From Actinokineospora pegani (GTDB lineage Bacteria > Actinomycetota > Actinomycetes > Mycobacteriales > Pseudonocardiaceae), in contig NZ_WHOL01000099.1 in NCBI RefSeq assembly GCF_009745975.1, positions 1 to 57,074 on the forward strand: a DNA stretch of 57,074 nucleotides. Reading direction: 5' to 3'. The translations under genes and the position numbers were made by a program. This document shows positions 1 to 57,074 of the stretch, piece by piece. A model generated the notes under the pieces. The model was not told the DNA's origin. It saw nothing but the letters and a program-made list of their open reading frames with translations, and ran no database searches. Positions within the stretch are counted from its first letter, which is position 1, and every line of letters begins with the position of its first letter.

Positions 1-1023
1 CTCGACCTTGAGGTTGCCGACGGGGAGTTTCTCGTGCTGGTTGGTCCGTCCGGGTCGGGTAAGTCGACCGCGTTGCGGATGCTCGCTGGGTTGGAGGATG
101 TCAACGAGGGCACGATCCGTATTGGTGAGCGGGATGTGACGAATGTGCCGCCGAAGGGGCGGGATATCGCGATGGTGTTCCAGTCGTATGCGTTGTATCC
201 GCACATGACTGTTGCTCAGAACATGGGTTTCGCGTTGAAGTTGCAGGGGTTGCCGAAGGTGGAGATCGCGGCGAAGGTGCTGGAGGCGGCGCGGCTGCTG
301 GATCTGGAGAAGTTCTTGGAGCGCAAGCCGAAGGCGCTTTCCGGTGGGCAGCGGCAGCGGGTGGCGATGGGGCGGGCGATCGTGCGGGATCCGGCGGTGT
401 TCTTGATGGATGAGCCGTTGTCGAATTTGGATGCGAAGTTGCGGGTGGAGACGCGGGCGAACATCGCTGCGTTGCAGCGTCGGTTGGGTACGACGACGAT
501 TTATGTGACGCATGATCAGGTTGAGGCGATGACGATGGGGCATCGGGTGGCGGTGCTCAAGGATGGGTTGTTGCAGCAGTGTGACACGCCGCGGGCGTTG
601 TATGACCGGCCTGCGAACGCGTTCGTGGCGGGGTTCATCGGCTCGCCCGCGATGAACCTCGTCGAGGTCCCCGTGCGCGCCGACGGGGTCAGCCTCGGCG
701 GCCTCGATGTCGCGCTGCCGCGCGAATCCGCCGCCGCTGTCGCGAAGGCGGGCACCGACCGGGTCACTGTCGGCGTCCGGCCGGAATCGCTCGCCTTGTC
801 GCCCTCGGGCACCGAGAACGCGTTCGAGCTGGTCGTGGAACTGGTCGAGGAGTTGGGCGCCGACGCGCTGGTGCACGGTTCGGTGCGGGACTCCGACCAG
901 CGCCTGGTCATGCGCGTCGACGGCCGGACCCCGCCCGCGCTGGCGCAGACCGTCACCGTGGCCATCCGCGACGCCGCCGAACTGCACGTCTTCCACCCCC
1001 AGACCGGCGAACGCCTGGCGTGA
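1..1023 (+). CDS. sugar ABC transporter ATP-binding protein (MsmK/UgpC/MalK type), 5' end outside the window
   Basis: The reading frame is open from base 1, so the gene starts upstream and about 340 residues are present. Walker A (GPSGSGKST) is at the start, the signature LSGGQRQR near nt 340, Walker B (FLMDEP) near nt 400 and the switch His (YVTHDQ) near nt 505. The C-terminal 130 residues form the TOBE-like regulatory domain of ATPases that drive carbohydrate importers. Such an ATPase often serves several sugar permeases. The LacI regulator and alpha-glucosidase next to it suggest maltose-type oligosaccharides, but no permease is visible. Codon use changes abruptly near nt 640: before it many codons end in T or in TTG/GGG, and after it G/C third positions dominate. 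This suggests a mosaic origin. Confidence 0.9.
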   Translation, partial: LDLEVADGEFLVLVGPSGSGKSTALRMLAGLEDVNEGTIRIGERDVTNVPPKGRDIAMVFQSYALYPHMTVAQNMGFALKLQGLPKVEIAAKVLEAARLLDLEKFLERKPKALSGGQRQRVAMGRAIVRDPAVFLMDEPLSNLDAKLRVETRANIAALQRRLGTTTIYVTHDQVEAMTMGHRVAVLKDGLLQQCDTPRALYDRPANAFVAGFIGSPAMNLVEVPVRADGVSLGGLDVALPRESAAAVAKAGTDRVTVGVRPESLALSPSGTENAFELVVELVEELGADALVHGSVRDSDQRLVMRVDGRTPPALAQTVTVAIRDAAELHVFHPQTGERLA

Positions 1024-1031
1024 CAGACCGG

Positions 1032-1064
1032 ACGCCCCCGCGAACTCGAGCCTCGCGGGGGCGT
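1032..1064. terminator. bidirectional hairpin terminator between convergent genes
   Basis: A perfect 12-bp inverted repeat, acgcccccgcga at 1032-1043 and tcgcgggggcgt at 1053-1064, has a 9-nt loop. It starts 8 bases after the ABC ATPase stop and ends 7 bases before the end of the convergent LacI gene, so it can serve both. There is no clear U-tract, as is common in actinomycetes. Confidence 0.75.
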
Positions 1065-1071
1065 GCGACCC

Positions 1072-2109
1072 TCAAGCCCTGGCACCGCCCGCCGCGGCTG
1101 TCGAACCGCGCACGACCAGCTCCGGCATGAACACGTACTCCGCGTGCGGCGCGGGGTTGCCGGTGACCTCCTCCAGCAGCGCGTTGACCGCCGCCTGGCC
1201 CATCGCGTCCACCGGCTGGCGCAGCGTGGTGAGCGGCGGGTCGGCGAAGACGATGAGCGGGGAGTCGTCGAAGCCGACGACGGAGATGTCCCGGGGGACG
1301 GTCAGGCCGCGCTGGCGGGCGGCGCGGATGGCGCCGAAGGCCATCAGGTCGCTGCCGCAGACGATGGCGGTGCAGCCGCGGTCGATGAGGGCGCCCGCCG
1401 CGGCCTGTCCACCCTCGACGGTGAACAGCGAGTGCTGGATGAAGCCCTCTGCCTGCTCGACCGACAACGGCAGCGCGGTGCGCAGGTGCTGGACGAAACC
1501 CTCGATCTTGCGCACGACGGGGACGTAGCGGCGCGGGCCCACGGCGAGGCCGATCCGCTCGTGCCCCAGCTCCACCAGGTGCTGCACCGCCAGCCGCATG
1601 GCCGAGCGGTCGTCGGCGGAGACGAACGGGGCGGACACCTTCTCGGTGTAGCCGTTGATCATCACGAACGGCACGCCCCGGCCCGCGAGCCGCACGTACC
1701 GGTCCATGTCCGCGGTCGAGTCCGCGTGCAGGCCGGAGACGTAGATGATCCCGTTGACGCCCCGGTCGACCAGGGTGCCGGTCAGCTCGTCCTCGGTCGA
1801 CCCGCCGGGGCTCTGCGTGCACAGCACCGGCGTGTACCCGTCGCGGGTCAGGACCTGCTCGATCACCTGCGCGAAGGCGGGGAAGATCGGGTTGCTCAGC
1901 TCGGGGGTGATCACCCCGATCAGCCCGGCGCTGCGCGTTCGCAGCCGGGCAGGCCGTTCGTAGCCGAGGGTGTCCAGCGCGGCCAGCACCCGCTGGCGGG
2001 TCGTGGTGGACACGCCCGCCTTGCCGTTGAGGACGCGGCTGACCGTGGCCTCGCTGACCCCCGCCTGCGCGGCGATGTCGCTGAGCCGGGCGCCCGCGCC
2101 CTGCGCCAC
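1072..2109 (-). CDS. LacI family transcriptional regulator
   Basis: This 345-residue protein has the standard LacI layout. An N-terminal helix-turn-helix (LSDIAAQAGVSEATVSRVLNG, residues about 9-29) and hinge are followed by a periplasmic-binding-protein-like effector domain from about residue 60, with VVGFDDSP and the TTLRQP motif near the end. The start is a GTG only one base after the stop of the alpha-glucosidase gene, so the two are translationally coupled. The likely role is repression of this sugar operon in response to an oligosaccharide. A LacI-type palindrome lies 58 bases upstream of the glucosidase start. The effector cannot be read from the sequence. Confidence 0.92.
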   Translation of the reverse strand: MAQGAGARLSDIAAQAGVSEATVSRVLNGKAGVSTTTRQRVLAALDTLGYERPARLRTRSAGLIGVITPELSNPIFPAFAQVIEQVLTRDGYTPVLCTQSPGGSTEDELTGTLVDRGVNGIIYVSGLHADSTADMDRYVRLAGRGVPFVMINGYTEKVSAPFVSADDRSAMRLAVQHLVELGHERIGLAVGPRRYVPVVRKIEGFVQHLRTALPLSVEQAEGFIQHSLFTVEGGQAAAGALIDRGCTAIVCGSDLMAFGAIRAARQRGLTVPRDISVVGFDDSPLIVFADPPLTTLRQPVDAMGQAAVNALLEEVTGNPAPHAEYVFMPELVVRGSTAAAGGARA

Positions 2110-2110
2110 G

Positions 2111-3682
2111 TCAGGACTCCCACCACACCGCGGTGTCCCGCGGCAGCACCAGGTCCGCGCCGTCGTGGGCGTACTCGCCCGAGGCCAGCAGCACCGCGCC
2201 CGCGGGCAGCCGGGCGGGCTCGGCGCCCAGGTTCACCGCGCAGTGCAGGGTCCGCCCGCCCGCCGTGCGGCTGAACCACAGCAGCGGCGCGTCGGCGTCC
2301 TGCCAGCGCAGGGTGTCCCCGGCGCCCAGCGCCGGGTGCTCGCGGCGGATCGCCAGCGCGCCCCGGTACAGCTCCAGGGTCGAGCCCTCGGCGCCGGTCT
2401 GCGCCTCGACCGACAGCCCCGCCCAGGCCGCGGGCTGCGGCAGCCACGGCGTCGACCCGTCCGGGCCGAACCCGAGCGCGGAACCGCCCGCGCCCCAGGG
2501 GATCGGGACGCGGCAGCCGTCGCGGCCGCGGTCGGTGCGCCCGGAGCGCTCCCACGTCGGGTCCTGCAACAGGTCCTCGGGCAGGTCGAGCACCTCCTCC
2601 AGGCCCAGCTCCTCGCCCTGGTACAGGTAGACCGAACCGGGCAGCGCCAGCATCAGCAGCGTCGCCGCCCTGGCCCGGCGCACACCCTCGGCGCCGCCGC
2701 CGTAGCGGGTCGCGTGCCGGTGGACGTCGTGGTTGGACAGCACCCAGGTCGCGGGGGCGCCGATCGGGCGCACGGCCGCCAGCGACGAGTCGATGACCTC
2801 GCGCAGCGCCGGGGCCGCCCACGCGGTGGCGAGGAAGTGGAAGTTGAAGGCCGTGTGCAGCTCGTCCGGGCGCAGGTAGCGCGCCAGCCGCTCCGGGGTG
2901 GACGTCCACGCCTCGGCCACCGCGACCCGGGTCGGCTCGTAGGAGTCGAGGACCTCGCGCCAGTCGCGGTAGATCTCGTGCACGCCGTCCTGGTCGAAGT
3001 AGGGCAGCGGCCGGGTGTCGAGCAGCCGGTGCTGCCTGGTCTCGCCCACGTCGGGCAGGCCGTCCTGCTTGACCATGCCGTGCGCGACGTCGATGCGGAA
3101 GCCGTCGACGCCCAGGTCGAGCCAGAACCGCAGCACGTCGAGGAACTCGGCCCGCACCTCGGGGTTGTGCCAGTTGAGGTCGGGCTGCGTGGGGTCGAAC
3201 AGGTGCAGGTACCACTGCCCGTCGGGCAGCCGCGTCCACGCGCCGCCGCCGAACACCGATTCCCAGTCGTTGGGCGGGTTCTCGCCGCTGTCGCGGAAGA
3301 CGTAGCGCTCGCGCGCGGCGGAGCCCGGCTCGGCGGCGACCGCCTCCTGGAACCACCTGTGCCGCGCGGAGGTGTGGTTCGGGACGATGTCGACGATGAC
3401 CTTGAGGCCCTGCCGGTGCGCCTGGGCGACCAGCTCGCGGGCGTCGTCGAGGGTGCCCAGGGTCGGGTCGACGTCGCGGTAGTCGGCGACGTCGTAGCCG
3501 CCGTCGGCCATCGGCGAGGTGTAGAACGGCGTGATCCACAGGGCGTCGACGCCCAGGCCCGACAGGTGCGGCAGCCGCGCGGTGATGCCGGGCAGGTCGC
3601 CGATCCCGTCACCGTCGCTGTCGGCGAAGCTGCGCACGTACACCTGGTAGATGACCGCGTCGCGCCACCAGTCGCCAGTCAT
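2111..3682 (-). CDS. GH13 alpha-glucosidase / oligo-1,6-glucosidase
   Basis: This 523-residue cytoplasmic protein has no signal peptide. It begins with WWRDAVIYQVYVRSFADSDGDGIGDL, the hallmark opening of the GH13 alpha-glucosidase/trehalose-synthase branch. The (beta/alpha)8 catalytic residues are visible: nucleophile Asp in GFRIDVAHG, acid/base Glu in VAVAEAWT and stabilising Asp in LSNHDVHR. VDIVPNHTS is the first conserved region. It would hydrolyse alpha-glucosidic bonds of imported oligosaccharides to glucose. It is the first gene of a two-gene operon with the LacI regulator. Isomaltase versus maltase specificity is uncertain. Confidence 0.92.
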   Translation of the reverse strand: MTGDWWRDAVIYQVYVRSFADSDGDGIGDLPGITARLPHLSGLGVDALWITPFYTSPMADGGYDVADYRDVDPTLGTLDDARELVAQAHRQGLKVIVDIVPNHTSARHRWFQEAVAAEPGSAARERYVFRDSGENPPNDWESVFGGGAWTRLPDGQWYLHLFDPTQPDLNWHNPEVRAEFLDVLRFWLDLGVDGFRIDVAHGMVKQDGLPDVGETRQHRLLDTRPLPYFDQDGVHEIYRDWREVLDSYEPTRVAVAEAWTSTPERLARYLRPDELHTAFNFHFLATAWAAPALREVIDSSLAAVRPIGAPATWVLSNHDVHRHATRYGGGAEGVRRARAATLLMLALPGSVYLYQGEELGLEEVLDLPEDLLQDPTWERSGRTDRGRDGCRVPIPWGAGGSALGFGPDGSTPWLPQPAAWAGLSVEAQTGAEGSTLELYRGALAIRREHPALGAGDTLRWQDADAPLLWFSRTAGGRTLHCAVNLGAEPARLPAGAVLLASGEYAHDGADLVLPRDTAVWWES

Positions 3683-3739
3683 GGCACCCCTCTTCCCCGA
3701 GCTCGCGTCCGGCCGACGCTAGCAGCGGGTCAGACGCGG

Positions 3740-3753
3740 TGAAAGCGCTTTCA
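3740..3753. promoter_or_regulatory. LacI-type operator palindrome
   Basis: tgaaagcgctttca is a perfect 14-bp palindrome with the central CG step typical of LacI/CcpA/MalR-family sites. It lies 58 bases upstream of the glucosidase start. A second shorter palindrome, cttgcgcaag, follows at 3759-3768. The natural binder is the LacI protein encoded two genes downstream. The rest of 3683-4021 contains no gene that I can support. Confidence 0.65.
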
Positions 3754-4021
3754 GCGCCCTTGCGCAAGCCCTGCGCAGACCGGTGCCCGTTCGGGGGTCC
3801 GACGCCGCCCGGGCGGTGCCCGGCCGCCCAAGCTGAGCAACAGTCGCGACTGGGCGTGTCGAATGGCGACATCGCAGTTAGGCCAATAGTGTCCCTTTAC
3901 CGTCGCGCAACGGGTCAATGGAACAGGATGTAACCAAATCAGGTGATCTTGTTCATCCTTTCGTGACCCCCGGGCGGTGTCCGTTCGGGAATCCTGGACC
4001 GGTAAAGGGAGGGGGACGCCG

Positions 4022-4231
4022 ATGTACGGCCAGCAGGATCCGGAGCCCGCCGCCGTCGACCCGGCGGACGGCCCGACGATCACCTCCCGGCAGGACGCCG
4101 CCCAGGCCCTGGTCCGCTACTTCCTGGCCAACGCCGACGCGAACAACCACGAGGCCAACGACGACCTGGTCCAGGAACTGCGCCGCCGCGCACCCCGGTC
4201 GCTGCCCGCCCAGCGCCGCGACGACCTCTGA
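4022..4231 (+). CDS. small hypothetical protein (69 aa)
   Basis: The ATG at 4022 was chosen because a GGAGGG Shine-Dalgarno sequence sits at about 4008-4013, and an upstream in-frame start at 3977 has none. The protein is acidic and soluble, with a helical middle (QDAAQALVRYFLANADANNHEANDDLVQEL split over two short runs) and no membrane segment. It ends 7 bases before the convergent phosphodiesterase gene. I do not recognise a family. The ribosome binding site and codon use make it a plausible gene, with unknown function. Confidence 0.55.
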   Translation: MYGQQDPEPAAVDPADGPTITSRQDAAQALVRYFLANADANNHEANDDLVQELRRRAPRSLPAQRRDDL

Positions 4232-4238
4232 CCCCGTC

Positions 4239-5360
4239 TCAGGCGTCGTGGCCGAGCAGGGGGACGAGCTGCTCGGCGCTGGTGAACGAGCCGTGCTGCC
4301 CCACGACCGCGGACATCAGCGGCTCGACCGAGGACCGGGTGATCACCGCGGTGCCGGTCGTGGCGACCACCAGGTCCCCGATCCGCCCCGCGACGCGCGG
4401 CGAGACCCTGGGCCCGAACCACCCCGCCGCGACGGCCTCCTCGCGCGTGCGGACCTCCGCGTGCTCGCCCAGGTGGGAGCGCCAGGTCGCCAGGACGTCG
4501 TCCCGCGCGCCCGGTGCGGTGTGCACGAGCCGGACCCGGGGTTCGCCGGTGACGAGGTCGACCCCGTCGAGCAGGTCCGGGGTCGTGTCGAGGTCCGTGC
4601 GGTGCCCCGCTGAGACCATCCCGTGGTCGGCGGTCACCAGCAGGCGCGCCCCCGGCGGCAGGTCCTCGGCGATGCCCGCGGCGATCCGGTCGACGACGGC
4701 GAGCTGGCGCCGCCACTGGGCGCTGCCCGGCCCGTAGACGTGCCCCAGGAAGTCGAGGTCGGCGTGGTAGGCGTAGCAGAAGACCTGCCCCGGCGAGCAC
4801 AGCGCGGCGCGGGCGCCTTCCACCAGGTCGCCCACCGCGTGGACACCGACCATGGCCCCACCCCGGAAGGCCGCCCGGCTCAGGCCGCTCGCCGTGTGCG
4901 CGGCGGGCTGCACCACCCGGACGTCGACCCCCGCCGCCCGCGCGCGCTCGAAGGCCGTCGTCACGGGCTGGACGTCTTCCGGCCGCAGCGCGTCCCGCAG
5001 GTCGACCGCCGTCCCGTGCCGGTGCCACCGCAGGGCGTCCAGGACCTCCCCGCCGACCGCGAACGCCATGCCCACGATGCCGCTCTCGCCCGGGGGCAGG
5101 CCGGTGCCTATCGCGGTCAGGCTGCTCGCGGTGGTGGCGGGGAAGCCCGCGGTGATGGGCCCGCCGGGGAGCGCGGCGAGGAACGGCGCGACGTCTCGGT
5201 GCCGCTGGAGCAGTTCCCACCCCAGGCCGTCGACCAGCAGCAGGCAGACCGCGCGGACCGGTGTCATGGCGAGCGGGTTGGCCATGCCCGCCACCCCGAG
5301 CGAGGCCAGCGCGGACGGGGTGACGTCGGACAGCGCGGCCGTGCCGTAGCGGGGGATCAC
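4239..5360 (-). CDS. nucleotide pyrophosphatase/phosphodiesterase-like protein (alkaline phosphatase superfamily)
   Basis: With the GTG at 5360 the protein has 373 residues and starts MIPRYGT, which matches where relatives usually begin. An ATG at 5387 would add 9 residues. The metal-binding and nucleophile regions are visible: LLLVDGLGW (Asp), GFPATTASSLTAIGTG (Thr nucleophile region), YHADLDFLGH (Asp/His) and VTADHGM (Asp-His). Members hydrolyse phosphodiester or pyrophosphate bonds, but the substrate here is unknown. No signal peptide is seen, so it is probably cytoplasmic. It is divergent from the P-loop kinase with almost no intergenic space, so at least one of the two transcripts may be leaderless. 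Confidence 0.82.
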   Translation of the reverse strand: MIPRYGTAALSDVTPSALASLGVAGMANPLAMTPVRAVCLLLVDGLGWELLQRHRDVAPFLAALPGGPITAGFPATTASSLTAIGTGLPPGESGIVGMAFAVGGEVLDALRWHRHGTAVDLRDALRPEDVQPVTTAFERARAAGVDVRVVQPAAHTASGLSRAAFRGGAMVGVHAVGDLVEGARAALCSPGQVFCYAYHADLDFLGHVYGPGSAQWRRQLAVVDRIAAGIAEDLPPGARLLVTADHGMVSAGHRTDLDTTPDLLDGVDLVTGEPRVRLVHTAPGARDDVLATWRSHLGEHAEVRTREEAVAAGWFGPRVSPRVAGRIGDLVVATTGTAVITRSSVEPLMSAVVGQHGSFTSAEQLVPLLGHDA

Positions 5361-5385
5361 GGGGGCGGGTGGTAGACAAGGGTTC

Positions 5386-5928
5386 ATGGTTGATGTCGAT
5401 ACCACGCCAGCGCCGTCGGTGTACCTGGTCGTCGGGATTCCCGGCAGCGGGAAGTCGACCGTGGCCAGGGAGCTGGCTGGGCGTTTCCCGCGCGGCGCGC
5501 ACATCGAGTGCGACCTGGTGCAGGGCATGATCGTGGCGGGCGCGCGGTCGCCGGTGCCCGAGGGGGACGCGGAGGCGGACCGGCAGTTGCTGCTGCGGGC
5601 GCGCAACGCCTCGGTGCTGGCCCGCAGCTTCCACGCGGCCGGGGTCGTGCCGGTGATCGACGACGTGGTGGTGCGGGCGGAGCACCTGGACTACTACCGG
5701 CGGCAGTTGAAGGGGCTGCCGGTGCGGTTGGTGGTGTTGGCGCCGGAGCCTGGGGTGGCGGCGCGGCGGATCGCCGAGCGGGACAAGGAGTTGGCGGACG
5801 ACTGGGGGTTCCTCGATGCGATCATGCGCGAGGAGATCGCCGACCACGGTCGGTGGATCGACTCGTCGACCATGACTGTGGAGCAGACGGTGCTGATCGC
5901 GTTGTCCGATCGCAGTATGCGGCTGTAG
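5386..5928 (+). CDS. P-loop ATPase / small-molecule kinase-like protein
   Basis: This 180-residue protein has an early Walker A (GIPGSGKST, residues about 17-25), an acidic segment VIDDVVV that could act as the second metal-binding region, and a C-terminal helical region with the Arg-rich lid-like AARRIAERDKEL. The size and layout fit the AAA_33/chloramphenicol-phosphotransferase-like kinases. The substrate cannot be told. The ATG at 5386 overlaps the possible ATG of the divergent phosphodiesterase gene (bases 5385-5388, CATG). No Shine-Dalgarno sequence is obvious, which again points to leaderless translation. Confidence 0.8.
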   Translation: MVDVDTTPAPSVYLVVGIPGSGKSTVARELAGRFPRGAHIECDLVQGMIVAGARSPVPEGDAEADRQLLLRARNASVLARSFHAAGVVPVIDDVVVRAEHLDYYRRQLKGLPVRLVVLAPEPGVAARRIAERDKELADDWGFLDAIMREEIADHGRWIDSSTMTVEQTVLIALSDRSMRL

Positions 5929-6003
5929 AGGGCGTGGGAGTGCCTGCTTGAGGGTGCCCCGCTTGATCTCCGTCAGTCCTGGGCTGCGAGGTGCGGGCGG
6001 ACG

Positions 6004-7395
6004 TCAATCCACTGTGGATTCCCTTACCTCCGCGTACCTGGCGCGCACGGCCGGTTCGCAGGGGGCCTCGTGGGTCGAGGCGTGTGCGGTGGCCCAGAGC
6101 GGCGGTTCCTCCCCGCCGGTGAGGAGCCAGGCCGCTTGGCGGGCGGCGCCCTCCGCGGCGTACTCGGCTGGGGTGGGGACCACCACCGGCCTGCCGAGGA
6201 TGGTGGGGGCCAGGGTGCGGATGGCGGTCGAGCGGGCGCCGCCGCCCACCAGGACCACCCGGTTGGCCGCCACGCCCGCGGTCGTCAGGGCGTCCAGGCC
6301 GTCGGCCAGGCCGCAGAGGACGCCTTCCACCGCCGCGCGGGCCAGGTGGGCGGGCGTGCTGGTGGCCAGGGTCAATCCGTGCAGGGCGCCGCGGGCCGTG
6401 GGGCGGTTGGGGGTGCGCTCGCCTTCCAGGTAGGGCAGGAAGACCAGGCCGCCCGCGCCCGCGGGGGCGCTCAGGGCCAGGTCGCTGAGTTCGTCCAGGG
6501 TCACGCCGAGGATGGTGCGGGTGGCGGTGAGGACCCGGGCGGCGTTGAGGGTGCAGACCAGGGGCAGGTAGCGGCCCGCGGCGTCGGCGAAGCCCGCGAT
6601 GGTGCCGGTGGGGTCGGCGGTCGGGGTCTCGCTGACGGCGAAGACGGTGCCCGAGGTGCCGATGGACACCACGACGTCGCCGGGGCCTGCGCCGACGCCC
6701 AGGGCCACGGCGGCGTTGTCGCCCATGCCCGCGCCCAGGCGCGTTGGGCCGTGGGCGCCCGCCTGGTCGGCCGGGGCGACGACGCGCGGCACCGAGGCGG
6801 TGTGGCCCAGGGCCAGTTCCAGGTGCTCGGGCAGGTACCGGCCGGTCTGGGGGGCGAAGTAGCCGGTGCCGCTGGCGTCGCTGCGGTCGGTGGTGAGGGT
6901 GTCGAGGCCCTCGGCGCCGGACAGCCGCCAGGTCAGCCAGTCGTGCGGGAGGGCGACGGCGGCGACCCGGGCCGCGTTGTCCGGCTCGTTGTCGCGCAGC
7001 CAGCGCAGCTTGGTCGCGGTGAACGACGCCGTGGGCACCGTGCCGCACGCCCGCGCCCACGCCGCCGGGCCGCCCAGCTCGTCGACCAGGTCCAGCGCGG
7101 ACGGCGCGGAGCGGGTGTCGTTCCACAGCAGCGCGTCCCGCACGACCTCGCCGCCCGCGTCCAGGGCGACCATGCCGTGCTGCTGCCCGGCGATCGACAG
7201 CGCCACCACGTCGTCGAGCCCGCCCGCGGCCTCGATGGCCCCGGTCAGCGCCGACCACCAGTGCCGGGGGTCGACCTCGGAGCCCTCGGGGTGCGGGGCC
7301 GAGCCGGAGCGGACCGCCGCGCCGGTCTCGGCGTCGCGCACGACGACCTTGCACGACTGGGTGGAGGAGTCGACCCCCGCGACCAGGGTGCTCAT
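6004..7395 (-). CDS. xylB: xylulokinase
   Basis: This 463-residue protein of the FGGY carbohydrate kinase family phosphorylates D-xylulose to xylulose 5-phosphate. N-terminal [13 protein letters not shown] is the phosphate-binding motif, [13 protein letters not shown] contains the xylulokinase-type substrate-binding segment, and [10 protein letters not shown] and the C-terminal VLVGGGARS complete the ATPase fold. Its ATG overlaps the xylA stop in the sequence ATGA (7392-7395), so translation is coupled. Xylose isomerase upstream and a divergent ROK regulator fix the role in xylose catabolism. Confidence 0.95.
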
Positions 7396-8552
7396 CCGCG
7401 CGCGCCCAGCAGGTGCTCGGTGGCCAACTGCGCCAGCGCCACGAACCCGTAGCCGCGCTCGGCGGCGACGGCCGGGTCCACGTCCTCCCCCGCCAGCAGG
7501 TCCGCGGCCGTCTCACCCGCGGACAGCGTCGGCGCCAGCATGTCGTCGACACCGGAGGCCGCCCGCGCGGCCTGGACCTCGGGGTCGGCCCGGAAGGCCG
7601 CCGCGCGCTCCCGCAGCAGCAGGTACATCCGCATGTTCGCCGCGGCCGACGCCCACACCCCGGTGACGTCCTCGGTGCGCGCGGGCTTGTAGTCGAAGTG
7701 CCGGGGGCCGTCGTAGCCCGCGGTCTCCAGCAGGTCGACCAGGAAGAACGCCGAGAGCAGGTCGCCGTGGCCGAAGACCATGTCCTGGTCGTAGCGCGGC
7801 CCCTTCTGCCCGTTGAGGTCGAGGTGGAACAGCTTGCCCGCCCACAGCGCCTGCGCGATGCCGTGCACGAAGTTCAGCCCGGCCATCTGCTCGTGGCCCA
7901 CCTCCGGGTTCACCCCGACGACGTCGCCGTGCTCGAGCTCGCCGATGAACGCCAGCGCGTGCCCGATGGTCGGCAGCAGGATGTCCCCGCGCGGCTCGTT
8001 GGGCTTGGGCTCCAGGGCCAGCCGCAGGTCGTGGCCCTGGGCCTTGACGTGCCCGGCGATGGTGTCGATGGCCTCGCGGTAGCGGTCGAAGGCGGCCCGG
8101 AAGTCCTTTGCGGAGTCGGTCTCCGAGCCCTCGCGCCCGCCCCACAGCACGAACGTCTTGGCGCCCAGCTCGGCGGCCAGCTCGACGTTGCGCAGCGCCT
8201 TGCGCAGGGCGAACCGGCGCACGTCGCGGTCGTTGCTGGTGAACGCGCCGTCCTTGAACACCGGGTGGGTGAACAGGTTCGTCGTCACCATCGGCACGGT
8301 CAGCCCGGTCTCGTCCAGGGCGGCGGTGAACCGCCCCAGGTGGCGGGCGCGCGCGCCCGCGTCGGAACCGAACGGGACCAGGTCGTCGTCGTGGAACGTG
8401 ACGCCCCACGCGCCCAGCTCGGCCAGCCGGTGCACGGCCTCGACCGGGTCGAGCGCGGGTCGGGTCGCGTCCCCGAACGGGTCGTTGGCGCGCCAGCCGA
8501 CGGTCCAGAGCCCGAAGCTGAACCTGTCCGCGGGTGTCGGGGGGTTGGGCAC
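7392..8552 (-). CDS. xylA: xylose isomerase
   Basis: This 386-residue protein has the length of actinobacterial class I xylose isomerases. It converts D-xylose to D-xylulose. Visible metal and substrate residues include [13 protein letters not shown] (Glu and Lys), [31 protein letters not shown] (Asp ligands) and HFDYKPAR near the C-terminus. [15 protein letters not shown] is the usual N-terminal signature. The start is a GTG with GGAGG six bases upstream on the minus strand. It is the promoter-proximal gene of xylA-xylB and is presumably repressed by the divergent ROK protein. Confidence 0.97.
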
Positions 8553-8583
8553 CGTTGCCTCCGCCGGGTCGTTCCTGGTATTC

Positions 8584-8598
8584 GTTCAGTGGTTGAAC
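8584..8598. promoter_or_regulatory. putative XylR/ROK operator in the xylA-xylR divergent promoter
   Basis: The 88-bp region between the divergent xylA and ROK genes holds the inverted repeat gttca-gtggt-tgaac, followed by a partly repeating ttgaac-ttaa-tttgac block up to about 8608. It is the only AT-richer patch in this interval. Its position and the GTTCA/TGAAC half-sites fit autoregulated control by the ROK repressor. Confidence 0.5.
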
Positions 8599-8640
8599 TT
8601 AATTTGACCCGCTGGGGTCCGTCAAGGCTGGGGAGGCCGG

Positions 8641-9750
8641 GTGCGCCCGATCGGCCAGAGCGACGTCCGCAGGCACAACACCGCCCTGGTGCTGGCCGGG
8701 GTCACCGCGGGCGCGGGCCGCTCGCGCGCTGATCTGGCCGCCGCGACCGGACTGGCCAAGGCGACGGTCTCGGCGGTGGTCGACCGGCTGGTCGCGGGCG
8801 GGCTGGTCGAGGAGACCGGCCCGCAGGAGCGCTCCGGCGGCCGGGGCCGGACCGGTGTCGGCCTGCGCCTGTCGGCCGCGGGCCCGCACGGCGTCGGGGT
8901 GGCCATCGGCGTCGACCACCTCACCGCCTGCCTGGTGGACCCGCTCGGCCGCGTGCGCGCGCGGCGGGTGCGCGCCCGGGACAACCGGGGCGCGCCCGCG
9001 GCGGTGGTGCTGGCGGAGGTCGCGGGGGTGGTGCGGTCGCTGGTGCGCGTCGGCGCGCCCGTGGGCGGCGTGGGTGTCGCCGTGCCCGGGCTGGTCCGCG
9101 AGGGGGTGCTGTTGTCCGCGCCGAACCTGGGCTGGTCCGAAGTGGAGGTTGTGGTGCCCGGCTTCCCCGTGGTGGTGGCGAACGAGGCGAACGCGGCCGC
9201 GTTGGCGGAGCTGTCACCGGACGGGCCCCGGGACTTCGTGGTGGTGTCGGGGGAGGTCGGTGTGGGCGCGGGGATCGTGCGCGGCGGCGAGCTGCTCACC
9301 GGCGTGCACGGGTTCGCGGGGGAGTTGGGCCACGTGTGCGTCGAGCCCGCGGGGCCGCGGTGCGCCTGTGGGGCACGGGGGTGTTTGGAGACCTTCGCGG
9401 GGTCGGACAGCCTGCCCGCCGTGCGGGCGGCGGAGGCCGGGGACGCGAAAGCGTTGGCAGCGTTGCAGAAGGCGGGGACCAAGCTGGGCCAGGCGTTGTC
9501 CGCGCTGGTGAACCTGCTGGACATCCCGACGGTGGTGCTGGGCGGCGACCACGCGCGGCTGGCGCCGTGGCTCGTGCCCCCGCTGGTCGAGGAGCTGCGC
9601 GCCCGCGCGATCGGCGCCCCGTGGTCCGAGCTGTCCGTGCGCTCGTCGGCGCTGGGCGGGCAGGCCCCCGCGCTCGGGATGGCCCGGGCCGCCGTGGCAC
9701 ACGTCCACGGCGACCCGGACGCCTGGCTGCGCAGCCGTCAGGCGCTGTAG
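8641..9750 (+). CDS. ROK family transcriptional repressor (XylR type)
   Basis: This 369-residue protein has an N-terminal winged helix (NTALVLAGVTAGAGRSRADL, then ATGLAKATVSAVVDRL) followed by a ROK sugar-kinase-like domain. The zinc-binding ROK signature CACGARGCLETF is intact, as is the upstream GHVCVEPAG. The GTG start has GGGGAGG 5 bases upstream. Being divergent from xylA-xylB, it is most likely the xylose-responsive repressor. Its 3' end overlaps the convergent C39-like peptidase gene by 13 bp, with no hairpin between them. Confidence 0.92.
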   Translation: MRPIGQSDVRRHNTALVLAGVTAGAGRSRADLAAATGLAKATVSAVVDRLVAGGLVEETGPQERSGGRGRTGVGLRLSAAGPHGVGVAIGVDHLTACLVDPLGRVRARRVRARDNRGAPAAVVLAEVAGVVRSLVRVGAPVGGVGVAVPGLVREGVLLSAPNLGWSEVEVVVPGFPVVVANEANAAALAELSPDGPRDFVVVSGEVGVGAGIVRGGELLTGVHGFAGELGHVCVEPAGPRCACGARGCLETFAGSDSLPAVRAAEAGDAKALAALQKAGTKLGQALSALVNLLDIPTVVLGGDHARLAPWLVPPLVEELRARAIGAPWSELSVRSSALGGQAPALGMARAAVAHVHGDPDAWLRSRQAL

Positions 9751-10328
9751 CCCTTGGGTGGGATCAGGCTCGCGAGCTGGTCGAAGGTGAGCCAGTAGTG
9801 GTGGTTCCCGCCGAAGTTGGCCGGGTCGGCGATGTAGACCTGCCAGGTGTCGGGGTTGTAGCCGATGACCGTGAAGTAGTGGTAGATCGTGTAGTTCGGG
9901 TAGCCCGGCGGGTGGTTGTTCGCCGGGGCCACGATGTTCGCCACGATCGGGTAGTTGTTGTTGATGTTGAGCACGATGTCGCGCCACAGCAGGTCGCGCT
10001 GACCGGGCGTCGGCGGGTCGTTGGGCATCTCCTTGGTCTCGTACCAGCCCACGGAGCCCGCGAGGACCCCGGTGACCTGGCCGATCCAGTCGGTGCCGTT
10101 GGTGGTCGTGCCCAGCGCGCGGGCGAGGTCGCCCTGGGTGCGGTAGACGCCGCGCGCGGACAGCGCGATCCGCACGGCGGCGGGCCCGCACCAGTAGCCG
10201 GTCTCCTGGACCTGGTAGTCGTGGTTGAGGACTCTCCAGTTCTGGGCGTGCACGGGTTCGGCCGCGGCGACGGCGGGGGTGAGCAGGGACAGGGTGGCGA
10301 CGAGCGCGGCAAGGACGCGCAGGCGCAT
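9738..10328 (-). CDS. secreted C39-like (papain-fold) cysteine peptidase
   Basis: This 196-residue protein has a clear signal peptide (MRLRVLAALVATLSLLTPAVAAAEP, cleavage near residue 22). The papain-like core shows Cys in TGYWCGPAAVRIALS, His in YHYFTVIGY and Asp/Asn in IADPAN. This is the actinobacterial C39-like peptidase layout. It would act outside the cell, perhaps in processing peptides or envelope material. Its gene stands alone on the minus strand and overlaps the ROK gene tail to tail. Confidence 0.85.
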   Translation of the reverse strand: MRLRVLAALVATLSLLTPAVAAAEPVHAQNWRVLNHDYQVQETGYWCGPAAVRIALSARGVYRTQGDLARALGTTTNGTDWIGQVTGVLAGSVGWYETKEMPNDPPTPGQRDLLWRDIVLNINNNYPIVANIVAPANNHPPGYPNYTIYHYFTVIGYNPDTWQVYIADPANFGGNHHYWLTFDQLASLIPPKGYSA

Positions 10329-10429
10329 GGGAACCTCCCGTGGTCCGATGGGACGGTGGAAAGTTTACGGACCACGGCTGTACATGGATAGCCTGTGACC
10401 GGTGTCGGCCGGTGGCAGGAACCCGCCCG

Positions 10430-11146
10430 TCAGGGCAGGCGCACGGGCGGGGGCCCGCCCACCGGCCACGACGCCGGGGGCGGGCCGAACGCGCGACGGG
10501 CGGCCCGCACGGCCAGCGCCGCGACAGCGGCGTTGGCGCCGCCACCGATCACGGCGCCGATGCCGAACGGCGCCACCCGGCCTAGGACGATGATCCCCTG
10601 CTTGGCCCCGTACTTCGTGACGAAGTTCCTCCCCAGGACGCTGTTCACCCGGCGCAGCGTCGAGACGGGCACCTTGGCGACGAGTTGACGACCCCAGTGC
10701 TGCCCGGTGCGCTCGGCGACCTTGCCGATGGTGGTGGAGCCCGCCTCGCCGAGCAGGATGCCCAGGACGATCGTCCGGCGGCGCTCGACCTCGTCGAGGG
10801 GGACACCGTGGACCTCGGCGACCGAGAGCGCGAAGAGCGTGCTCAGCTCGAGGGACGTGAAGGCTTCGCCCGCCGACAGCGCCAGTGCGATCCCGGTGCC
10901 GACGGCGGGCGCGGCCGCGGCGCCCCCGACCGCGGCACCCGTGCCGGTCAGGGAGCTGACGTACATCCGCTCCAGGGTGCGAATCACCTGTGCCGGCGTC
11001 GCCTCCGGGTTCCGCTGGCGGGCCCTGGCGATGTTCTTGCCCACCAGCGAGCTCTGGATGGTGATCGCCTTGTCCACCAGGTCGAGGATCGGTTGCCCAC
11101 GCCGGCTCCCCGCCGGGACCGGTCCGTCGAGGGCATCTGGATCCAT
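10430..11146 (-). CDS. EcsC-like hypothetical protein
   Basis: The ATG at 11146 (MDPDALDG) is chosen because GAGGAG lies eight bases upstream. A further 16 in-frame residues upstream lack a binding site. The protein has 238 residues. Alternating Gly/Ala-rich hydrophobic helices (SSLTGTGAAVGGAAAAPAVGTG and VLGRVAPFGIGAVIGGGANAA, each shown within the limit by its start) resemble the EcsC family of membrane-associated proteins, and the final PFGIGAVIGGG is typical. The function is unknown. The family assignment is from memory of its pattern and is moderate. Confidence 0.65.
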   Translation of the reverse strand: MDPDALDGPVPAGSRRGQPILDLVDKAITIQSSLVGKNIARARQRNPEATPAQVIRTLERMYVSSLTGTGAAVGGAAAAPAVGTGIALALSAGEAFTSLELSTLFALSVAEVHGVPLDEVERRRTIVLGILLGEAGSTTIGKVAERTGQHWGRQLVAKVPVSTLRRVNSVLGRNFVTKYGAKQGIIVLGRVAPFGIGAVIGGGANAAVAALAVRAARRAFGPPPASWPVGGPPPVRLP

Positions 11147-11211
11147 GCCGCGAACTCCTCGGGTCGTCAGGCGCCAGGTCTCGCACGTGATCAACTGGGC
11201 GGAACCTGGCC

Positions 11212-12162
11212 TCAGAGCCAGTCGCGGCGTTTGAACATGGTGTAGAGGCCGAGGGACAGGACCAGGATCAGGGCGGTGGAGAACCAGACGCCCCAGGGTT
11301 GGTCGTGGCCGGGGTAGGGGACGTTCTGGCCGTAGAAGCCGGTGATGGCGGTGGGGATGGCGATGATGGCCGCCCAGCCGGTCACCTTCTTCATGATGAG
11401 GTTCAGGCGGTTGCTCTGGACGTTGAGCTGGGTCTCGCGGATGGCCGTGAGCTGCTCGCGCAGGATCTCGGTCATCTCCGCCGCGTGCGCGACGTGGTCG
11501 CTGACGTCGGCGAAGTAGGGGCGCAGCTCGTCGTCGTCGAGGGTCTTGTCGCGGGTGAGGGAGAGCATGACGTCGCGCATCGGGTGCAGCACCCGGCGCA
11601 GGGTGGTCAGCGTGCGGCGCAGCGCCAGGACGCGGCGCTGGATGTCCTGGTCTGGCTCGTTCTCGCCGAACACCGCGTCCTCGAGCTGCTCCAGGTCCTC
11701 GTCGAGGGCCTGCGCGGTGGCCAGGTGGCTGTCGGCGACCTCGTCGAGCACGCCGTGCAGCAGCGCGCCGACCCGGTCGGTCGGCGGGTCGGCGGCGTCC
11801 CAGCGGCGCAGGACCGGGGCGAGGTCGAAGCCGTCGTGCACGGTGACGATGGCCCGTTCGGTGACGAACACGCCCAGCTCGTGGCTGGCGAGCCCGCTCT
11901 CGCCCAGCCGCGTCAGGTAGACGGTGAGGAACAGGTGGTCGCGGTAGTGGTCGACCTTGGGCCGCTGCCGCGACTCGCGCGCGTCCTCCAGGGCCAACGG
12001 GTGCAGGCCGAGCTCCGCGCCGACCTGGGCCAGCTCGGAGTCGTCGGGGGCGCGCAGGTCGACCCAGGCCACGGCGCCCTCGCGGGCGAGCCGGTCGGCG
12101 AGGCCGCGGAGCCCGAGGTCCTCGTCGACCAGCTCACCCGCCCGGTACAGGCGGCCGCGCAC
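11212..12162 (-). CDS. corA: CorA family magnesium/divalent cation transporter
   Basis: This 316-residue protein has a large cytoplasmic N-terminal domain with long helices (DEDLEQLEDAVFGENEPDQD and following) and two C-terminal membrane helices. The loop between them reads FYGQNVPYPG where the classical family has YGMN, so the pore signature is GQN rather than GMN. The basic end FKRRDWL is typical. It mediates Mg2+ or related cation transport across the plasma membrane. The start is GTG. It lies four bases downstream of the aldo/keto reductase stop, so the two may be cotranscribed. Confidence 0.9.
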   Translation of the reverse strand: MRGRLYRAGELVDEDLGLRGLADRLAREGAVAWVDLRAPDDSELAQVGAELGLHPLALEDARESRQRPKVDHYRDHLFLTVYLTRLGESGLASHELGVFVTERAIVTVHDGFDLAPVLRRWDAADPPTDRVGALLHGVLDEVADSHLATAQALDEDLEQLEDAVFGENEPDQDIQRRVLALRRTLTTLRRVLHPMRDVMLSLTRDKTLDDDELRPYFADVSDHVAHAAEMTEILREQLTAIRETQLNVQSNRLNLIMKKVTGWAAIIAIPTAITGFYGQNVPYPGHDQPWGVWFSTALILVLSLGLYTMFKRRDWL

Positions 12163-12166
12163 CCGC

Positions 12167-13012
12167 TCAGCCCAGGCCCGCCAGCTCGTCCGCGGTCAGC
12201 ACCAGCTCCGCGGCCGCGGCCGAGTCGGTGATGCTCGCGGGCCGCGAGGACCCCGGGATCGGCACCACGACCGGCGCCTTGGCCAGCATCCAGGCCAGCG
12301 CGACCCGCTGCGGGCTCACCCCGTGCGCCCGGGCGACCGAGCGGAACGGGTCCGCCCCGCCACCGAGGTCGTCGGCCTTGCCGATGCCGCCGAGCGGGCT
12401 CCACGGCAGGAAGGCGATGCCCAGCTCCGCGCACAGCTCCAGCTCCGGCTGGCTGTCGCGGTAGGCGGGGGAGAACTGGTTCTGCACCGCGGCCAGCCGC
12501 CCGCCGAGGACCTCGTTGGCCTCGCGGATCTGGGCCGGGTCGAAGTTCGACACCGCGGCCATCCTGATCTTGCCCGCGTCGAGCAGCCCGGCCAGCGCGC
12601 CGACCGACTCGGCGATCGGCACCGCCGGGTCGGGGCGGTGGAAGTGGTAGAGGTCGATGGCCTCGACCCCGAGGCGCTTGAGCGAGGCCTCGCAGGCCGA
12701 GCGCAGGTACTCGGGCCTGCCGTCGAGGCCCCACCCGCCGTCCGGGGTGCGGGTGTGCCCGCCCTTGGTGGAGATCAGCACGTCCGCGCCCGTCCTGCGC
12801 ACGGCCTCGGCCACCAGCTCCTCGTTGTGGCCGAAGTCGTCGTGGCCCGGCGCGTAGGCGTCGGCGGTGTCGATCAGGGTGATGCCCGCCTCGACCGCGG
12901 CGACGACCGTCGCGACGGCCCGCTCGCGGTCGGGGCGCCCCTCGACCGACAGGGGCATGGCCCCGAGCCCGATCGCGCTGACCGCCGAATCGCCGATGGT
13001 GCGTGTCTGCAT
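12167..13012 (-). CDS. aldo/keto reductase
   Basis: The ATG at 13012 (MQTRTIGD) aligns with family N-termini and gives 281 residues. The catalytic tetrad is visible as Asp/Tyr in IDTADAYAPG, Lys in ISTKGG and His in LYHFHRPD. The NADPH-binding VVVPIPGSSRPASI lies near the C-terminus. It reduces aldehydes or ketones with NADPH, and the physiological substrate cannot be inferred. The gene is first in a possible pair with corA. Confidence 0.9.
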   Translation of the reverse strand: MQTRTIGDSAVSAIGLGAMPLSVEGRPDRERAVATVVAAVEAGITLIDTADAYAPGHDDFGHNEELVAEAVRRTGADVLISTKGGHTRTPDGGWGLDGRPEYLRSACEASLKRLGVEAIDLYHFHRPDPAVPIAESVGALAGLLDAGKIRMAAVSNFDPAQIREANEVLGGRLAAVQNQFSPAYRDSQPELELCAELGIAFLPWSPLGGIGKADDLGGGADPFRSVARAHGVSPQRVALAWMLAKAPVVVPIPGSSRPASITDSAAAAELVLTADELAGLG

Positions 13013-13220
13013 GCCGCTGATCGTGCCACCACGGTGCCTGCGCGGCCGGACGACGCCCGCGCACACCCTCCCCGGCGGTCACCTGAACCGGGTTATCCGC
13101 CGTCCTGTGTGGTCTGTCGCGGGATCGTGCTGGTAGACCTGGGTGGCCAAGTCCTGTGGCGGTGGCGGTGTCCGGTCCGGCCGATGCCCCCGGCCGGACC
13201 GGACACACCGCTGGTCCGCG

Positions 13221-13298
13221 GTCACTGCCGGCCCGCGGTCACTGCCGGCCCGCGGTCACTGCCGGCCCGGGGTCACTGCCGGTCCGCGGTCACTGCAC
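13221..13298. repeat. 17-bp tandem repeat, about 4.6 copies
   Basis: The unit gtcactgccggcccgcg begins at 13221, 13238, 13255, 13272 and 13289, with one or two mismatches in the fourth unit. The last copy overlaps the stop codon of the 123-aa gene on the minus strand, so every unit carries a copy of that stop context (cagtgac on the minus strand). Nothing else was seen between 13013 and 13289. Confidence 0.85.
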
Positions 13299-13661
13299 CT
13301 TGCGCGGCCAGATCGCCTTGCGCAGCGCGCTGTCGAAGGCCGCCGTGGCGGGCATGATGTCGGCCAGGTAGTCGTCCAGGGCGTCCGGGTCGGCCTCGGG
13401 GTCGGCGACGGGGCGCGGGCTCGGTCCGCTCCACTTGGCCTTGTTCATCCGGCCGTGGACCTCGCGCCACCAGTCGTTGATCTCCTCGGTGACCGCCTTC
13501 TCCGACTTGCGGGCCGACTCGGCGGCCCGGCCCGCCTCGTGGATGCGCGAGCCCAGCTTGGCCGCGCGCGCGGCCTCCTCCTCGCGGAAGCCCTCGGCCG
13601 CCTCGTGCGCCAGGCCGAGGAACGCCTTGTAGCGGCTGGCCGGGTCGGGGATCGCGGTCAC
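13290..13661 (-). CDS. small protein of the FtsK-like cluster (123 aa)
   Basis: The GTG start at 13661 overlaps the ATPase stop in GTGA, giving strong coupling. The protein is helical and charged. An N-terminal Ala/Glu-rich stretch (AAEGFREEEAARAAKLGSR) looks like coiled coil, followed by WWREVHGRMNKAKW and an acidic linker with paired aspartates (ALDDYLADI). There is no signal peptide or membrane helix. I do not recognise the family. Its position as the last of four linked genes argues that it works with the ATPase. Confidence 0.75.
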   Translation of the reverse strand: MTAIPDPASRYKAFLGLAHEAAEGFREEEAARAAKLGSRIHEAGRAAESARKSEKAVTEEINDWWREVHGRMNKAKWSGPSPRPVADPEADPDALDDYLADIMPATAAFDSALRKAIWPRKVQ

Positions 13662-16372
13662 GGCCGCACCTCCAGCGCGGTGGTGGTGTCGAACGGGATC
13701 AGCACCTCGGGCAGGCTGTGGGTGGTGCGGTCGAAGAAGACCGCCCGGTGCGGTCGCGGGGACCAGTCGACGATCTGGCCGCCCGCCAGCGTGTTCAGCT
13801 CGCCGCCCTGCACGTCCAGGGCCACCCAGCCGCCGATGTCGTCCATGCCGCCGAAGCCGAGCGTCTCCTTGAACCGGCCCATGCCGCGCCACCAGCCGAA
13901 GGTGTGCACGTTGCCCGACGGGCCCTTCTTGAGCAGGCCGCGCAGCCGGTCGAAGCCGCTCTCGGTGAACGGGTCCGGCTTGTGCTCGAGCAGGTGCGCG
14001 GCGGCGTCGACGGCGAAGAAGAACACGAACCGCCTGCGGTCCAGTGACGACGGCTCGGTCAGCTCGGCGATGTCCTCGCCGTAGCGCTCCTCGACGTCGT
14101 GCCCGTCCACCCGCAACCGCGTCGCCAGTGCCTCCGCGTGGTGGTTCAGGGCTTTCACCGGGCACCACAACTGGAACTCGCACTCGCTCGGGCCGTAGAC
14201 CCGCCCCAGCGACAGCGCCGCGCTCTCCAGCACCGCCAGCGCGTCCTTGGTCGCGGTGCCGATGACCGCCAGGTTGCGGCCGGGCACCGGCTCGATCCGG
14301 AACGCCGCCGACCGGTCGTGCACCTCGATGACCTGGCCCAGCACCGCCCCGCGCGGGGCGGCGTAGTCCGCGGCCCCGGCCAGCTCCGGCTGGTGCGCGC
14401 CGTCGAACAGCCGCGGCGTCGGGGAGTTCAGCAGCGCCCACAGGTCGCGCTGCAGCTTGTCGAAGGTGCCCCGGCTCGACGAGTCCGGCACGTGCGCGAC
14501 CTCGTTGCCGTGCGCCACGCCGGACTCGTGGTTGACCACCGCGTGCCAGCGCGGCAGCGACAGCGCGGCGGTGTTCTCCTCCACCAGCACCCGCTTGGCC
14601 TTGGGCATCGCGATCCGCAGCGTGCACTGGTCGTAGACCGCGGGCTTGCCCCAGAACGCCTCGATCCCGGCGATGTCCTGGCTGGCCAGCACCAGGTGGA
14701 TGCCCTGCGACCGGCCGCGCCTGGCCACGTCCTCCAGCAGCGCCGCGGCCTGCTGGGTGATCTGGTCGCGCCCGGCGAACAGCGCCTGGAACTCGTCGAT
14801 CACCGCGACGATGCGCGGCCAGTGCCCGCCCGGGTCGGCCTGGCGCAGCTCGGAGAGCTTGGTGACCTCCTGGCGCTTGGCCGCCTCCGCCCGCCTGGCC
14901 AGCTCCTCGGTGAGGAAGCGCAGCAGCGCCAGGCCGAACTCGCGGTCGGTGTTGACGTTCACCCCGACCAGCCGCGCCTGCGGCAGCCAGCTCGGGTCCT
15001 TGCGGCCGGGGGTCAGCCCGGCGAAGGACACGCCCTCCTTGAAGTCGAGCAGGTACAGCTCCAGCTCCGACGGCGCGTACCTGGCCGCGAGCCCGCCGAG
15101 CATGGCGTAGAGGAAGTTCGTCTTGCCCGACCCGCTGGGCCCGGCCACCAGCGCGTGCGGCGTGGCGTCGCCGAGCACGACCTCCACCGGGTCGCCCTCG
15201 TGGAACCCGACCGGGGTGCGCAGCTCGTCCACCGAGCTGGCCGTGCCCAGGGTGTCGGGCAGCAGGTCGGCGAACTGGCGCGGGCCGCCCCGGCGCACCA
15301 GCACCTCGGCGGCGATCGTCGTCGCGCCGAGGTTCACCAGGGACGCGGGCGGCGGCGGGTCCGGGGTGACGACCACCCCCGGCCCGGTCATGCTGCTGGT
15401 GGCCTCCTCCGGGCCGGTGAAGGTGACCGTCTCCACCGGGCTGTTGGCCGTCAGCGGCATGTCCACCAGCACCAGGTGCACCCCGGACTCCGGGCCGGTG
15501 CGGGCGATCCGGTTCAGCTCCTGGTACTGCTCGTCGGGCAGCCGCTCGCCGTTGCCGAACAGCACCGCCACCCGCCACGGCTCCACCCGCCTGCCCGCGG
15601 CGGCGCTCGCCTCCCGCAGCGACTGCTGGTCGCGCAGCGCCGCCGCGTGCACGCGGCGGATGTGCCCGGCGAGCTGGGCGAGCAGGTCGTCGAGCCGGGT
15701 CGGGTCGTGCACCACCACGAGCCCGGCCGTGGTCAGCGGCTGCAACCCGGGCAGCGGACCCGTCAGGTGCCCGACGTCCCACAGGTGCACCCGCACCAGG
15801 CCGGGCGCGAACGCGCTCAGCAGCCGCAGCACCAGCGCCTCGACCATCGCGTCCGCCGCGGGCCGCGCGCCCGGCACGGTGTTGACCCGCAGGTGCCCGT
15901 GGTCGAGCAGCGGCACCGCCAGCGGGAAGGCGTCCTCCGGGGCGGACTGCTCCACCAGCCCCGACCCGATCCGCCACAGCCGGGGCACCACCACGCCGGG
16001 GTCGACGCCCGCCTGGCCCAGCCAGGTCTGCCAGGGCTCACCGGCCGCGCCGGGCGCCTCGTCGTTGACCAGCCGGTGCACCCCGACCAGGCCGTCGGTG
16101 CGCCACCGTGCGTACCGGGCGTCGCGGCGCGCGGTGATCTCGTCCCACACCTGCCGCAGCGCCGGGTCGTCGGCCATCCGCTCGCCCAGCTCGCGATCGC
16201 CCGCCGCCGCGCCCAGGCCCTTGACCCGCAGGTCGCGTTCGAACTCGAGTTGGCGCACGGTGGTCTCGGCCCGCTCGCGCGCGCCCCGGGCCGCGCCCAG
16301 CGCCAGCCCCAGCACCTTGCGCAGCTCGGCCAGCGCCGCTTCGGCCCGCCGCTTGCGCTCGCCCTTCGCCAT
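13658..16372 (-). CDS. FtsK/SpoIIIE-type ATPase (T7SS EccC-like)
   Basis: This 904-residue protein has an N-terminal basic coiled-coil region (about 1-70) and a middle FtsK/SpoIIIE domain. Walker A GPSGSGKT is at about 410 and Walker B VAVIDEFQAL at about 522, followed by the sensor-like VLASQD. The C-terminal third, from about 660, looks like a second degenerate ATPase-like module without a Walker A. No transmembrane helices are evident, unlike DNA-translocating FtsK, and no gamma DNA-reading domain is visible. The lack of a membrane anchor and the small helical proteins encoded upstream resemble type VII secretion motor modules (YukB/EccC). A DNA-related role is not excluded. Confidence 0.85.
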   Translation of the reverse strand: MAKGERKRRAEAALAELRKVLGLALGAARGARERAETTVRQLEFERDLRVKGLGAAAGDRELGERMADDPALRQVWDEITARRDARYARWRTDGLVGVHRLVNDEAPGAAGEPWQTWLGQAGVDPGVVVPRLWRIGSGLVEQSAPEDAFPLAVPLLDHGHLRVNTVPGARPAADAMVEALVLRLLSAFAPGLVRVHLWDVGHLTGPLPGLQPLTTAGLVVVHDPTRLDDLLAQLAGHIRRVHAAALRDQQSLREASAAAGRRVEPWRVAVLFGNGERLPDEQYQELNRIARTGPESGVHLVLVDMPLTANSPVETVTFTGPEEATSSMTGPGVVVTPDPPPPASLVNLGATTIAAEVLVRRGGPRQFADLLPDTLGTASSVDELRTPVGFHEGDPVEVVLGDATPHALVAGPSGSGKTNFLYAMLGGLAARYAPSELELYLLDFKEGVSFAGLTPGRKDPSWLPQARLVGVNVNTDREFGLALLRFLTEELARRAEAAKRQEVTKLSELRQADPGGHWPRIVAVIDEFQALFAGRDQITQQAAALLEDVARRGRSQGIHLVLASQDIAGIEAFWGKPAVYDQCTLRIAMPKAKRVLVEENTAALSLPRWHAVVNHESGVAHGNEVAHVPDSSSRGTFDKLQRDLWALLNSPTPRLFDGAHQPELAGAADYAAPRGAVLGQVIEVHDRSAAFRIEPVPGRNLAVIGTATKDALAVLESAALSLGRVYGPSECEFQLWCPVKALNHHAEALATRLRVDGHDVEERYGEDIAELTEPSSLDRRRFVFFFAVDAAAHLLEHKPDPFTESGFDRLRGLLKKGPSGNVHTFGWWRGMGRFKETLGFGGMDDIGGWVALDVQGGELNTLAGGQIVDWSPRPHRAVFFDRTTHSLPEVLIPFDTTTALEVRP

Positions 16373-16409
16373 GCTCCACGCCTCACCGGCCCGCGTCCCC
16401 GCCAGGGCG

Positions 16410-16655
16410 CTAGAGCCTCATCCGGTAGTCGTCGACAGCCTGCCTGGCCCGGGCCACGAGTTCCACCGCCCTGGCCAGTTCCGCCGCGGCCTGGTCCAGC
16501 TCGACCGGGTGAAAGCCGTCGTCGCGGCGCACCGACGCCAGCGTCGCGCCCGCCTGCTCGATCGAGGTCGCCGCCGGACCGGCCAGCGTGCCCTGTGCGC
16601 TCTCCAACGCCGCCGAGACCGCGCGCAGGGTCTCGGCCAGGCCGGAGATCGTCAA
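16410..16655 (-). CDS. small helical protein (81 aa), WXG100-like in size
   Basis: I place the start at a TTG whose last two bases overlap the upstream stop in TTGA (16652-16655). That leaves no gap and gives an 81-residue protein. The composition is almost wholly helical and Ala-rich: LAETLRAVSAALESAQGTL, then a break around DDGFHPVELDQ, then AAAELARAVELVARARQAVDDY. This helix-turn-helix size class is that of WXG100/ESAT-6 proteins, although no WXG motif is present. It is probably a partner or substrate of the ATPase encoded 38 bases downstream. Confidence 0.65.
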   Translation of the reverse strand: MTISGLAETLRAVSAALESAQGTLAGPAATSIEQAGATLASVRRDDGFHPVELDQAAAELARAVELVARARQAVDDYRMRL

Positions 16656-16912
16656 AGCCGGGCCGCGTACCCCTCGACCGAGGCGATGCTCGACCGGATG
16701 GTCGACTGCACGCCCTGCAGCGTCTGCAACGCCTCCGCCAGCATCCCGTGCGACTGCGACACCTCGGCCTGGCTGCTGCCCTGGGTGGCGTTGAGCAGCG
16801 CGTTGCGGGCCTCGTCGAGGCGCATCGCCGCCTCGTTGATCGCGGCGATGCTCGCCTCGGCCTGCCGGTTCGACAACTGGATCCCGGCCCTGATCTCTTC
16901 CACGCCCGCCAT
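16652..16912 (-). CDS. small helical protein (86 aa), WXG100-like in size
   Basis: This 86-residue protein starts with an ATG. It is predicted as two amphipathic helices (VEEIRAGIQLSNRQAEASIA and SQSHGMLAEALQTLQGVQS) joined near NATQGSSQAEV, and ends GYAARL. The length and all-helical hairpin fit WXG100-like secreted proteins, but the turn lacks WXG. It is the first gene of the four-gene minus-strand cluster and is divergent from the methionine-salvage operon. Family membership is an inference from size, fold impression and context. Confidence 0.7.
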   Translation of the reverse strand: MAGVEEIRAGIQLSNRQAEASIAAINEAAMRLDEARNALLNATQGSSQAEVSQSHGMLAEALQTLQGVQSTIRSSIASVEGYAARL

Positions 16913-16953
16913 GACGCGACAATTTAGTGGCGATCACCGGCATCGGCTGAACC

Positions 16954-17050
16954 GGGTGCTCCATCAGGACCCGGTCCGCTCTGGCAACCGGACCACCGCT
17001 GCGCCATCGGCCACCGGCCGCCGCCGGATTTCACGCGTCCGGTGGCACCC
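16954..17050 (+). promoter_or_regulatory. candidate SAM-type riboswitch / structured leader of the mtn operon
   Basis: In the 268-bp divergent region, GGGTGC (16954-16959) can pair with GCACCC (17045-17050) as a closing stem. Inside it, GGTCC (16973-16977) pairs with GGACC (16990-16994) around a loop containing CTGGCAACC, the core string of S-box-type SAM riboswitches. A second hairpin pairs GCCGCCGGA with TCCGGTGGC, partly competing with the closing stem. It precedes a methylthioadenosine salvage operon, a known context for SAM riboswitches. A covariance search would settle it. Confidence 0.4.
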
Positions 17051-17180
17051 GCTCGCGCTCGGTCACCACCGCGTCCGCCCCGCTCCCACATCGTGGAGCG
17101 GCGTGCGCGCGGGTGCGATACTCGTTCGAGCGCGAGCTCGCATTGTCGAATTCCTATGTGTCGACCCGTGGGAGAGCCGA

Positions 17181-18359
17181 ATGGGTGACGTGGACTGGGT
17201 GGCCAGGGCTCGCCAGGTCGCCGCTCGGCTGGCCGAGGACGCCGTGCGGCGCGAGGCCAAGGGCGCGGAGCCGGTGGCCGAGATCGAGGAGCTGCGCTCG
17301 GCCGGGCTGCTCGCGCTGACCATCCCGACCGGGCTGGGCGGGCAGGGGCAGGGCTGGCGCACCGCGTTCGCCGTCGTCGGCGAGATCGCCGCCGCCGACG
17401 CCTCCATCGGCCACCTGCTCGGCTACCACTACCTGCAGTTGTGGCGGCCCTGGCTGTTCAGCGCGCCCGAGCGCGCCACCGAGCTGGCCAGGCGGACCGC
17501 CGCCAACGACTGGTTCTGGGCCGGGGTGTCCAACCCGCGCGACCAGGCCTTGATCCTCACCGACGCCCCGGGCGGCGGGTTCGCCTGCGACGGCGTGAAG
17601 TTCTTCGCCACCGGGGCCAGCGTCGCCGACCGGCTCGTCGTCAGCGCCCTGCACCCGCCGACCGGCCGCAAGCTCACCTTCGTGCTCGACGCGGGCGCGC
17701 CGGGACTGCGCTACCTCGGCGACTGGGACAACCTCGGCCAGCGCCTGTCGGCCAGCGGCGGCGTCGAGTTCACCTCGGTCCGGGTCGACCCCGCCGACCT
17801 CCTCGACCGCGCCGACGACCCGGACGACCCGGAGGCCCCGCGCGGCACCCTGATCAGCCTCGGCTTCCAGCTCGCGCTCACCCAGGTGCTCGCGGGCCTG
17901 GGCAGGGGCGCGCTGCGCACCGGGGCCGCCTACACCCGGGAGAAGGCCCGCGCCTGGCCGACGTCCGGTGTGGACAGCGCGGTCGAGGACACGCACACCC
18001 AGGCCGCCTACGGCACGCTCAGCGCCCGCCTCGCCGCGGCCGAGCTGCTCGTCGACCGCGCCGTGGTCGCGTTCGCCGACGCCGACGCGCTGGGGGTCGG
18101 GCTGGACCCGGTGCGGCGCGGCGAACTGGGCGTGCTGGTGTCGCAGGCGAAGGTGCTCGTCTCGGAGCTGGCCGTCGAGATCAGCTCCCGGGTGTTCGAG
18201 GTGACCGGCGCGCGCGCCACCGCCGCCCGCGTCGGCCTGGACCGCTTCTGGCGCAACGCCCGCACGCTGACCCTGCACGACCCGACCGTCTACAAGGCCG
18301 CCGAGGTCGGCAGGCACGTGCTCACCGGCGCGCTGCCGAGGCCGGACGGCTACAGCTGA
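17181..18359 (+). CDS. acyl-CoA dehydrogenase-fold flavin monooxygenase (DszC/SfnB-like)
   Basis: This 392-residue protein has an acyl-CoA dehydrogenase N-terminal domain (EELRSAGLLALTIPTGLGGQ), the segment IAAADASIGHLLGYHYLQLW typical of the DszC/SfnB desulfurising monooxygenase branch, a middle beta domain (FACDGVKFFATGA) and a C-terminal helical domain lacking an obvious catalytic Glu. Such enzymes use reduced flavin and O2 to oxidise sulfur compounds. The stop overlaps the mtnA start in TGATG, so it is translationally coupled to methionine salvage. This suggests it oxidises a methylthio compound or recovers sulfur. The reaction itself is inferred. Confidence 0.82.
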   Translation: MGDVDWVARARQVAARLAEDAVRREAKGAEPVAEIEELRSAGLLALTIPTGLGGQGQGWRTAFAVVGEIAAADASIGHLLGYHYLQLWRPWLFSAPERATELARRTAANDWFWAGVSNPRDQALILTDAPGGGFACDGVKFFATGASVADRLVVSALHPPTGRKLTFVLDAGAPGLRYLGDWDNLGQRLSASGGVEFTSVRVDPADLLDRADDPDDPEAPRGTLISLGFQLALTQVLAGLGRGALRTGAAYTREKARAWPTSGVDSAVEDTHTQAAYGTLSARLAAAELLVDRAVVAFADADALGVGLDPVRRGELGVLVSQAKVLVSELAVEISSRVFEVTGARATAARVGLDRFWRNARTLTLHDPTVYKAAEVGRHVLTGALPRPDGYS

Positions 18360-19381
18360 TGGCGCCGCGCATCGTCCCGGCCCTGGCCGACAGCGTGCGG
18401 CTGACCGAGGACGCCGTGCTCATCCTCGACCGCAGGTGCTTCCCGTTCCGCCGCGAGTGGGTGCGCTGCGCCGACGTGGGCGCCGTCGCGCGCGCGATCT
18501 CCGACATGGTCACCCAGTCGTCCGGGCCGTACTTCGCCGCGCTGTACGGGATGGTCCTGGCCGCCCGCGCCGCCGCCGGGCTGCCGCCGGAGCTCGCGCG
18601 CGCCGAGTTGGACCGGGCGGGCGCGGTGCTGGTGGCCAGCCGCTCGACCAACAACCACCTGGGCAAGGCCGTGCGCGCCGTCCTCGGGGCCGTCGACGCG
18701 GCCCCGGGCCCCGACCTCGTCGCCGCCGCGACGGCCGGGGCGCAGGCGGGGGCGGCGGTCTACCACGCCCGCAGCCGGTCGCTGGGGGAGCACACGGCCA
18801 AGCTGCTGCCGCCCGGCGCGCGCGTGCTGACGCACTGCTGGGCCGACGCCTACCTCATCGAGACGGTCAACGCCGTGCGGGCCCTGGGCAACGAGATCTC
18901 CTTCTACTGCACCGAGACCCGCCCGTACCTGCAAGGCGCGCGGCTGACCGCCGAGACCCTGGCCGAGATGGGCGTCGACACCACGCTCATCACCGACGGC
19001 ATGGGCGCCGCCGTGCTGTCCACAGGGGACGTCGACGCGCTGGTCACCGCCGCCGACCGGGTCACCATGGACGGGCACGTGGTCAACAAGGTCGGCACGC
19101 TCGGCCTCGCGGTGGCCGCGCACGCCTTCGGCGTCCCGTTCCTGGCCCAGGTGCAGGCCCCCGACCCGGCCGCCCCGACCGCGGCCGACGTGCCCATCGA
19201 GCACCGCCCCGGCGCCGAGGTGCTGCACACCCTCGGCGTGCGCACCGCCAGCGACCGGGTGCGCGGGCACTACCCGGCCTTCGACGTGACACCCCCGCGG
19301 TTCGTGGGGACAGTGGTGACCGACCGGGGCCCGTTCGCCCCGGGCTCGTTGGCCGACTACCACCGGGAAGGCAGTTCGTGA
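18359..19381 (+). CDS. mtnA: S-methyl-5-thioribose-1-phosphate isomerase-like (MtnA/eIF2B family), divergent
   Basis: The C-terminal half of this 340-residue protein is clearly MtnA/eIF2B-like: ARVLTHCWAD (catalytic-Cys region), ETRPYLQGARLTAETL, LITDGMGAAVL and AADRVTMDGHVVNKVGT (catalytic-Asp region). The N-terminal half is atypical. The usual RGAPAIG segment is absent and STNNHLGKAVRAV replaces RPTAVNL. It should isomerise methylthioribose 1-phosphate to methylthioribulose 1-phosphate, which fits mtnC, mtnB and mtnD following in the same operon. The divergence leaves room for a related aldose-phosphate substrate. Confidence 0.78.
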   Translation: MAPRIVPALADSVRLTEDAVLILDRRCFPFRREWVRCADVGAVARAISDMVTQSSGPYFAALYGMVLAARAAAGLPPELARAELDRAGAVLVASRSTNNHLGKAVRAVLGAVDAAPGPDLVAAATAGAQAGAAVYHARSRSLGEHTAKLLPPGARVLTHCWADAYLIETVNAVRALGNEISFYCTETRPYLQGARLTAETLAEMGVDTTLITDGMGAAVLSTGDVDALVTAADRVTMDGHVVNKVGTLGLAVAAHAFGVPFLAQVQAPDPAAPTAADVPIEHRPGAEVLHTLGVRTASDRVRGHYPAFDVTPPRFVGTVVTDRGPFAPGSLADYHREGSS

Positions 19382-20097
19382 CCCACACGCTCCGCGCGGC
19401 ATGGCTCGTCCTGGACATCGAGGGCACCCTGATGCCCACCAGCGCCGTCCACGTCGGCCTCTACGACTTCGCCCGGCCCCGGCTCGGGCCGTGGATCGAC
19501 GAGCACCCCGACTCCGACCTGGTCCGCTCGGCCGTGGCGCGCACCAGGGCCGAGGCCGGGCTGCCCGGGTCCGCGACCACCGCCGAGGTCGTCGCGGTGC
19601 TGCACCGGTGGATGGCCAAGGACCGCAAGGCCGCGCCGCTCAAGGACCTGCAGGGCGAGATCTGGCGGGCCGGGTACGCCTCGGGCGAGCTCGTCTCGGA
19701 GTACTTCCCCGACGTGGTGCCCGCCCTGCGCGCCTGGCACAGCGCTGGGCTGGCGCTGGCGGTGTTCTCCTCCGGCTCGGTCACCGGCCAGGTCGCCTCG
19801 TTCTCCAACACCACCGACGGCGACCTCACCCCGCTGTTCCGCCACCACTTCGACACCGTCAACGCTGGCCCCAAGCGCGCGGCCACGTCCTACGAGGTGA
19901 TCCGCTCCGCGCTCGGCGCCGGGGAACCGGGGTCGGTGCTGTTCCTGTCCGACGTGCCCGCCGAACTCGACGCCGCGGCGGCGGACGGCTGGCAGACCGC
20001 GGGCCTGGCCCGGCCCGGCGAGCCCTTCGCGGACGCGGACTTCGGCGACCACCTGGCCGTGCGGTCGTTCGACGAGATCCGGGTCGAGCGGGCATGA
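19378..20097 (+). CDS. mtnC: acireductone synthase (enolase-phosphatase)
   Basis: The GTG at 19378 overlaps the mtnA stop (GTGA). The 239-residue HAD-superfamily protein has motif I LVLDIEGTLMPTS (Asp nucleophile with the Glu characteristic of MtnC), motif II FSSGSV, the Lys of motif III in GPKRAATSYEVI and motif IV LFLSDVPAELDAA. It converts diketo-methylthiopentyl phosphate to acireductone by enolisation and dephosphorylation. Its place between mtnA and mtnB is consistent with the pathway. Confidence 0.93.
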   Translation: MTHTLRAAWLVLDIEGTLMPTSAVHVGLYDFARPRLGPWIDEHPDSDLVRSAVARTRAEAGLPGSATTAEVVAVLHRWMAKDRKAAPLKDLQGEIWRAGYASGELVSEYFPDVVPALRAWHSAGLALAVFSSGSVTGQVASFSNTTDGDLTPLFRHHFDTVNAGPKRAATSYEVIRSALGAGEPGSVLFLSDVPAELDAAAADGWQTAGLARPGEPFADADFGDHLAVRSFDEIRVERA

Positions 20098-20699
20098 CGG
20101 CCGGGCTGTCGGAGGCGGGGCGGCAACTCGCCGCCGAGTCGGCCCGGTTCGCCGCCCTGGGCTGGATGCGCGGCACGTCGGGCAACCTGTCGGTGACGCT
20201 CTCGCGCGACCCGCTGCGGCTCGCCGTCACCGCCAGCGGCCTGGACAAGGGCGAGCTGACCGAGGCCGACGTGGTCGTGGTCGACGCGGACGGCGCGGCG
20301 GTGTCGGGCGAGCTGACCCCGTCGGCGGAAGCTGGACTGCACGCCAGGATCGCTGCGGTGGCGGGCGCCGGCGCGGTGGTGCACCTGCACCAACTCGCCC
20401 CCGTCATCGCCGCCGAGCGCAACCCCCGCGGCATCGTCCTGCGCGACCTGGAGATGCTCAAGGGCTTCGGCCGCGCCGCCCACGACGACGAGGTCGTCAT
20501 CCCCGTCGTGCCCAACAGCCAGGACATGCGCGTCCTGGGCGACGCCTTCGCCGCGGGCTTCGACCCGGCCACACCCGCGCTGGTGGTCGCCCGGCACGGG
20601 GTGTACGTGTGGGGCGAGGACCTGCGCCAGGCCCGCCACCGCGCGGAGTGCCTGGAGTGGCTGCTGCGCTTCGCCAACGCACTGCCGGAAGGAGCCTGA
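20094..20699 (+). CDS. mtnB: methylthioribulose-1-phosphate dehydratase
   Basis: This 201-residue class II aldolase-fold protein starts at the ATG overlapping the mtnC stop (ATGA). Family features are GWMRGTSGNLS, TASGLDKGELTEADVV, the catalytic/metal region PSAEAGLHARI and VVHLHQLAP (zinc His pair), and the third His in VARHGVYVWGED. It dehydrates methylthioribulose 1-phosphate in the methionine salvage pathway. It is followed one base later by mtnD. Confidence 0.93.
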   Translation: MTAGLSEAGRQLAAESARFAALGWMRGTSGNLSVTLSRDPLRLAVTASGLDKGELTEADVVVVDADGAAVSGELTPSAEAGLHARIAAVAGAGAVVHLHQLAPVIAAERNPRGIVLRDLEMLKGFGRAAHDDEVVIPVVPNSQDMRVLGDAFAAGFDPATPALVVARHGVYVWGEDLRQARHRAECLEWLLRFANALPEGA

Positions 20700-20700
20700 C

Positions 20701-21267
20701 ATGACCCTGCTGACCGTCTGGCCCGAGGACGACCCCACCCGGGTCCTGCTCCGCACCACCGATCCCGCTGAGATCGCGGACGTCCTGGGGCGCTTGGGTG
20801 TTCGCTTCTCCCGCTGGCCCCTGGCCGACCTCCCGGCCACCCCGACTCCCGACCAGGTCCTCACCGCCTACCGGGAGCGGATCGACGAGGTCAACGCCCG
20901 AGAGGGCTACACCCACGTCGACGCCGTGGCCCTGTCCCCGGAGACCCCGGAGTCCGACCGCCGAGCCGCTCGAGCGAAGTTCCTCACCGAGCACACCCAC
21001 GACGACGACGAGGACCGGTTCTTCGCCAAGGGCAGCGGGGTCTTCTACCTGCACATGGACGCCAAGGTCCACGCCGTCCTGTGTGAAGCCGGAGATCTGC
21101 TCAGCGTGCCCGCCAAGACCACGCACTGGTTCGACATGGGCACCGCGCCCGACTACGTCTCCGTCCGCTTCTTCCACGATGAGGAGGGGTGGGTCGCCTC
21201 CTTCCGAGAGGACTCCATCGCCCACGCTTTCCCGACCTACGACGAGCTAGCCGCCTCCCGCGACTGA
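20701..21267 (+). CDS. mtnD: acireductone dioxygenase
   Basis: This 188-residue cupin is the right size for ARD. Metal ligands are in EHTHDDDEDRFF (His, His, Glu) and TTHWFDMG (final His). KGSGVFYLH is the core cupin strand. With Fe2+ it yields the keto acid precursor of methionine and formate. With Ni2+ it yields CO, formate and methylthiopropionate. It is the last gene of the visible operon. The aminotransferase step (mtnE) and the upstream MTA phosphorylase or nucleosidase are not in this window. Confidence 0.95.
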   Translation: MTLLTVWPEDDPTRVLLRTTDPAEIADVLGRLGVRFSRWPLADLPATPTPDQVLTAYRERIDEVNAREGYTHVDAVALSPETPESDRRAARAKFLTEHTHDDDEDRFFAKGSGVFYLHMDAKVHAVLCEAGDLLSVPAKTTHWFDMGTAPDYVSVRFFHDEEGWVASFREDSIAHAFPTYDELAASRD

Positions 21268-21285
21268 GTGGGGTACCGGATCGGG

Positions 21286-21633
21286 TCAGGTGGAAGGGGA
21301 ATCTGAGCCAAGACGGACGGTTGCGACGTCTGACCATTCGTGGGCTTTGTGGTCGCGGTTCAGGTTGATGAGCGACACCGTGGAGATGGTGACCTCGGCG
21401 GTGTGGCTGCCGCACTTGTCGAGAGCGTGAGCGACGGGTGCGGCCGGTCCGGCGGAGTTCGAGTAGCCGAGCGTCACGTGGGCACGGAAGCCGTCCGCTG
21501 TGCCGTATCGCGCGAGCAGCTCGGCGACCTGCGGCTGGTCTGCGAAGGTGAAATGCCAGGTGTAGAAGGACCGGCCCACCTTCCAGCCGGGACGCCACCA
21601 CCAGTGATCACGCATGGGTGCCGAAGCGGACAC
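21286..21633 (-). pseudogene. internally deleted 2'-5' RNA ligase family gene
   Basis: The GTG at 21633 has AAGGGGG upstream. The N-terminus (MRDHWWWRPGWKVGRSFYTW, residues 7-26) and C-terminus (FRAHVTLGYSN and INLNRDHKAHEWSDVATVRL) match an actinobacterial 2'-5' RNA ligase-like phosphoesterase of about 190 residues. Only 115 residues remain, and ARYG runs straight into TADGFRAHVTLGYS. Roughly 80-90 residues, including the first HxT motif (WLHLT in relatives), are missing in frame. With one of the two catalytic motifs gone it should be inactive. The family recollection is mine and not searched. Confidence 0.6.
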
Positions 21634-21845
21634 GCGACCCCCTTCGCTCAGCCTGTCAATTCTGCCACGACTAGTTGTTTGTTGTCGGGTACAGACATGC
21701 ACTGAGTGTGGGCAGGCCATCACCATCTCGGTGGCTGTCCGCCGGTCTGCTCCCGTCTGCCCCGGTCTGCACCGTCATGCCCCGTGATCTGCGCTGATCA
21801 GTTCCTCAGACGCCAGCACAGTGGAAGCCTGAGAAAGAGGTCGTA

Positions 21846-22179
21846 GTGAAGTTTGGTTACTTCTTGCAGAAGATCACCGGCTCAAGCCGGAACGGTCGGG
21901 AGCACTGGGAGGTTGTTCGTTTCACCGAGCTGGGCCTCGACGTCCGGAACATCCAGGAGGAGGCGGTCACGCGCGCCATCGCGGAGATGCGCACCTGGGC
22001 CGACGAGCACCTGGCGGCGCACCTGGGTTATTACGGGCTGTTCAACATCTGCCTCGCCACACAGGGAGGCGAAGGCTTCCCTGACGCATTAGGAATGCCG
22101 GGCAATGCTGGAAGGTGCGCAGCTACGAACCGGGTACGTCGAGGACATGCGCCTGCGGCCTGCGGTCGCCTCCGTTTGA
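21846..22179 (+). pseudogene. unrecognised gene, apparently frameshifted
   Basis: A GTG start at 21846 follows a good AAAGAGG site. The frame codes plausibly for about 85 residues (FTELGLDVRNIQEEAVTRAI, then HLAAHLGYYGLFNICLAT) up to near 22100. After that, codon quality moves to the +1 frame, which reads MLEGAQLRTGYVEDMRLRPA and ends at the TGA at 22177-22179, just before a hairpin terminator. A single-base shift between 22093 and 22105 would join the parts into one protein of about 110 residues. Its early codons are less GC-rich than the surroundings. I do not recognise the family. Confidence 0.45.
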
Positions 22180-22196
22180 GCACGGGCCTCGGCAAA

Positions 22197-22220
22197 CAGC
22201 CCCGGGCGAGCCCGGGGCTG
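22197..22220. terminator. hairpin terminator between convergent genes
   Basis: cagccccggg (22197-22206) and cccggggctg (22211-22220) form a perfect 10-bp stem with a 4-nt loop. On the minus strand it is followed by TTTGCC. It lies between the end of the frameshifted gene and the end of the small peptide gene. Confidence 0.75.
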
Positions 22221-22236
22221 TCCTGTGCTCACACCC

Positions 22237-22389
22237 CTACCGCGCCTCGGCGATCCGGTGGTCGAGCACGTCACTGGTCGACGGCGCCTCGGCGGCCTGG
22301 GCTGAGAGCGTCATCCCGGCCAGGATCCCGATGGCGAACGCCGCCGACACCGTCGTGACCAGGGTCCGCAGCGAACAGAGGATCTTCAC
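22237..22389 (-). CDS. putative secreted small peptide (50 aa)
   Basis: The GTG at 22389 has an excellent AAGGAGG site seven bases away, which decides the start. The product is a 50-residue precursor: basic n-region MKILCSLR, hydrophobic core TLVTTVSAAFAIGILAGM and AQA signal-peptidase-like site near residue 32. This would leave an 18-residue mature peptide (AEAPSTSDVLDHRIAEAR). A hairpin terminator follows. It is divergent from a large XRE regulator and shares with it a region rich in GTGTGC/GCACAC repeats. The function is unknown. A signalling peptide or small envelope protein are both possible. Confidence 0.6.
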   Translation of the reverse strand: MKILCSLRTLVTTVSAAFAIGILAGMTLSAQAAEAPSTSDVLDHRIAEAR

Positions 22390-22490
22390 GGTGGTCACCT
22401 CCTTCGAGCCCGGCACCACTCCCCGGCGTGCCGGGCGGGCAGAGTCGCGGGTCCTGAGCGGTGGGACCGCCCATGTGCGGCTCTGCACCA

Positions 22491-22506
22491 AGTGTGCGTG
22501 CACACT
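22491..22506. promoter_or_regulatory. inverted repeat, likely operator
   Basis: AGTGTGC-GT-GCACACT is a perfect 7-bp inverted repeat, 102 bases upstream of the peptide start. The same words recur at 22582-22611 in front of the XRE regulator gene. Confidence 0.6.
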
Positions 22507-22593
22507 CGCGATCTGGCAATGGAAATCTGCCGCGATGTCCTAAAAATGTCCGATCCACCATGGCATTCCCACAGGTGGTAGAGTGTGCACCTG

Positions 22594-22611
22594 TGTGCAG
22601 GCACGTGCACA
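22594..22611. promoter_or_regulatory. second inverted repeat, likely autoregulatory operator
   Basis: TGTGCA-N6-TGCACA ends 12 bases before the ATG of the XRE regulator. It is preceded by another gtgtgcac word at 22583-22590. It overlaps the region where RNA polymerase or the ribosome must act, which is consistent with autorepression. Confidence 0.55.
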
Positions 22612-22623
22612 GAAGGGTCTGGC

Positions 22624-24105
22624 ATGAGTGCTGACACCGGTAGCCCCGCCCCGCCCCCCTCGGCGCGGGCGACGCTGCGCAAGCAGATCCAGGCGGCCGT
22701 GCGCGGGGCCCGCCAGGCCAAGGACCTCACCCAGGCCGAGCTGGGCAAGCGGCTGGGGGTCAGCCGGTTCGTGGTCAACCGGATCGAGGCGGGGGCGACC
22801 GATCTGACGCCCGCCATCGCCGAGCAGTTGGAGGCCGAGCTCGGGCTGGCGGAGCTGCGGACACTGGTCGCCGACCGCGACCGGCTGGTGCCGGTGGCCG
22901 ACACCGGGCGCGACGCGGTGGTGGGGCGGGTGTTGGGCAGGCGCGGGTTGCGCAGGGTGCGGGTCGTCCTCGCCGACACGCTGGACCTGCGGTCGCTGGT
23001 GGCGACCTGGGCCGACGGGGACCTCGCGCTGGTGGCGCACGACGTGTCGATCGTGGTGCCGACCGCGCGGCGGGAGCGGGAGCTGTTCGGGGAGCAGGAC
23101 TCGCTGCACGGGCACATCGAGTACCAGCTCAAGCGCGTCTCCGACCTGAAGAAGTCGCACCACTACGCCGCCGGGAGCCTGCACCTGTACGAGTCCGACC
23201 TGGTGATCGCGCCGATGGTGCTCGCCGAGACGCGCACCGGCGTGGAGAGCGCCGTCTGGGCGCCGGTCACCCTGTCCGACTCCTCGGCGCTGCCGGTCGG
23301 GACCAGCGTGGACCGCGCGGTCTTCGCCGGGCTCAGCGCCCACTTCGACACCCTGGTCACCGGTGAGGAGCTGCTCAGCAACGAGGCGCTGTGCCACGTC
23401 GAGGCCGGGCCGGGCGGGCGGGGGCCGGTGTTCACCCGCTACTTCACCGTCGGCGAGGACCAGGAGGAGGACGTCGACGAGCGCGAGGGCCAGGCCACCG
23501 CGCTGGTCCTCGTCGTCGCGCTGTGCCCGCGGGCCAGCCACGGCGTCGCCCGCCGGGTGATCACCTACCGCAGGCTGCACTCGCGGCTGGACCGCCAGCC
23601 GTCGTTCTTCAGCAACACCGTCACCGACGTCGACGTGCGGCGGGCCAAGGACCTGGCCGAGGGCGCCCCCGGCGACGGGCAGCGCTCGACCCGGTCCGCG
23701 CTGGCCTCGGCCCTGGACATCAACCCGTACCTGGCCAGGACCGGCGGCACGCTGCCGGACCTGGCCTTCCAGCTCGCCGCCCGGCGGGAGATGTCGATGT
23801 TCGGCCTCGACATCTCCCCGGAGCGGTTCACCCCGGTCGAGGTGCCGGAGGAGCTGTGGCTGGTGGGCAAGGGGCCGGTGGCCGGGCGGCGGCGGGCGGC
23901 GCTGGCCCCCCGGCTGTTCGTGCTCGAGCTCGAGGACCGCGGCGGCGTCCCGGAGCTGGCGGCGTTGCAGGCCAGGGCGGACATCGACCCGCACGGCGTC
24001 CGGGACTACGTCGACGAGCCCGACCTCAACGACTTCCTGGTGCAGGCCCGCGACATGGGCTGGCTGGAGCGGTGGTTCCGCGAGCTCGGCATCGCCGAGC
24101 GCTGA
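22624..24105 (+). CDS. XRE-type HTH regulator with a large C-terminal domain of unknown function
   Basis: This 493-residue protein starts at the ATG with GAAGGG upstream. Residues about 20-75 are an XRE/Cro helix-turn-helix (KDLTQAELGKRLGVSRFVVN). The remaining 400 or so residues form no domain I recognise. Notable stretches are LVAHDVSIVVPTARRERELF, GHIEYQLKRVSDLKKSHHYA and LHLYESDLVIAPMVLAETRT, which hint at a phospholipase-D-like or ligand-sensing fold, but no paired HKD motif is seen. It is divergent from the 50-aa peptide gene across shared inverted repeats, so it probably controls both itself and the peptide. Confidence 0.75.
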   Translation: MSADTGSPAPPPSARATLRKQIQAAVRGARQAKDLTQAELGKRLGVSRFVVNRIEAGATDLTPAIAEQLEAELGLAELRTLVADRDRLVPVADTGRDAVVGRVLGRRGLRRVRVVLADTLDLRSLVATWADGDLALVAHDVSIVVPTARRERELFGEQDSLHGHIEYQLKRVSDLKKSHHYAAGSLHLYESDLVIAPMVLAETRTGVESAVWAPVTLSDSSALPVGTSVDRAVFAGLSAHFDTLVTGEELLSNEALCHVEAGPGGRGPVFTRYFTVGEDQEEDVDEREGQATALVLVVALCPRASHGVARRVITYRRLHSRLDRQPSFFSNTVTDVDVRRAKDLAEGAPGDGQRSTRSALASALDINPYLARTGGTLPDLAFQLAARREMSMFGLDISPERFTPVEVPEELWLVGKGPVAGRRRAALAPRLFVLELEDRGGVPELAALQARADIDPHGVRDYVDEPDLNDFLVQARDMGWLERWFRELGIAER

Positions 24106-24122
24106 GCGGGCCCGCGCCCAGG

Positions 24123-24632
24123 TCAGCCGACCCGGACGTCGACGCAGGCGTAGAAGGCGTTCGCGGTGTCGGCGATGTTCCACACCGCGAGCACCTTCTG
24201 CTCGCCGGGGAACCGGCTGAGGTCGACCGCGTGGGTCACGGTCGACCCGGGCCGCGCGCCGCCGTCGTCGACCTCGGTCACCAGGGTGTCGCCCACGTAG
24301 TACTGCCACGTGCTGGTCGCGTGCCGCGCGGTCAGGGTCCAGGTGAAGTGCGCCCGGCCGCCGACCGGCGTCGCGGGCCAGTCGCGGGACTCGTCGCCGA
24401 GCGCGGCGAAGCGGGCGTTGCCGCCGTCGCACGCGCGCAGGCCCTTGGGGCCCTCGACGCTCTGCGGCTCGTACTGGATCTCACCGCACCCGGGGACGAC
24501 CCCGGTCGCGCAGTTGGCCTGGCGGCTGGGCGGGCTGTTCACGTACCCGTGCGCGAGGGCCGGGGTGGCCGGGACGGCCAGCCAGAGCAGGGGGGTGGCG
24601 GCGACGACGGCGACGGTGCGGGGGAATCCCAT
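24123..24632 (-). CDS. lytic polysaccharide monooxygenase, AA10 (chitin/cellulose-active)
   Basis: The ATG at 24632 with GAGGAG upstream gives 169 residues. After a signal peptide ending PALA the mature protein begins HGYVNSPPSRQANC, so the N-terminal His of the copper histidine brace is exposed by cleavage. The second His is in GGRAHFTWTL and the axial Phe/Tyr region in WNIADTANAFYACVDV. It oxidatively cleaves crystalline chitin or cellulose outside the cell. It is single-domain, with no separate carbohydrate-binding module. A DasR-type palindrome lies 74 bases upstream, favouring chitin. Confidence 0.93.
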   Translation of the reverse strand: MGFPRTVAVVAATPLLWLAVPATPALAHGYVNSPPSRQANCATGVVPGCGEIQYEPQSVEGPKGLRACDGGNARFAALGDESRDWPATPVGGRAHFTWTLTARHATSTWQYYVGDTLVTEVDDGGARPGSTVTHAVDLSRFPGEQKVLAVWNIADTANAFYACVDVRVG

Positions 24633-24705
24633 GGGGCTGCTCCTCGGGGTGTGCGTCCACGCCCGGGTGGGGCGGGGCGGCCGGACCAGGGGCTGAGCGG
24701 GAGTG

Positions 24706-24717
24706 TGGTCTAGACCA
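24706..24717. promoter_or_regulatory. DasR-responsive element (dre)-like operator
   Basis: TGGTCTAGACCA is a perfect 12-bp palindrome and matches the core of the consensus I recall for the GntR regulator DasR, which controls chitin and N-acetylglucosamine genes in streptomycetes. It sits in the promoter region of the LPMO gene. DasR itself is not in this window. Confidence 0.7.
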
Positions 24718-24904
24718 TAGGTCGACAATTGACGGCACGTCAAGGAAGTGGGTGGACTGGTCACGGCGGTCGGGAATCCCGTCCCGGTGAGCGTTGTCGG
24801 ACCCGCCGGATACCCTCCGGTACGTTGGGACACCTGTTCGAGTCCGGACACGGGCCGGGACGCGGGGGAGTGCACGCAGACATGGGAGTGCGAGGGGTGC
24901 GGGT

Positions 24905-26956
24905 GTGAGCGCGGAGACGCTGTACGGGGCGGATGACCTCACCCACCTCGAGGGGCTCGAGGCGGTCCGCAAGCGCCCCGGCATGTACATCGGGTCCACC
25001 GACAGCCGGGGCATCAACCACCTGTTCGCCGAGATCATCGACAACGCGACCGACGAGGGTGTCGCCGGTCACGCGACGAAGGTGGTCGTCACCCTGCACG
25101 CCGACGGCAGCGTCGAGGTCGACGACGACGGCCGCGGCATCCCCACCGGCCAGCACGCCAAGTCCGGCCTCTCCGGGGTGGAGCTGGTGCTGACCCGGCT
25201 GCACGCGGGCGGCAAGTTCGGCGGCTCCGGCTACAAGACCTCCGGCGGGCTGCACGGCGTCGGCGCCTCCGCGGTCAACGCGCTGTCGCACCGGTTCGAC
25301 GTGACGGTCCGGCGCGAGGGCAAGGTCCACCAGATGTCCTTCGCGCACGGCGTGCCCGGCGTGTTCGACGGCCCCGGCCCCACCGCGGCGTTCACCCCGC
25401 GCTCGGGCCTCGGGGTCGTCGGCAGGATGAAGCGCGGCCAGTCCACCGGCACCTCCATCCGCTACTGGCACGACGCCCGCTACTTCGAGAACGGCGCGGT
25501 CCTCGACGTCGAGGCGGTGCGGCAGAAGGTCCGCAACACCGCCTTCCTCGTCCCCGGCGTCGCCTACGTGCTGCGCACCGCCGTCGACGGCGCGATCTCC
25601 GAGGAGACCTTCCACTTCCCCGACGGGCTCACGTCCATGGTGGAGTTCCTGACCCCCGGCGGCGACCGCGCGGTGTCCGGCACGCTGATGGCGGTGGGGG
25701 AGGGCACCTACACCGAGAACGCTGCCGACGAGAACGGCGTCATGCGGTCCAAAGTGGAGCGCACGGCCGAGGTCGAGGTGGCCTTCCGCTGGGGCACCGG
25801 CTACGAGCGCACCGTCGAGTGCTTCACCAACACCATCCGCAACGTCCACGGCGGCACCCACCGCAAGGGTTTCGAGCGCGCCGCGGTGAAGACGTTGCAG
25901 GACGCCATCTCCAAGACCCGCGGGCTGCTCAAGCCCAAGGAGGACCCGCCCTCCCTCGACGACGTCCTCGAGGGCATGACCGCGGTCGTGCACGTGCGCG
26001 TCCCGGAGCCGCAGTTCACCTCCCAGACCAAGGACGAGCTGTCCACCGCGGGCATCACCAAGGTGATCGGCGCGGTCGTCGAGCGCACCATCCGCGCCTG
26101 GGTCGAGGACCGCAGGACCAAGTCCGAGGCCAAGGTCGTCCTGCAGAAGATCGTCGACGCCTCCCGCGTCCGCCTGACCCAGAAGCAGCAGAAGGACGCC
26201 GCCCGCCGCAAGACCGCCCTCGAGGGCGCGGCCATGCCCCCCAAGCTCGTCGACTGCCGCACCACCGGCGTGGCCCGCAGCGAGCTGTTCCTGGTGGAGG
26301 GCGACAGCGCGCTGGGCTCGGCGCGGATGGCGCGGGTGTCGGAGTACCAGGCGCTGCTGCCGCTGCGCGGCAAGATCCTCAACGTGCAGAAGGCGTCGCT
26401 GGCCGACACGCTGCGCAACGCCGAGATCGCCGCGATCGTGCAGGTGCTCGGCGCGGGCACGGGCCGCACCTTCGACCTGCCCGCGATGCGGTACGGGCGG
26501 GTGATCCTGATGGCCGACGCCGACGTCGACGGGTCGCACATCCGGACGCTGCTGATCACCCTGTTCGCCAAGTACATGCGGCCGGTCATCTCCGACGGCA
26601 GGCTGTTCGCCGCGATGCCGCCGCTGCACAAGATCACGACCAAGGGGCGGGGCGGGGAGACCCGGTTCACCTTCACCCAGCGGGAGATGGAGACCACCGT
26701 CGCCGCGCTGCAGAAGGCGGGCAAGCAGGTCGTCACGCCGGTGCCCCGGTTCAAGGGGCTCGGCGAGATGGACGCCGACGAGCTGTGGGAGACCACGATG
26801 AACCCGGCCACCCGCTCGGTCCGGCGGATCACGCTGGACGACGCCGAGGCCGCGGAGAACGCGCTGGAGCTGTTGATGGGCGAGAAGGTCGAGCCGAGGC
26901 GCAACTGGCTGGTGGAGTCCTCCGGCCGGGTCGACCAGGCCGCCATCGATGTGTGA
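24905..26956 (+). CDS. parE: DNA topoisomerase IV subunit B (GyrB/ParE family)
   Basis: The GTG at 24905 (MSAETLYGADDL) has GAGGGG upstream and gives 683 residues, the usual ParE size. The GHKL ATPase shows EIIDNATDEG, DDDGRGIPTG and the glycine-rich GGLHGVGASAVNALS. The TOPRIM domain shows LVEGDSALGSARMAR and MADADVDGSHIRTLL, and the C-terminus has PRFKGLGEMDADELWETT. The EGDSALGSA form differs from the EGDSAGGSA of gyrase and is typical of the actinobacterial second type II topoisomerase. It pairs with ParC, encoded 52 bases downstream. Confidence 0.92.
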   Translation: MSAETLYGADDLTHLEGLEAVRKRPGMYIGSTDSRGINHLFAEIIDNATDEGVAGHATKVVVTLHADGSVEVDDDGRGIPTGQHAKSGLSGVELVLTRLHAGGKFGGSGYKTSGGLHGVGASAVNALSHRFDVTVRREGKVHQMSFAHGVPGVFDGPGPTAAFTPRSGLGVVGRMKRGQSTGTSIRYWHDARYFENGAVLDVEAVRQKVRNTAFLVPGVAYVLRTAVDGAISEETFHFPDGLTSMVEFLTPGGDRAVSGTLMAVGEGTYTENAADENGVMRSKVERTAEVEVAFRWGTGYERTVECFTNTIRNVHGGTHRKGFERAAVKTLQDAISKTRGLLKPKEDPPSLDDVLEGMTAVVHVRVPEPQFTSQTKDELSTAGITKVIGAVVERTIRAWVEDRRTKSEAKVVLQKIVDASRVRLTQKQQKDAARRKTALEGAAMPPKLVDCRTTGVARSELFLVEGDSALGSARMARVSEYQALLPLRGKILNVQKASLADTLRNAEIAAIVQVLGAGTGRTFDLPAMRYGRVILMADADVDGSHIRTLLITLFAKYMRPVISDGRLFAAMPPLHKITTKGRGGETRFTFTQREMETTVAALQKAGKQVVTPVPRFKGLGEMDADELWETTMNPATRSVRRITLDDAEAAENALELLMGEKVEPRRNWLVESSGRVDQAAIDV

Positions 26957-27008
26957 GCAGCCAGAGCGCCCGGAGCCGATAGAGCACGCGAGAGAGAGCC
27001 GCTGACTT

Positions 27009-30000
27009 ATGGCACGCCGCAAGGCCCCGACGACCAAGGTCGACGCCGCCGCCTTCGACCAGGCTGGCGCGCAGGTCTTCGACAACCCGGTGGAGACCGA
27101 GATCGAGGACTCGTACCTGGAGTACGCGTACTCGGTGATCCACTCCCGCGCGCTGCCCGACGCCCGCGACGGGCTCAAGCCGGTGCACCGCCGCATCCTG
27201 TTCTCGATGAACGAGCAGGGCTACCGGCCCACCCACGCGTACGTGAAGTCCTCCCGCGTGGTCGGCGACTGCTTCGTGCGCGGCGCGCTGGTGTCCACCC
27301 CGGCGGGGCTGCGCCCGATCGAGGCGCTCGAGGTCGGCGACCTGGTGCTCGACGGCGGCGGCGCGCCCGTGCCGGTCGTCGAGGTGTACCAGAACCCGGC
27401 CTCGGCCCTGGTCCGCGTGACCTGGGACGACGGGCACACGCTGCTGGTCACCCCCGGCCAGCGGTTCATGACCGCGGGCGGCTGGGTGCAGGCGCGCGCC
27501 CTGGTCGGCGCGACCACCACCGCGGCGGCCGCCCGCCCCGCGGTGCGCGCCGAGGACACCGGGTTCGAGTTCGTGCTCGGCCTGCTGACCGCCCTGGGCG
27601 CGGTCGACGCCGACGGGCGCGTGGTGCTGGCCAGCCCGGAGACCGAGGCGGTCGACCGGGCGCACGGCTGGGCGATCGGCGCGGGCGTCGCGGTCTGCCG
27701 CGACAAGCTCGAGGCAGGCGCCGACGACGGCCGCGACCTGCACTCGCTGGCGTTCACCCCGCTCGACCCGGTGGCCCGCCCGATGACCGAGGCGCTCGCG
27801 GGCCGGGTGCCCGAGGACGTGCTCTCCGACCGCGCCACCTGGCCCGCCTTCCTGGCCGGCCTGGCCGTGGGCGGCCTCGACGCCGCGGGCATCGGCTGCG
27901 GCGCGACCGACCCCGAGCTGCACCGCCAGCTCCGCGCGATGACCGCGCCCACCTCCGGGCGCCGGGTCGTCGCGGTCACCCCGGTCACCCCGGACACCAC
28001 CTTCGACATCCAGGTCGGCTCGCCCGAGCACGCCTTCGTCGTCGAGGGCTGCGTCGTGCACAACTGCATGGGCAAGTACCACCCGCACGGCGACTCGGCG
28101 ATCTACGACGCCATGGTCCGCCTCGCCCAGGACTTCTCGCTCAACGCCCCGCTCATCGACGGCCACGGCAACTTCGGCTCGCCCGACGACGGCCCGGCGG
28201 CCAGCCGGTACTGCGTCGTCGGCGACACCCGCGTCCGGCTGGCCGACGGCGCCAGCCCGCGCATCGCCGACCTGGTCGCCCTCGCCCCGGACTCCGAGGC
28301 GGTCGTCGACCTCGAGGTGCTGGACAAGGACGGCAAGGCGGTCCGGGTGGACCGGGTCTTCAACTCCGGGGTGCACCCGACCCTGCGCGTGGCGACCGAG
28401 TCCGGCCTCGCCCTGCGCGGCAGCCACAACCACCTGGTGCTCTGCCTGGACAACCCGATGGGCGTGCCGCTGCTGCAGTGGCGCAGGCTCGACGAGGTCC
28501 GGCCGGGCACCGTGGTCTGCGTGGCGCGCAACGCCTGGCAGCAGGTCGTGCCCACCGCCCGCGAGCACGTGCTGGCCGCGAGCCGCGGCGCGGGCGACCA
28601 CGTCCCCGACTTCGTCTGGGCGGGCGGCTGGGGTCTCAAGCGCGCGTTCCTCATGGCCCGCTTCGACCGGGCGGGCGCGCTGCGCGGCACCGGCGCGGAC
28701 GTGGCGGTGGAGTTCGCGGGCGGCACCGAGCAGGTGGCCCGCGAGGTGCAGGAGCTGCTGGTCGAGTTCGGCGTCGGCGCGCGGCGCGCGGGCACGACGC
28801 TGGTCGTGTCCGGGTCGCGGGACCTGCGCGCGTTCACCGAGCGGGTCGGGTTCGCGGGCGCCAAGCAGACCGCGCTGGTCAACGCGGTGGCAGGCGTGCC
28901 CGCCGTGGGTGAGCGGGTGCCGTTCGTCGCCGAGTACGCGGGCGTGGACCCCGGGCTGGTCGACCGGTGGGAGACCGAGCGGTCCCGGGTCGTGGCGCGC
29001 GTCGCCGACCAGGAGGTGCTGCGCACGGTCCTGCCGGTGCTGGACTCGGGCTACCGGTTCGAGACCGTCGCCACGGTCGAGGCCGGTCCCGCCGAGGAGG
29101 TCTACTCGGTCCGCGTGCGGACCGAGGACCACTCGTTCCTGGCGGGCGGGTTCGTCAACCACAACACCGAGGCCCGCATGTCCAGCGAGGCCATGCTGCT
29201 CGTCGGCGAGCTGGGCGAGGACACCGTCGACTTCCGGCCCAACTACGACGGCTCGCTGCAGGAGCCGACCGTGCTGCCCGCGGCGTTCCCGAACCTGCTG
29301 GTCAACGGCACGTCCGGGATCGCGGTCGGGATGGCCACCAACATGATCCCGCACAACCTGGGCGAGGTCGTGGCGGCGGCGCGGTGGCTGATCACGCACC
29401 CGGCGGCCACGCTGGACAAGCTCATGGAGTTCATCCCCGGGCCCGACCTGCCCACCGGCGGGATGCTGCTGGGCCTCGACCAGGTGCGCAAGGCCTACGA
29501 GACCGGCCGCGGCGTGGTGCGGATGCGGGCCAAGGTGCAGATCGGGCCGCTGGAGGGCTCGCGCGGGCGGCAGGCGATCACGGTGACCGAGCTGCCCTAC
29601 CAGGTCGGCTCGGAGAAGATCATCGAGAAGATCACCGACGAGGTCACCAAGTCCAAGCGGCTCACCGGCATCGCCGACGTCAAGGACCTCACCGACCGGG
29701 AGAACGGCACCCGGCTGGTCATCGAGTGCAAGGTCGGGGTCAACCCGCAGGCGCTGCTGGCCGACCTGTACCGGCTCACGCCGATGGAGCAGTCCTTCGG
29801 CATCAACAACCTGGTGCTCGTCGAGGGGCAGCCGCGCACGCTGGGCCTCAAGCAGTTGCTGGAGGTCTTCCTCCAGCACCGCTACGACGTGGTCACCCGG
29901 CGCACGCAGCACCGCAAGCGCAAGCGCGAGGACCGGCTGCACCTGGTCGAGGGCCTGCTGCTGGCGCTGCTCGACATCGACAAGGTCATCGCCCTGATCC

Positions 30001-31244
30001 GGGGCAGTGACGACGCGGCGGCGGCCAGGTCCGGGCTGATCAGCCGGTTCACGCTCTCGGAGATCCAGGCCAACTACATCCTCGACACCCCGCTGCGCCG
30101 GCTCACCAAGTTCGACAAGCTCGAGCTGGAGAACGAGCAGTCGCAGCTCGCCGCCGAGATCGCCGAGCTGTCCAAGATCCTCGACGACGACGGGGTGCTG
30201 CGCAAGGTCGTCTCGACCGAGCTGGCCAAGGTAGCCAAGGACCTCACCGCCGAGCGCCGCACCGCGCTGATCGACGGCGACCTCAAGGAGGTCCTCGCCG
30301 CGTCCAGGCCCGCGGGCCCGCTGGAGGTCGCCGACGACCCGTGCCAGGTCATCCTGTCGGCCACCGGCCTGGTCGCGCGCACCGCGGCCGAGTCGGAGGA
30401 GACCTCGGAGGCCCGCCGCCGCAACGGCCGCGCCCGGCACGACGCGGTCGCCGCGGTGGTGCACTCGACCGCGCGCGGCCAGGTGCTGCTGGTGACCAGC
30501 AGGGGCCGGGCGTTCAAGACCGACGTGCTGCCGCTGCCGGTGCTGCCCGAGCAGGCGGGCACGGTGTCGCTCAGCGGCGGCATGGCCGCCAGCGAGGTGG
30601 TCCCGCTGGACAAGGGCGAGCGGGTGGTGGGCATCGCCCCGCTGGGCGAGCAGGCGGCCGGGTCGCCGGGCCTGGCGCTGGGCACCCGGGCGGGCGTGGT
30701 GAAGGTGTGCGCGCCCGACTGGCCGGTGCGCTCGGACGAGTTCGAGGTCATCACGCTCAAGGACGGCGACGAGGTCATCGGCGCCACCTGGCTCACCGAC
30801 GGCGCCGAGTCGCTGGTGTTCGTCTCGTCGGAGGCGGCGCTGCTGCGCTACCAGGCCGCCATCGTCCGACCGCAGGGCGCCAAGGGCGGCGGGATGGCGG
30901 GCATCACCCTGCCCGGGGGCGCCACGGCGGCCTTCTTCGCCGCCGTGCGCACCGACGACGCCGACCACGGTGAGCCGATGGTGGTCACCTGCACCGGGCA
31001 GACGGTCAAGGTCACCCCGTTCGCCGACTACCCCGCCAAGGGGCGCGCCACCGGCGGCGTCCGCGCGCACCGCTTCCTCAAGGGTGAGGAGGGCCTGGTG
31101 CTGGCCTGGGTCGGACCGCGGCCGGTGGGCTCGTCGCGCACCGGGTCCGCCGTGGAGCTGCCCGACCCCGACCCGCGCCGCGACGGCTCGGGCACGGCGC
31201 ACCCCGGCCCGGACGTCATCGGGCACACCATCGAACGGGGCTGA
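27009..31244 (+). CDS. parC: DNA topoisomerase IV subunit A (GyrA/ParC family) with two inteins
   Basis: The precursor has 1411 residues. Removing intein 1 (88-352) and intein 2 (402-719) leaves 828, a normal GyrA/ParC length. Exteins read continuously across both joints: [15 protein letters not shown] and AASRY|TEARMS, the latter with the catalytic tyrosine (Tyr401 of the precursor) at the junction. The quinolone-resistance region [10 protein letters not shown] has the susceptible Ser and Asp. The long C-terminal part (from about 1100) is the beta-pinwheel DNA-wrapping domain, and I see no canonical GyrA box. It forms an A2B2 enzyme with ParE for strand passage and decatenation. Function depends on two protein-splicing events. 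Confidence 0.95.
27270..28064 (+). other. intein 1 of ParC (265 aa)
   Basis: It begins with Cys88 in block A ([20 protein letters not shown]) and ends with the His-Asn of block G (GCVVHN), followed by Cys+1. Block F is [16 protein letters not shown]. Block B, normally TxxH, reads T148-P-G-Q151, so the catalytic-assist His is replaced by Gln. Between the splicing halves, [15 protein letters not shown] (about 189-203) and [14 protein letters not shown] (about 281-294) look like two decayed LAGLIDADG motifs without their acidic residues in the right place, so the homing endonuclease is probably dead. The insertion site is just before the KYHPHGD loop of the DNA-gate domain. Confidence 0.9.
28212..29165 (+). 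other. intein 2 of ParC (318 aa), GyrA-type site
   Basis: It starts with Cys402 ([20 protein letters not shown]) and ends GGFVNHN, followed by Thr+1. Block B is S472-H-N-H475 and block F is [13 protein letters not shown]. It sits immediately after the catalytic tyrosine, the same place and with the same Thr+1 as the well-known mycobacterial GyrA inteins, and the N-terminal 110 residues resemble that intein closely. The middle keeps one LAGLIDADG-like stretch ([11 protein letters not shown], 546-556) and an endonuclease-like C-terminal segment ([32 protein letters not shown]). The first motif is absent, so endonuclease activity is doubtful. Confidence 0.92.
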
Positions 31245-31252
31245 CCAGCCGC

Positions 31253-31287
31253 CCGCCCGCGTCGAGGATGGTGCTCGACGCGGGCGG
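31253..31287 (+). terminator. terminator after parE-parC
   Basis: CCGCCCGCGTCGAG (31253-31266) and CTCGACGCGGGCGG (31274-31287) form a perfect 14-bp stem with a 7-nt loop, 9 bases after the parC stop. No U-run follows. Confidence 0.8.
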
Positions 31288-31513
31288 CGGTTGCGCTCAC
31301 CTCATGCTTTCGGGTGACGACGAGTGGCACTGGGCCGCAGAGCCGGGAAAGCTCGGACAACCATGAGGCCGGGAGTCCACGCGGAAGGCTCGCACCCGTT
31401 GTGGACCTCCAGTCGCGGACGGGCCGGACAACCCACGGCTCGTCGGGTCGATGATCCAGCCGCCCCGCGCCGCTCACCCGGCAGGTGCTCGACGACACCC
31501 CGGAAGGTCCCCC

Positions 31514-32167
31514 GTGAGAAGCCTGCTCCAGACGCTGTGCTGGCTCCTGCCGCCGCACCGGGTCAAGAACCTCCTGCTGACCCTGCTCGGCCACCGCGTG
31601 CACCCCACCGCCCGGGTCGGCATCTGCCTGTTCACCGGTGAGACCGAGGTGTCGATCGGCGCGCGCGTGCGGGTCGGGCACGGCAACGCCTTCCGGGGCC
31701 TGCGGGCGCTGCGCGTCGGCGAGGGCGCGGTCATCGGCGGGCTCAACTGGTGATCCGCCGCCGCCGGTCTGACCTGCGACGACCCCCGCCAGGGCGTGGC
31801 CGACCTGGGCGCGCACGCGGTGGTGTCCGACCGCCACCACCTCGACTGCTCCGGTGGCCTGGTCATGGCCGAGTCCGCCACCATCGGCGGGGTCCGCTGC
31901 ACCGTCCTGACCCGCGGCGTCGACCTGGAGACCGGCAAGCGGACCCTGCGCCCGGTCGTGCTCGACCGGCAGGCGTACGTCAGCACCAACTGCACCGTCA
32001 TGCCGGGCACCAAGCTCGCCGAGCGCGCCGTCCTCGCCGCGGGCGGCGTCACCGCCCTGGCGGGCATCTACGCCCGCCACATGCTCCACGGCGGCGTCCC
32101 CGCCAAACCGATCAGGCCCATCGACGGCGCCCACTTCGACCGCGCCGAGGCCCGCATCGGGCGGTGA
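31514..32167 (+). pseudogene. hexapeptide-repeat acyltransferase interrupted by one in-frame TGA
   Basis: From the GTG at 31514 the frame reads RVGICLFTGETEVSIGARVR and IGGLNW, then TGA at 31751-31753. It continues in the same frame as SAAAGLTCDDPRQGVADLGA, then LVMAESATIGGVRCTVLTRG and NCTVMPGTKLAERAVLAAGG to 32165. The left-handed beta-helix repeats lie on both sides, so this is one gene of 217 codons with a single nonsense codon rather than two genes. It resembles sugar/serine O-acetyltransferases. It is either a recent pseudogene, a readthrough case or a sequencing error. Confidence 0.7.
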
Positions 32168-32296
32168 CGCCCGCCCGCCGGGTGACCCGTTGGTGTGGTC
32201 GTGGCCCGCCCAAGCGGCGGCACGGCCCGCGGTGTGTCCACAATCGAGGCTCCCGCCCGGTCTGCCCGCGAGCGCCGGTCCGAAGGATGTGATGCC

Positions 32297-33004
32297 GTGC
32301 CGACGGCACTGCTGGACTACGTCCCCGCCACCCTGCGCTCCCTCGCCGAGCGGGCCGCCCGCGCCGTCGGGGCCGAGGTCAACTGGCACCCCTTCGGCAA
32401 GCGGCTGGCCGGGCTGTGCGACCGGCTCGACATCCGCGCCGCGCTCGACGTCGGCGCGGGCGGCGGGCAGTACGCCGGGTTCCTGCGCCACTGCGGCTTC
32501 CGCGGCCACATCGTGTCCTGCGAACCGGTCGGCCGCACCTTCGACGAGCTGGTCAGGGCCGCCGCGGCTGACCCCGACTGGCACCCGGAGCGGCTCGCCG
32601 TCGGCGCGGCCCCCGGTGACGTCGAGGCGCCGGTGACGGCAGGCCACCCGCGGGCCGCACCGGGGTTCGGGCACGTGCGCGCCGAGCGCACCCCGGTGTC
32701 CACTGTGGATGAGCTGTTCGACAGCTACGGCTACCCGCCGGAGCGCGCCCTGCTCAAGGTCGGCGGCCACGGCCAGGAGTGGGCGGTCCTCGACGGCGCC
32801 GCGCGCTCGCTGCCCCGGCTGGCCGCCGCGCAGGTGGAGCTGCCGCTCATCCCGCTCCACGCGGGACAGCGGCTCATCGGCGACATCACCGCTCGCCTGG
32901 AGCGCGCGGGCCTGGCGCTGTGGTGGCTGGAGCCCGGCTCCACCGACCCGGCCGCCGGCCGCATAGCGCGGTGCGACGGCGTGTTCGTCCGGCAGGACCC
33001 ATGA
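32297..33004 (+). CDS. FkbM family methyltransferase-like protein
   Basis: The GTG at 32297 has GAAGG about 10 bases upstream and gives 235 residues. The Rossmann SAM site is visible as AALDVGAGGGQYAGFLRHCG, followed by IVSCEPVGRTFDEL. The late motif, usually KIDxQGxE..VLxG in FkbM enzymes, reads LLKVGGHGQEWAVLDG, so the conserved Asp is Gly here. QVELPLIPLHAGQ completes the fold. These enzymes O-methylate sugars or glycans. It follows the broken acyltransferase on the same strand, suggesting a small glycan-modification group. Confidence 0.82.
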   Translation: MPTALLDYVPATLRSLAERAARAVGAEVNWHPFGKRLAGLCDRLDIRAALDVGAGGGQYAGFLRHCGFRGHIVSCEPVGRTFDELVRAAAADPDWHPERLAVGAAPGDVEAPVTAGHPRAAPGFGHVRAERTPVSTVDELFDSYGYPPERALLKVGGHGQEWAVLDGAARSLPRLAAAQVELPLIPLHAGQRLIGDITARLERAGLALWWLEPGSTDPAAGRIARCDGVFVRQDP

Positions 33005-33231
33005 CCACCGAGGCGGTCGGCCGCCGCCCCTGACCCCCGCCGGGCACGAGCACCGCCGGAACCGGGCTGCCGGCCGAGGTGATCAAGGCGGTGGCGGGAG
33101 TCGCCCGGCCGGGGCCGGCTCGTCCGCGTGGTGCAGGCACCCCATCGAACTGGGCGGGTGCCCACCGACTCCGCCGCCGTGGCCAACTGCCTGCGTGAAT
33201 CACGGGTACCGGCTCGCGAGTCCGGTGGTGC

Positions 33232-33789
33232 TCAGACCAGGCTGCGGGGCCGTGAGCGCGGCGTGCGCCTGCGGGCGATCACCGCCGGGTTCCCCACGGC
33301 CACCGCGCCCGCCGGGACGTCGTGCAGCACGACCGCGCCCGCCCCGATCCGCGCCCCGCAGCCCACGCGCACCGACCCCAGCACGGCGGCGCCCGCGCCG
33401 ACGAACACGTTGTCGCCCAGGACCGGGTGTTCCGGACCGCGGTTGTCGCCGAGCCGCTCGCCCAGGGTCACCCGCTGGCACAGGAACGCGTTCGTCCCGA
33501 CCACGGCGCGCGCGCCGACCACCAGGCCGTTGGGGTGCTCCAGCCGCAGCCCGGGCCCGATCCGCGCGCCCGGCTCGAAGTCCGCGCCGGTGAGCAGGTG
33601 GTTGAGCGCGCGCAGCAGCGGCGCGCCCACCCGCTCGTCCGCCGCGCCCTGCAACCGCATCAGCAGCGTCGCCAGCACGCCGGGGCGGGTGGCGACCAGC
33701 CACGCCGCGCCCACCGGGCCGGTCCGCTGACCGCCGGTCACCGAGCGCAGGTCGGCCAGGAACAACACTGTCCACTGAGGAACCCGCAT
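33232..33789 (-). CDS. serine O-acetyltransferase-like hexapeptide protein
   Basis: The ATG at 33789 (MRVPQWTVLFLADL) gives 185 residues. The C-terminal left-handed beta helix has the serine acetyltransferase signature with its His: GLRLEHPNGLVVGARAVVG, then CQRVTLGERLGDNRGPEHPV, GDNVFVGAGAAVLGSVRVG and VAVGNPAVIARR. It transfers acetyl from acetyl-CoA to serine or to a sugar. The N-terminal part is shorter than that of CysE and there is no cysK neighbour, so a glycan role fits the locus better than cysteine synthesis. Confidence 0.8.
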   Translation of the reverse strand: MRVPQWTVLFLADLRSVTGGQRTGPVGAAWLVATRPGVLATLLMRLQGAADERVGAPLLRALNHLLTGADFEPGARIGPGLRLEHPNGLVVGARAVVGTNAFLCQRVTLGERLGDNRGPEHPVLGDNVFVGAGAAVLGSVRVGCGARIGAGAVVLHDVPAGAVAVGNPAVIARRRTPRSRPRSLV

Positions 33790-34033
33790 GGTTTCGCACC
33801 CCTGTTGGTCGTTGAGCGAGTTGCCTGGAGGGTAGGGCCCGTGACCGCGGATTCCGCCCTGGACTCGGTCGCACAACACCAAAGAGTGGGTTTGGGGACG
33901 GGGCCGGCCACACCACGGCCCGCGGGCGGGCCGCCGACCGGGACGGCCGGCGCCGCGTGCCGGAGATCGCCGCGGGGTGTGGCGGCGTCACCGGACCAGC
34001 GCGCGGGACAGGCGCCCCGCGCGCTGCCGCCGG

Positions 34034-35377
34034 TCAGCCCGCGGCCGCCGAGAACTCCTCGTCGAGGGCGTAGCGCTGCTCGGGCACCGCCGGGCCGAGC
34101 AGGGTGCGGGCGCGCAGCGCGATCTCCATGCACAGCCGTTCCTGCGGGTCATCGATGCGGTCGCCGAGCAGCTCCTCGATCTGGTGCATGCGGTACCGCA
34201 CCGTCTGCGGGTGCACGTCGAGGCGGGTGGCGATGTCGTTGATGCCGCCCCTGGTCTCCAGCCAGGCCAGCAGCGTCGTGGTCAGGCGCTCCTGCTGCTT
34301 GGGGGTCAGGTTGGCGAACGGGGCCATCGTGCGCTGGGTGAGCTGCGCGAGCAGGAACTCGTCGGAGAGCAGGACCAGGGCCGAGAGGTGGTCGGCGCAG
34401 CGGGTCACCGGCCGGTCGGGCAGCACGCCGCGCTGCACCAGGGCCAGCGCGCGGCGGGCGCAGGCCAGCGACCGGTGCGCCTCGGCCAGCGGGACCATCG
34501 GGCCGACGACGGCGCGGCGGCCCGCCAGCTCGCGGGCCAGCCTGCCCAGGTGCCGGTCCGGGTCGGCGACGATGACGCACGGGTCCGCGCTCTCCAGGTC
34601 GACCAGCAGCTCGCCGCCGAGGATGGACGCCGGGTCGCGGTGGGCGTCGGGGCGGTGCTCGAGGGCGATCACCGAGACCTGCTCGGGGACCACCCAGTCG
34701 GTGGTGCTCGCCAGGTCCGCGATCGCCTGCGGGGACACCGCGGGGTTGGCGAGGATCTGCTTGAGGAGCTGCCTGCGCCTGCGCTCCAGGGCGCCCGTGG
34801 CGCTGCCCTGCGCCTCGGTGTAGCCGGCGATGGCGATGGCGCAGACCTCGTCGACGTAGGCGAAGATCCGGTCCGCCAGGGTGAACAGGGTCTCGGTCGG
34901 CACACCGGTCGCCCGGCCCACCGCGCTCATCCGGCGCCAGACCACGCGCGCGCCGACCCGGACGGCCGTCTGCAGCGCGTCCATCGTGCGGCCCTGGGCG
35001 TACTCGACCTTGCCCGCGTAGGTGAACGCCGAGGTCCAGTGCTGCTCGGCGCCGGAGACGTCGTCGCCCGCGTCGAAGCAGCGCACGACCGCCATCTCCA
35101 CCGAGCGCACCAGCACGTCGCGGAACTCGCCCTCCAGCGGCTGGGCGTAGGCGGGGACCGCGCCCTGGATCTCGCCGATGACCTCGCGCACGAGTTCGGT
35201 GGAGTGGGTGCGCATCCGCGCCGAGAGCTCCGGCGGGATCGCCGACCACAGCGCGCGGGCGGCGCTGACCCCGCGCTCGCTCCAGTTCGGCGTCGGCTGC
35301 CGGGCGCTGGTCAGCCGCAGGGGGGCAGCAGCGGCCCCGGCCCGCCTCCCGGTGCTCGGATTCGGTTCCATCGTCAT
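34034..35377 (-). CDS. PucR family transcriptional regulator
   Basis: This 447-residue protein starts with the ATG at 35377, with AAGAGG six bases upstream. The N-terminal half is an RsbRD-like helical domain (ELVREVIGEIQGAVPAYAQP, VGARVVWRRMSAVGRATGVP, ALERRRRQLLKQILANP). A GGDEF-like middle (ALEHRPDAH) follows. The C-terminus is the PucR helix-turn-helix (LLAWLETRGGINDIATRLDV, then HPQTVRYRMHQIEELLG). It is closely similar in layout to the PucR protein at 55310-56617. The target is probably a neighbouring lipid or envelope gene. Confidence 0.92.
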   Translation of the reverse strand: MTMEPNPSTGRRAGAAAAPLRLTSARQPTPNWSERGVSAARALWSAIPPELSARMRTHSTELVREVIGEIQGAVPAYAQPLEGEFRDVLVRSVEMAVVRCFDAGDDVSGAEQHWTSAFTYAGKVEYAQGRTMDALQTAVRVGARVVWRRMSAVGRATGVPTETLFTLADRIFAYVDEVCAIAIAGYTEAQGSATGALERRRRQLLKQILANPAVSPQAIADLASTTDWVVPEQVSVIALEHRPDAHRDPASILGGELLVDLESADPCVIVADPDRHLGRLARELAGRRAVVGPMVPLAEAHRSLACARRALALVQRGVLPDRPVTRCADHLSALVLLSDEFLLAQLTQRTMAPFANLTPKQQERLTTTLLAWLETRGGINDIATRLDVHPQTVRYRMHQIEELLGDRIDDPQERLCMEIALRARTLLGPAVPEQRYALDEEFSAAAG

Positions 35378-36220
35378 GCGCCACCTCTTCGTGACAAAAC
35401 AGCCGTCCGTGTCGGCAGGGACGGGGGACCGTTTGCTCCACTGACGATAAATATCCTTCCGCGCAAGTGTCAAACACTTGCCGGAACATCTGTGAAATTC
35501 CCCGTTGGCGGGGACGGTCACCTGGCGAGTTGTCGCCCGGCGTGGACTCCGCGGCCAACCATTGTGCAATCGTGACAAGCGTGGCGCCGGCGACCCGCGG
35601 TATTCAGAAACCGCCGCCGGGCTCGAGTCGCACTCTCCGCCACCGCTCGGCTCCACACCGTCACACTTGTCATGACCATGCGCGACGCCCGGCGACGGCT
35701 TGGCGAGCTCGGCTAGACAATTGCCGGAATCTGCGTCTTCCTGGGGTCTTGCACGAAATCTTACCGATCGGTAAGTTGCGAGGTCACGACCGAGAATTTT
35801 CGGTCACTTGTCGACGGCCCGGAACAATTTGTCGTTACCGTGTTTCAGGTTCCGGCAAGGGTGGTAATGGGCTGGTGAAGTCATGGGTTTCACCAGCGCG
35901 TTGACGCTGAAACCGCATTTGTCGCCCTGGGAGACAAAGAATGGGTATTCGCAACGGAGCGGGCAGGCGGACAGCCGCCATCGCCGCTGCCCGTCTGCCC
36001 ATCGCCCCCGGGACAGTCCGCGCCACCGGGCCCGGGCGGCTGACCGGCGCGGTGTCCACGGCCACCGCAGGAACGGGCGACGCGATCGAGGTCGCCCTGG
36101 CCAACACGAGATAGGTCGGAGTGTGGCCGGGGCGGTCCACCGCGTCGTCCACCGCACAACCCGGGCCTGCGCCCGCCGCGAGGCGGGCAGGGCGCGTCCC
36201 CACGGGAAACGGAAGAGGAT
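35378..36220. other. long intergenic region (843 bp) before the surface-protein gene
   Basis: The region is AT-richer than its surroundings between about 35440 and 35880, with several TTGACA/TATAAT-like words but no convincing promoter pair. It contains a 16-bp palindrome (separate entry). A 57-codon frame at 35941-36114 has no ribosome binding site and no recognisable product, so it is not called. The last 30 bases carry GGAAGAGG, the ribosome binding site of the next gene. Confidence 0.6.
35760..35775. promoter_or_regulatory. perfect 16-bp palindrome, TetR-type operator
   Basis: cttaccgatcggtaag is fully self-complementary and has the TTACCG/CGGTAA half-sites common to TetR-family operators. 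No TetR gene is in this window. It lies in an AT-rich patch between the PucR gene and the surface-protein gene. Confidence 0.55.
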
Positions 36221-37933
36221 ATGAGGATTCTGAAGTCCAAGAGAGCGATGGCGGCGACGTCCGCCGTCGGAGTGACCGGGGCGGTGGTGGCCAGCTTGCT
36301 GCTGACCGCAGGCTCCAGCTCCGCCGACACGGTCGAGGTCGACAAGACGCTCACCTACTCCTGCCCGTTCCCGCTCATCGGCGTGCAGAAGCTGACGGTG
36401 AACATCAAGACCACCGTCGAGACCCCGGCCAACGAGGGTGGCGAGCTCAAGGCAGGCGAGTTCACCGCCACCGTGACCGTCCCCGAGACCGCCACCCAGG
36501 GCCTGACCCTGGTCGGCGCGAAGACCGTCGAGGGCAGTGGCCAGGCGGGCATCGTGCTCAACAACGCGGGCATGGACCTGCCGATCGCGATCCCGGACCT
36601 GCAGGTCGCCAAGACCGACGTGCCCGCCTCGGGCACGTTCACGGTCATCGCCAAGGGCCAGGTCCCCACGGCCTTCCCGAAGCAGGGCCCGACCACGGTC
36701 ACCATCGGCGGGTTCAAGACCACGCTGACCCCGAAGACCGCCGACGGTTCCGAGACCGGCCTGGGCACCTTCGACTCGGACTGCACCCTCGACCCGGGTC
36801 AGGACCCGAAGATCCTCGACTTCGAGGTCGGCCCGCCCGACGGCGGCCCCGGCACCACGCCCCCGGGCAGCACCGAGCCGACCACCTCGGAGCCGGGCAC
36901 CACGCCCCCGGGCAGCACCGACCCGACCACCTCGGAGCCGGGCACCACGCCCCCCACCTCCGACCCGGGCACCACCCCGCCGACGAGCAACCCCGGCGGC
37001 GGCACGGGTACCCCGGTGACCGTGGACAAGGTCCTCGACTTCACCTGCCCGTTCCCGCTGATCAACGAGCAGCAGCTCAGGGTCCAGATCAAGGCGACGC
37101 TGACCCCGCCCGCGGCCGCCGGTGGCAACCTGACCACCACGGACTTCGCCGCCATCGCGACCGTCCCCCCGACGGCCACCCAGGGCCTGTCCCTGGTTGG
37201 CGCGAAGACCATCGCGGGCTCCGCGGTCGCCAACGTGGTCGCGGACAACGCGGGCACCGAGATCAAGGTCAACATCCCGGGCCTGAACATCCCGAGCACC
37301 GATGTCCCGGCCTCGGGCGAGTTCTCCGTCACCGCCTCCGGCGACGTCCCCCCGCAGGTCATCCCGGACGCCGGTGAGACCGTCGTCAGCGTCGCGGACT
37401 TCACGACCACGCTGACCCCGAAGACCGCCGACGGCTCGGACACCGGCCTGGGCACCTTCGACGCCCCGTGCACCCTGCTCCCCGGCCAGGACGCCGTGAT
37501 CGCCCGCTTCACCGTGGGCGAGGGCGGCGGCCCGACCACCGACCCGACCACCCCGCCGGGCTCGACCGAGCCGACTGAGCCGACCTCGACCGAGCCGACT
37601 GAGCCGACCTCGACCGAGCCGACTGAGCCGACCTCCACTGAGCCGACTGAGCCGACCTCCACTGAGCCGACTGAGCCGACCTCGACCGAGCCGACCACCT
37701 CGGTGACCACCACCGAGCCCCCGGTCCTGACCCAGGACCCGATCGGCTACCCGGGCACCGGTGGCGGTGACTGGAACTCCGGCGGCGGCTACCCGTCCTC
37801 CGGCGGTGGCGGCGGTGGCGGCCTGGCCTCCACCGGCGCCTCGATCGGCCTGCCCCTGGGCATCGGCGCCTTCCTGGTGCTGGCCGGTGCGGGCGCCCTG
37901 GTGTGGCAGCGCAAGCGCGCCCACAAGGCCTGA
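36221..37933 (+). CDS. LAXTG-anchored surface protein with two DUF6801-like domains and Thr/Pro/Glu repeats
   Basis: The layout of this 570-residue protein is: signal peptide (1-35); domain 1 (about 38-205, beginning VDKTLTYSCPFPLIGVQKLT); a Pro/Thr linker with duplicated GTTPPGST repeats; domain 2 (about 268-430, VDKVLDFTCPFPLINEQQLR); five exact EPTEPTST repeats; a Gly/Ser stretch; the sorting signal LASTG; a hydrophobic helix (LPLGIGAFLVLAGAGALVW); and the basic tail QRKRAHKA. LASTG fits class E sortases, which recognise LAXTG. Each domain has a CPFPL cysteine and a late cysteine in CTL, probably a disulfide. It should be covalently attached to the cell wall. Ligand and function are unknown. 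Confidence 0.88.
   Translation: MRILKSKRAMAATSAVGVTGAVVASLLLTAGSSSADTVEVDKTLTYSCPFPLIGVQKLTVNIKTTVETPANEGGELKAGEFTATVTVPETATQGLTLVGAKTVEGSGQAGIVLNNAGMDLPIAIPDLQVAKTDVPASGTFTVIAKGQVPTAFPKQGPTTVTIGGFKTTLTPKTADGSETGLGTFDSDCTLDPGQDPKILDFEVGPPDGGPGTTPPGSTEPTTSEPGTTPPGSTDPTTSEPGTTPPTSDPGTTPPTSNPGGGTGTPVTVDKVLDFTCPFPLINEQQLRVQIKATLTPPAAAGGNLTTTDFAAIATVPPTATQGLSLVGAKTIAGSAVANVVADNAGTEIKVNIPGLNIPSTDVPASGEFSVTASGDVPPQVIPDAGETVVSVADFTTTLTPKTADGSDTGLGTFDAPCTLLPGQDAVIARFTVGEGGGPTTDPTTPPGSTEPTEPTSTEPTEPTSTEPTEPTSTEPTEPTSTEPTEPTSTEPTTSVTTTEPPVLTQDPIGYPGTGGGDWNSGGGYPSSGGGGGGGLASTGASIGLPLGIGAFLVLAGAGALVWQRKRAHKA
37568..37687 (+). repeat. five tandem 24-bp coding repeats (EPTEPTST)
   Basis: Five in-frame units starting gagccgactgagccgacc run from 37568. 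They differ only at the Ser/Thr codons (tcgacc or tccact). They encode an extended, probably glycosylated stalk and are likely to vary in copy number between strains. Confidence 0.9.
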
Positions 37934-37982
37934 GCGCCTGCTCGACAACTGAATGGTCGCTGACCGGCGGCTGAGCACGGAC

Positions 37983-38020
37983 CGGGTGCCCGGTGGAGCC
38001 TGCGCTCCACCGGGCACCCG
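37983..38020 (+). terminator. 17-bp-stem terminator after the surface-protein gene
   Basis: CGGGTGCCCGGTGGAGC (37983-37999) pairs perfectly with GCTCCACCGGGCACCCG (38004-38020) around a 4-nt loop, 50 bases after the stop. Confidence 0.85.
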
Positions 38021-38156
38021 CGCGTCCCGGCGTTGTCACCCGCACGAGACAACGGGCCCGCCTATTTGTGAGAAATCAATGAGGAATGTTCCCGCTATTC
38101 AGTGCTAATATCCCTGTGTTGTTTCTTTTAATTATTTCCCGCCCGGCCGGAGGTTC

Positions 38157-39419
38157 GTGTTGTCCAGGATGAAACCCCGCGTGCGGCGTGCGGCGATGGC
38201 GCTGCCGCTGACCGCGTTGGCCGTGGTCACGGCCGTGGTGCAGGCTCCGGCCAGCTCAGCGGCGCCCGCGGCTCCCGCGCAGTCGGTCTCGGCGGCGGCA
38301 GCGGCCGACAACGAGCCGCAGGACCCCGATTTCTACGTGCCGCCGAATCCGCTGCCCCAGGGCAAGCCCGGCGACATCATCCGGTCGAAGCAGACCAGGA
38401 CCGGGTCCTACACCGACCGCATCACCTCGTGGAAGGTGATGTACCTGTCCACGAACGCCCTCGGTGAGCCGGTCGCCGTCACCGGCTCGATCCTGGTGCC
38501 CAAGGGCAAGGACCCGAAGACCACGCCGGTCGTCAGCTTCGCCGTCGGCACGCACGGCCCGGCGTTCCGCTGCACCCCCTCGTACCAGATGGAGCTCGGC
38601 GTCCTCTACGAGGCGCCCGCGGTGCTCGACTTCATCAAGCAGGGCTGGTCGGTCGCCGTCACCGACTACGAGGGCTACGGCCCCAACCCGAGCAACACCA
38701 CCTACGTCACCGGCAAGTCCGAGGGCAACGCCGTGCTCGACGCGGTGCGCGCGGGCCAGCGCCTCGGCGAGGTCGGCTTCGCCCCGGACGCCAAGGTGCT
38801 GCTGCGCGGCTACTCCCAGGGCGGCGGCGCGTCGCTGTGGGGCGCGCAGTTGCAGCCGACCTACGCCCCCGAGCTCAACGTCGTCGGCGTGGCCGCGGGC
38901 GGTGTGCCCGCCGACCTGACCCAGGTCGCGCTGACCATGGACGGCAAGCCCGGCTCCGGCTTCCTGCTCTACGCCCTCTACGGGCTGGACAAGGCCTACC
39001 CGGACCTCAAGCTGGACAGCTACCTCAACGACGCGGGCCGCAAGACGCTCTCGGAGCTCGAGGGCGACGCCTGCACCGTCGAGCTGCTGACCACCTACGC
39101 CAACAAGAAGCTCATCGACCTCACCACCACGAGCCCGGTGCTGACCCCGCCGTGGCTGGCCCGCGTCGCGGAGAACAAGCTGGGCCCGGAGAAGATCGAC
39201 ATCCCGGTCTTCCAGTACATGGGCGCCCAGGACGAGCTCGTCGCGCCGAGCCAGCAGCGCAAGCTGCGCACCGACCTGTGCGCGAACGGCACCTCGGTGC
39301 AGTTCAAGGAGTTCCAGAGCGACCACATCACCCTGGTCTACCGGGGCAACAAGGACGCGTTCGAGTTCATGAAGGCCCGCATCGCGGGCACCGCGCCGAC
39401 GCCCAACTGCGGCGCCTGA
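38157..39419 (+). CDS. secreted lipase (alpha/beta hydrolase, LIP family)
   Basis: This protein of about 420 residues has a signal peptide ending near ASSAAPA. The catalytic Ser is in the elbow RGYSQGGG, the Asp in YMGAQDELVAPS and the His in QSDHITLVY. The body (PVVSFAVGTHGPAFRC, DYEGYGPNPSN) matches secretory lipases that split triacylglycerols. GGAGG ends 3 bases before the GTG at 38157 but is better spaced for the TTG at 38160. The ATG at 38169 is 15 bases away, so the exact start is open. An AT-rich promoter patch with taatat at 38106 lies upstream. It could supply fatty acids to the Mce importer and ligase encoded nearby. Confidence 0.88.
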   Translation: MLSRMKPRVRRAAMALPLTALAVVTAVVQAPASSAAPAAPAQSVSAAAAADNEPQDPDFYVPPNPLPQGKPGDIIRSKQTRTGSYTDRITSWKVMYLSTNALGEPVAVTGSILVPKGKDPKTTPVVSFAVGTHGPAFRCTPSYQMELGVLYEAPAVLDFIKQGWSVAVTDYEGYGPNPSNTTYVTGKSEGNAVLDAVRAGQRLGEVGFAPDAKVLLRGYSQGGGASLWGAQLQPTYAPELNVVGVAAGGVPADLTQVALTMDGKPGSGFLLYALYGLDKAYPDLKLDSYLNDAGRKTLSELEGDACTVELLTTYANKKLIDLTTTSPVLTPPWLARVAENKLGPEKIDIPVFQYMGAQDELVAPSQQRKLRTDLCANGTSVQFKEFQSDHITLVYRGNKDAFEFMKARIAGTAPTPNCGA

Positions 39420-39435
39420 CGCCCGGCTGAACCGA

Positions 39436-39468
39436 CAGGCCCGGGGGGACACCGTCCTCCCGGGCCTG
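39436..39468 (+). terminator. terminator after the lipase gene
   Basis: CAGGCCCGGG (39436-39445) and CCCGGGCCTG (39459-39468) form a 10-bp stem that can extend with a G-U and two G-C pairs. It begins 16 bases past the stop. The rest of 39420-39855 holds no gene. GTTAA/TTAAC half-sites near 39784-39811 may be a regulator site. Confidence 0.75.
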
Positions 39469-39855
39469 CGCGCGTCCGCGGGACGCGGATTCACCCGAGG
39501 CAAAACGGGCCGCACCAGAAAACCTCTGACGGGATTCTCGTGGCACCCGGGTACCAGGTGCCACGAGCCTGCCGGGGGGCTTCCACGCGCGGTGGGCGCA
39601 GTTGTGCGCGCTATGGACGCGGCCCCCGCTCCGCACTCTGCGCACTCGCATCGTCGCAGGTCGTCGCGGGAAACCTACTCACAAATCAAGTGTGGCGGCT
39701 AGCGCGTCGATGACAAAAACACCTGCTCGGTGTGCGTTCTCCGAGCAGTTTTCGTTTACCTCTGCGCAAACCCTTGACCCGGGGTTAAATCGGGTGATTC
39801 ATTCGGTTAACCAGGGCGGGGACTCGGGCAGGCGAGCGAGGCGAGGGCGGGTGTC

Positions 39856-41952
39856 ATGGCTGTCGACTGCGTTGTTTACGACACGACGGTGGACCACGGC
39901 CGGTCAGCCCTGTGGGAGGTGCTCGGCGAGCCCTCCCGCTACCCGAGGTTCTTCCGCGGCGTGTCCAGCTGCGACAAACTGGCCACCGACGAGTACGGGG
40001 CGGCCGACGAGTACCTCGTGCGCGCCAACCTCGGCCCCTTCGCCGTGCACACCCAGCGGCTGCGGGCGGTGATCAACCGCCGCGACGACCAGCTCGTGCT
40101 CGCCCCGGTCCCGGACACCGGCGGCTGGGTCTCCATCCGGCTCTCCGAGGCGGGCCCCGGCCGCACCCAGGTCAAGATCGTGTTCTTCAAGCCGATGCTG
40201 CGCCACGAGCGCGGGGCCACCTGGTCGGAGTCGGAGATCAAGAACTGGGCCCGCGACGGCCTGCGCCGGGTCTCCGACCACCTGGCCAGGATCCCCGACG
40301 CGCGAGCCGACCAGCACCGCGAGCCCGGCGGCACCAAGGCGCACGTGGCCAAGACCCTCGTCGGCGCGGGCATCTTCTCCCCGGCCCGGCCCGACCGCAC
40401 CGTGCGCCAGCTCCACGCCCTGTTCAAGTGGGGCGCCACGCTGGCGGGCGGCTACTGCGCCGCCGCCGCCCGCTCGCCCGGCGCCGTCGCCATCGCCGAC
40501 GAGGAGGGCTCGCTGTCCTTCGGCGAGGTCGACGCGCGCAGCACCCGGCTGGCCAACGCGTTCCGGACCGTCGGCGTGGACACCGGCAAGCGGGTCGGCG
40601 TGCTCTGCCGCAACCACCGCTACCTGGTGCAGACGCTGGTCGCGCTGGGCAAGCTGGGCACCGACGCGGTGCTGCTCAACACCGGGCTCGCGGGCTCGCA
40701 GATCGACGACATGGTGCGCAGGCACGACATGGTCGCGATGATCACCGACGACGAGTTCGTGCCGCTGCTGCGCTACGTGCCGCAGGAGGTGCCGATCATC
40801 AGCACCGGGCGGCCGACCGAGGACACCGACACCACCATCGACGAGCTGATCGAGGACGGGTCCACCACCGTGCTCGCCGCGCCCAAGGAGCCCGGCCGCC
40901 TGGTCGTGCTCACCTCCGGCACCACCGGCGCGCCCAGGGGCGCCCGCAGGCCCACCCCCAGCCTGGCCGACTCCGCCCAGGTGCTCTCCCGCATCCCGCT
41001 GCGCGCGGGCGACAAGATCTTCGTCGCCGCGCCGATCTTCCACAGCTGGGGCCTGACCGCGCTGCAGATCGCGATGCCGCTGCGCGCCGGGATGGTCGTG
41101 CAGCGCCGCTTCGACGCCGAGGGCACGCTGCGCGCCATCGCCGAGCACAAGTGCACGGCGCTGTTCGCGGTGCCGATCATGCTGCAGCGGATCATGGCGC
41201 TGCCGCGCGAGGTGCGCGCCCGCTACGACACCTCGTCGCTGCGCATCGTGGCCTCCTCCGGCTCGGCGCTGCCCGGCCAGCTCGTCACCGGCTTCATGGA
41301 CGAGTTCGGCGACGTGCTCTACAACTTCTACGGCTCCACCGAGGTCTCCTCGGCGACCGTGGCGGGCCCGGCCGACCTGCGCGCCGCGCCGACCACCGCG
41401 GGCCGCCCGCCGCAGGGCACCCGCATCGGCCTGCTCGGCCCCGACGGCGACCCGGTCCCGCCCGGGGTCGTCGGCCGCATCTTCGTCGGCAACGACATGC
41501 TCTTCGACGGCTACACCGACGGGCAGGGCCGCGAGATCCGGCACAACCTGATGGACACCGGCGACCGCGGCTACTTCGACGCCGACGGCAGGCTGTTCGT
41601 CTCCGGCCGCGACGACGAGATGATCGTCTCCGGCGGGGAGAACGTCTTCCCGCGCCCGGTCGAGGAGGTCCTGGTCGACCTGCCGCAGGTCGAGGAGGCC
41701 GCGGTGGTGGGCGTGCCGGACTCCGAGTACGGCCAGCGGCTGGTCGCCTACGTCGTGGTCAGCCCCGGCGCCCGGCTGGACGAGGAGTCCATCCGCGCCT
41801 ACGTCCACCAGCGGCTGGCCCGGTTCTCGGTGCCGCGCGAGGTCATCTTCGTCGACGAGCTGCCGCGCAACCAGACGGGCAAGGTGCTCAAGCGCGTCCT
41901 GGTCGAGGGCGAGCTGTTCGAGAACGCCGAGGACGGGGCGGGCGCCGCGTGA
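39856..41952 (+). CDS. SRPBCC domain - AMP-forming acyl-CoA ligase fusion
   Basis: Residues 1-150 of this 698-residue protein form a SRPBCC/START-like lipid-binding domain (DCVVYDTTVDHGRSALWEVL, FFRGVSSCDKL, VKIVFFKPMLRHERG). Residues about 190-690 are an ANL-family ligase with LVVLTSGTTGAPRGARR (phosphate loop, Arg for the usual Lys), YNFYGSTEVSS, NLMDTGDRGYFDADGRLFVSGRDDEMI and the catalytic Lys in LPRNQTGKVLKR. It resembles FadD-type acyl-CoA synthetases that activate fatty acids or steroid side chains. The fused binding domain could deliver a hydrophobic substrate. The gene precedes the Mce operon on the same strand. The specificity is inferred. Confidence 0.9.
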   Translation: MAVDCVVYDTTVDHGRSALWEVLGEPSRYPRFFRGVSSCDKLATDEYGAADEYLVRANLGPFAVHTQRLRAVINRRDDQLVLAPVPDTGGWVSIRLSEAGPGRTQVKIVFFKPMLRHERGATWSESEIKNWARDGLRRVSDHLARIPDARADQHREPGGTKAHVAKTLVGAGIFSPARPDRTVRQLHALFKWGATLAGGYCAAAARSPGAVAIADEEGSLSFGEVDARSTRLANAFRTVGVDTGKRVGVLCRNHRYLVQTLVALGKLGTDAVLLNTGLAGSQIDDMVRRHDMVAMITDDEFVPLLRYVPQEVPIISTGRPTEDTDTTIDELIEDGSTTVLAAPKEPGRLVVLTSGTTGAPRGARRPTPSLADSAQVLSRIPLRAGDKIFVAAPIFHSWGLTALQIAMPLRAGMVVQRRFDAEGTLRAIAEHKCTALFAVPIMLQRIMALPREVRARYDTSSLRIVASSGSALPGQLVTGFMDEFGDVLYNFYGSTEVSSATVAGPADLRAAPTTAGRPPQGTRIGLLGPDGDPVPPGVVGRIFVGNDMLFDGYTDGQGREIRHNLMDTGDRGYFDADGRLFVSGRDDEMIVSGGENVFPRPVEEVLVDLPQVEEAAVVGVPDSEYGQRLVAYVVVSPGARLDEESIRAYVHQRLARFSVPREVIFVDELPRNQTGKVLKRVLVEGELFENAEDGAGAA

Positions 41953-41977
41953 GCCCCAGGCAGGTGGGCGGGCCGCG

Positions 41978-42319
41978 GTGAGCGCTGGGTGGTGGGTCGC
42001 CACCGCCGCCCTGTTCGCCACCGCCTGCGTCGTCGGGGTCCGCTGCCTGCTGCGGTGGCGGTCCCGGCGGGAGCGGGCCCGGTTCAGGCTGGTGCTCGAC
42101 GAGGTGACCCTGGAGATCTCCGCGCTCGCCGACGAGCTGGCGGCCGTCCCGCGCCGCTGCAACGGCATCGTCGCCGAGCAGCGCCGCCGGTCCGCGCAGC
42201 ACTACCGCGAGGCCTCGCGGATGCTCGCGGCGGCCAGGACCCCGCTCGACCTGGCCGAGGCCTGCGCGTTGATCCGGGAAACCCGCGATGACCTCAGAAT
42301 CGTGCGCGAGGGCGCTTGA
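41978..42319 (+). CDS. small membrane-anchored hypothetical protein (113 aa)
   Basis: The GTG start lies 26 bases after the ligase stop. One N-terminal membrane helix (WWVATAALFATACVVGVRCLL) is followed by an Arg-rich cytoplasmic helical domain (VTLEISALADELAAVPRRCN, LRIVREGA). I do not recognise a family. It is likely cotranscribed with the ligase. After it, 42320-42711 has no gene but contains the operator-like repeats listed next. Confidence 0.65.
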   Translation: MSAGWWVATAALFATACVVGVRCLLRWRSRRERARFRLVLDEVTLEISALADELAAVPRRCNGIVAEQRRRSAQHYREASRMLAAARTPLDLAEACALIRETRDDLRIVREGA

Positions 42320-42611
42320 GAACGCGCCCGCCGAATATCGGGCAACGGTCGTTTGGTGGTACAAACCCGTGGGCAAAGCCGCAGCAATTGGCGGCGGATC
42401 GACTTTAGGGGTCGCTGGCGTCCGCACCTCGCCCACCGGTGACAAGAAGTTACCCCACTGATGCTCAACTACGCACAAGTTGTGTCCTCGTGGACGTTTA
42501 TCGCCTGGTAGAACCGCTAAATGATGTTGCTCGCCGGACACAAAGCCAGCGGCCGACTGCGCACTCCCTGACAACAACAGAAGTGCTACCGCCCAGTACG
42601 GAAAGCGCTGT

Positions 42612-42627
42612 TGTCACCGTGGTGACA
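42612..42627. promoter_or_regulatory. inverted repeat upstream of the secreted protein / Mce operon
   Basis: TGTCACC-GT-GGTGACA has perfect 7-bp arms. A further 10-bp palindrome tcacgcgtga lies at 42653-42662. Both are within 100 bases upstream of the 42712 start, where the promoter of the probable mce transcript is expected. Confidence 0.5.
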
Positions 42628-42711
42628 CGCTGGTAACGTCCCGTGCCGAGCGTCACGCGTGATCTCCGCGTTATTTTGCCCGCATATTCATCGGCAGGTG
42701 AGCGTCAACTC

Positions 42712-43968
42712 ATGAACGTTTCCGGGACCCGCAAGCGGCGTCGCCTGGCGGTGCAGTCCGCGTTGACCGCTGTCGTGCTCGGCGCCGTCGCGGGGGGCAT
42801 CTACTACACGACCGGCGCGGCCACGGCGGGTGACACGCCACTGGCGAGCTCGTTCACCTGCGGCCTGCCCGACGGCGATGTCCAGGTCCCCATCGAGTTC
42901 GCCGTCACCGTGCCCGAGCAGGCCAGCACCGGCGCCACCGTCTCCGTGACCCCGCGCGCCACCGTGACCCTGCCCGCCGCCGTCGTGGGCAAGCTGCGCG
43001 CCAGCGGCGAGACCGTCGACGCCACCGTCACCCCGAAGCTGACCCTGACCGAGGCCGGGACCAAGACCGATCTCGAGGTCGCCCCGCTGTCGGTGAAGGC
43101 CATGGGCCTGCCCGCCGAGGGCGACGCCGTCCTCGACGTCCCCGGCACCGCCGTCCAGGTGACCCCGAAGTCGACCGGCACCGCCACCGTGGAGCTGACC
43201 GGCCTCACCGCCGCGCTCACCGTCGGCGAGACCAAGGTGGACTGCGCGGCCACCACCTCGCAGGGCGCCCTGGGCACCTTCGAGATCACCCAGCCGGGTG
43301 ACACGGTGCAGCCGCCCACGCAGGCCCCGCAGCAGCAGCAGGCCCCGGAGCAGGGCCAGGTGCAGACGCTGAACGAGCCCGGTCTGTCGGCGAACGCGCT
43401 GCCGCCGCTGACCGGCGCGGACGGCATTCGCTACGACTTCGACCTCGAGGTCAAGACCAAGCTCGCCAAGGTCGGCGCCGAGGTCATCATGACGGGCGGC
43501 TTCCAGACCGCGATCAAGGGTGACGGCAACCTCAAGGGACGCCTGGACATCGGCGCCACCGAGTCCAAGTTCGTCGTGTTCCGGTTCATGCCGGTCTCGA
43601 ACACCGTCGAACTGCTCCAGGAGAACTACGCGACCGGCACCGGCGCCGTGCTGTTCGACCAGCAGGGTGCCTACGCCCAGGTGGACACCGACGTCGCGGT
43701 CAAGCTCCAGATCACCCAGGTCCTCCAGGACGGCGTCGCGCTGCCGATCGGCCCCAACTGCCGGACCGTGAGCGACTTGGTGCTCAACCTCAAGGGCAGG
43801 GTCAACCTCACCCCCGACCAGCCGCCGTCGGTGTTGGAGACGGTGGCGACCATCCCGGCCTTCACCGGTTGCGGGACCACCGAGCGGCTCGACCCTCTGA
43901 TGTCCGGGCTCGTGTCCGGGCCGGGGAACAAGGTCACGAACACGCTGACCAACCCGAGGCTGGCCTAG
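42712..43968 (+). CDS. secreted DUF6801-like protein preceding the mce operon
   Basis: The ATG at 42712 (MNVSGTRKRRRLAV) gives 418 residues. A membrane/signal helix (residues about 15-37) is followed by a beta-rich domain beginning ASSFTCGLPDGDVQVPIEFA and ending VDCAATTS, which resembles one domain of the LAXTG protein at 36221. Then come a Gln/Pro-rich linker (QAPQQQQAPEQGQVQ) and a second domain (LKGRLDIGATESKFVVFRFM, PNCRTVSDLVLNLKG). No LAXTG signal is present. It ends only 49 bases before mceG, so it may be the first gene of the Mce transcript and act at the envelope. The function is unknown. Confidence 0.8.
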   Translation: MNVSGTRKRRRLAVQSALTAVVLGAVAGGIYYTTGAATAGDTPLASSFTCGLPDGDVQVPIEFAVTVPEQASTGATVSVTPRATVTLPAAVVGKLRASGETVDATVTPKLTLTEAGTKTDLEVAPLSVKAMGLPAEGDAVLDVPGTAVQVTPKSTGTATVELTGLTAALTVGETKVDCAATTSQGALGTFEITQPGDTVQPPTQAPQQQQAPEQGQVQTLNEPGLSANALPPLTGADGIRYDFDLEVKTKLAKVGAEVIMTGGFQTAIKGDGNLKGRLDIGATESKFVVFRFMPVSNTVELLQENYATGTGAVLFDQQGAYAQVDTDVAVKLQITQVLQDGVALPIGPNCRTVSDLVLNLKGRVNLTPDQPPSVLETVATIPAFTGCGTTERLDPLMSGLVSGPGNKVTNTLTNPRLA

Positions 43969-44017
43969 TCCGCTCGGTAGCGCGCATAGCGAAACGTACT
44001 TTTCTACGGGAGGTGTG

Positions 44018-45259
44018 ATGGGTGTCGAGGTCGCCGTCGAAGGCCTGAGCAAGTCGTTCGGCAAGCAGGCCATCTGGCGGGACGTCACGCTCACCTTGCC
44101 CTCCGGCGAGGTCAGCGTCCTGCTAGGTCCCTCGGGTACCGGCAAGTCGGTGTTCCTCAAGTGCCTGATCGGGCTGCTCAAGCCCGAGAAGGGCCGCGTG
44201 GTCATCAACGGGGTCGACCTGTGCTCCTGCCCGGAGCGCGACCTCTACGAGATCCGCAAGCTGTTCGGGGTGCTGTTCCAGGACGGCGCGCTGTTCGGGT
44301 CCATGCCGATCTTCGACAACGTGGCGTTCCCCCTGCGGGAGCACACCAAGAAGTCGGAGTCGGAGATCCGCGACATCGTCATGTCCAAGTTGGACATGGT
44401 CGGCATGCTCGGCGCGGAGAACAAGCTCCCGGGTGAGATCTCCGGCGGTATGCGCAAGCGCGCCGGGCTGGCCCGCGCGCTGGTGCTCGACCCGCAGATC
44501 ATCCTGTGCGACGAGCCCGACTCCGGTCTGGACCCGGTCCGCACCGCGTACCTGTCGCAGCTCCTGATCGACCTGAACGCCCAGATCGACGCCACCATCC
44601 TCATCGTGACCCACAACATCAACGTGGCGCGCACGGTGCCGGACAACCTGGGCATGCTCTTCCGCAAGGAACTGGTCATGTTCGGCCCGCGCGAGGTGCT
44701 GCTGACCTCCGACGAGCCGGTCGTCGAGCAGTTCCTCAACGGGCGCCGCATCGGCCCGATCGGCATGTCCGAGGAGAAGGACACCGCGCAGATGGCCCAG
44801 GAGCAGGCGCACCTGGACGCCGGGCACAGCGACGGCTCCCTCGACGACGACCTGCGCGGCGTGGTCCCGCAGCTCGAGCCGACCCCGGGCCTGCCCCCGC
44901 GCGACGCCGCCCGCCGCCGCAGGCAGCGGGTCATGCAGATCCTGCACACGCTGCCCGAGCAGGCCCAGCACGGCATCCTGGCCAGCCTGTCGAGCGAGGA
45001 CTACGAGCGCTACCAGGAGTGGCGCCGCCGCACCACCGGCATGCCCATGCCCTCGGCGCCGTCGTCGACCGCGACCTCCACCATGACCAGGGAGCACACC
45101 CAGGTCAGCCAGCCGTTGCCGACCCGGCAGGTGGCGCAGCCGACCCAGCAGATCCACCGCCAGCCCCAGCAGCGCCCGGCCGCCCCGCCGCCGCAGCAGC
45201 AGGCCCCGTCCACGCGCCCCCGGCCCCGGCCATGGCGCAAGGAAGAGGGCGAGCAGTGA
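44018..45259 (+). CDS. mceG: Mce transporter ATPase (MceG/Mkl)
   Basis: The ATG at 44018 is better spaced from GGGAGG (44008-44013) than the GTG at 44015. The protein has 413 residues. The ABC domain (1-250) has GPSGTGKSVFL, signature ISGGMRKRAGLARAL, Walker B ILCDEPDSGLDPV and switch VTHN. This is the MlaF/Mkl branch. The C-terminal 150 residues are an extension with RRRRQRVMQILHTLPEQ and a Gln/Pro-rich end. It powers lipid or sterol import through YrbE permeases. The stop overlaps the yrbEA start (GTGA). Confidence 0.93.
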   Translation: MGVEVAVEGLSKSFGKQAIWRDVTLTLPSGEVSVLLGPSGTGKSVFLKCLIGLLKPEKGRVVINGVDLCSCPERDLYEIRKLFGVLFQDGALFGSMPIFDNVAFPLREHTKKSESEIRDIVMSKLDMVGMLGAENKLPGEISGGMRKRAGLARALVLDPQIILCDEPDSGLDPVRTAYLSQLLIDLNAQIDATILIVTHNINVARTVPDNLGMLFRKELVMFGPREVLLTSDEPVVEQFLNGRRIGPIGMSEEKDTAQMAQEQAHLDAGHSDGSLDDDLRGVVPQLEPTPGLPPRDAARRRRQRVMQILHTLPEQAQHGILASLSSEDYERYQEWRRRTTGMPMPSAPSSTATSTMTREHTQVSQPLPTRQVAQPTQQIHRQPQQRPAAPPPQQQAPSTRPRPRPWRKEEGEQ

Positions 45260-46071
45260 GCACGCGCACCTCCAAGAAGACCTCGCCGTTCGAACCGGTC
45301 CGCAACGGCGTCACCGGCGCGCTGCGCGAGTTCGGCAACATCTTCGCGCTGGCGCTCGACGTCATCGTCAACATCTTCAAGCGGCCCTTCCAGACCCGCG
45401 AGTTCATCCAGCAGTTCTGGTTCATCGCCAGCGTCTCGATCATGCCCGCCGCCCTGGTGGCCATTCCGTTCGGCGCGGTCATCACCCTGCAGCTCGGGTC
45501 GCTGACCGCGCAGATCGGCGCCGACTCGTTCAACGGCGCGGCGTCGGTGCTCGCGGTCATCCAGCAGGCCAGTCCGATCGTGACGACGCTCGTCGTGGCG
45601 GGCGCGGGCGGCTCGGCGATCTGCGCGGACCTGGGTTCGCGGACCATCCGCGAGGAGATCGACGCGATGATGGTGCTCGGCGTCTCGCCGATCCAGCGCC
45701 TGGTCGTGCCCCGCGTGCTCGCCGCCATGGGCGTGGCCGCGCTGCTCAACGGCATGGTCTCGGTCGTCGGCGTGGTCGGCGGCTACACCTTCAACGTGAT
45801 CGTGCAGGGCGGCACGCCCGGCGCGTTCCTGGCCAGCTTCTCGGCGCTGGCCCAGCTCTCCGACCTGTGGGTCGGCACTCTCAAGGCGGTCATCTTCGGC
45901 TTCCTCGCCGGACTGGTCGCCGCCTACCGCGGCTTGAACCCCAAGGGCGGACCGAAGGGCGTCGGCGACGTGGTGAACCAGTCCGTGGTCATCACCTTCC
46001 TGCTGCTGTTCCTGGTCAACCTCGTGATCTCCGTGGTGTACCTGTCCCTCGTCCCAGCGAAGGGAGCGTGA
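45256..46071 (+). CDS. yrbEA: Mce permease subunit YrbEA (MlaE family)
   Basis: This 271-residue integral membrane protein starts at a GTG overlapping mceG. The MlaE-family core has about five to six helices with ADLGSRTIREEIDAMMVLGV, the conserved coupling segment that contacts the ATPase, and ends VYLSLVPAKGA. A small cytoplasmic N-terminus (FEPVRNGVTGALREFGNIFA) precedes the first helix. With YrbEB it forms the inner-membrane channel of the Mce importer. Confidence 0.93.
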   Translation: MSTRTSKKTSPFEPVRNGVTGALREFGNIFALALDVIVNIFKRPFQTREFIQQFWFIASVSIMPAALVAIPFGAVITLQLGSLTAQIGADSFNGAASVLAVIQQASPIVTTLVVAGAGGSAICADLGSRTIREEIDAMMVLGVSPIQRLVVPRVLAAMGVAALLNGMVSVVGVVGGYTFNVIVQGGTPGAFLASFSALAQLSDLWVGTLKAVIFGFLAGLVAAYRGLNPKGGPKGVGDVVNQSVVITFLLLFLVNLVISVVYLSLVPAKGA

Positions 46072-46072
46072 G

Positions 46073-46912
46073 GTGGCGACGCTCCGCGGCCGAGGCCGCG
46101 CCACGTTCCAGCGGCCGTTCAACGCCCTGGAACAACTCGGCGACCAGCTCCTGTTCTACGTGCGGGCCCTGGCGTGGATCCCCTTCGCGCTGACCCGCTA
46201 CACCCGCGAGATCATCCGGCTGCTGTCGGAGGTGAGCTTCGGCTCCGGCGCGCTGGCCGTCATCGGCGGCACCATCGGCGTGATGGTCGGCCTCGCGGTC
46301 TTCACCGGCACGGTCGTCGGCCTGCAGGGCTTCGCCGCCCTCAACCAGATCGGCACCTCGGCGTTCGCGGGCTTCCTCTCGGCGTACTTCAACACCCGGG
46401 AGATCGCCCCGCTGGCCGCCAGCCTCGCGCTGTCGTCGACCGTCGGCTCCGGCTTCACCGCCCAGCTCGGCGCGATGCGGATCTCCGAGGAGATCGACGC
46501 GCTGGAGGTCATGGCGGTCCGGTCGATGCCGTACCTGGTGACCTCGCGGATCATCGCGGGCTTCATCGCGATCATCCCGCTGTACACGATCGGCCTGCTG
46601 ACCTCCTACCTGGCGGCGCGGACCATCACGGTCTCGGTCTACGGGCAGTCGGCGGGCACCTACGACCACTACTTCTCGCTGTTCCTCCCCCCGGAGGACG
46701 TGGTGTGGTCGTTCGTCAAGGTCATGATCTTCAGCATCGCGATCATCCTGACGCACTGCTTCTACGGCTACCGCGCCAGCGGCGGCCCGGCGGGCGTGGG
46801 CACCGCGGTGGGCCGGTCCGTGCGGACCTCGATCGTGATCATCTCTATCCTCGACTTCTTCTCCAGCCTCGCTATCTGGGGCGCGACGACGACGGTGCGG
46901 GTGGCCGGATGA
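46073..46912 (+). CDS. yrbEB: Mce permease subunit YrbEB (MlaE family)
   Basis: This 279-residue protein starts with the GTG one base after the yrbEA stop. It has the MlaE core with QLGAMRISEEIDALEVMAV, the EExDAL coupling motif, and hydrophobic helices throughout. RASGGPAGVGTAVGRSVRTS lies before the final helix. It is the second permease half. Its stop overlaps the mceA start (ATGA). Confidence 0.93.
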   Translation: MATLRGRGRATFQRPFNALEQLGDQLLFYVRALAWIPFALTRYTREIIRLLSEVSFGSGALAVIGGTIGVMVGLAVFTGTVVGLQGFAALNQIGTSAFAGFLSAYFNTREIAPLAASLALSSTVGSGFTAQLGAMRISEEIDALEVMAVRSMPYLVTSRIIAGFIAIIPLYTIGLLTSYLAARTITVSVYGQSAGTYDHYFSLFLPPEDVVWSFVKVMIFSIAIILTHCFYGYRASGGPAGVGTAVGRSVRTSIVIISILDFFSSLAIWGATTTVRVAG

Positions 46913-48162
46913 GCACACGGGTGCGCAAGCAGTTCATGGGCGTCATGTTCATCGTCATCATGCTGCTGCTGGTCTGGCTGTCGCTGGCCATCTACGCCAA
47001 GACGTTCGTCAGCTCCACGACCGTGGTGCTCAAGGCCGACCGGGTGGGCAACCAGCTCAAGACCAACGCCGACGTCAAGGTGCGCGGCCTGATCGTGGGC
47101 CGGGTCAGCGACATCCGCACCGACGGCGACGAGGTCAGCATCGAGATGGCCATGGAGCCGGACAAGCTGGACCTGCTGCCCAGCAACTCCACCGCCCGGC
47201 TGCTGCCCAAGACGCTGTTCGGCCAGCGCTACGTCGCGTTGCAGGTCCCGGAGAACCCCGAGCGCCCGATGCGCGAGGGCGACCAGATCGAGCAGGACAC
47301 GACCGAGCCCGCCATCGAGGTGGAGAAGGCGCTGCGCGACCTGCTCCCCGTGCTGCAGGCGGTGCAGCCGCAGAAGCTCAACTCGACCCTGGGCGCGCTG
47401 TCGCAGGCGCTCGAGGGCCGCGGCGCCACCCTCGGCGACACGCTGGTCCAGCTCAACCAGTACCTCGACGAGCTCAACCCGCAGATCGAGCAGATCAAGG
47501 TCGACATCTCCAAGTTCGCCGACACCGCCGACGTCTACGACAAGGCCGCGCCGGACATCATCGACGCGCTCGACGAGCTGACCACCACGACGCGCACGGT
47601 CAGCGAGCAGAAGGAGCAGGTCGCCGCCCTGTTCCAGTCCCTCACCGGCGCCTCGGACGACCTGGACAGGTTCATCAAGGGCAACGGCAACACCCTGATC
47701 GGGCTGGCGGAGAACTCCCGGCCGACCCTGGAGCTGCTGGCGCGGTACTCGCCCGAGTTCCCCTGCCTGGCCCAGGCCGTGGTCAACATCAAGCCGAACG
47801 TGGAGAAGGCGCTCGGCGTCGGGACCAACGAGCCCGGCATGCACGTCAACCTGGTCGTCAAGGAGTCGCGCGGCGCCTACGTGCCGGGCCGCGACCGCCC
47901 GACCTTCAACGCCGGTGGCGGCCCCCGCTGCTACTCCGGCGGACTGGCGGCTGGCGCGCGCCCCGCGTCGGCGGAGTCCACCGGTGAGCAGGGCGAGGTG
48001 CGCGACGCCGACCTCGGCGAGGTGAACTCGCCGCGGGAGAGCCGGTTCATCAACGAGTTGGTCGCCCCGACCACGGAGAGCGCCAGCCCCAGCGACCTGC
48101 CCGAGTGGAGCAGCCTGCTGGTCGGCCCGGTGCTGCGCGGAACTGAGGTGAGCCTGTCATGA
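46909..48162 (+). CDS. mceA: Mce protein A
   Basis: This 417-residue protein has an N-terminal membrane anchor (FMGVMFIVIMLLLVWLSLAI) and an MCE/MlaD beta domain (about 40-120: DRVGNQLKTNADVKVRGLIV, RLLPKTLFGQRYVALQVP). A long helical region follows (LNQYLDELNPQIEQIKVDIS) with the late FPCLAQAV Cys motif. The C-terminal tail is acidic and disordered. It is one of six subunits forming a hydrophobic conduit through the periplasm. The ATG overlaps the yrbEB stop. Confidence 0.92.
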   Translation: MSTRVRKQFMGVMFIVIMLLLVWLSLAIYAKTFVSSTTVVLKADRVGNQLKTNADVKVRGLIVGRVSDIRTDGDEVSIEMAMEPDKLDLLPSNSTARLLPKTLFGQRYVALQVPENPERPMREGDQIEQDTTEPAIEVEKALRDLLPVLQAVQPQKLNSTLGALSQALEGRGATLGDTLVQLNQYLDELNPQIEQIKVDISKFADTADVYDKAAPDIIDALDELTTTTRTVSEQKEQVAALFQSLTGASDDLDRFIKGNGNTLIGLAENSRPTLELLARYSPEFPCLAQAVVNIKPNVEKALGVGTNEPGMHVNLVVKESRGAYVPGRDRPTFNAGGGPRCYSGGLAAGARPASAESTGEQGEVRDADLGEVNSPRESRFINELVAPTTESASPSDLPEWSSLLVGPVLRGTEVSLS

Positions 48163-49178
48163 AGTCCTTGACCGGGCCCTTGATCAAGGGCCTGATCTTC
48201 ACGGTGGTCACGGTGTTGGCGACGACCATCCTGGGCATCACCATCGCCAACAAGGGCGGCGGGTCCACCCTCGCGTACTTCGCGAAGTTCTCCGACGTCA
48301 CCTCGCTCAACGTCGGCGACGACATCCGCATGTCGGGTGTGCGCGTCGGCCAGGTCGAGGACATCGAGATCGTGGACCGCCGGTTCAGCCAGGTGGAGTT
48401 CACCGTCGACCGCCGCTGGGCGCTGGCCCCGACGGTCGTCGCGACGGTGAAGTTCCGCAACCTCATCGGCCAGCGCTACATCGCCCTCGAGCAGGGCACG
48501 GGCACCGGCACGCTGCCCGAGGACGCGGTCATCCCGCTCGACCGCACCCGCCCCGCGCTGGACCTGACCGCCATGTTCAACGGCTTCAAGCCGCTGTTCC
48601 AGGCGCTGTCGCCGGAGGACGTCAACAAGCTGTCCCTCGAGGTCGTGCAGGTCCTGCAGGGCGAGGGCGGCACGGTGGACAGCCTGCTGACCCACATCGG
48701 CTCGCTGACCAGCACGCTGGCCGCCAAGGACGACGTCATCGGCCGGGTCATCACCAACCTGAACTCGGTGCTCGGCCAGGTCGACTCGCAGGGCGACCAG
48801 CTCTCGTCGCTGCTGCTGACCACCCAGCAGCTCGTCTCCGGCCTGGCCAAGGACGCCACCCCGATCGGCAACGCCATCGCCGGGCTGGCCGAGCTGTCCG
48901 ACTCCACCGCGGGCCTGCTCGAGCAGGGCCGCGAGCCGCTCAAGCGCGACATCGACGCGCTCGGGCAGTTCTCGAACACGCTGGCGAACAACACGCCGCA
49001 GTTCGAGAAGTTCCTCCAGAACCTGCCGATCAAGTACGAGGCGATCGGCCGGATGGCCTCGTACGGGTCCTGGCTCAACTTCTACCTGTGCTCGGTCAAC
49101 ACCGACGCCCGCCCGGGCCCCGGCCAGGGCCCCGGCGACATCGGCCTGCCGATCACCGCAGCGAGGTGCCGAGGGTGA
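48159..49178 (+). CDS. mceB: Mce protein B
   Basis: This 339-residue protein has an N-terminal anchor (LIKGLIFTVVTVLATTILG), an MCE domain with DVTSLNVGDDIRMSGVRVGQ and FRNLIGQRYIAL, then a helical needle with repeated Leu/Ser spacing and the conserved NFYLCSVN near the end. The start ATG overlaps the mceA stop in ATGA. It is a component of the Mce lipid conduit. Confidence 0.93.
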   Translation: MKSLTGPLIKGLIFTVVTVLATTILGITIANKGGGSTLAYFAKFSDVTSLNVGDDIRMSGVRVGQVEDIEIVDRRFSQVEFTVDRRWALAPTVVATVKFRNLIGQRYIALEQGTGTGTLPEDAVIPLDRTRPALDLTAMFNGFKPLFQALSPEDVNKLSLEVVQVLQGEGGTVDSLLTHIGSLTSTLAAKDDVIGRVITNLNSVLGQVDSQGDQLSSLLLTTQQLVSGLAKDATPIGNAIAGLAELSDSTAGLLEQGREPLKRDIDALGQFSNTLANNTPQFEKFLQNLPIKYEAIGRMASYGSWLNFYLCSVNTDARPGPGQGPGDIGLPITAARCRG

Positions 49179-50167
49179 AACCCTTCCGCGAACGCAACAC
49201 CGTCCAGGTCGGGCTCGTCGGCGCCGCCATCATCGCCCTGATCGGCCTGCTGGTCTTCTCCTGGGAGTCGCTGCCGGTCATCGGCGGCACCTCCTACACC
49301 GCGCACTTCAAGGAAGCCGCGGGCATCAAGCCCGACGACGAGGTCCGGGTCGCCGGGGTCAAGGTCGGCAAGGTGACCGCCGTGGAGCTGGAGAACACCT
49401 ACGTCAAGGTGACCTTCCGGGCCCGCGGCGTGTGGCTGGGCGACCAGACCGTGGCCGCCATCAAGATCAAGACCCTGCTCGGCCAGAAGAACATCGCGCT
49501 CGACCCACTCGGCCGCGAGGAGATGGACTCCGACACCCCGATCCCGCTCGAGCGCACGGTCACCGCCTACGACGTCAACGACGCGTTCGCCGACCTGGCC
49601 AAGACCACCGGCGAGCTCGACACCGACCGGCTGGCGGAGAGCTTCAAGGTGCTGTCGCAGACCTTCTCCGCCTCCACCCCGGAGAACGTCCGCTCGGCGC
49701 TGGACGGGCTGTCCGCGCTGTCCAAGACGATCTCCAGCCGCGACCAGGACCTGCGCAGCCTGCTGGAGAGCAGCAGCGGCGTCGCCAAGACGATCGCCGA
49801 CCGCACCGACCAGTTCGACGCGCTGATCAAGGACGGCTCGACGCTGCTGGCCGAGTTCGAGCGCCGCCGCGGCGCGATCAACCAGTTGCTGACCGGCACC
49901 CAGCGCCTGTCCCGCGAGCTCTCGGGCCTGGTCGCCGACAACCAGCAGCAGATCGGCCCCGCGCTGCAGCAGCTCGAGCGGGTCACCACCGTCCTGCAGC
50001 GCAACCAGGACAACCTGGACAAGTCGCTGCGCCTGGCGGGCCCGTTCTACCGGCTCATCGGCAACGCGGTCGGCAACGGCCGCTGGCTCGACAGCTACAT
50101 CTGCGGGTTGATCCCGTCGGCCGACGGTTCTGCCGGCTGTGTCCCGCCGAAGGCAGGAGGACGCTGA
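49175..50167 (+). CDS. mceC: Mce protein C
   Basis: The GTG at 49175 (MKPFRERNTVQVG) overlaps the mceB stop (GTGA) and gives 330 residues. It has an anchor (VGLVGAAIIALIGLLVFSW), an MCE domain with EAAGIKPDDEVRVAGVKVGK and KTLLGQKNIALDPL, a helical region and DSYICGLIPS with the conserved Cys near the end. An upstream in-frame GTG at 49166 is possible but less well placed. Confidence 0.92.
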   Translation: MKPFRERNTVQVGLVGAAIIALIGLLVFSWESLPVIGGTSYTAHFKEAAGIKPDDEVRVAGVKVGKVTAVELENTYVKVTFRARGVWLGDQTVAAIKIKTLLGQKNIALDPLGREEMDSDTPIPLERTVTAYDVNDAFADLAKTTGELDTDRLAESFKVLSQTFSASTPENVRSALDGLSALSKTISSRDQDLRSLLESSSGVAKTIADRTDQFDALIKDGSTLLAEFERRRGAINQLLTGTQRLSRELSGLVADNQQQIGPALQQLERVTTVLQRNQDNLDKSLRLAGPFYRLIGNAVGNGRWLDSYICGLIPSADGSAGCVPPKAGGR

Positions 50168-51168
50168 TGGCCGCCTCGAAGTCCCAGTACAAGCTGATCC
50201 GCGGTGTCGCGATCGGCGTGGCCGCGCTGCTCGTCGTCGCGGCGGGCACGTGGGGCCTGCTCAACGCGGGCAAGTCCAAGACGCTCACGGCCTACTTCGT
50301 CGCCGCGGTCGGCCTCTACCCCGACTCCGACGTGCGCGCGCTCGGCGTGAAGATCGGCTCGGTGGACACCGTCGAGCCGCAGGGCGCCAACGTCAAGGTC
50401 ACCATGACCATCGACGGCGACGCCCCGATCCCGCAGGGCGCCAACGCGCTGATCGTGACCCCGTCGCTGGTCTCCGACCGGTACGTGCAGCTCTCCCCGG
50501 TGGAGACCGAGGGCACGCCGATCGACGACGGCGCCACGATCCCGCTCGAGCGCACCGTCGTCCCGGTCGAGATCGACGAGCTGTTCTCCAGCCTGAACGA
50601 GCTGACCACCGCCCTGGGCCCGGAGGGCACCAACAAGGACGGCGCGCTCAGCGACCTGCTCAAGACCGGCGCGGAGTACCTCGAGGGCAACGGCGCGGAG
50701 TTCGGGCAGACCGTGCGCGACCTCGGCGACCTGGCCAGGACCCTGAGCAACTCGCAGGACGACCTGTTCACCACCGTCGACGGCCTGCAGAAGTTCACCA
50801 CCCTGCTGGCCCAGAACGACGGCCAGGTCCGCCAGCTCCAGGGGCTGCTGGCCTCGGTGTCGAAGAACTTCGCCGACGAGAAGGACAACCTCGACGCCGC
50901 GCTGCGCGAGCTGGCCTCGGCGCTGAGCACCGTGCAGGGCTTCATCAAGGACAACCGCGGGCTGATCAAGTCCAATGTCGACAAGCTGGCGGGCACCACC
51001 GCGCTGCTCTCGCAGCAGCGCGCGTCGCTGTCCGAGGCGCTGGACGCGACCCCGCTGGCGCTGAGCAACCTGCTCAACGCCTACGACCCCAACACCAAGA
51101 CCCTCGACGGCCGCGGCAACCTCAACGAGTACTCGATGCTGCCGCTGCCCGCCACGGGAGGCAACTGA
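50167..51168 (+). CDS. mceD: Mce protein D
   Basis: This 333-residue protein has an anchor (IRGVAIGVAALLVVAAGTWG), an MCE domain (AVGLYPDSDVRALGVKIGSV, VTPSLVSDRYVQLSPV), then a long helical region and the MLPLPATGGN end. The ATG overlaps the mceC stop by one base (TGATG). Confidence 0.92.
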   Translation: MAASKSQYKLIRGVAIGVAALLVVAAGTWGLLNAGKSKTLTAYFVAAVGLYPDSDVRALGVKIGSVDTVEPQGANVKVTMTIDGDAPIPQGANALIVTPSLVSDRYVQLSPVETEGTPIDDGATIPLERTVVPVEIDELFSSLNELTTALGPEGTNKDGALSDLLKTGAEYLEGNGAEFGQTVRDLGDLARTLSNSQDDLFTTVDGLQKFTTLLAQNDGQVRQLQGLLASVSKNFADEKDNLDAALRELASALSTVQGFIKDNRGLIKSNVDKLAGTTALLSQQRASLSEALDATPLALSNLLNAYDPNTKTLDGRGNLNEYSMLPLPATGGN

Positions 51169-52235
51169 TGAGCGCCCGGCTGCGCACCGGAGTCCGCGCC
51201 GCTGTCGCGGCGGGGGTCGGCATGGTCCTGCTCGCGGGCTGCGGCTCCGGCCTCTACGGGGTCGACCTGCCCGGCGGCGCCGACCTCGGCGACCGCCCCT
51301 ACCGGGTCAGCGCCGACTTCCGGGACGTGCTCGACCTCGTCCCGCAGTCCGCGGTGAAGGTCAACGACGTCACCGTGGGCAAGGTGGAGTCCATCGAGCT
51401 GGCCCCCGACGGCCGCAGCGCCAAGGTCAAGATGGTCGTCAACGGCTCGGTGTCGCTCTCGGGCACCGCGCTGGCCCAGCTGCGCCAGTCCAGCGTCCTC
51501 GGCGAGAAGTTCGTCGAGCTCGCCGAGGCGGGTGAGAACGCCCAGCAGGGCACGCTGTCCGACGGCGCCAACATCCCGATCGACCGCACCAACCGCAACA
51601 CCGAGATCGAAGAGGTCTTCGGCGCGCTGTCGCTGCTGCTCAACGGCGGCGGGGTCGGCCAGATCCAGCAGATCGCCCGCGAGCTCAACGCGGCACTGGG
51701 CGGCAACTCCAAGGACATCAAGTCCCTGCTCACGAACATCAACACGTTCGCGGGCGGCCTGGACTCGCACAAGGGCGAGATCACCCGGGCGCTGGACTCC
51801 CTGGACCGGCTCTCGGCCTCGCTCGGCGAGCGCAAGACCCAGATCCAGGAGCTGCTCGACGGCCTCGGCCCGGGCATCCAGGTGCTCACCGAGCAGCGCG
51901 AGCAGTTCGTGACGATGCTCAAGTCGCTGGACTCGCTGTCCGACACCGCGGTCGAGGTGGTCACCAGGTCCAAGGACGACCTCGTCGCAGACCTCAAGGC
52001 GCTCGAGCCGACGCTGCGCAAGCTCAACGAGGCCGGGCAGAACCTGCCACAGGCCATGGAGCTGCTGTTCACGTTCCCGTTCCCGGACGCGGCGATGAAC
52101 GCCATCAAGGGCGACTACCTCAACGTCTACCTCAACTTCGACTCCAAGACCCAGGGCCCCGGCGCCCAGGGCGCCCCGGCCTCGGTGCCGCTGATGCTGC
52201 CCTCGGCCGACCAGAGCCAGGGGGGGAACGGCTGA
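51168..52235 (+). CDS. mceE: Mce protein E, lipoprotein (LprK-like)
   Basis: This 355-residue protein carries a lipobox (MVLLAGCGSG), so it is expected to be lipid-anchored at Cys 24 or so, as MceE proteins are. The MCE domain shows VPQSAVKVNDVTVGKVESIE and LRQSSVLGEKFVELAEA. A helical part and the membrane-proximal FTFPFPDAAMNAIKGDYLNV follow. It starts with a TGATG overlap. Confidence 0.93.
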   Translation: MSARLRTGVRAAVAAGVGMVLLAGCGSGLYGVDLPGGADLGDRPYRVSADFRDVLDLVPQSAVKVNDVTVGKVESIELAPDGRSAKVKMVVNGSVSLSGTALAQLRQSSVLGEKFVELAEAGENAQQGTLSDGANIPIDRTNRNTEIEEVFGALSLLLNGGGVGQIQQIARELNAALGGNSKDIKSLLTNINTFAGGLDSHKGEITRALDSLDRLSASLGERKTQIQELLDGLGPGIQVLTEQREQFVTMLKSLDSLSDTAVEVVTRSKDDLVADLKALEPTLRKLNEAGQNLPQAMELLFTFPFPDAAMNAIKGDYLNVYLNFDSKTQGPGAQGAPASVPLMLPSADQSQGGNG

Positions 52236-53458
52236 TGATCACCAAACGGGTTCGGATCCAGATCACGCTGTTCGTGCTGGCGGCGCTGGTGGGCATCAGC
52301 TACGTGGGCGCCAAGTACGCGGGGCTGGACACGATGTTCGGCGCCACCGGCTACGTGGTGAAGGTGCGCCTGGCCGACTCCGGCGGCATCTTCACCAACG
52401 CCCAGGTCACCTACCGCGGCGTCGGCATCGGCCGGGTCGAGGAGCTGCACCTGGTCCCCACCGGGGTCGAGGTGGACCTGCGGATCACCGACGACGCGCC
52501 GCCGGTGCCCGCCGACGTCGAGGCCTTCGTGTCCAACCGCTCCGCGGTCGGCGAGCAGTACGTCGACCTGCGGCCCCGCCGCGACGGCGAGCCCTACCTC
52601 AGCGAGGGCTCGGTCATCTCCAAGGAGTCCACCAGCCTGCCGCTGCCCAGCGAGAAGCTGCTGCTCAACCTGGACAAGCTGGTCGAGTCGGTGCCCAGGG
52701 ACGACCTGCGCACGGTCGTCGACGAGCTCTACCTGGCCACCCAGGGCACCGGCCCGAGCCTGCAGGTCCTGCTCGACTCGGCCAGCAGCTTCACCCAGCT
52801 CGCCACCGAGTACCTGCCGCAGACCCTGCAGCTCATCAGCGACTCCGGCACCGTGCTGCAGACCCAGGTGGACATGGGCGCCGCCATCCAGGAGTTCGGC
52901 GTCAACGCCAAGGTGGTCGCCCAGCAGCTGGCCAAGTCCGACGGCGACCTGCGCACCATCCTGGCCAACGCCCCGGCCGCGGCCGAGCAGATCCAGGGCC
53001 TGCTGGCCGAGAGCGGCAAGCCGCTGGGCCAGGTCTTCGCCAACCTGCTGACCACCGCCAATGTGCTGGTGACCCGGCAGGCGGGCCTGGAGCAGTTGCT
53101 CGTGGTGGCCCCGCAGGCCATCGCCGCCGCGCACGACGTCATCGGCCCCAACGGGGCGAACTTCGGCCTGGCCGCGACGTTCTTCAACCCGCTGCCCTGC
53201 ACCGCGGGCTACGAGGGCACCCGCTACCGCAACGGCCTCGACACCGCGGGCGCGCCGCTGAACACCAACGCCAAGTGCTTGCTCGCACCGGGCAGCGGCA
53301 ACGTGCGCGGGTCGCAGAACGCTCCCAACGGTGGGGTCCCGCCCGCGGTCAAACCGGCAGATTACAGCTCGAGCGCTACGCTCCCGGGGCAGAGCAACAC
53401 CGCACCGGGCGACGGCCTCAGCAGGACCATGGGCGACCTGCTGGCGCTGGGACGCTGA
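52235..53458 (+). CDS. mceF: Mce protein F
   Basis: This 407-residue protein has an anchor (RIQITLFVLAALVGISYVGA), an MCE domain with DSGGIFTNAQVTYRGVGIGR and VSNRSAVGEQYVDLRP, and a helical region. The Cys-containing FNPLPCTAGYEGTRYRNGLD is typical of MceF near the C-terminus, followed by a disordered tail. It overlaps the mceE stop by one base and completes the six-subunit set. Confidence 0.92.
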   Translation: MITKRVRIQITLFVLAALVGISYVGAKYAGLDTMFGATGYVVKVRLADSGGIFTNAQVTYRGVGIGRVEELHLVPTGVEVDLRITDDAPPVPADVEAFVSNRSAVGEQYVDLRPRRDGEPYLSEGSVISKESTSLPLPSEKLLLNLDKLVESVPRDDLRTVVDELYLATQGTGPSLQVLLDSASSFTQLATEYLPQTLQLISDSGTVLQTQVDMGAAIQEFGVNAKVVAQQLAKSDGDLRTILANAPAAAEQIQGLLAESGKPLGQVFANLLTTANVLVTRQAGLEQLLVVAPQAIAAAHDVIGPNGANFGLAATFFNPLPCTAGYEGTRYRNGLDTAGAPLNTNAKCLLAPGSGNVRGSQNAPNGGVPPAVKPADYSSSATLPGQSNTAPGDGLSRTMGDLLALGR

Positions 53459-53487
53459 TCGGACGACCGAAGAGCAGGTAACCCACC

Positions 53488-54036
53488 ATGAGCGACAACG
53501 CCGAAGGCTCCACCCCGGGGCCGCGGCGGGCGGGACGGGCGCTGCGCGCCACGGCCGCGGCCTTGCTGGCCGCGGCCGTGGCGTTCGCCGCGTTCTCCGG
53601 GTTCTGGCTGGCCTCGGCCGACTCCGGCCGCGCGCAGGCCGCCACCGCCCGCGACGAGGCCCAGCGGGCCGCGGACGCGGCGGTCGTCAGCCTCCAGTCA
53701 CTGGACTACCGCGACGTCGAGGCCATCTACGACAAGTGGCTCACGCACGCGACCGGCCTGCTGCGCGAGGAGTTGGAGACCAACCGCGAGGCCACGATCA
53801 AGTCGTTGCAGCAGGGCGGCACGACCACCCAGGCCTCGGTCGCCGACTCCGCGGTGGTCGACCTGGACACGGCCAGGGGCGCGGCCACGGTGATCGTCTC
53901 GGTGATCGTCGAGGTGACCAACTCCGACGGCAGCCAGAACGACAAGCGCATCCGCTACCGGGCCGACATGAGCCGCACCGACCAGGGCTGGCTCGTGGCC
54001 GGGCTCGGGCAGGTCGCGATCGAACCCGTCGCCTGA
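53488..54036 (+). CDS. Mce-associated membrane protein (Mas-like)
   Basis: This 182-residue protein starts with an ATG preceded by GCAGG. One N-terminal membrane helix (ALLAAAVAFAAFSGFWLASA) is followed by an extracytoplasmic NTF2-like domain (SLDYRDVEAIYDKWLTHATG, VDLDTARGAATVIVSVIVEV, DMSRTDQGWLVAGLGQV). This is the usual form of the proteins encoded after mceF, which stabilise the importer. It lies 29 bases after mceF. Confidence 0.85.
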   Translation: MSDNAEGSTPGPRRAGRALRATAAALLAAAVAFAAFSGFWLASADSGRAQAATARDEAQRAADAAVVSLQSLDYRDVEAIYDKWLTHATGLLREELETNREATIKSLQQGGTTTQASVADSAVVDLDTARGAATVIVSVIVEVTNSDGSQNDKRIRYRADMSRTDQGWLVAGLGQVAIEPVA

Positions 54037-54067
54037 CCCCCGCCCGCAGCAGCTCCAGGAGGTAGCC

Positions 54068-54862
54068 ATGTCCACCGGACCCACGCGCAAGCGGACGGTC
54101 GCGGGCAGGCGGGTCGCGGGTTCGTCCCGGTCGGTCCAGCAGCGCCGCACCGGCCTGTCCCGCCCCGACCAGGACGCCGTCGTCGACGACGCCACCGCCC
54201 CGGCCGCGGATGACGCCGACACCGCCGACGATCTCGACACCGCCGACCGCGAAGGCACTGACGACCACGCGGTGGACGACAGCGACCCGATCGACGACGG
54301 CGCCGAGGCCGAGGACAGCGCTGAGGCCGACGACGAGCCCAAGCCCGCGCGGCTGGGCGGCAAGGCGCTGTGGCTGCCCGTCGCCGGGATCGTGCTCGCC
54401 GTGGTGGTCGCCGTCGCGGGCACGGTGATGTTCCTGCGCGCCCAGGACATCCGCGCCGCGGCGGGCAGCAACGACGCCGTCATCGAGACCGGCCCGACGG
54501 TCGAGGTCACCACGGCCGTCCGCGAGGGGCTCGAGCGGATCTTCTCGTTCAAGCACGACAACGTCGCGCTCACCGAGGCCGCGGCCAAGGAGATCCTCGT
54601 CGGCGACGCCGCGGGCGACTACGAGGTGCTGTTCCAGTCGGTCCGCGACCTGGCCCCCACCCAGCAGCTCACGCTCAAGGCCGCGGTGCGCGTGGCGGGC
54701 GTGTCCGAGCTGGAGGGTGACAAGGCCACCCTGCTGGTCTACATGGACCAGACCGCCACCCGGGCAGCGGGCGGCGAGAGCACCTCCAGCGGCTCCCAGC
54801 TCACCGTCGAGGCGGTCAAGCAGGACGGCACCTGGCGGCTGTCCGGCATCCAGCCGATCTAG
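54068..54862 (+). CDS. Mce-associated membrane protein with acidic N-terminal extension
   Basis: This 264-residue protein has AGGAGG upstream of its ATG. A basic start is followed by a long acidic disordered segment (residues about 38-92, rich in DD and AD pairs), one membrane helix (ALWLPVAGIVLAVVVAVAGT) and an NTF2-like domain (LERIFSFKHDNVALTEAAAK, QLTVEAVKQDGTWRLSGIQ). It is paralogous to the preceding gene and is the last gene of the Mce transcript. Confidence 0.85.
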   Translation: MSTGPTRKRTVAGRRVAGSSRSVQQRRTGLSRPDQDAVVDDATAPAADDADTADDLDTADREGTDDHAVDDSDPIDDGAEAEDSAEADDEPKPARLGGKALWLPVAGIVLAVVVAVAGTVMFLRAQDIRAAAGSNDAVIETGPTVEVTTAVREGLERIFSFKHDNVALTEAAAKEILVGDAAGDYEVLFQSVRDLAPTQQLTLKAAVRVAGVSELEGDKATLLVYMDQTATRAAGGESTSSGSQLTVEAVKQDGTWRLSGIQPI

Positions 54863-55184
54863 CGGCCCGGCCGAGCCAGGCCTTCCACCCGCTGGTGACA
54901 ACTATCCGGCGGCCACCGCTCGATTCCGGCGAATTGTGCGCCAAGCCATTTCCGGCAATTGCGGGAATGGGTATCCTCGTAAGCGTGTCAGCCGAATCCA
55001 ACACCTCGGCAGGACACGGCGCCAGGCGGTGATTTCCCGCCTGGCTCCAGTCGCCGGGTGGCCTCGTCTCCTCCCCCGTGGGGACGTGCCACCCCGGCAG
55101 GCGGGCCACCGCGCCCGCCACCCGCGTGATGCCCTGGTGGTGGTTCAGGCCCCGGCTGCTGTTGGGCGAGCATCCGTTGGAGAG

Positions 55185-55219
55185 GGTGGGCGCCCGCACC
55201 GCGCCCACCTTTTTCTTTT
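55185..55219 (+). terminator. canonical U-rich intrinsic terminator
   Basis: GGTGGGCGC (55185-55193) pairs with GCGCCCACC (55201-55209) and is followed by tttttctttt. U-tracts like this are uncommon in this genome's other terminators. It is 320 bases beyond the last Mce-linked gene. Confidence 0.85.
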
Positions 55220-55257
55220 CCCGGGTTTCCCGGCCTCGGCCTGGTGTCGGCAATCGA

Positions 55258-55306
55258 ACAAGGCGAAGGCCCCCGGTGGGAATCCCACCGGGGGCCTTCG
55301 CCTTGT
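55258..55306. terminator. 23-bp perfect stem terminator downstream of the PucR gene
   Basis: The arms at 55258-55280 and 55284-55306 are perfectly complementary around a 3-nt loop (aat). It begins four bases past the PucR stop and also backs up the plus-strand terminator at 55185. Confidence 0.85.
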
Positions 55307-55309
55307 CCG

Positions 55310-56617
55310 CTACCTGGTCAACTCCGCGCCGCGCAGGGTGCGGCGCGCGCGCAGCGCCACCTCGATGTCGAAGCGGCGGTCCGGGTCGTCCAGGGACGCG
55401 CCGAACAGGCGCTCGAGCTGGCGCAGGCGGTAGCGCACCGTCTGCGGGTGCACGTCGAGCAGTTGGGCGATCTCCGGGGCGCTGCGCCGGGTCTCCAGCC
55501 AGATCAACAGCGTCTCGGACAGCTTGTCGCGCTGCTTGCCGGTCAGCTCGGCCATCGGGGCCAGTGCCCGCTCCGAGATCTCCTGCACCAGGAACGGGTC
55601 GTTGAGCAGCCACAGCACCGACATGTGCCGCTCGAACCAGGTCACCTCGACGTCGGGCAGCGCGCCCTGGCCGACCAGGGTCAGCGTCCGCCGCGCCCAG
55701 CGCAGCGACTCCGCGGCCTCGGCCACCGGCACGGTCGGGCCGACCGCGGCGCGCCAGCCGGGCAGGTCCTGCGGCAGCTTGTGCAGCAGGTCGCGGTGCT
55801 CCTCGGCCAGCACCAGGCACGGCTCGGAGCCCTCCAGGTCGACCAGCACCCGGCCGTCCATGTTCGCCCCGGGCAGCTCCACGGCGTCGTCGCGGACCTC
55901 CAGGGCCACGGTGACGATCCGGTCCGGCACCGGCCAGCGCGCGGCCTCCGACAGCCGCGTCAGTGCCTGCGGCGTGGCCGCGGCGGGGGAGAGGATGACC
56001 TCCAGGAGTTGTCTGCGGCGCCGCTCCAGCGCGCCCATCTCCCTGGCCCGCACCGAGGCGTGGCCCTCGACCGACAGCGCCGACAGCTCGTCGATGTAGG
56101 CGAAGATCGCCTCGGCGAGCAGGCACAGCGTCGCCGTCGGCACCCCGGCCCGGTCGCCGACGTGCGCCATCCGCCGCCACGCCACGCGCGCGCCGATGCG
56201 GTAGGCGGTCTGCAGCACGTCGAGGATGGGGCCGTCGTAGAAGTCGTGCAGGCCCATGTCCCGGAACAGTTGCGCCCGGTCGTCCTGCGGCGCGGTCGGG
56301 TCGGCGAGGCGGTCGATGAACTGCATGATCGCCTGCTGGATGCCCTCGGTGACCGACTTGCCGAACGGGCCGTCCATGCGCCTGCTGAAAGCCGGTATGG
56401 CCCGGTTGAGCTCGCTGCGGATCTCCTCGGTCAGGTCCTGCACACCGGGCCGGAACAGCGGGGCCAGGTCCGACGGCAGCAGTGACCACAGGTCGATCGA
56501 GGTCACGTCCTGGTCGTCGCGCTCGCCCGCCGTGGCCGCGGGCGAGAGCAAGGAGTCGAAGGCGATCCGCAGCGGGAACTCGGCGAGTCCGTCCGGTTCG
56601 TCCCGCTGCTCTGCCAC
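55310..56617 (-). CDS. PucR family transcriptional regulator
   Basis: The GTG at 56617 is preferred because GGAGGAG sits six bases upstream. That binding site lies inside the longer reading from the ATG at 56635, which has none of its own. The protein has 435 residues with an RsbRD-like N-terminal domain (DLTEEIRSELNRAIPAFSRR, YRIGARVAWRRMAHVGDRAG, GALERRRRQLLEVILS), a middle region and the C-terminal PucR HTH (LLIWLETRRSAPEIAQLLDV, HPQTVRYRLRQLERLFG). It is paralogous to the PucR at 34034. It faces the end of the Mce operon, so it may regulate that locus or a gene beyond the window edge. Confidence 0.92.
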   Translation of the reverse strand: MAEQRDEPDGLAEFPLRIAFDSLLSPAATAGERDDQDVTSIDLWSLLPSDLAPLFRPGVQDLTEEIRSELNRAIPAFSRRMDGPFGKSVTEGIQQAIMQFIDRLADPTAPQDDRAQLFRDMGLHDFYDGPILDVLQTAYRIGARVAWRRMAHVGDRAGVPTATLCLLAEAIFAYIDELSALSVEGHASVRAREMGALERRRRQLLEVILSPAAATPQALTRLSEAARWPVPDRIVTVALEVRDDAVELPGANMDGRVLVDLEGSEPCLVLAEEHRDLLHKLPQDLPGWRAAVGPTVPVAEAAESLRWARRTLTLVGQGALPDVEVTWFERHMSVLWLLNDPFLVQEISERALAPMAELTGKQRDKLSETLLIWLETRRSAPEIAQLLDVHPQTVRYRLRQLERLFGASLDDPDRRFDIEVALRARRTLRGAELTR

Positions 56618-56820
56618 GGTCGCCTCCTCCGGCATGGGAATCGCGACCGAGAAGGTCGTCGATCGCCGCGTGAAATAAGGGCGCGGAAAGCGCCGCCAGC
56701 GCTTCTCCGAACGAGCGCTGCCTTGTGGGCGAATCTACAGCGATCGGACGGGTCCGGGAACTTCTTCTGCGCCTATTCCCTGAATGGGGTCTGTGCGGGC
56801 GGTAAGTTTGTCATTGGTCC

Positions 56821-56841
56821 ACAACCGCCCACGTCGGTTGT
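56821..56841. promoter_or_regulatory. inverted repeat, possible operator
   Basis: ACAACCG (56821-56827) and CGGTTGT (56835-56841) are perfect 7-bp arms with a 7-nt spacer, about 205 bases upstream of the PucR start. Confidence 0.45.
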
Positions 56842-56864
56842 GTGGGACTGCGGAGTACCGCTGG

Positions 56865-56878
56865 GTACGCAAGCGTAC
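56865..56878. promoter_or_regulatory. inverted repeat, possible operator
   Basis: GTACGC-AA-GCGTAC is a perfect 6-bp inverted repeat 24 bases beyond the previous one. Two distinct sites so close together suggest a regulated promoter. Confidence 0.4.
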
Positions 56879-57074
56879 TTCAATCGCCCGGCCACCGGAA
56901 GGTCGACGCCGCGGTGAGACCCGGATGGCCCTCCCGGCGCCCGCGGGGAACGGGAACGCGCGCCGCGCCCGCACCTTTTTTCCGGACAACTCCTCCGCGG
57001 GCGGCAACCTTCCGCGCCGCCGGTGGTTCCAAGTGCTTGTGCCTCACCACCCGACCCCCTGCCCGGAAACGACC

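Follow-up and report, generated by a model that had tools for sequence, protein, structure and literature searches.

Why should one gene for a topoisomerase subunit carry two inteins, placed on either side of an active-site segment? The window analysed here, a stretch of 57,074 nucleotides from Actinokineospora pegani, holds such a gene. We propose that its inteins are very probably two separate selfish protein-splicing elements that have lost homing and are now passed on vertically, with selection maintaining splicing. Each would excise itself after translation, and both excisions would leave an 828-residue enzyme in which the DNA-gate segment and the catalytic Tyr are rejoined. The first intein would belong to an old allele family at its insertion site (site 1) in GyrA/ParC-type proteins, spread through many phyla of bacteria, seen also in a few archaeal bins, and marked by a Gln at block-B position 10 (B:10).

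The two inteins and the short middle extein ending at the catalytic Tyr, which a first-pass annotation had called from the sequence, were recovered at the same residues (Table 1). The precursor without both inteins has 828 residues, the predicted spliced product, and its exteins match the Pfam family DNA_topoisoIV. Checked against the intein-free ParC of another Actinokineospora genome, G009, the exact joints held: the alignment is 88% identical over 826 residues and gapless at both joints, with a sole gap of a single residue far from either. The identification as topoisomerase IV subunit A stood as well, given the family matches with subunit-A domains, a parE-like neighbour ending 52 bases before the parC-like open reading frame, and a missing GyrA box; a role in decatenation is predicted. 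Because the GyrA box is missing here but present in the other paralogue (gyrA) of the same genome, topoisomerase IV subunit A (ParC) is, on sequence, the better name for the host protein; across 16 genomes of the genus, the box is found in 0/16 ParC and 16/16 GyrA proteins. For many ParC-type proteins with an intein at the second insertion site (site 2), the source records give the name DNA gyrase subunit A, which may stem from a GyrA model that itself bears an intein. The annotation had also placed the quinolone-resistance and active-site segment between the inteins. This is correct for the active-site segment up to the catalytic Tyr, and not for the whole quinolone region, since the E. coli GyrA region, by its usual numbering, begins about six residues upstream of site 1.

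Around this gene, the family match of the parE-like gene begins at residue 41, and its true start codon may lie further downstream. Another open reading frame (24123-24875, minus strand) looks, by eye, like one for a secreted LPMO protein that oxidises chitin or cellulose. An antisense open frame of 1465 codons (26829-31226, minus strand) covers almost all of parC and probably arises from the very high GC content at third codon positions.

Table 1. Features of the parE-parC region, in window coordinates.
Feature	Coordinates	Strand	Residues	Description or basis
parE-like gene (gyrase/topoisomerase IV subunit B family)	24794..26956	+		Directly upstream of parC-like gene; open reading frame and family match
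parC-like precursor gene	27009..31244	+	1411 aa	Open reading frame; type IIA topoisomerase A-subunit family matches; no GyrA box
N-extein	27009..27269	+	1-87	Ends ...RVVGD (acidic -1 residue); translation, alignment to relative
Intein 1 (predicted)	27270..28064	+	88-352 (265 aa)	D^C...HN^C; Hint fold; degenerate endonuclease remnant
Gln64 codon of intein 1	27459..27461	+		Block-B position 10 (B:10), usually His in inteins
Middle extein	28065..28211	+	353-401 (49 aa)	+1 Cys to catalytic Tyr; ends ...AASRY
Catalytic Tyr codon	28209-28211	+		End of middle extein
Intein 2 (predicted)	28212..29165	+	402-719 (318 aa)	Y^C...HN^T; degenerate endonuclease; Mxe GyrA-type site
His74 codon of intein 2	28431-28433	+		Block-B His, canonical
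C-extein, plus stop codon	29166..31244	+	720-1411	

Intein 2 resembles a well-known type. The NCBIfam models intein_Nterm and intein_Cterm both score above cut-off, and the Mxe GyrA intein (1am2) is matched with an E-value of 1.2e-28. Intein 2 has the marks of the Mxe-type GyrA allele, namely insertion at the DNA-gate Tyr^Thr, Cys1, a block-B His and the HN^T end; the Mxe intein, however, resides in gyrA, whereas the host of intein 2 is ParC-type and lacks the GyrA box. The gyrA gene of A. pegani (G000:C74, locus L002 1273-4764, plus strand) has its own intein of 309 aa at Tyr^Thr and none at site 1. Recent hopping of site-2 inteins between gyrA and parC is unsupported, as the ParC and genus gyrA inteins form separate groups in a tree of 33 ParC, 12 genus gyrA and four distant rows, in which long branches, intein 2 of A. 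pegani among them, are flagged and for which 31 of the 124 site-2 proteins were picked by hand. A further intein (G000:C40:45971-46195, locus L218 1252-3192, plus strand) lies within a Cys cluster of what we take, by eye, to be a radical SAM-like protein.

Intein 1 is filed here as a variant of class 1-like inteins, with splicing predicted from its sequence. It has a Hint fold, with Pfam Hint_2 above cut-off; Cys1 is present in every aligned site-1 intein of the two sets described below (129/129 and 69/69); the block F Asp and His and the block G His-Asn (D246, H254, H264, N265) are constant in site-1 inteins; and a +1 Cys follows in all 11 occupied site-1 alleles of the genus. We go no further than class 1-like because the block-B TxxH is replaced by TxxQ, again in 129/129 and 69/69 aligned inteins. 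Class 3 is ruled out by Cys1 together with the Asp in block F, and the Tko CDC21-1 type by the lack of a conserved Lys some 22-23 residues past B:10. By a review's account, Lys58 serves in the Tko intein, 23 residues past B:10, whereas site-1 inteins have chiefly Tyr/Phe and Gly at positions 86 and 87, with no near-invariant Lys, and a constant Gln at B:10. Searched against the A. pegani genome, the standard N-terminal intein model scored the gyrA intein, intein 2 and the radical SAM intein above cut-off, gave two weaker places under it and missed intein 1, which may be why the site-1 group has been little noticed.

How constant is this Gln? No intein residue is said to be better conserved than the B:10 His, for which a 2014 count gave two exceptions (excerpt of PMC4031507), and natural inteins without it are described as a very small subset (excerpt of PMC6333167). 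Block B of intein 1 reads TPGQ, and its Gln64 aligns with the constant His74 of the site-2 set in a profile comparison and with the block-B His of gp41-1 in a profile search. Among the matches listed, all 129 aligned site-1 inteins (123 distinct; 118 from protein searches and 11 rows from the genus) have Gln at B:10. The protein search was taken as the best 120 of 141 found, and five rows were left out of the site-1 counts, four with a cut N-terminus (P0060, P0082, P0102, P0117) and one, P0073, that the aligner split oddly. P0073 does contain TPGQ and pairs it with Asn at -1, so that an acidic -1 residue is not absolute.

Since these 129 rows came from a Gln-bearing query, we resampled the family with a DNA pattern confined to the terminal His-Asn and the beginning of the C-extein. 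At least 80 stretches matched, and complete inteins could be read in 69 of them, 44 of which are absent from the first set; every one has Gln at B:10 and Thr at B:7, and one of the 11 stretches without a complete intein still reads TPSQ. Among the matches listed, the 69 bear nine phylum labels (Actinomycetota, Pseudomonadota, Acidobacteriota, Armatimonadota, Rhodothermota, Thermodesulfobacteriota, Desantisbacteria, Staskawiczbacteria and, on the archaeal side, a micrarchaeon) plus one Parcubacteria record, the non-actinobacterial records being mostly metagenome bins whose individual labels may be wrong. In the 69, 17 columns never vary, and Gln64 is among them. Position -1 holds Asp in 61 and Glu in eight of these inteins, and Asp throughout the protein-search set (118/118). 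Site-2 inteins have His at B:10 in 142/142 rows, and so do two inteins inserted elsewhere, at QGNFG^Ser in P0110 and P0113, with TPNH and TPDH as their block-B motifs; the Gln thus goes with site 1. In these GyrA-type proteins, which have a site-1 intein as well, this third site falls within the middle segment.

What might this residue do? Tentatively, site-1 inteins could use a distinct first splicing step, in which the constant Gln, with the almost always acidic -1 residue and possibly the His residues of the KYHPHGD C-extein, would replace the catalytic His and serve the first acyl shift. Intein and extein would then be co-adapted, kept so across bacteria and archaea, and overlooked since such inteins score poorly with standard models. 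The excerpt of PMC6333167 describes a mutant in which a bulky -1 residue can replace the B:10 His; the Asn at -1 of P0073 makes us hold the Gln-based reading slightly less firmly. The Gln could instead be a founder accident without catalytic meaning, with splicing achieved through strain, Thr B:7 and block F alone, and the same excerpt does describe the B:10 His as important but non-essential in some inteins. However, drift should have altered an accidental residue, and Gln64 is invariant in the 69 inteins, where 16 non-actinobacterial members are just 25-36% identical to the reference, so that an accident seems rather unlikely to us. We found no account of a Gln at block B, or of the site-1 position, in the open-access literature, although one may be in print.

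The distribution of the two inteins bears on what they are. Among the 16 Actinokineospora genomes, ParC is filled at site 1 in 11, at site 2 in six, at both in three (A. pegani, G013 and G015) and at neither in two (G008 and G009); the pair is not obligatory, as 13 of the 16 have one intein or neither. In gyrA of the same genomes, site 2 is filled in 12 and site 1 in none. Across 390 genomes of the family, Pseudonocardiaceae, site 1 is filled in 67 (E below 1e-28), which all 30 loci viewed confirm, and the site-2 junction is matched in 45 by an imperfect pattern that cannot match TECRM alleles (29 of 30 loci viewed are ParC and one, G041, is gyrA). With regard to strict exclusion between the sites, the pooled count of double occupancy lies above expectation (14/390 genomes vs 7.7, from 67 x 45 / 390; Fisher P 0.019) and the within-genus count below it (14 vs 18.3; permutation P 0.02), both with kinship ignored. 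Double occupancy also occurs in 17 of 230 mapped proteins, a biased set, and, among the matches listed, in eight of 79 pattern-found loci with a readable Tyr site; it extends to other Pseudonocardiaceae genera and to a Pyrinomonadaceae protein named gyrase subunit A. A search of viral_contigs for phage carriage, by the site-1 pattern with exact HN^C junctions only, gave 0 matches. Such pairs are most easily understood as two selfish elements targeting one conserved segment. Comparable arrangements are described in excerpts of two reports. DnaBi1 and DnaBi2 of M. smegmatis are likewise two dissimilar inteins at functional sites of one replication protein (PMC6195587), but host and sites differ, and DnaBi1 is class 3, without a position-1 nucleophile, whereas both A. 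pegani parC inteins have Cys1. Haloferax MCM-a and MCM-d likewise occupy neighbouring sites, with gain and loss and a +1 residue that maybe needs co-conversion (PMC10643990), but both of their endonucleases work, whereas both A. pegani parC inteins look degenerate.

Empty alleles suggest that intein 1 can be lost. The +1 residue of empty site-1 alleles in the genus is Val in G002 and G009, Thr in G007 and Cys in G008 and G011, and the two kept Cys residues are a likely footprint of intein loss. G008 is the clearest case: it falls in a supported group of six rows (FastTree) of which the other five are occupied, and it appears to have lost intein 1. The sequence ACTGC stands at both ends of intein 1 in 11/11 occupied alleles of the genus, so that a deletion between these repeats would leave GAC-TGC-ATG, as in G008 and G011. 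In the family, 14 of 390 genomes have an empty site with Cys, 12 of them among the 105 unoccupied genomes of genera with intein 1 and two among 218 elsewhere, kinship ignored. An alternative is that the Cys was already there and such alleles were then invaded. Occupied alleles of the genus carry an intein 1 of 129 to 435 residues, a spread as expected of a homing cycle.

The first-pass annotation had suggested that the need for two splicing events makes decatenation a possible point of post-translational control. One or both inteins would then switch decatenation in response to stress, as has been suggested for M. smegmatis DnaBi1, and both do start with Cys and sit at the active-site segment; in the excerpt of PMC6195587, the M. 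smegmatis DnaB inteins splice at different rates and oxidants inhibit DnaBi1. The genus survey lends this no support: occupancy varies at both sites, two of 16 genomes have neither intein, and at least one relative, G008, has apparently lost intein 1. The Haloferax MCM study, in excerpt, argues alike from frequent loss and gain (PMC10643990). We consider regulated splicing improbable, and the inteins resemble decayed mobile elements more than a regulatory device.

Are both inteins still functional? Of the catalytic acids of its LAGLIDADG motifs, intein 1 has both replaced, and about 170 residues are missing relative to full-length relatives, while in intein 2 deletion has removed the first motif and the acid of the second is gone; neither carries the acids of an active endonuclease. 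The A. pegani gyrA intein also has its second-motif acid replaced, yet LAGLIDADG_3 scores above cut-off on it (30.3 bits), which speaks against our proposal. For intein 1, dN/dS is 0.32 and 0.44, and intein 2 stands at 0.47, compared with 0.23 and 0.24 for the C-extein. Because the acids are gone and given these ratios, mobility has probably been lost and splicing kept in both parC inteins, against which speak the higher ratios over the 40 final codons of intein 1 (0.73 and 0.90), where constraint may be relaxed. Both inteins are thus predicted to splice, and from the anatomy of the precursor we soundly infer that both would have to do so for active enzyme. Some actinobacteria may manage without topoisomerase IV, so essentiality is no guarantee of splicing in A. 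pegani. It is nevertheless very improbable that intein 1 has ceased to splice and A. pegani makes no topoisomerase IV, as the raised ratio at its end and this dispensability might suggest, since the frame is open, Cys1, Thr B:7, the block F Asp and His and the His-Asn are intact, overall dN/dS is below 1 and the adjoining parE is open. That the inteins are an active mobile pair that co-homes, which the recurrent double occupancy (17/230 proteins, 8/79 loci, 14/390 genomes) might favour, is hardly credible given the missing endonuclease acids, the deficit of double occupancy within genera and the inefficient co-homing in Haloferax described in the excerpt of PMC10643990.

In conclusion, the parC inteins of A. 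pegani are very probably immobile descendants of two selfish elements that persist because splicing is selected. The genus shows stages of a homing cycle at site 1, from a 435-residue intein through degenerate forms and a 129-residue mini-intein to empty alleles with a Cys footprint. Since its two sites, 147 bases apart, are filled singly, together or not at all, interference between neighbouring inteins could be tested, and a large family of alleles in which another residue is fixed offers many natural, probably active cases for probing the role of the B:10 His.
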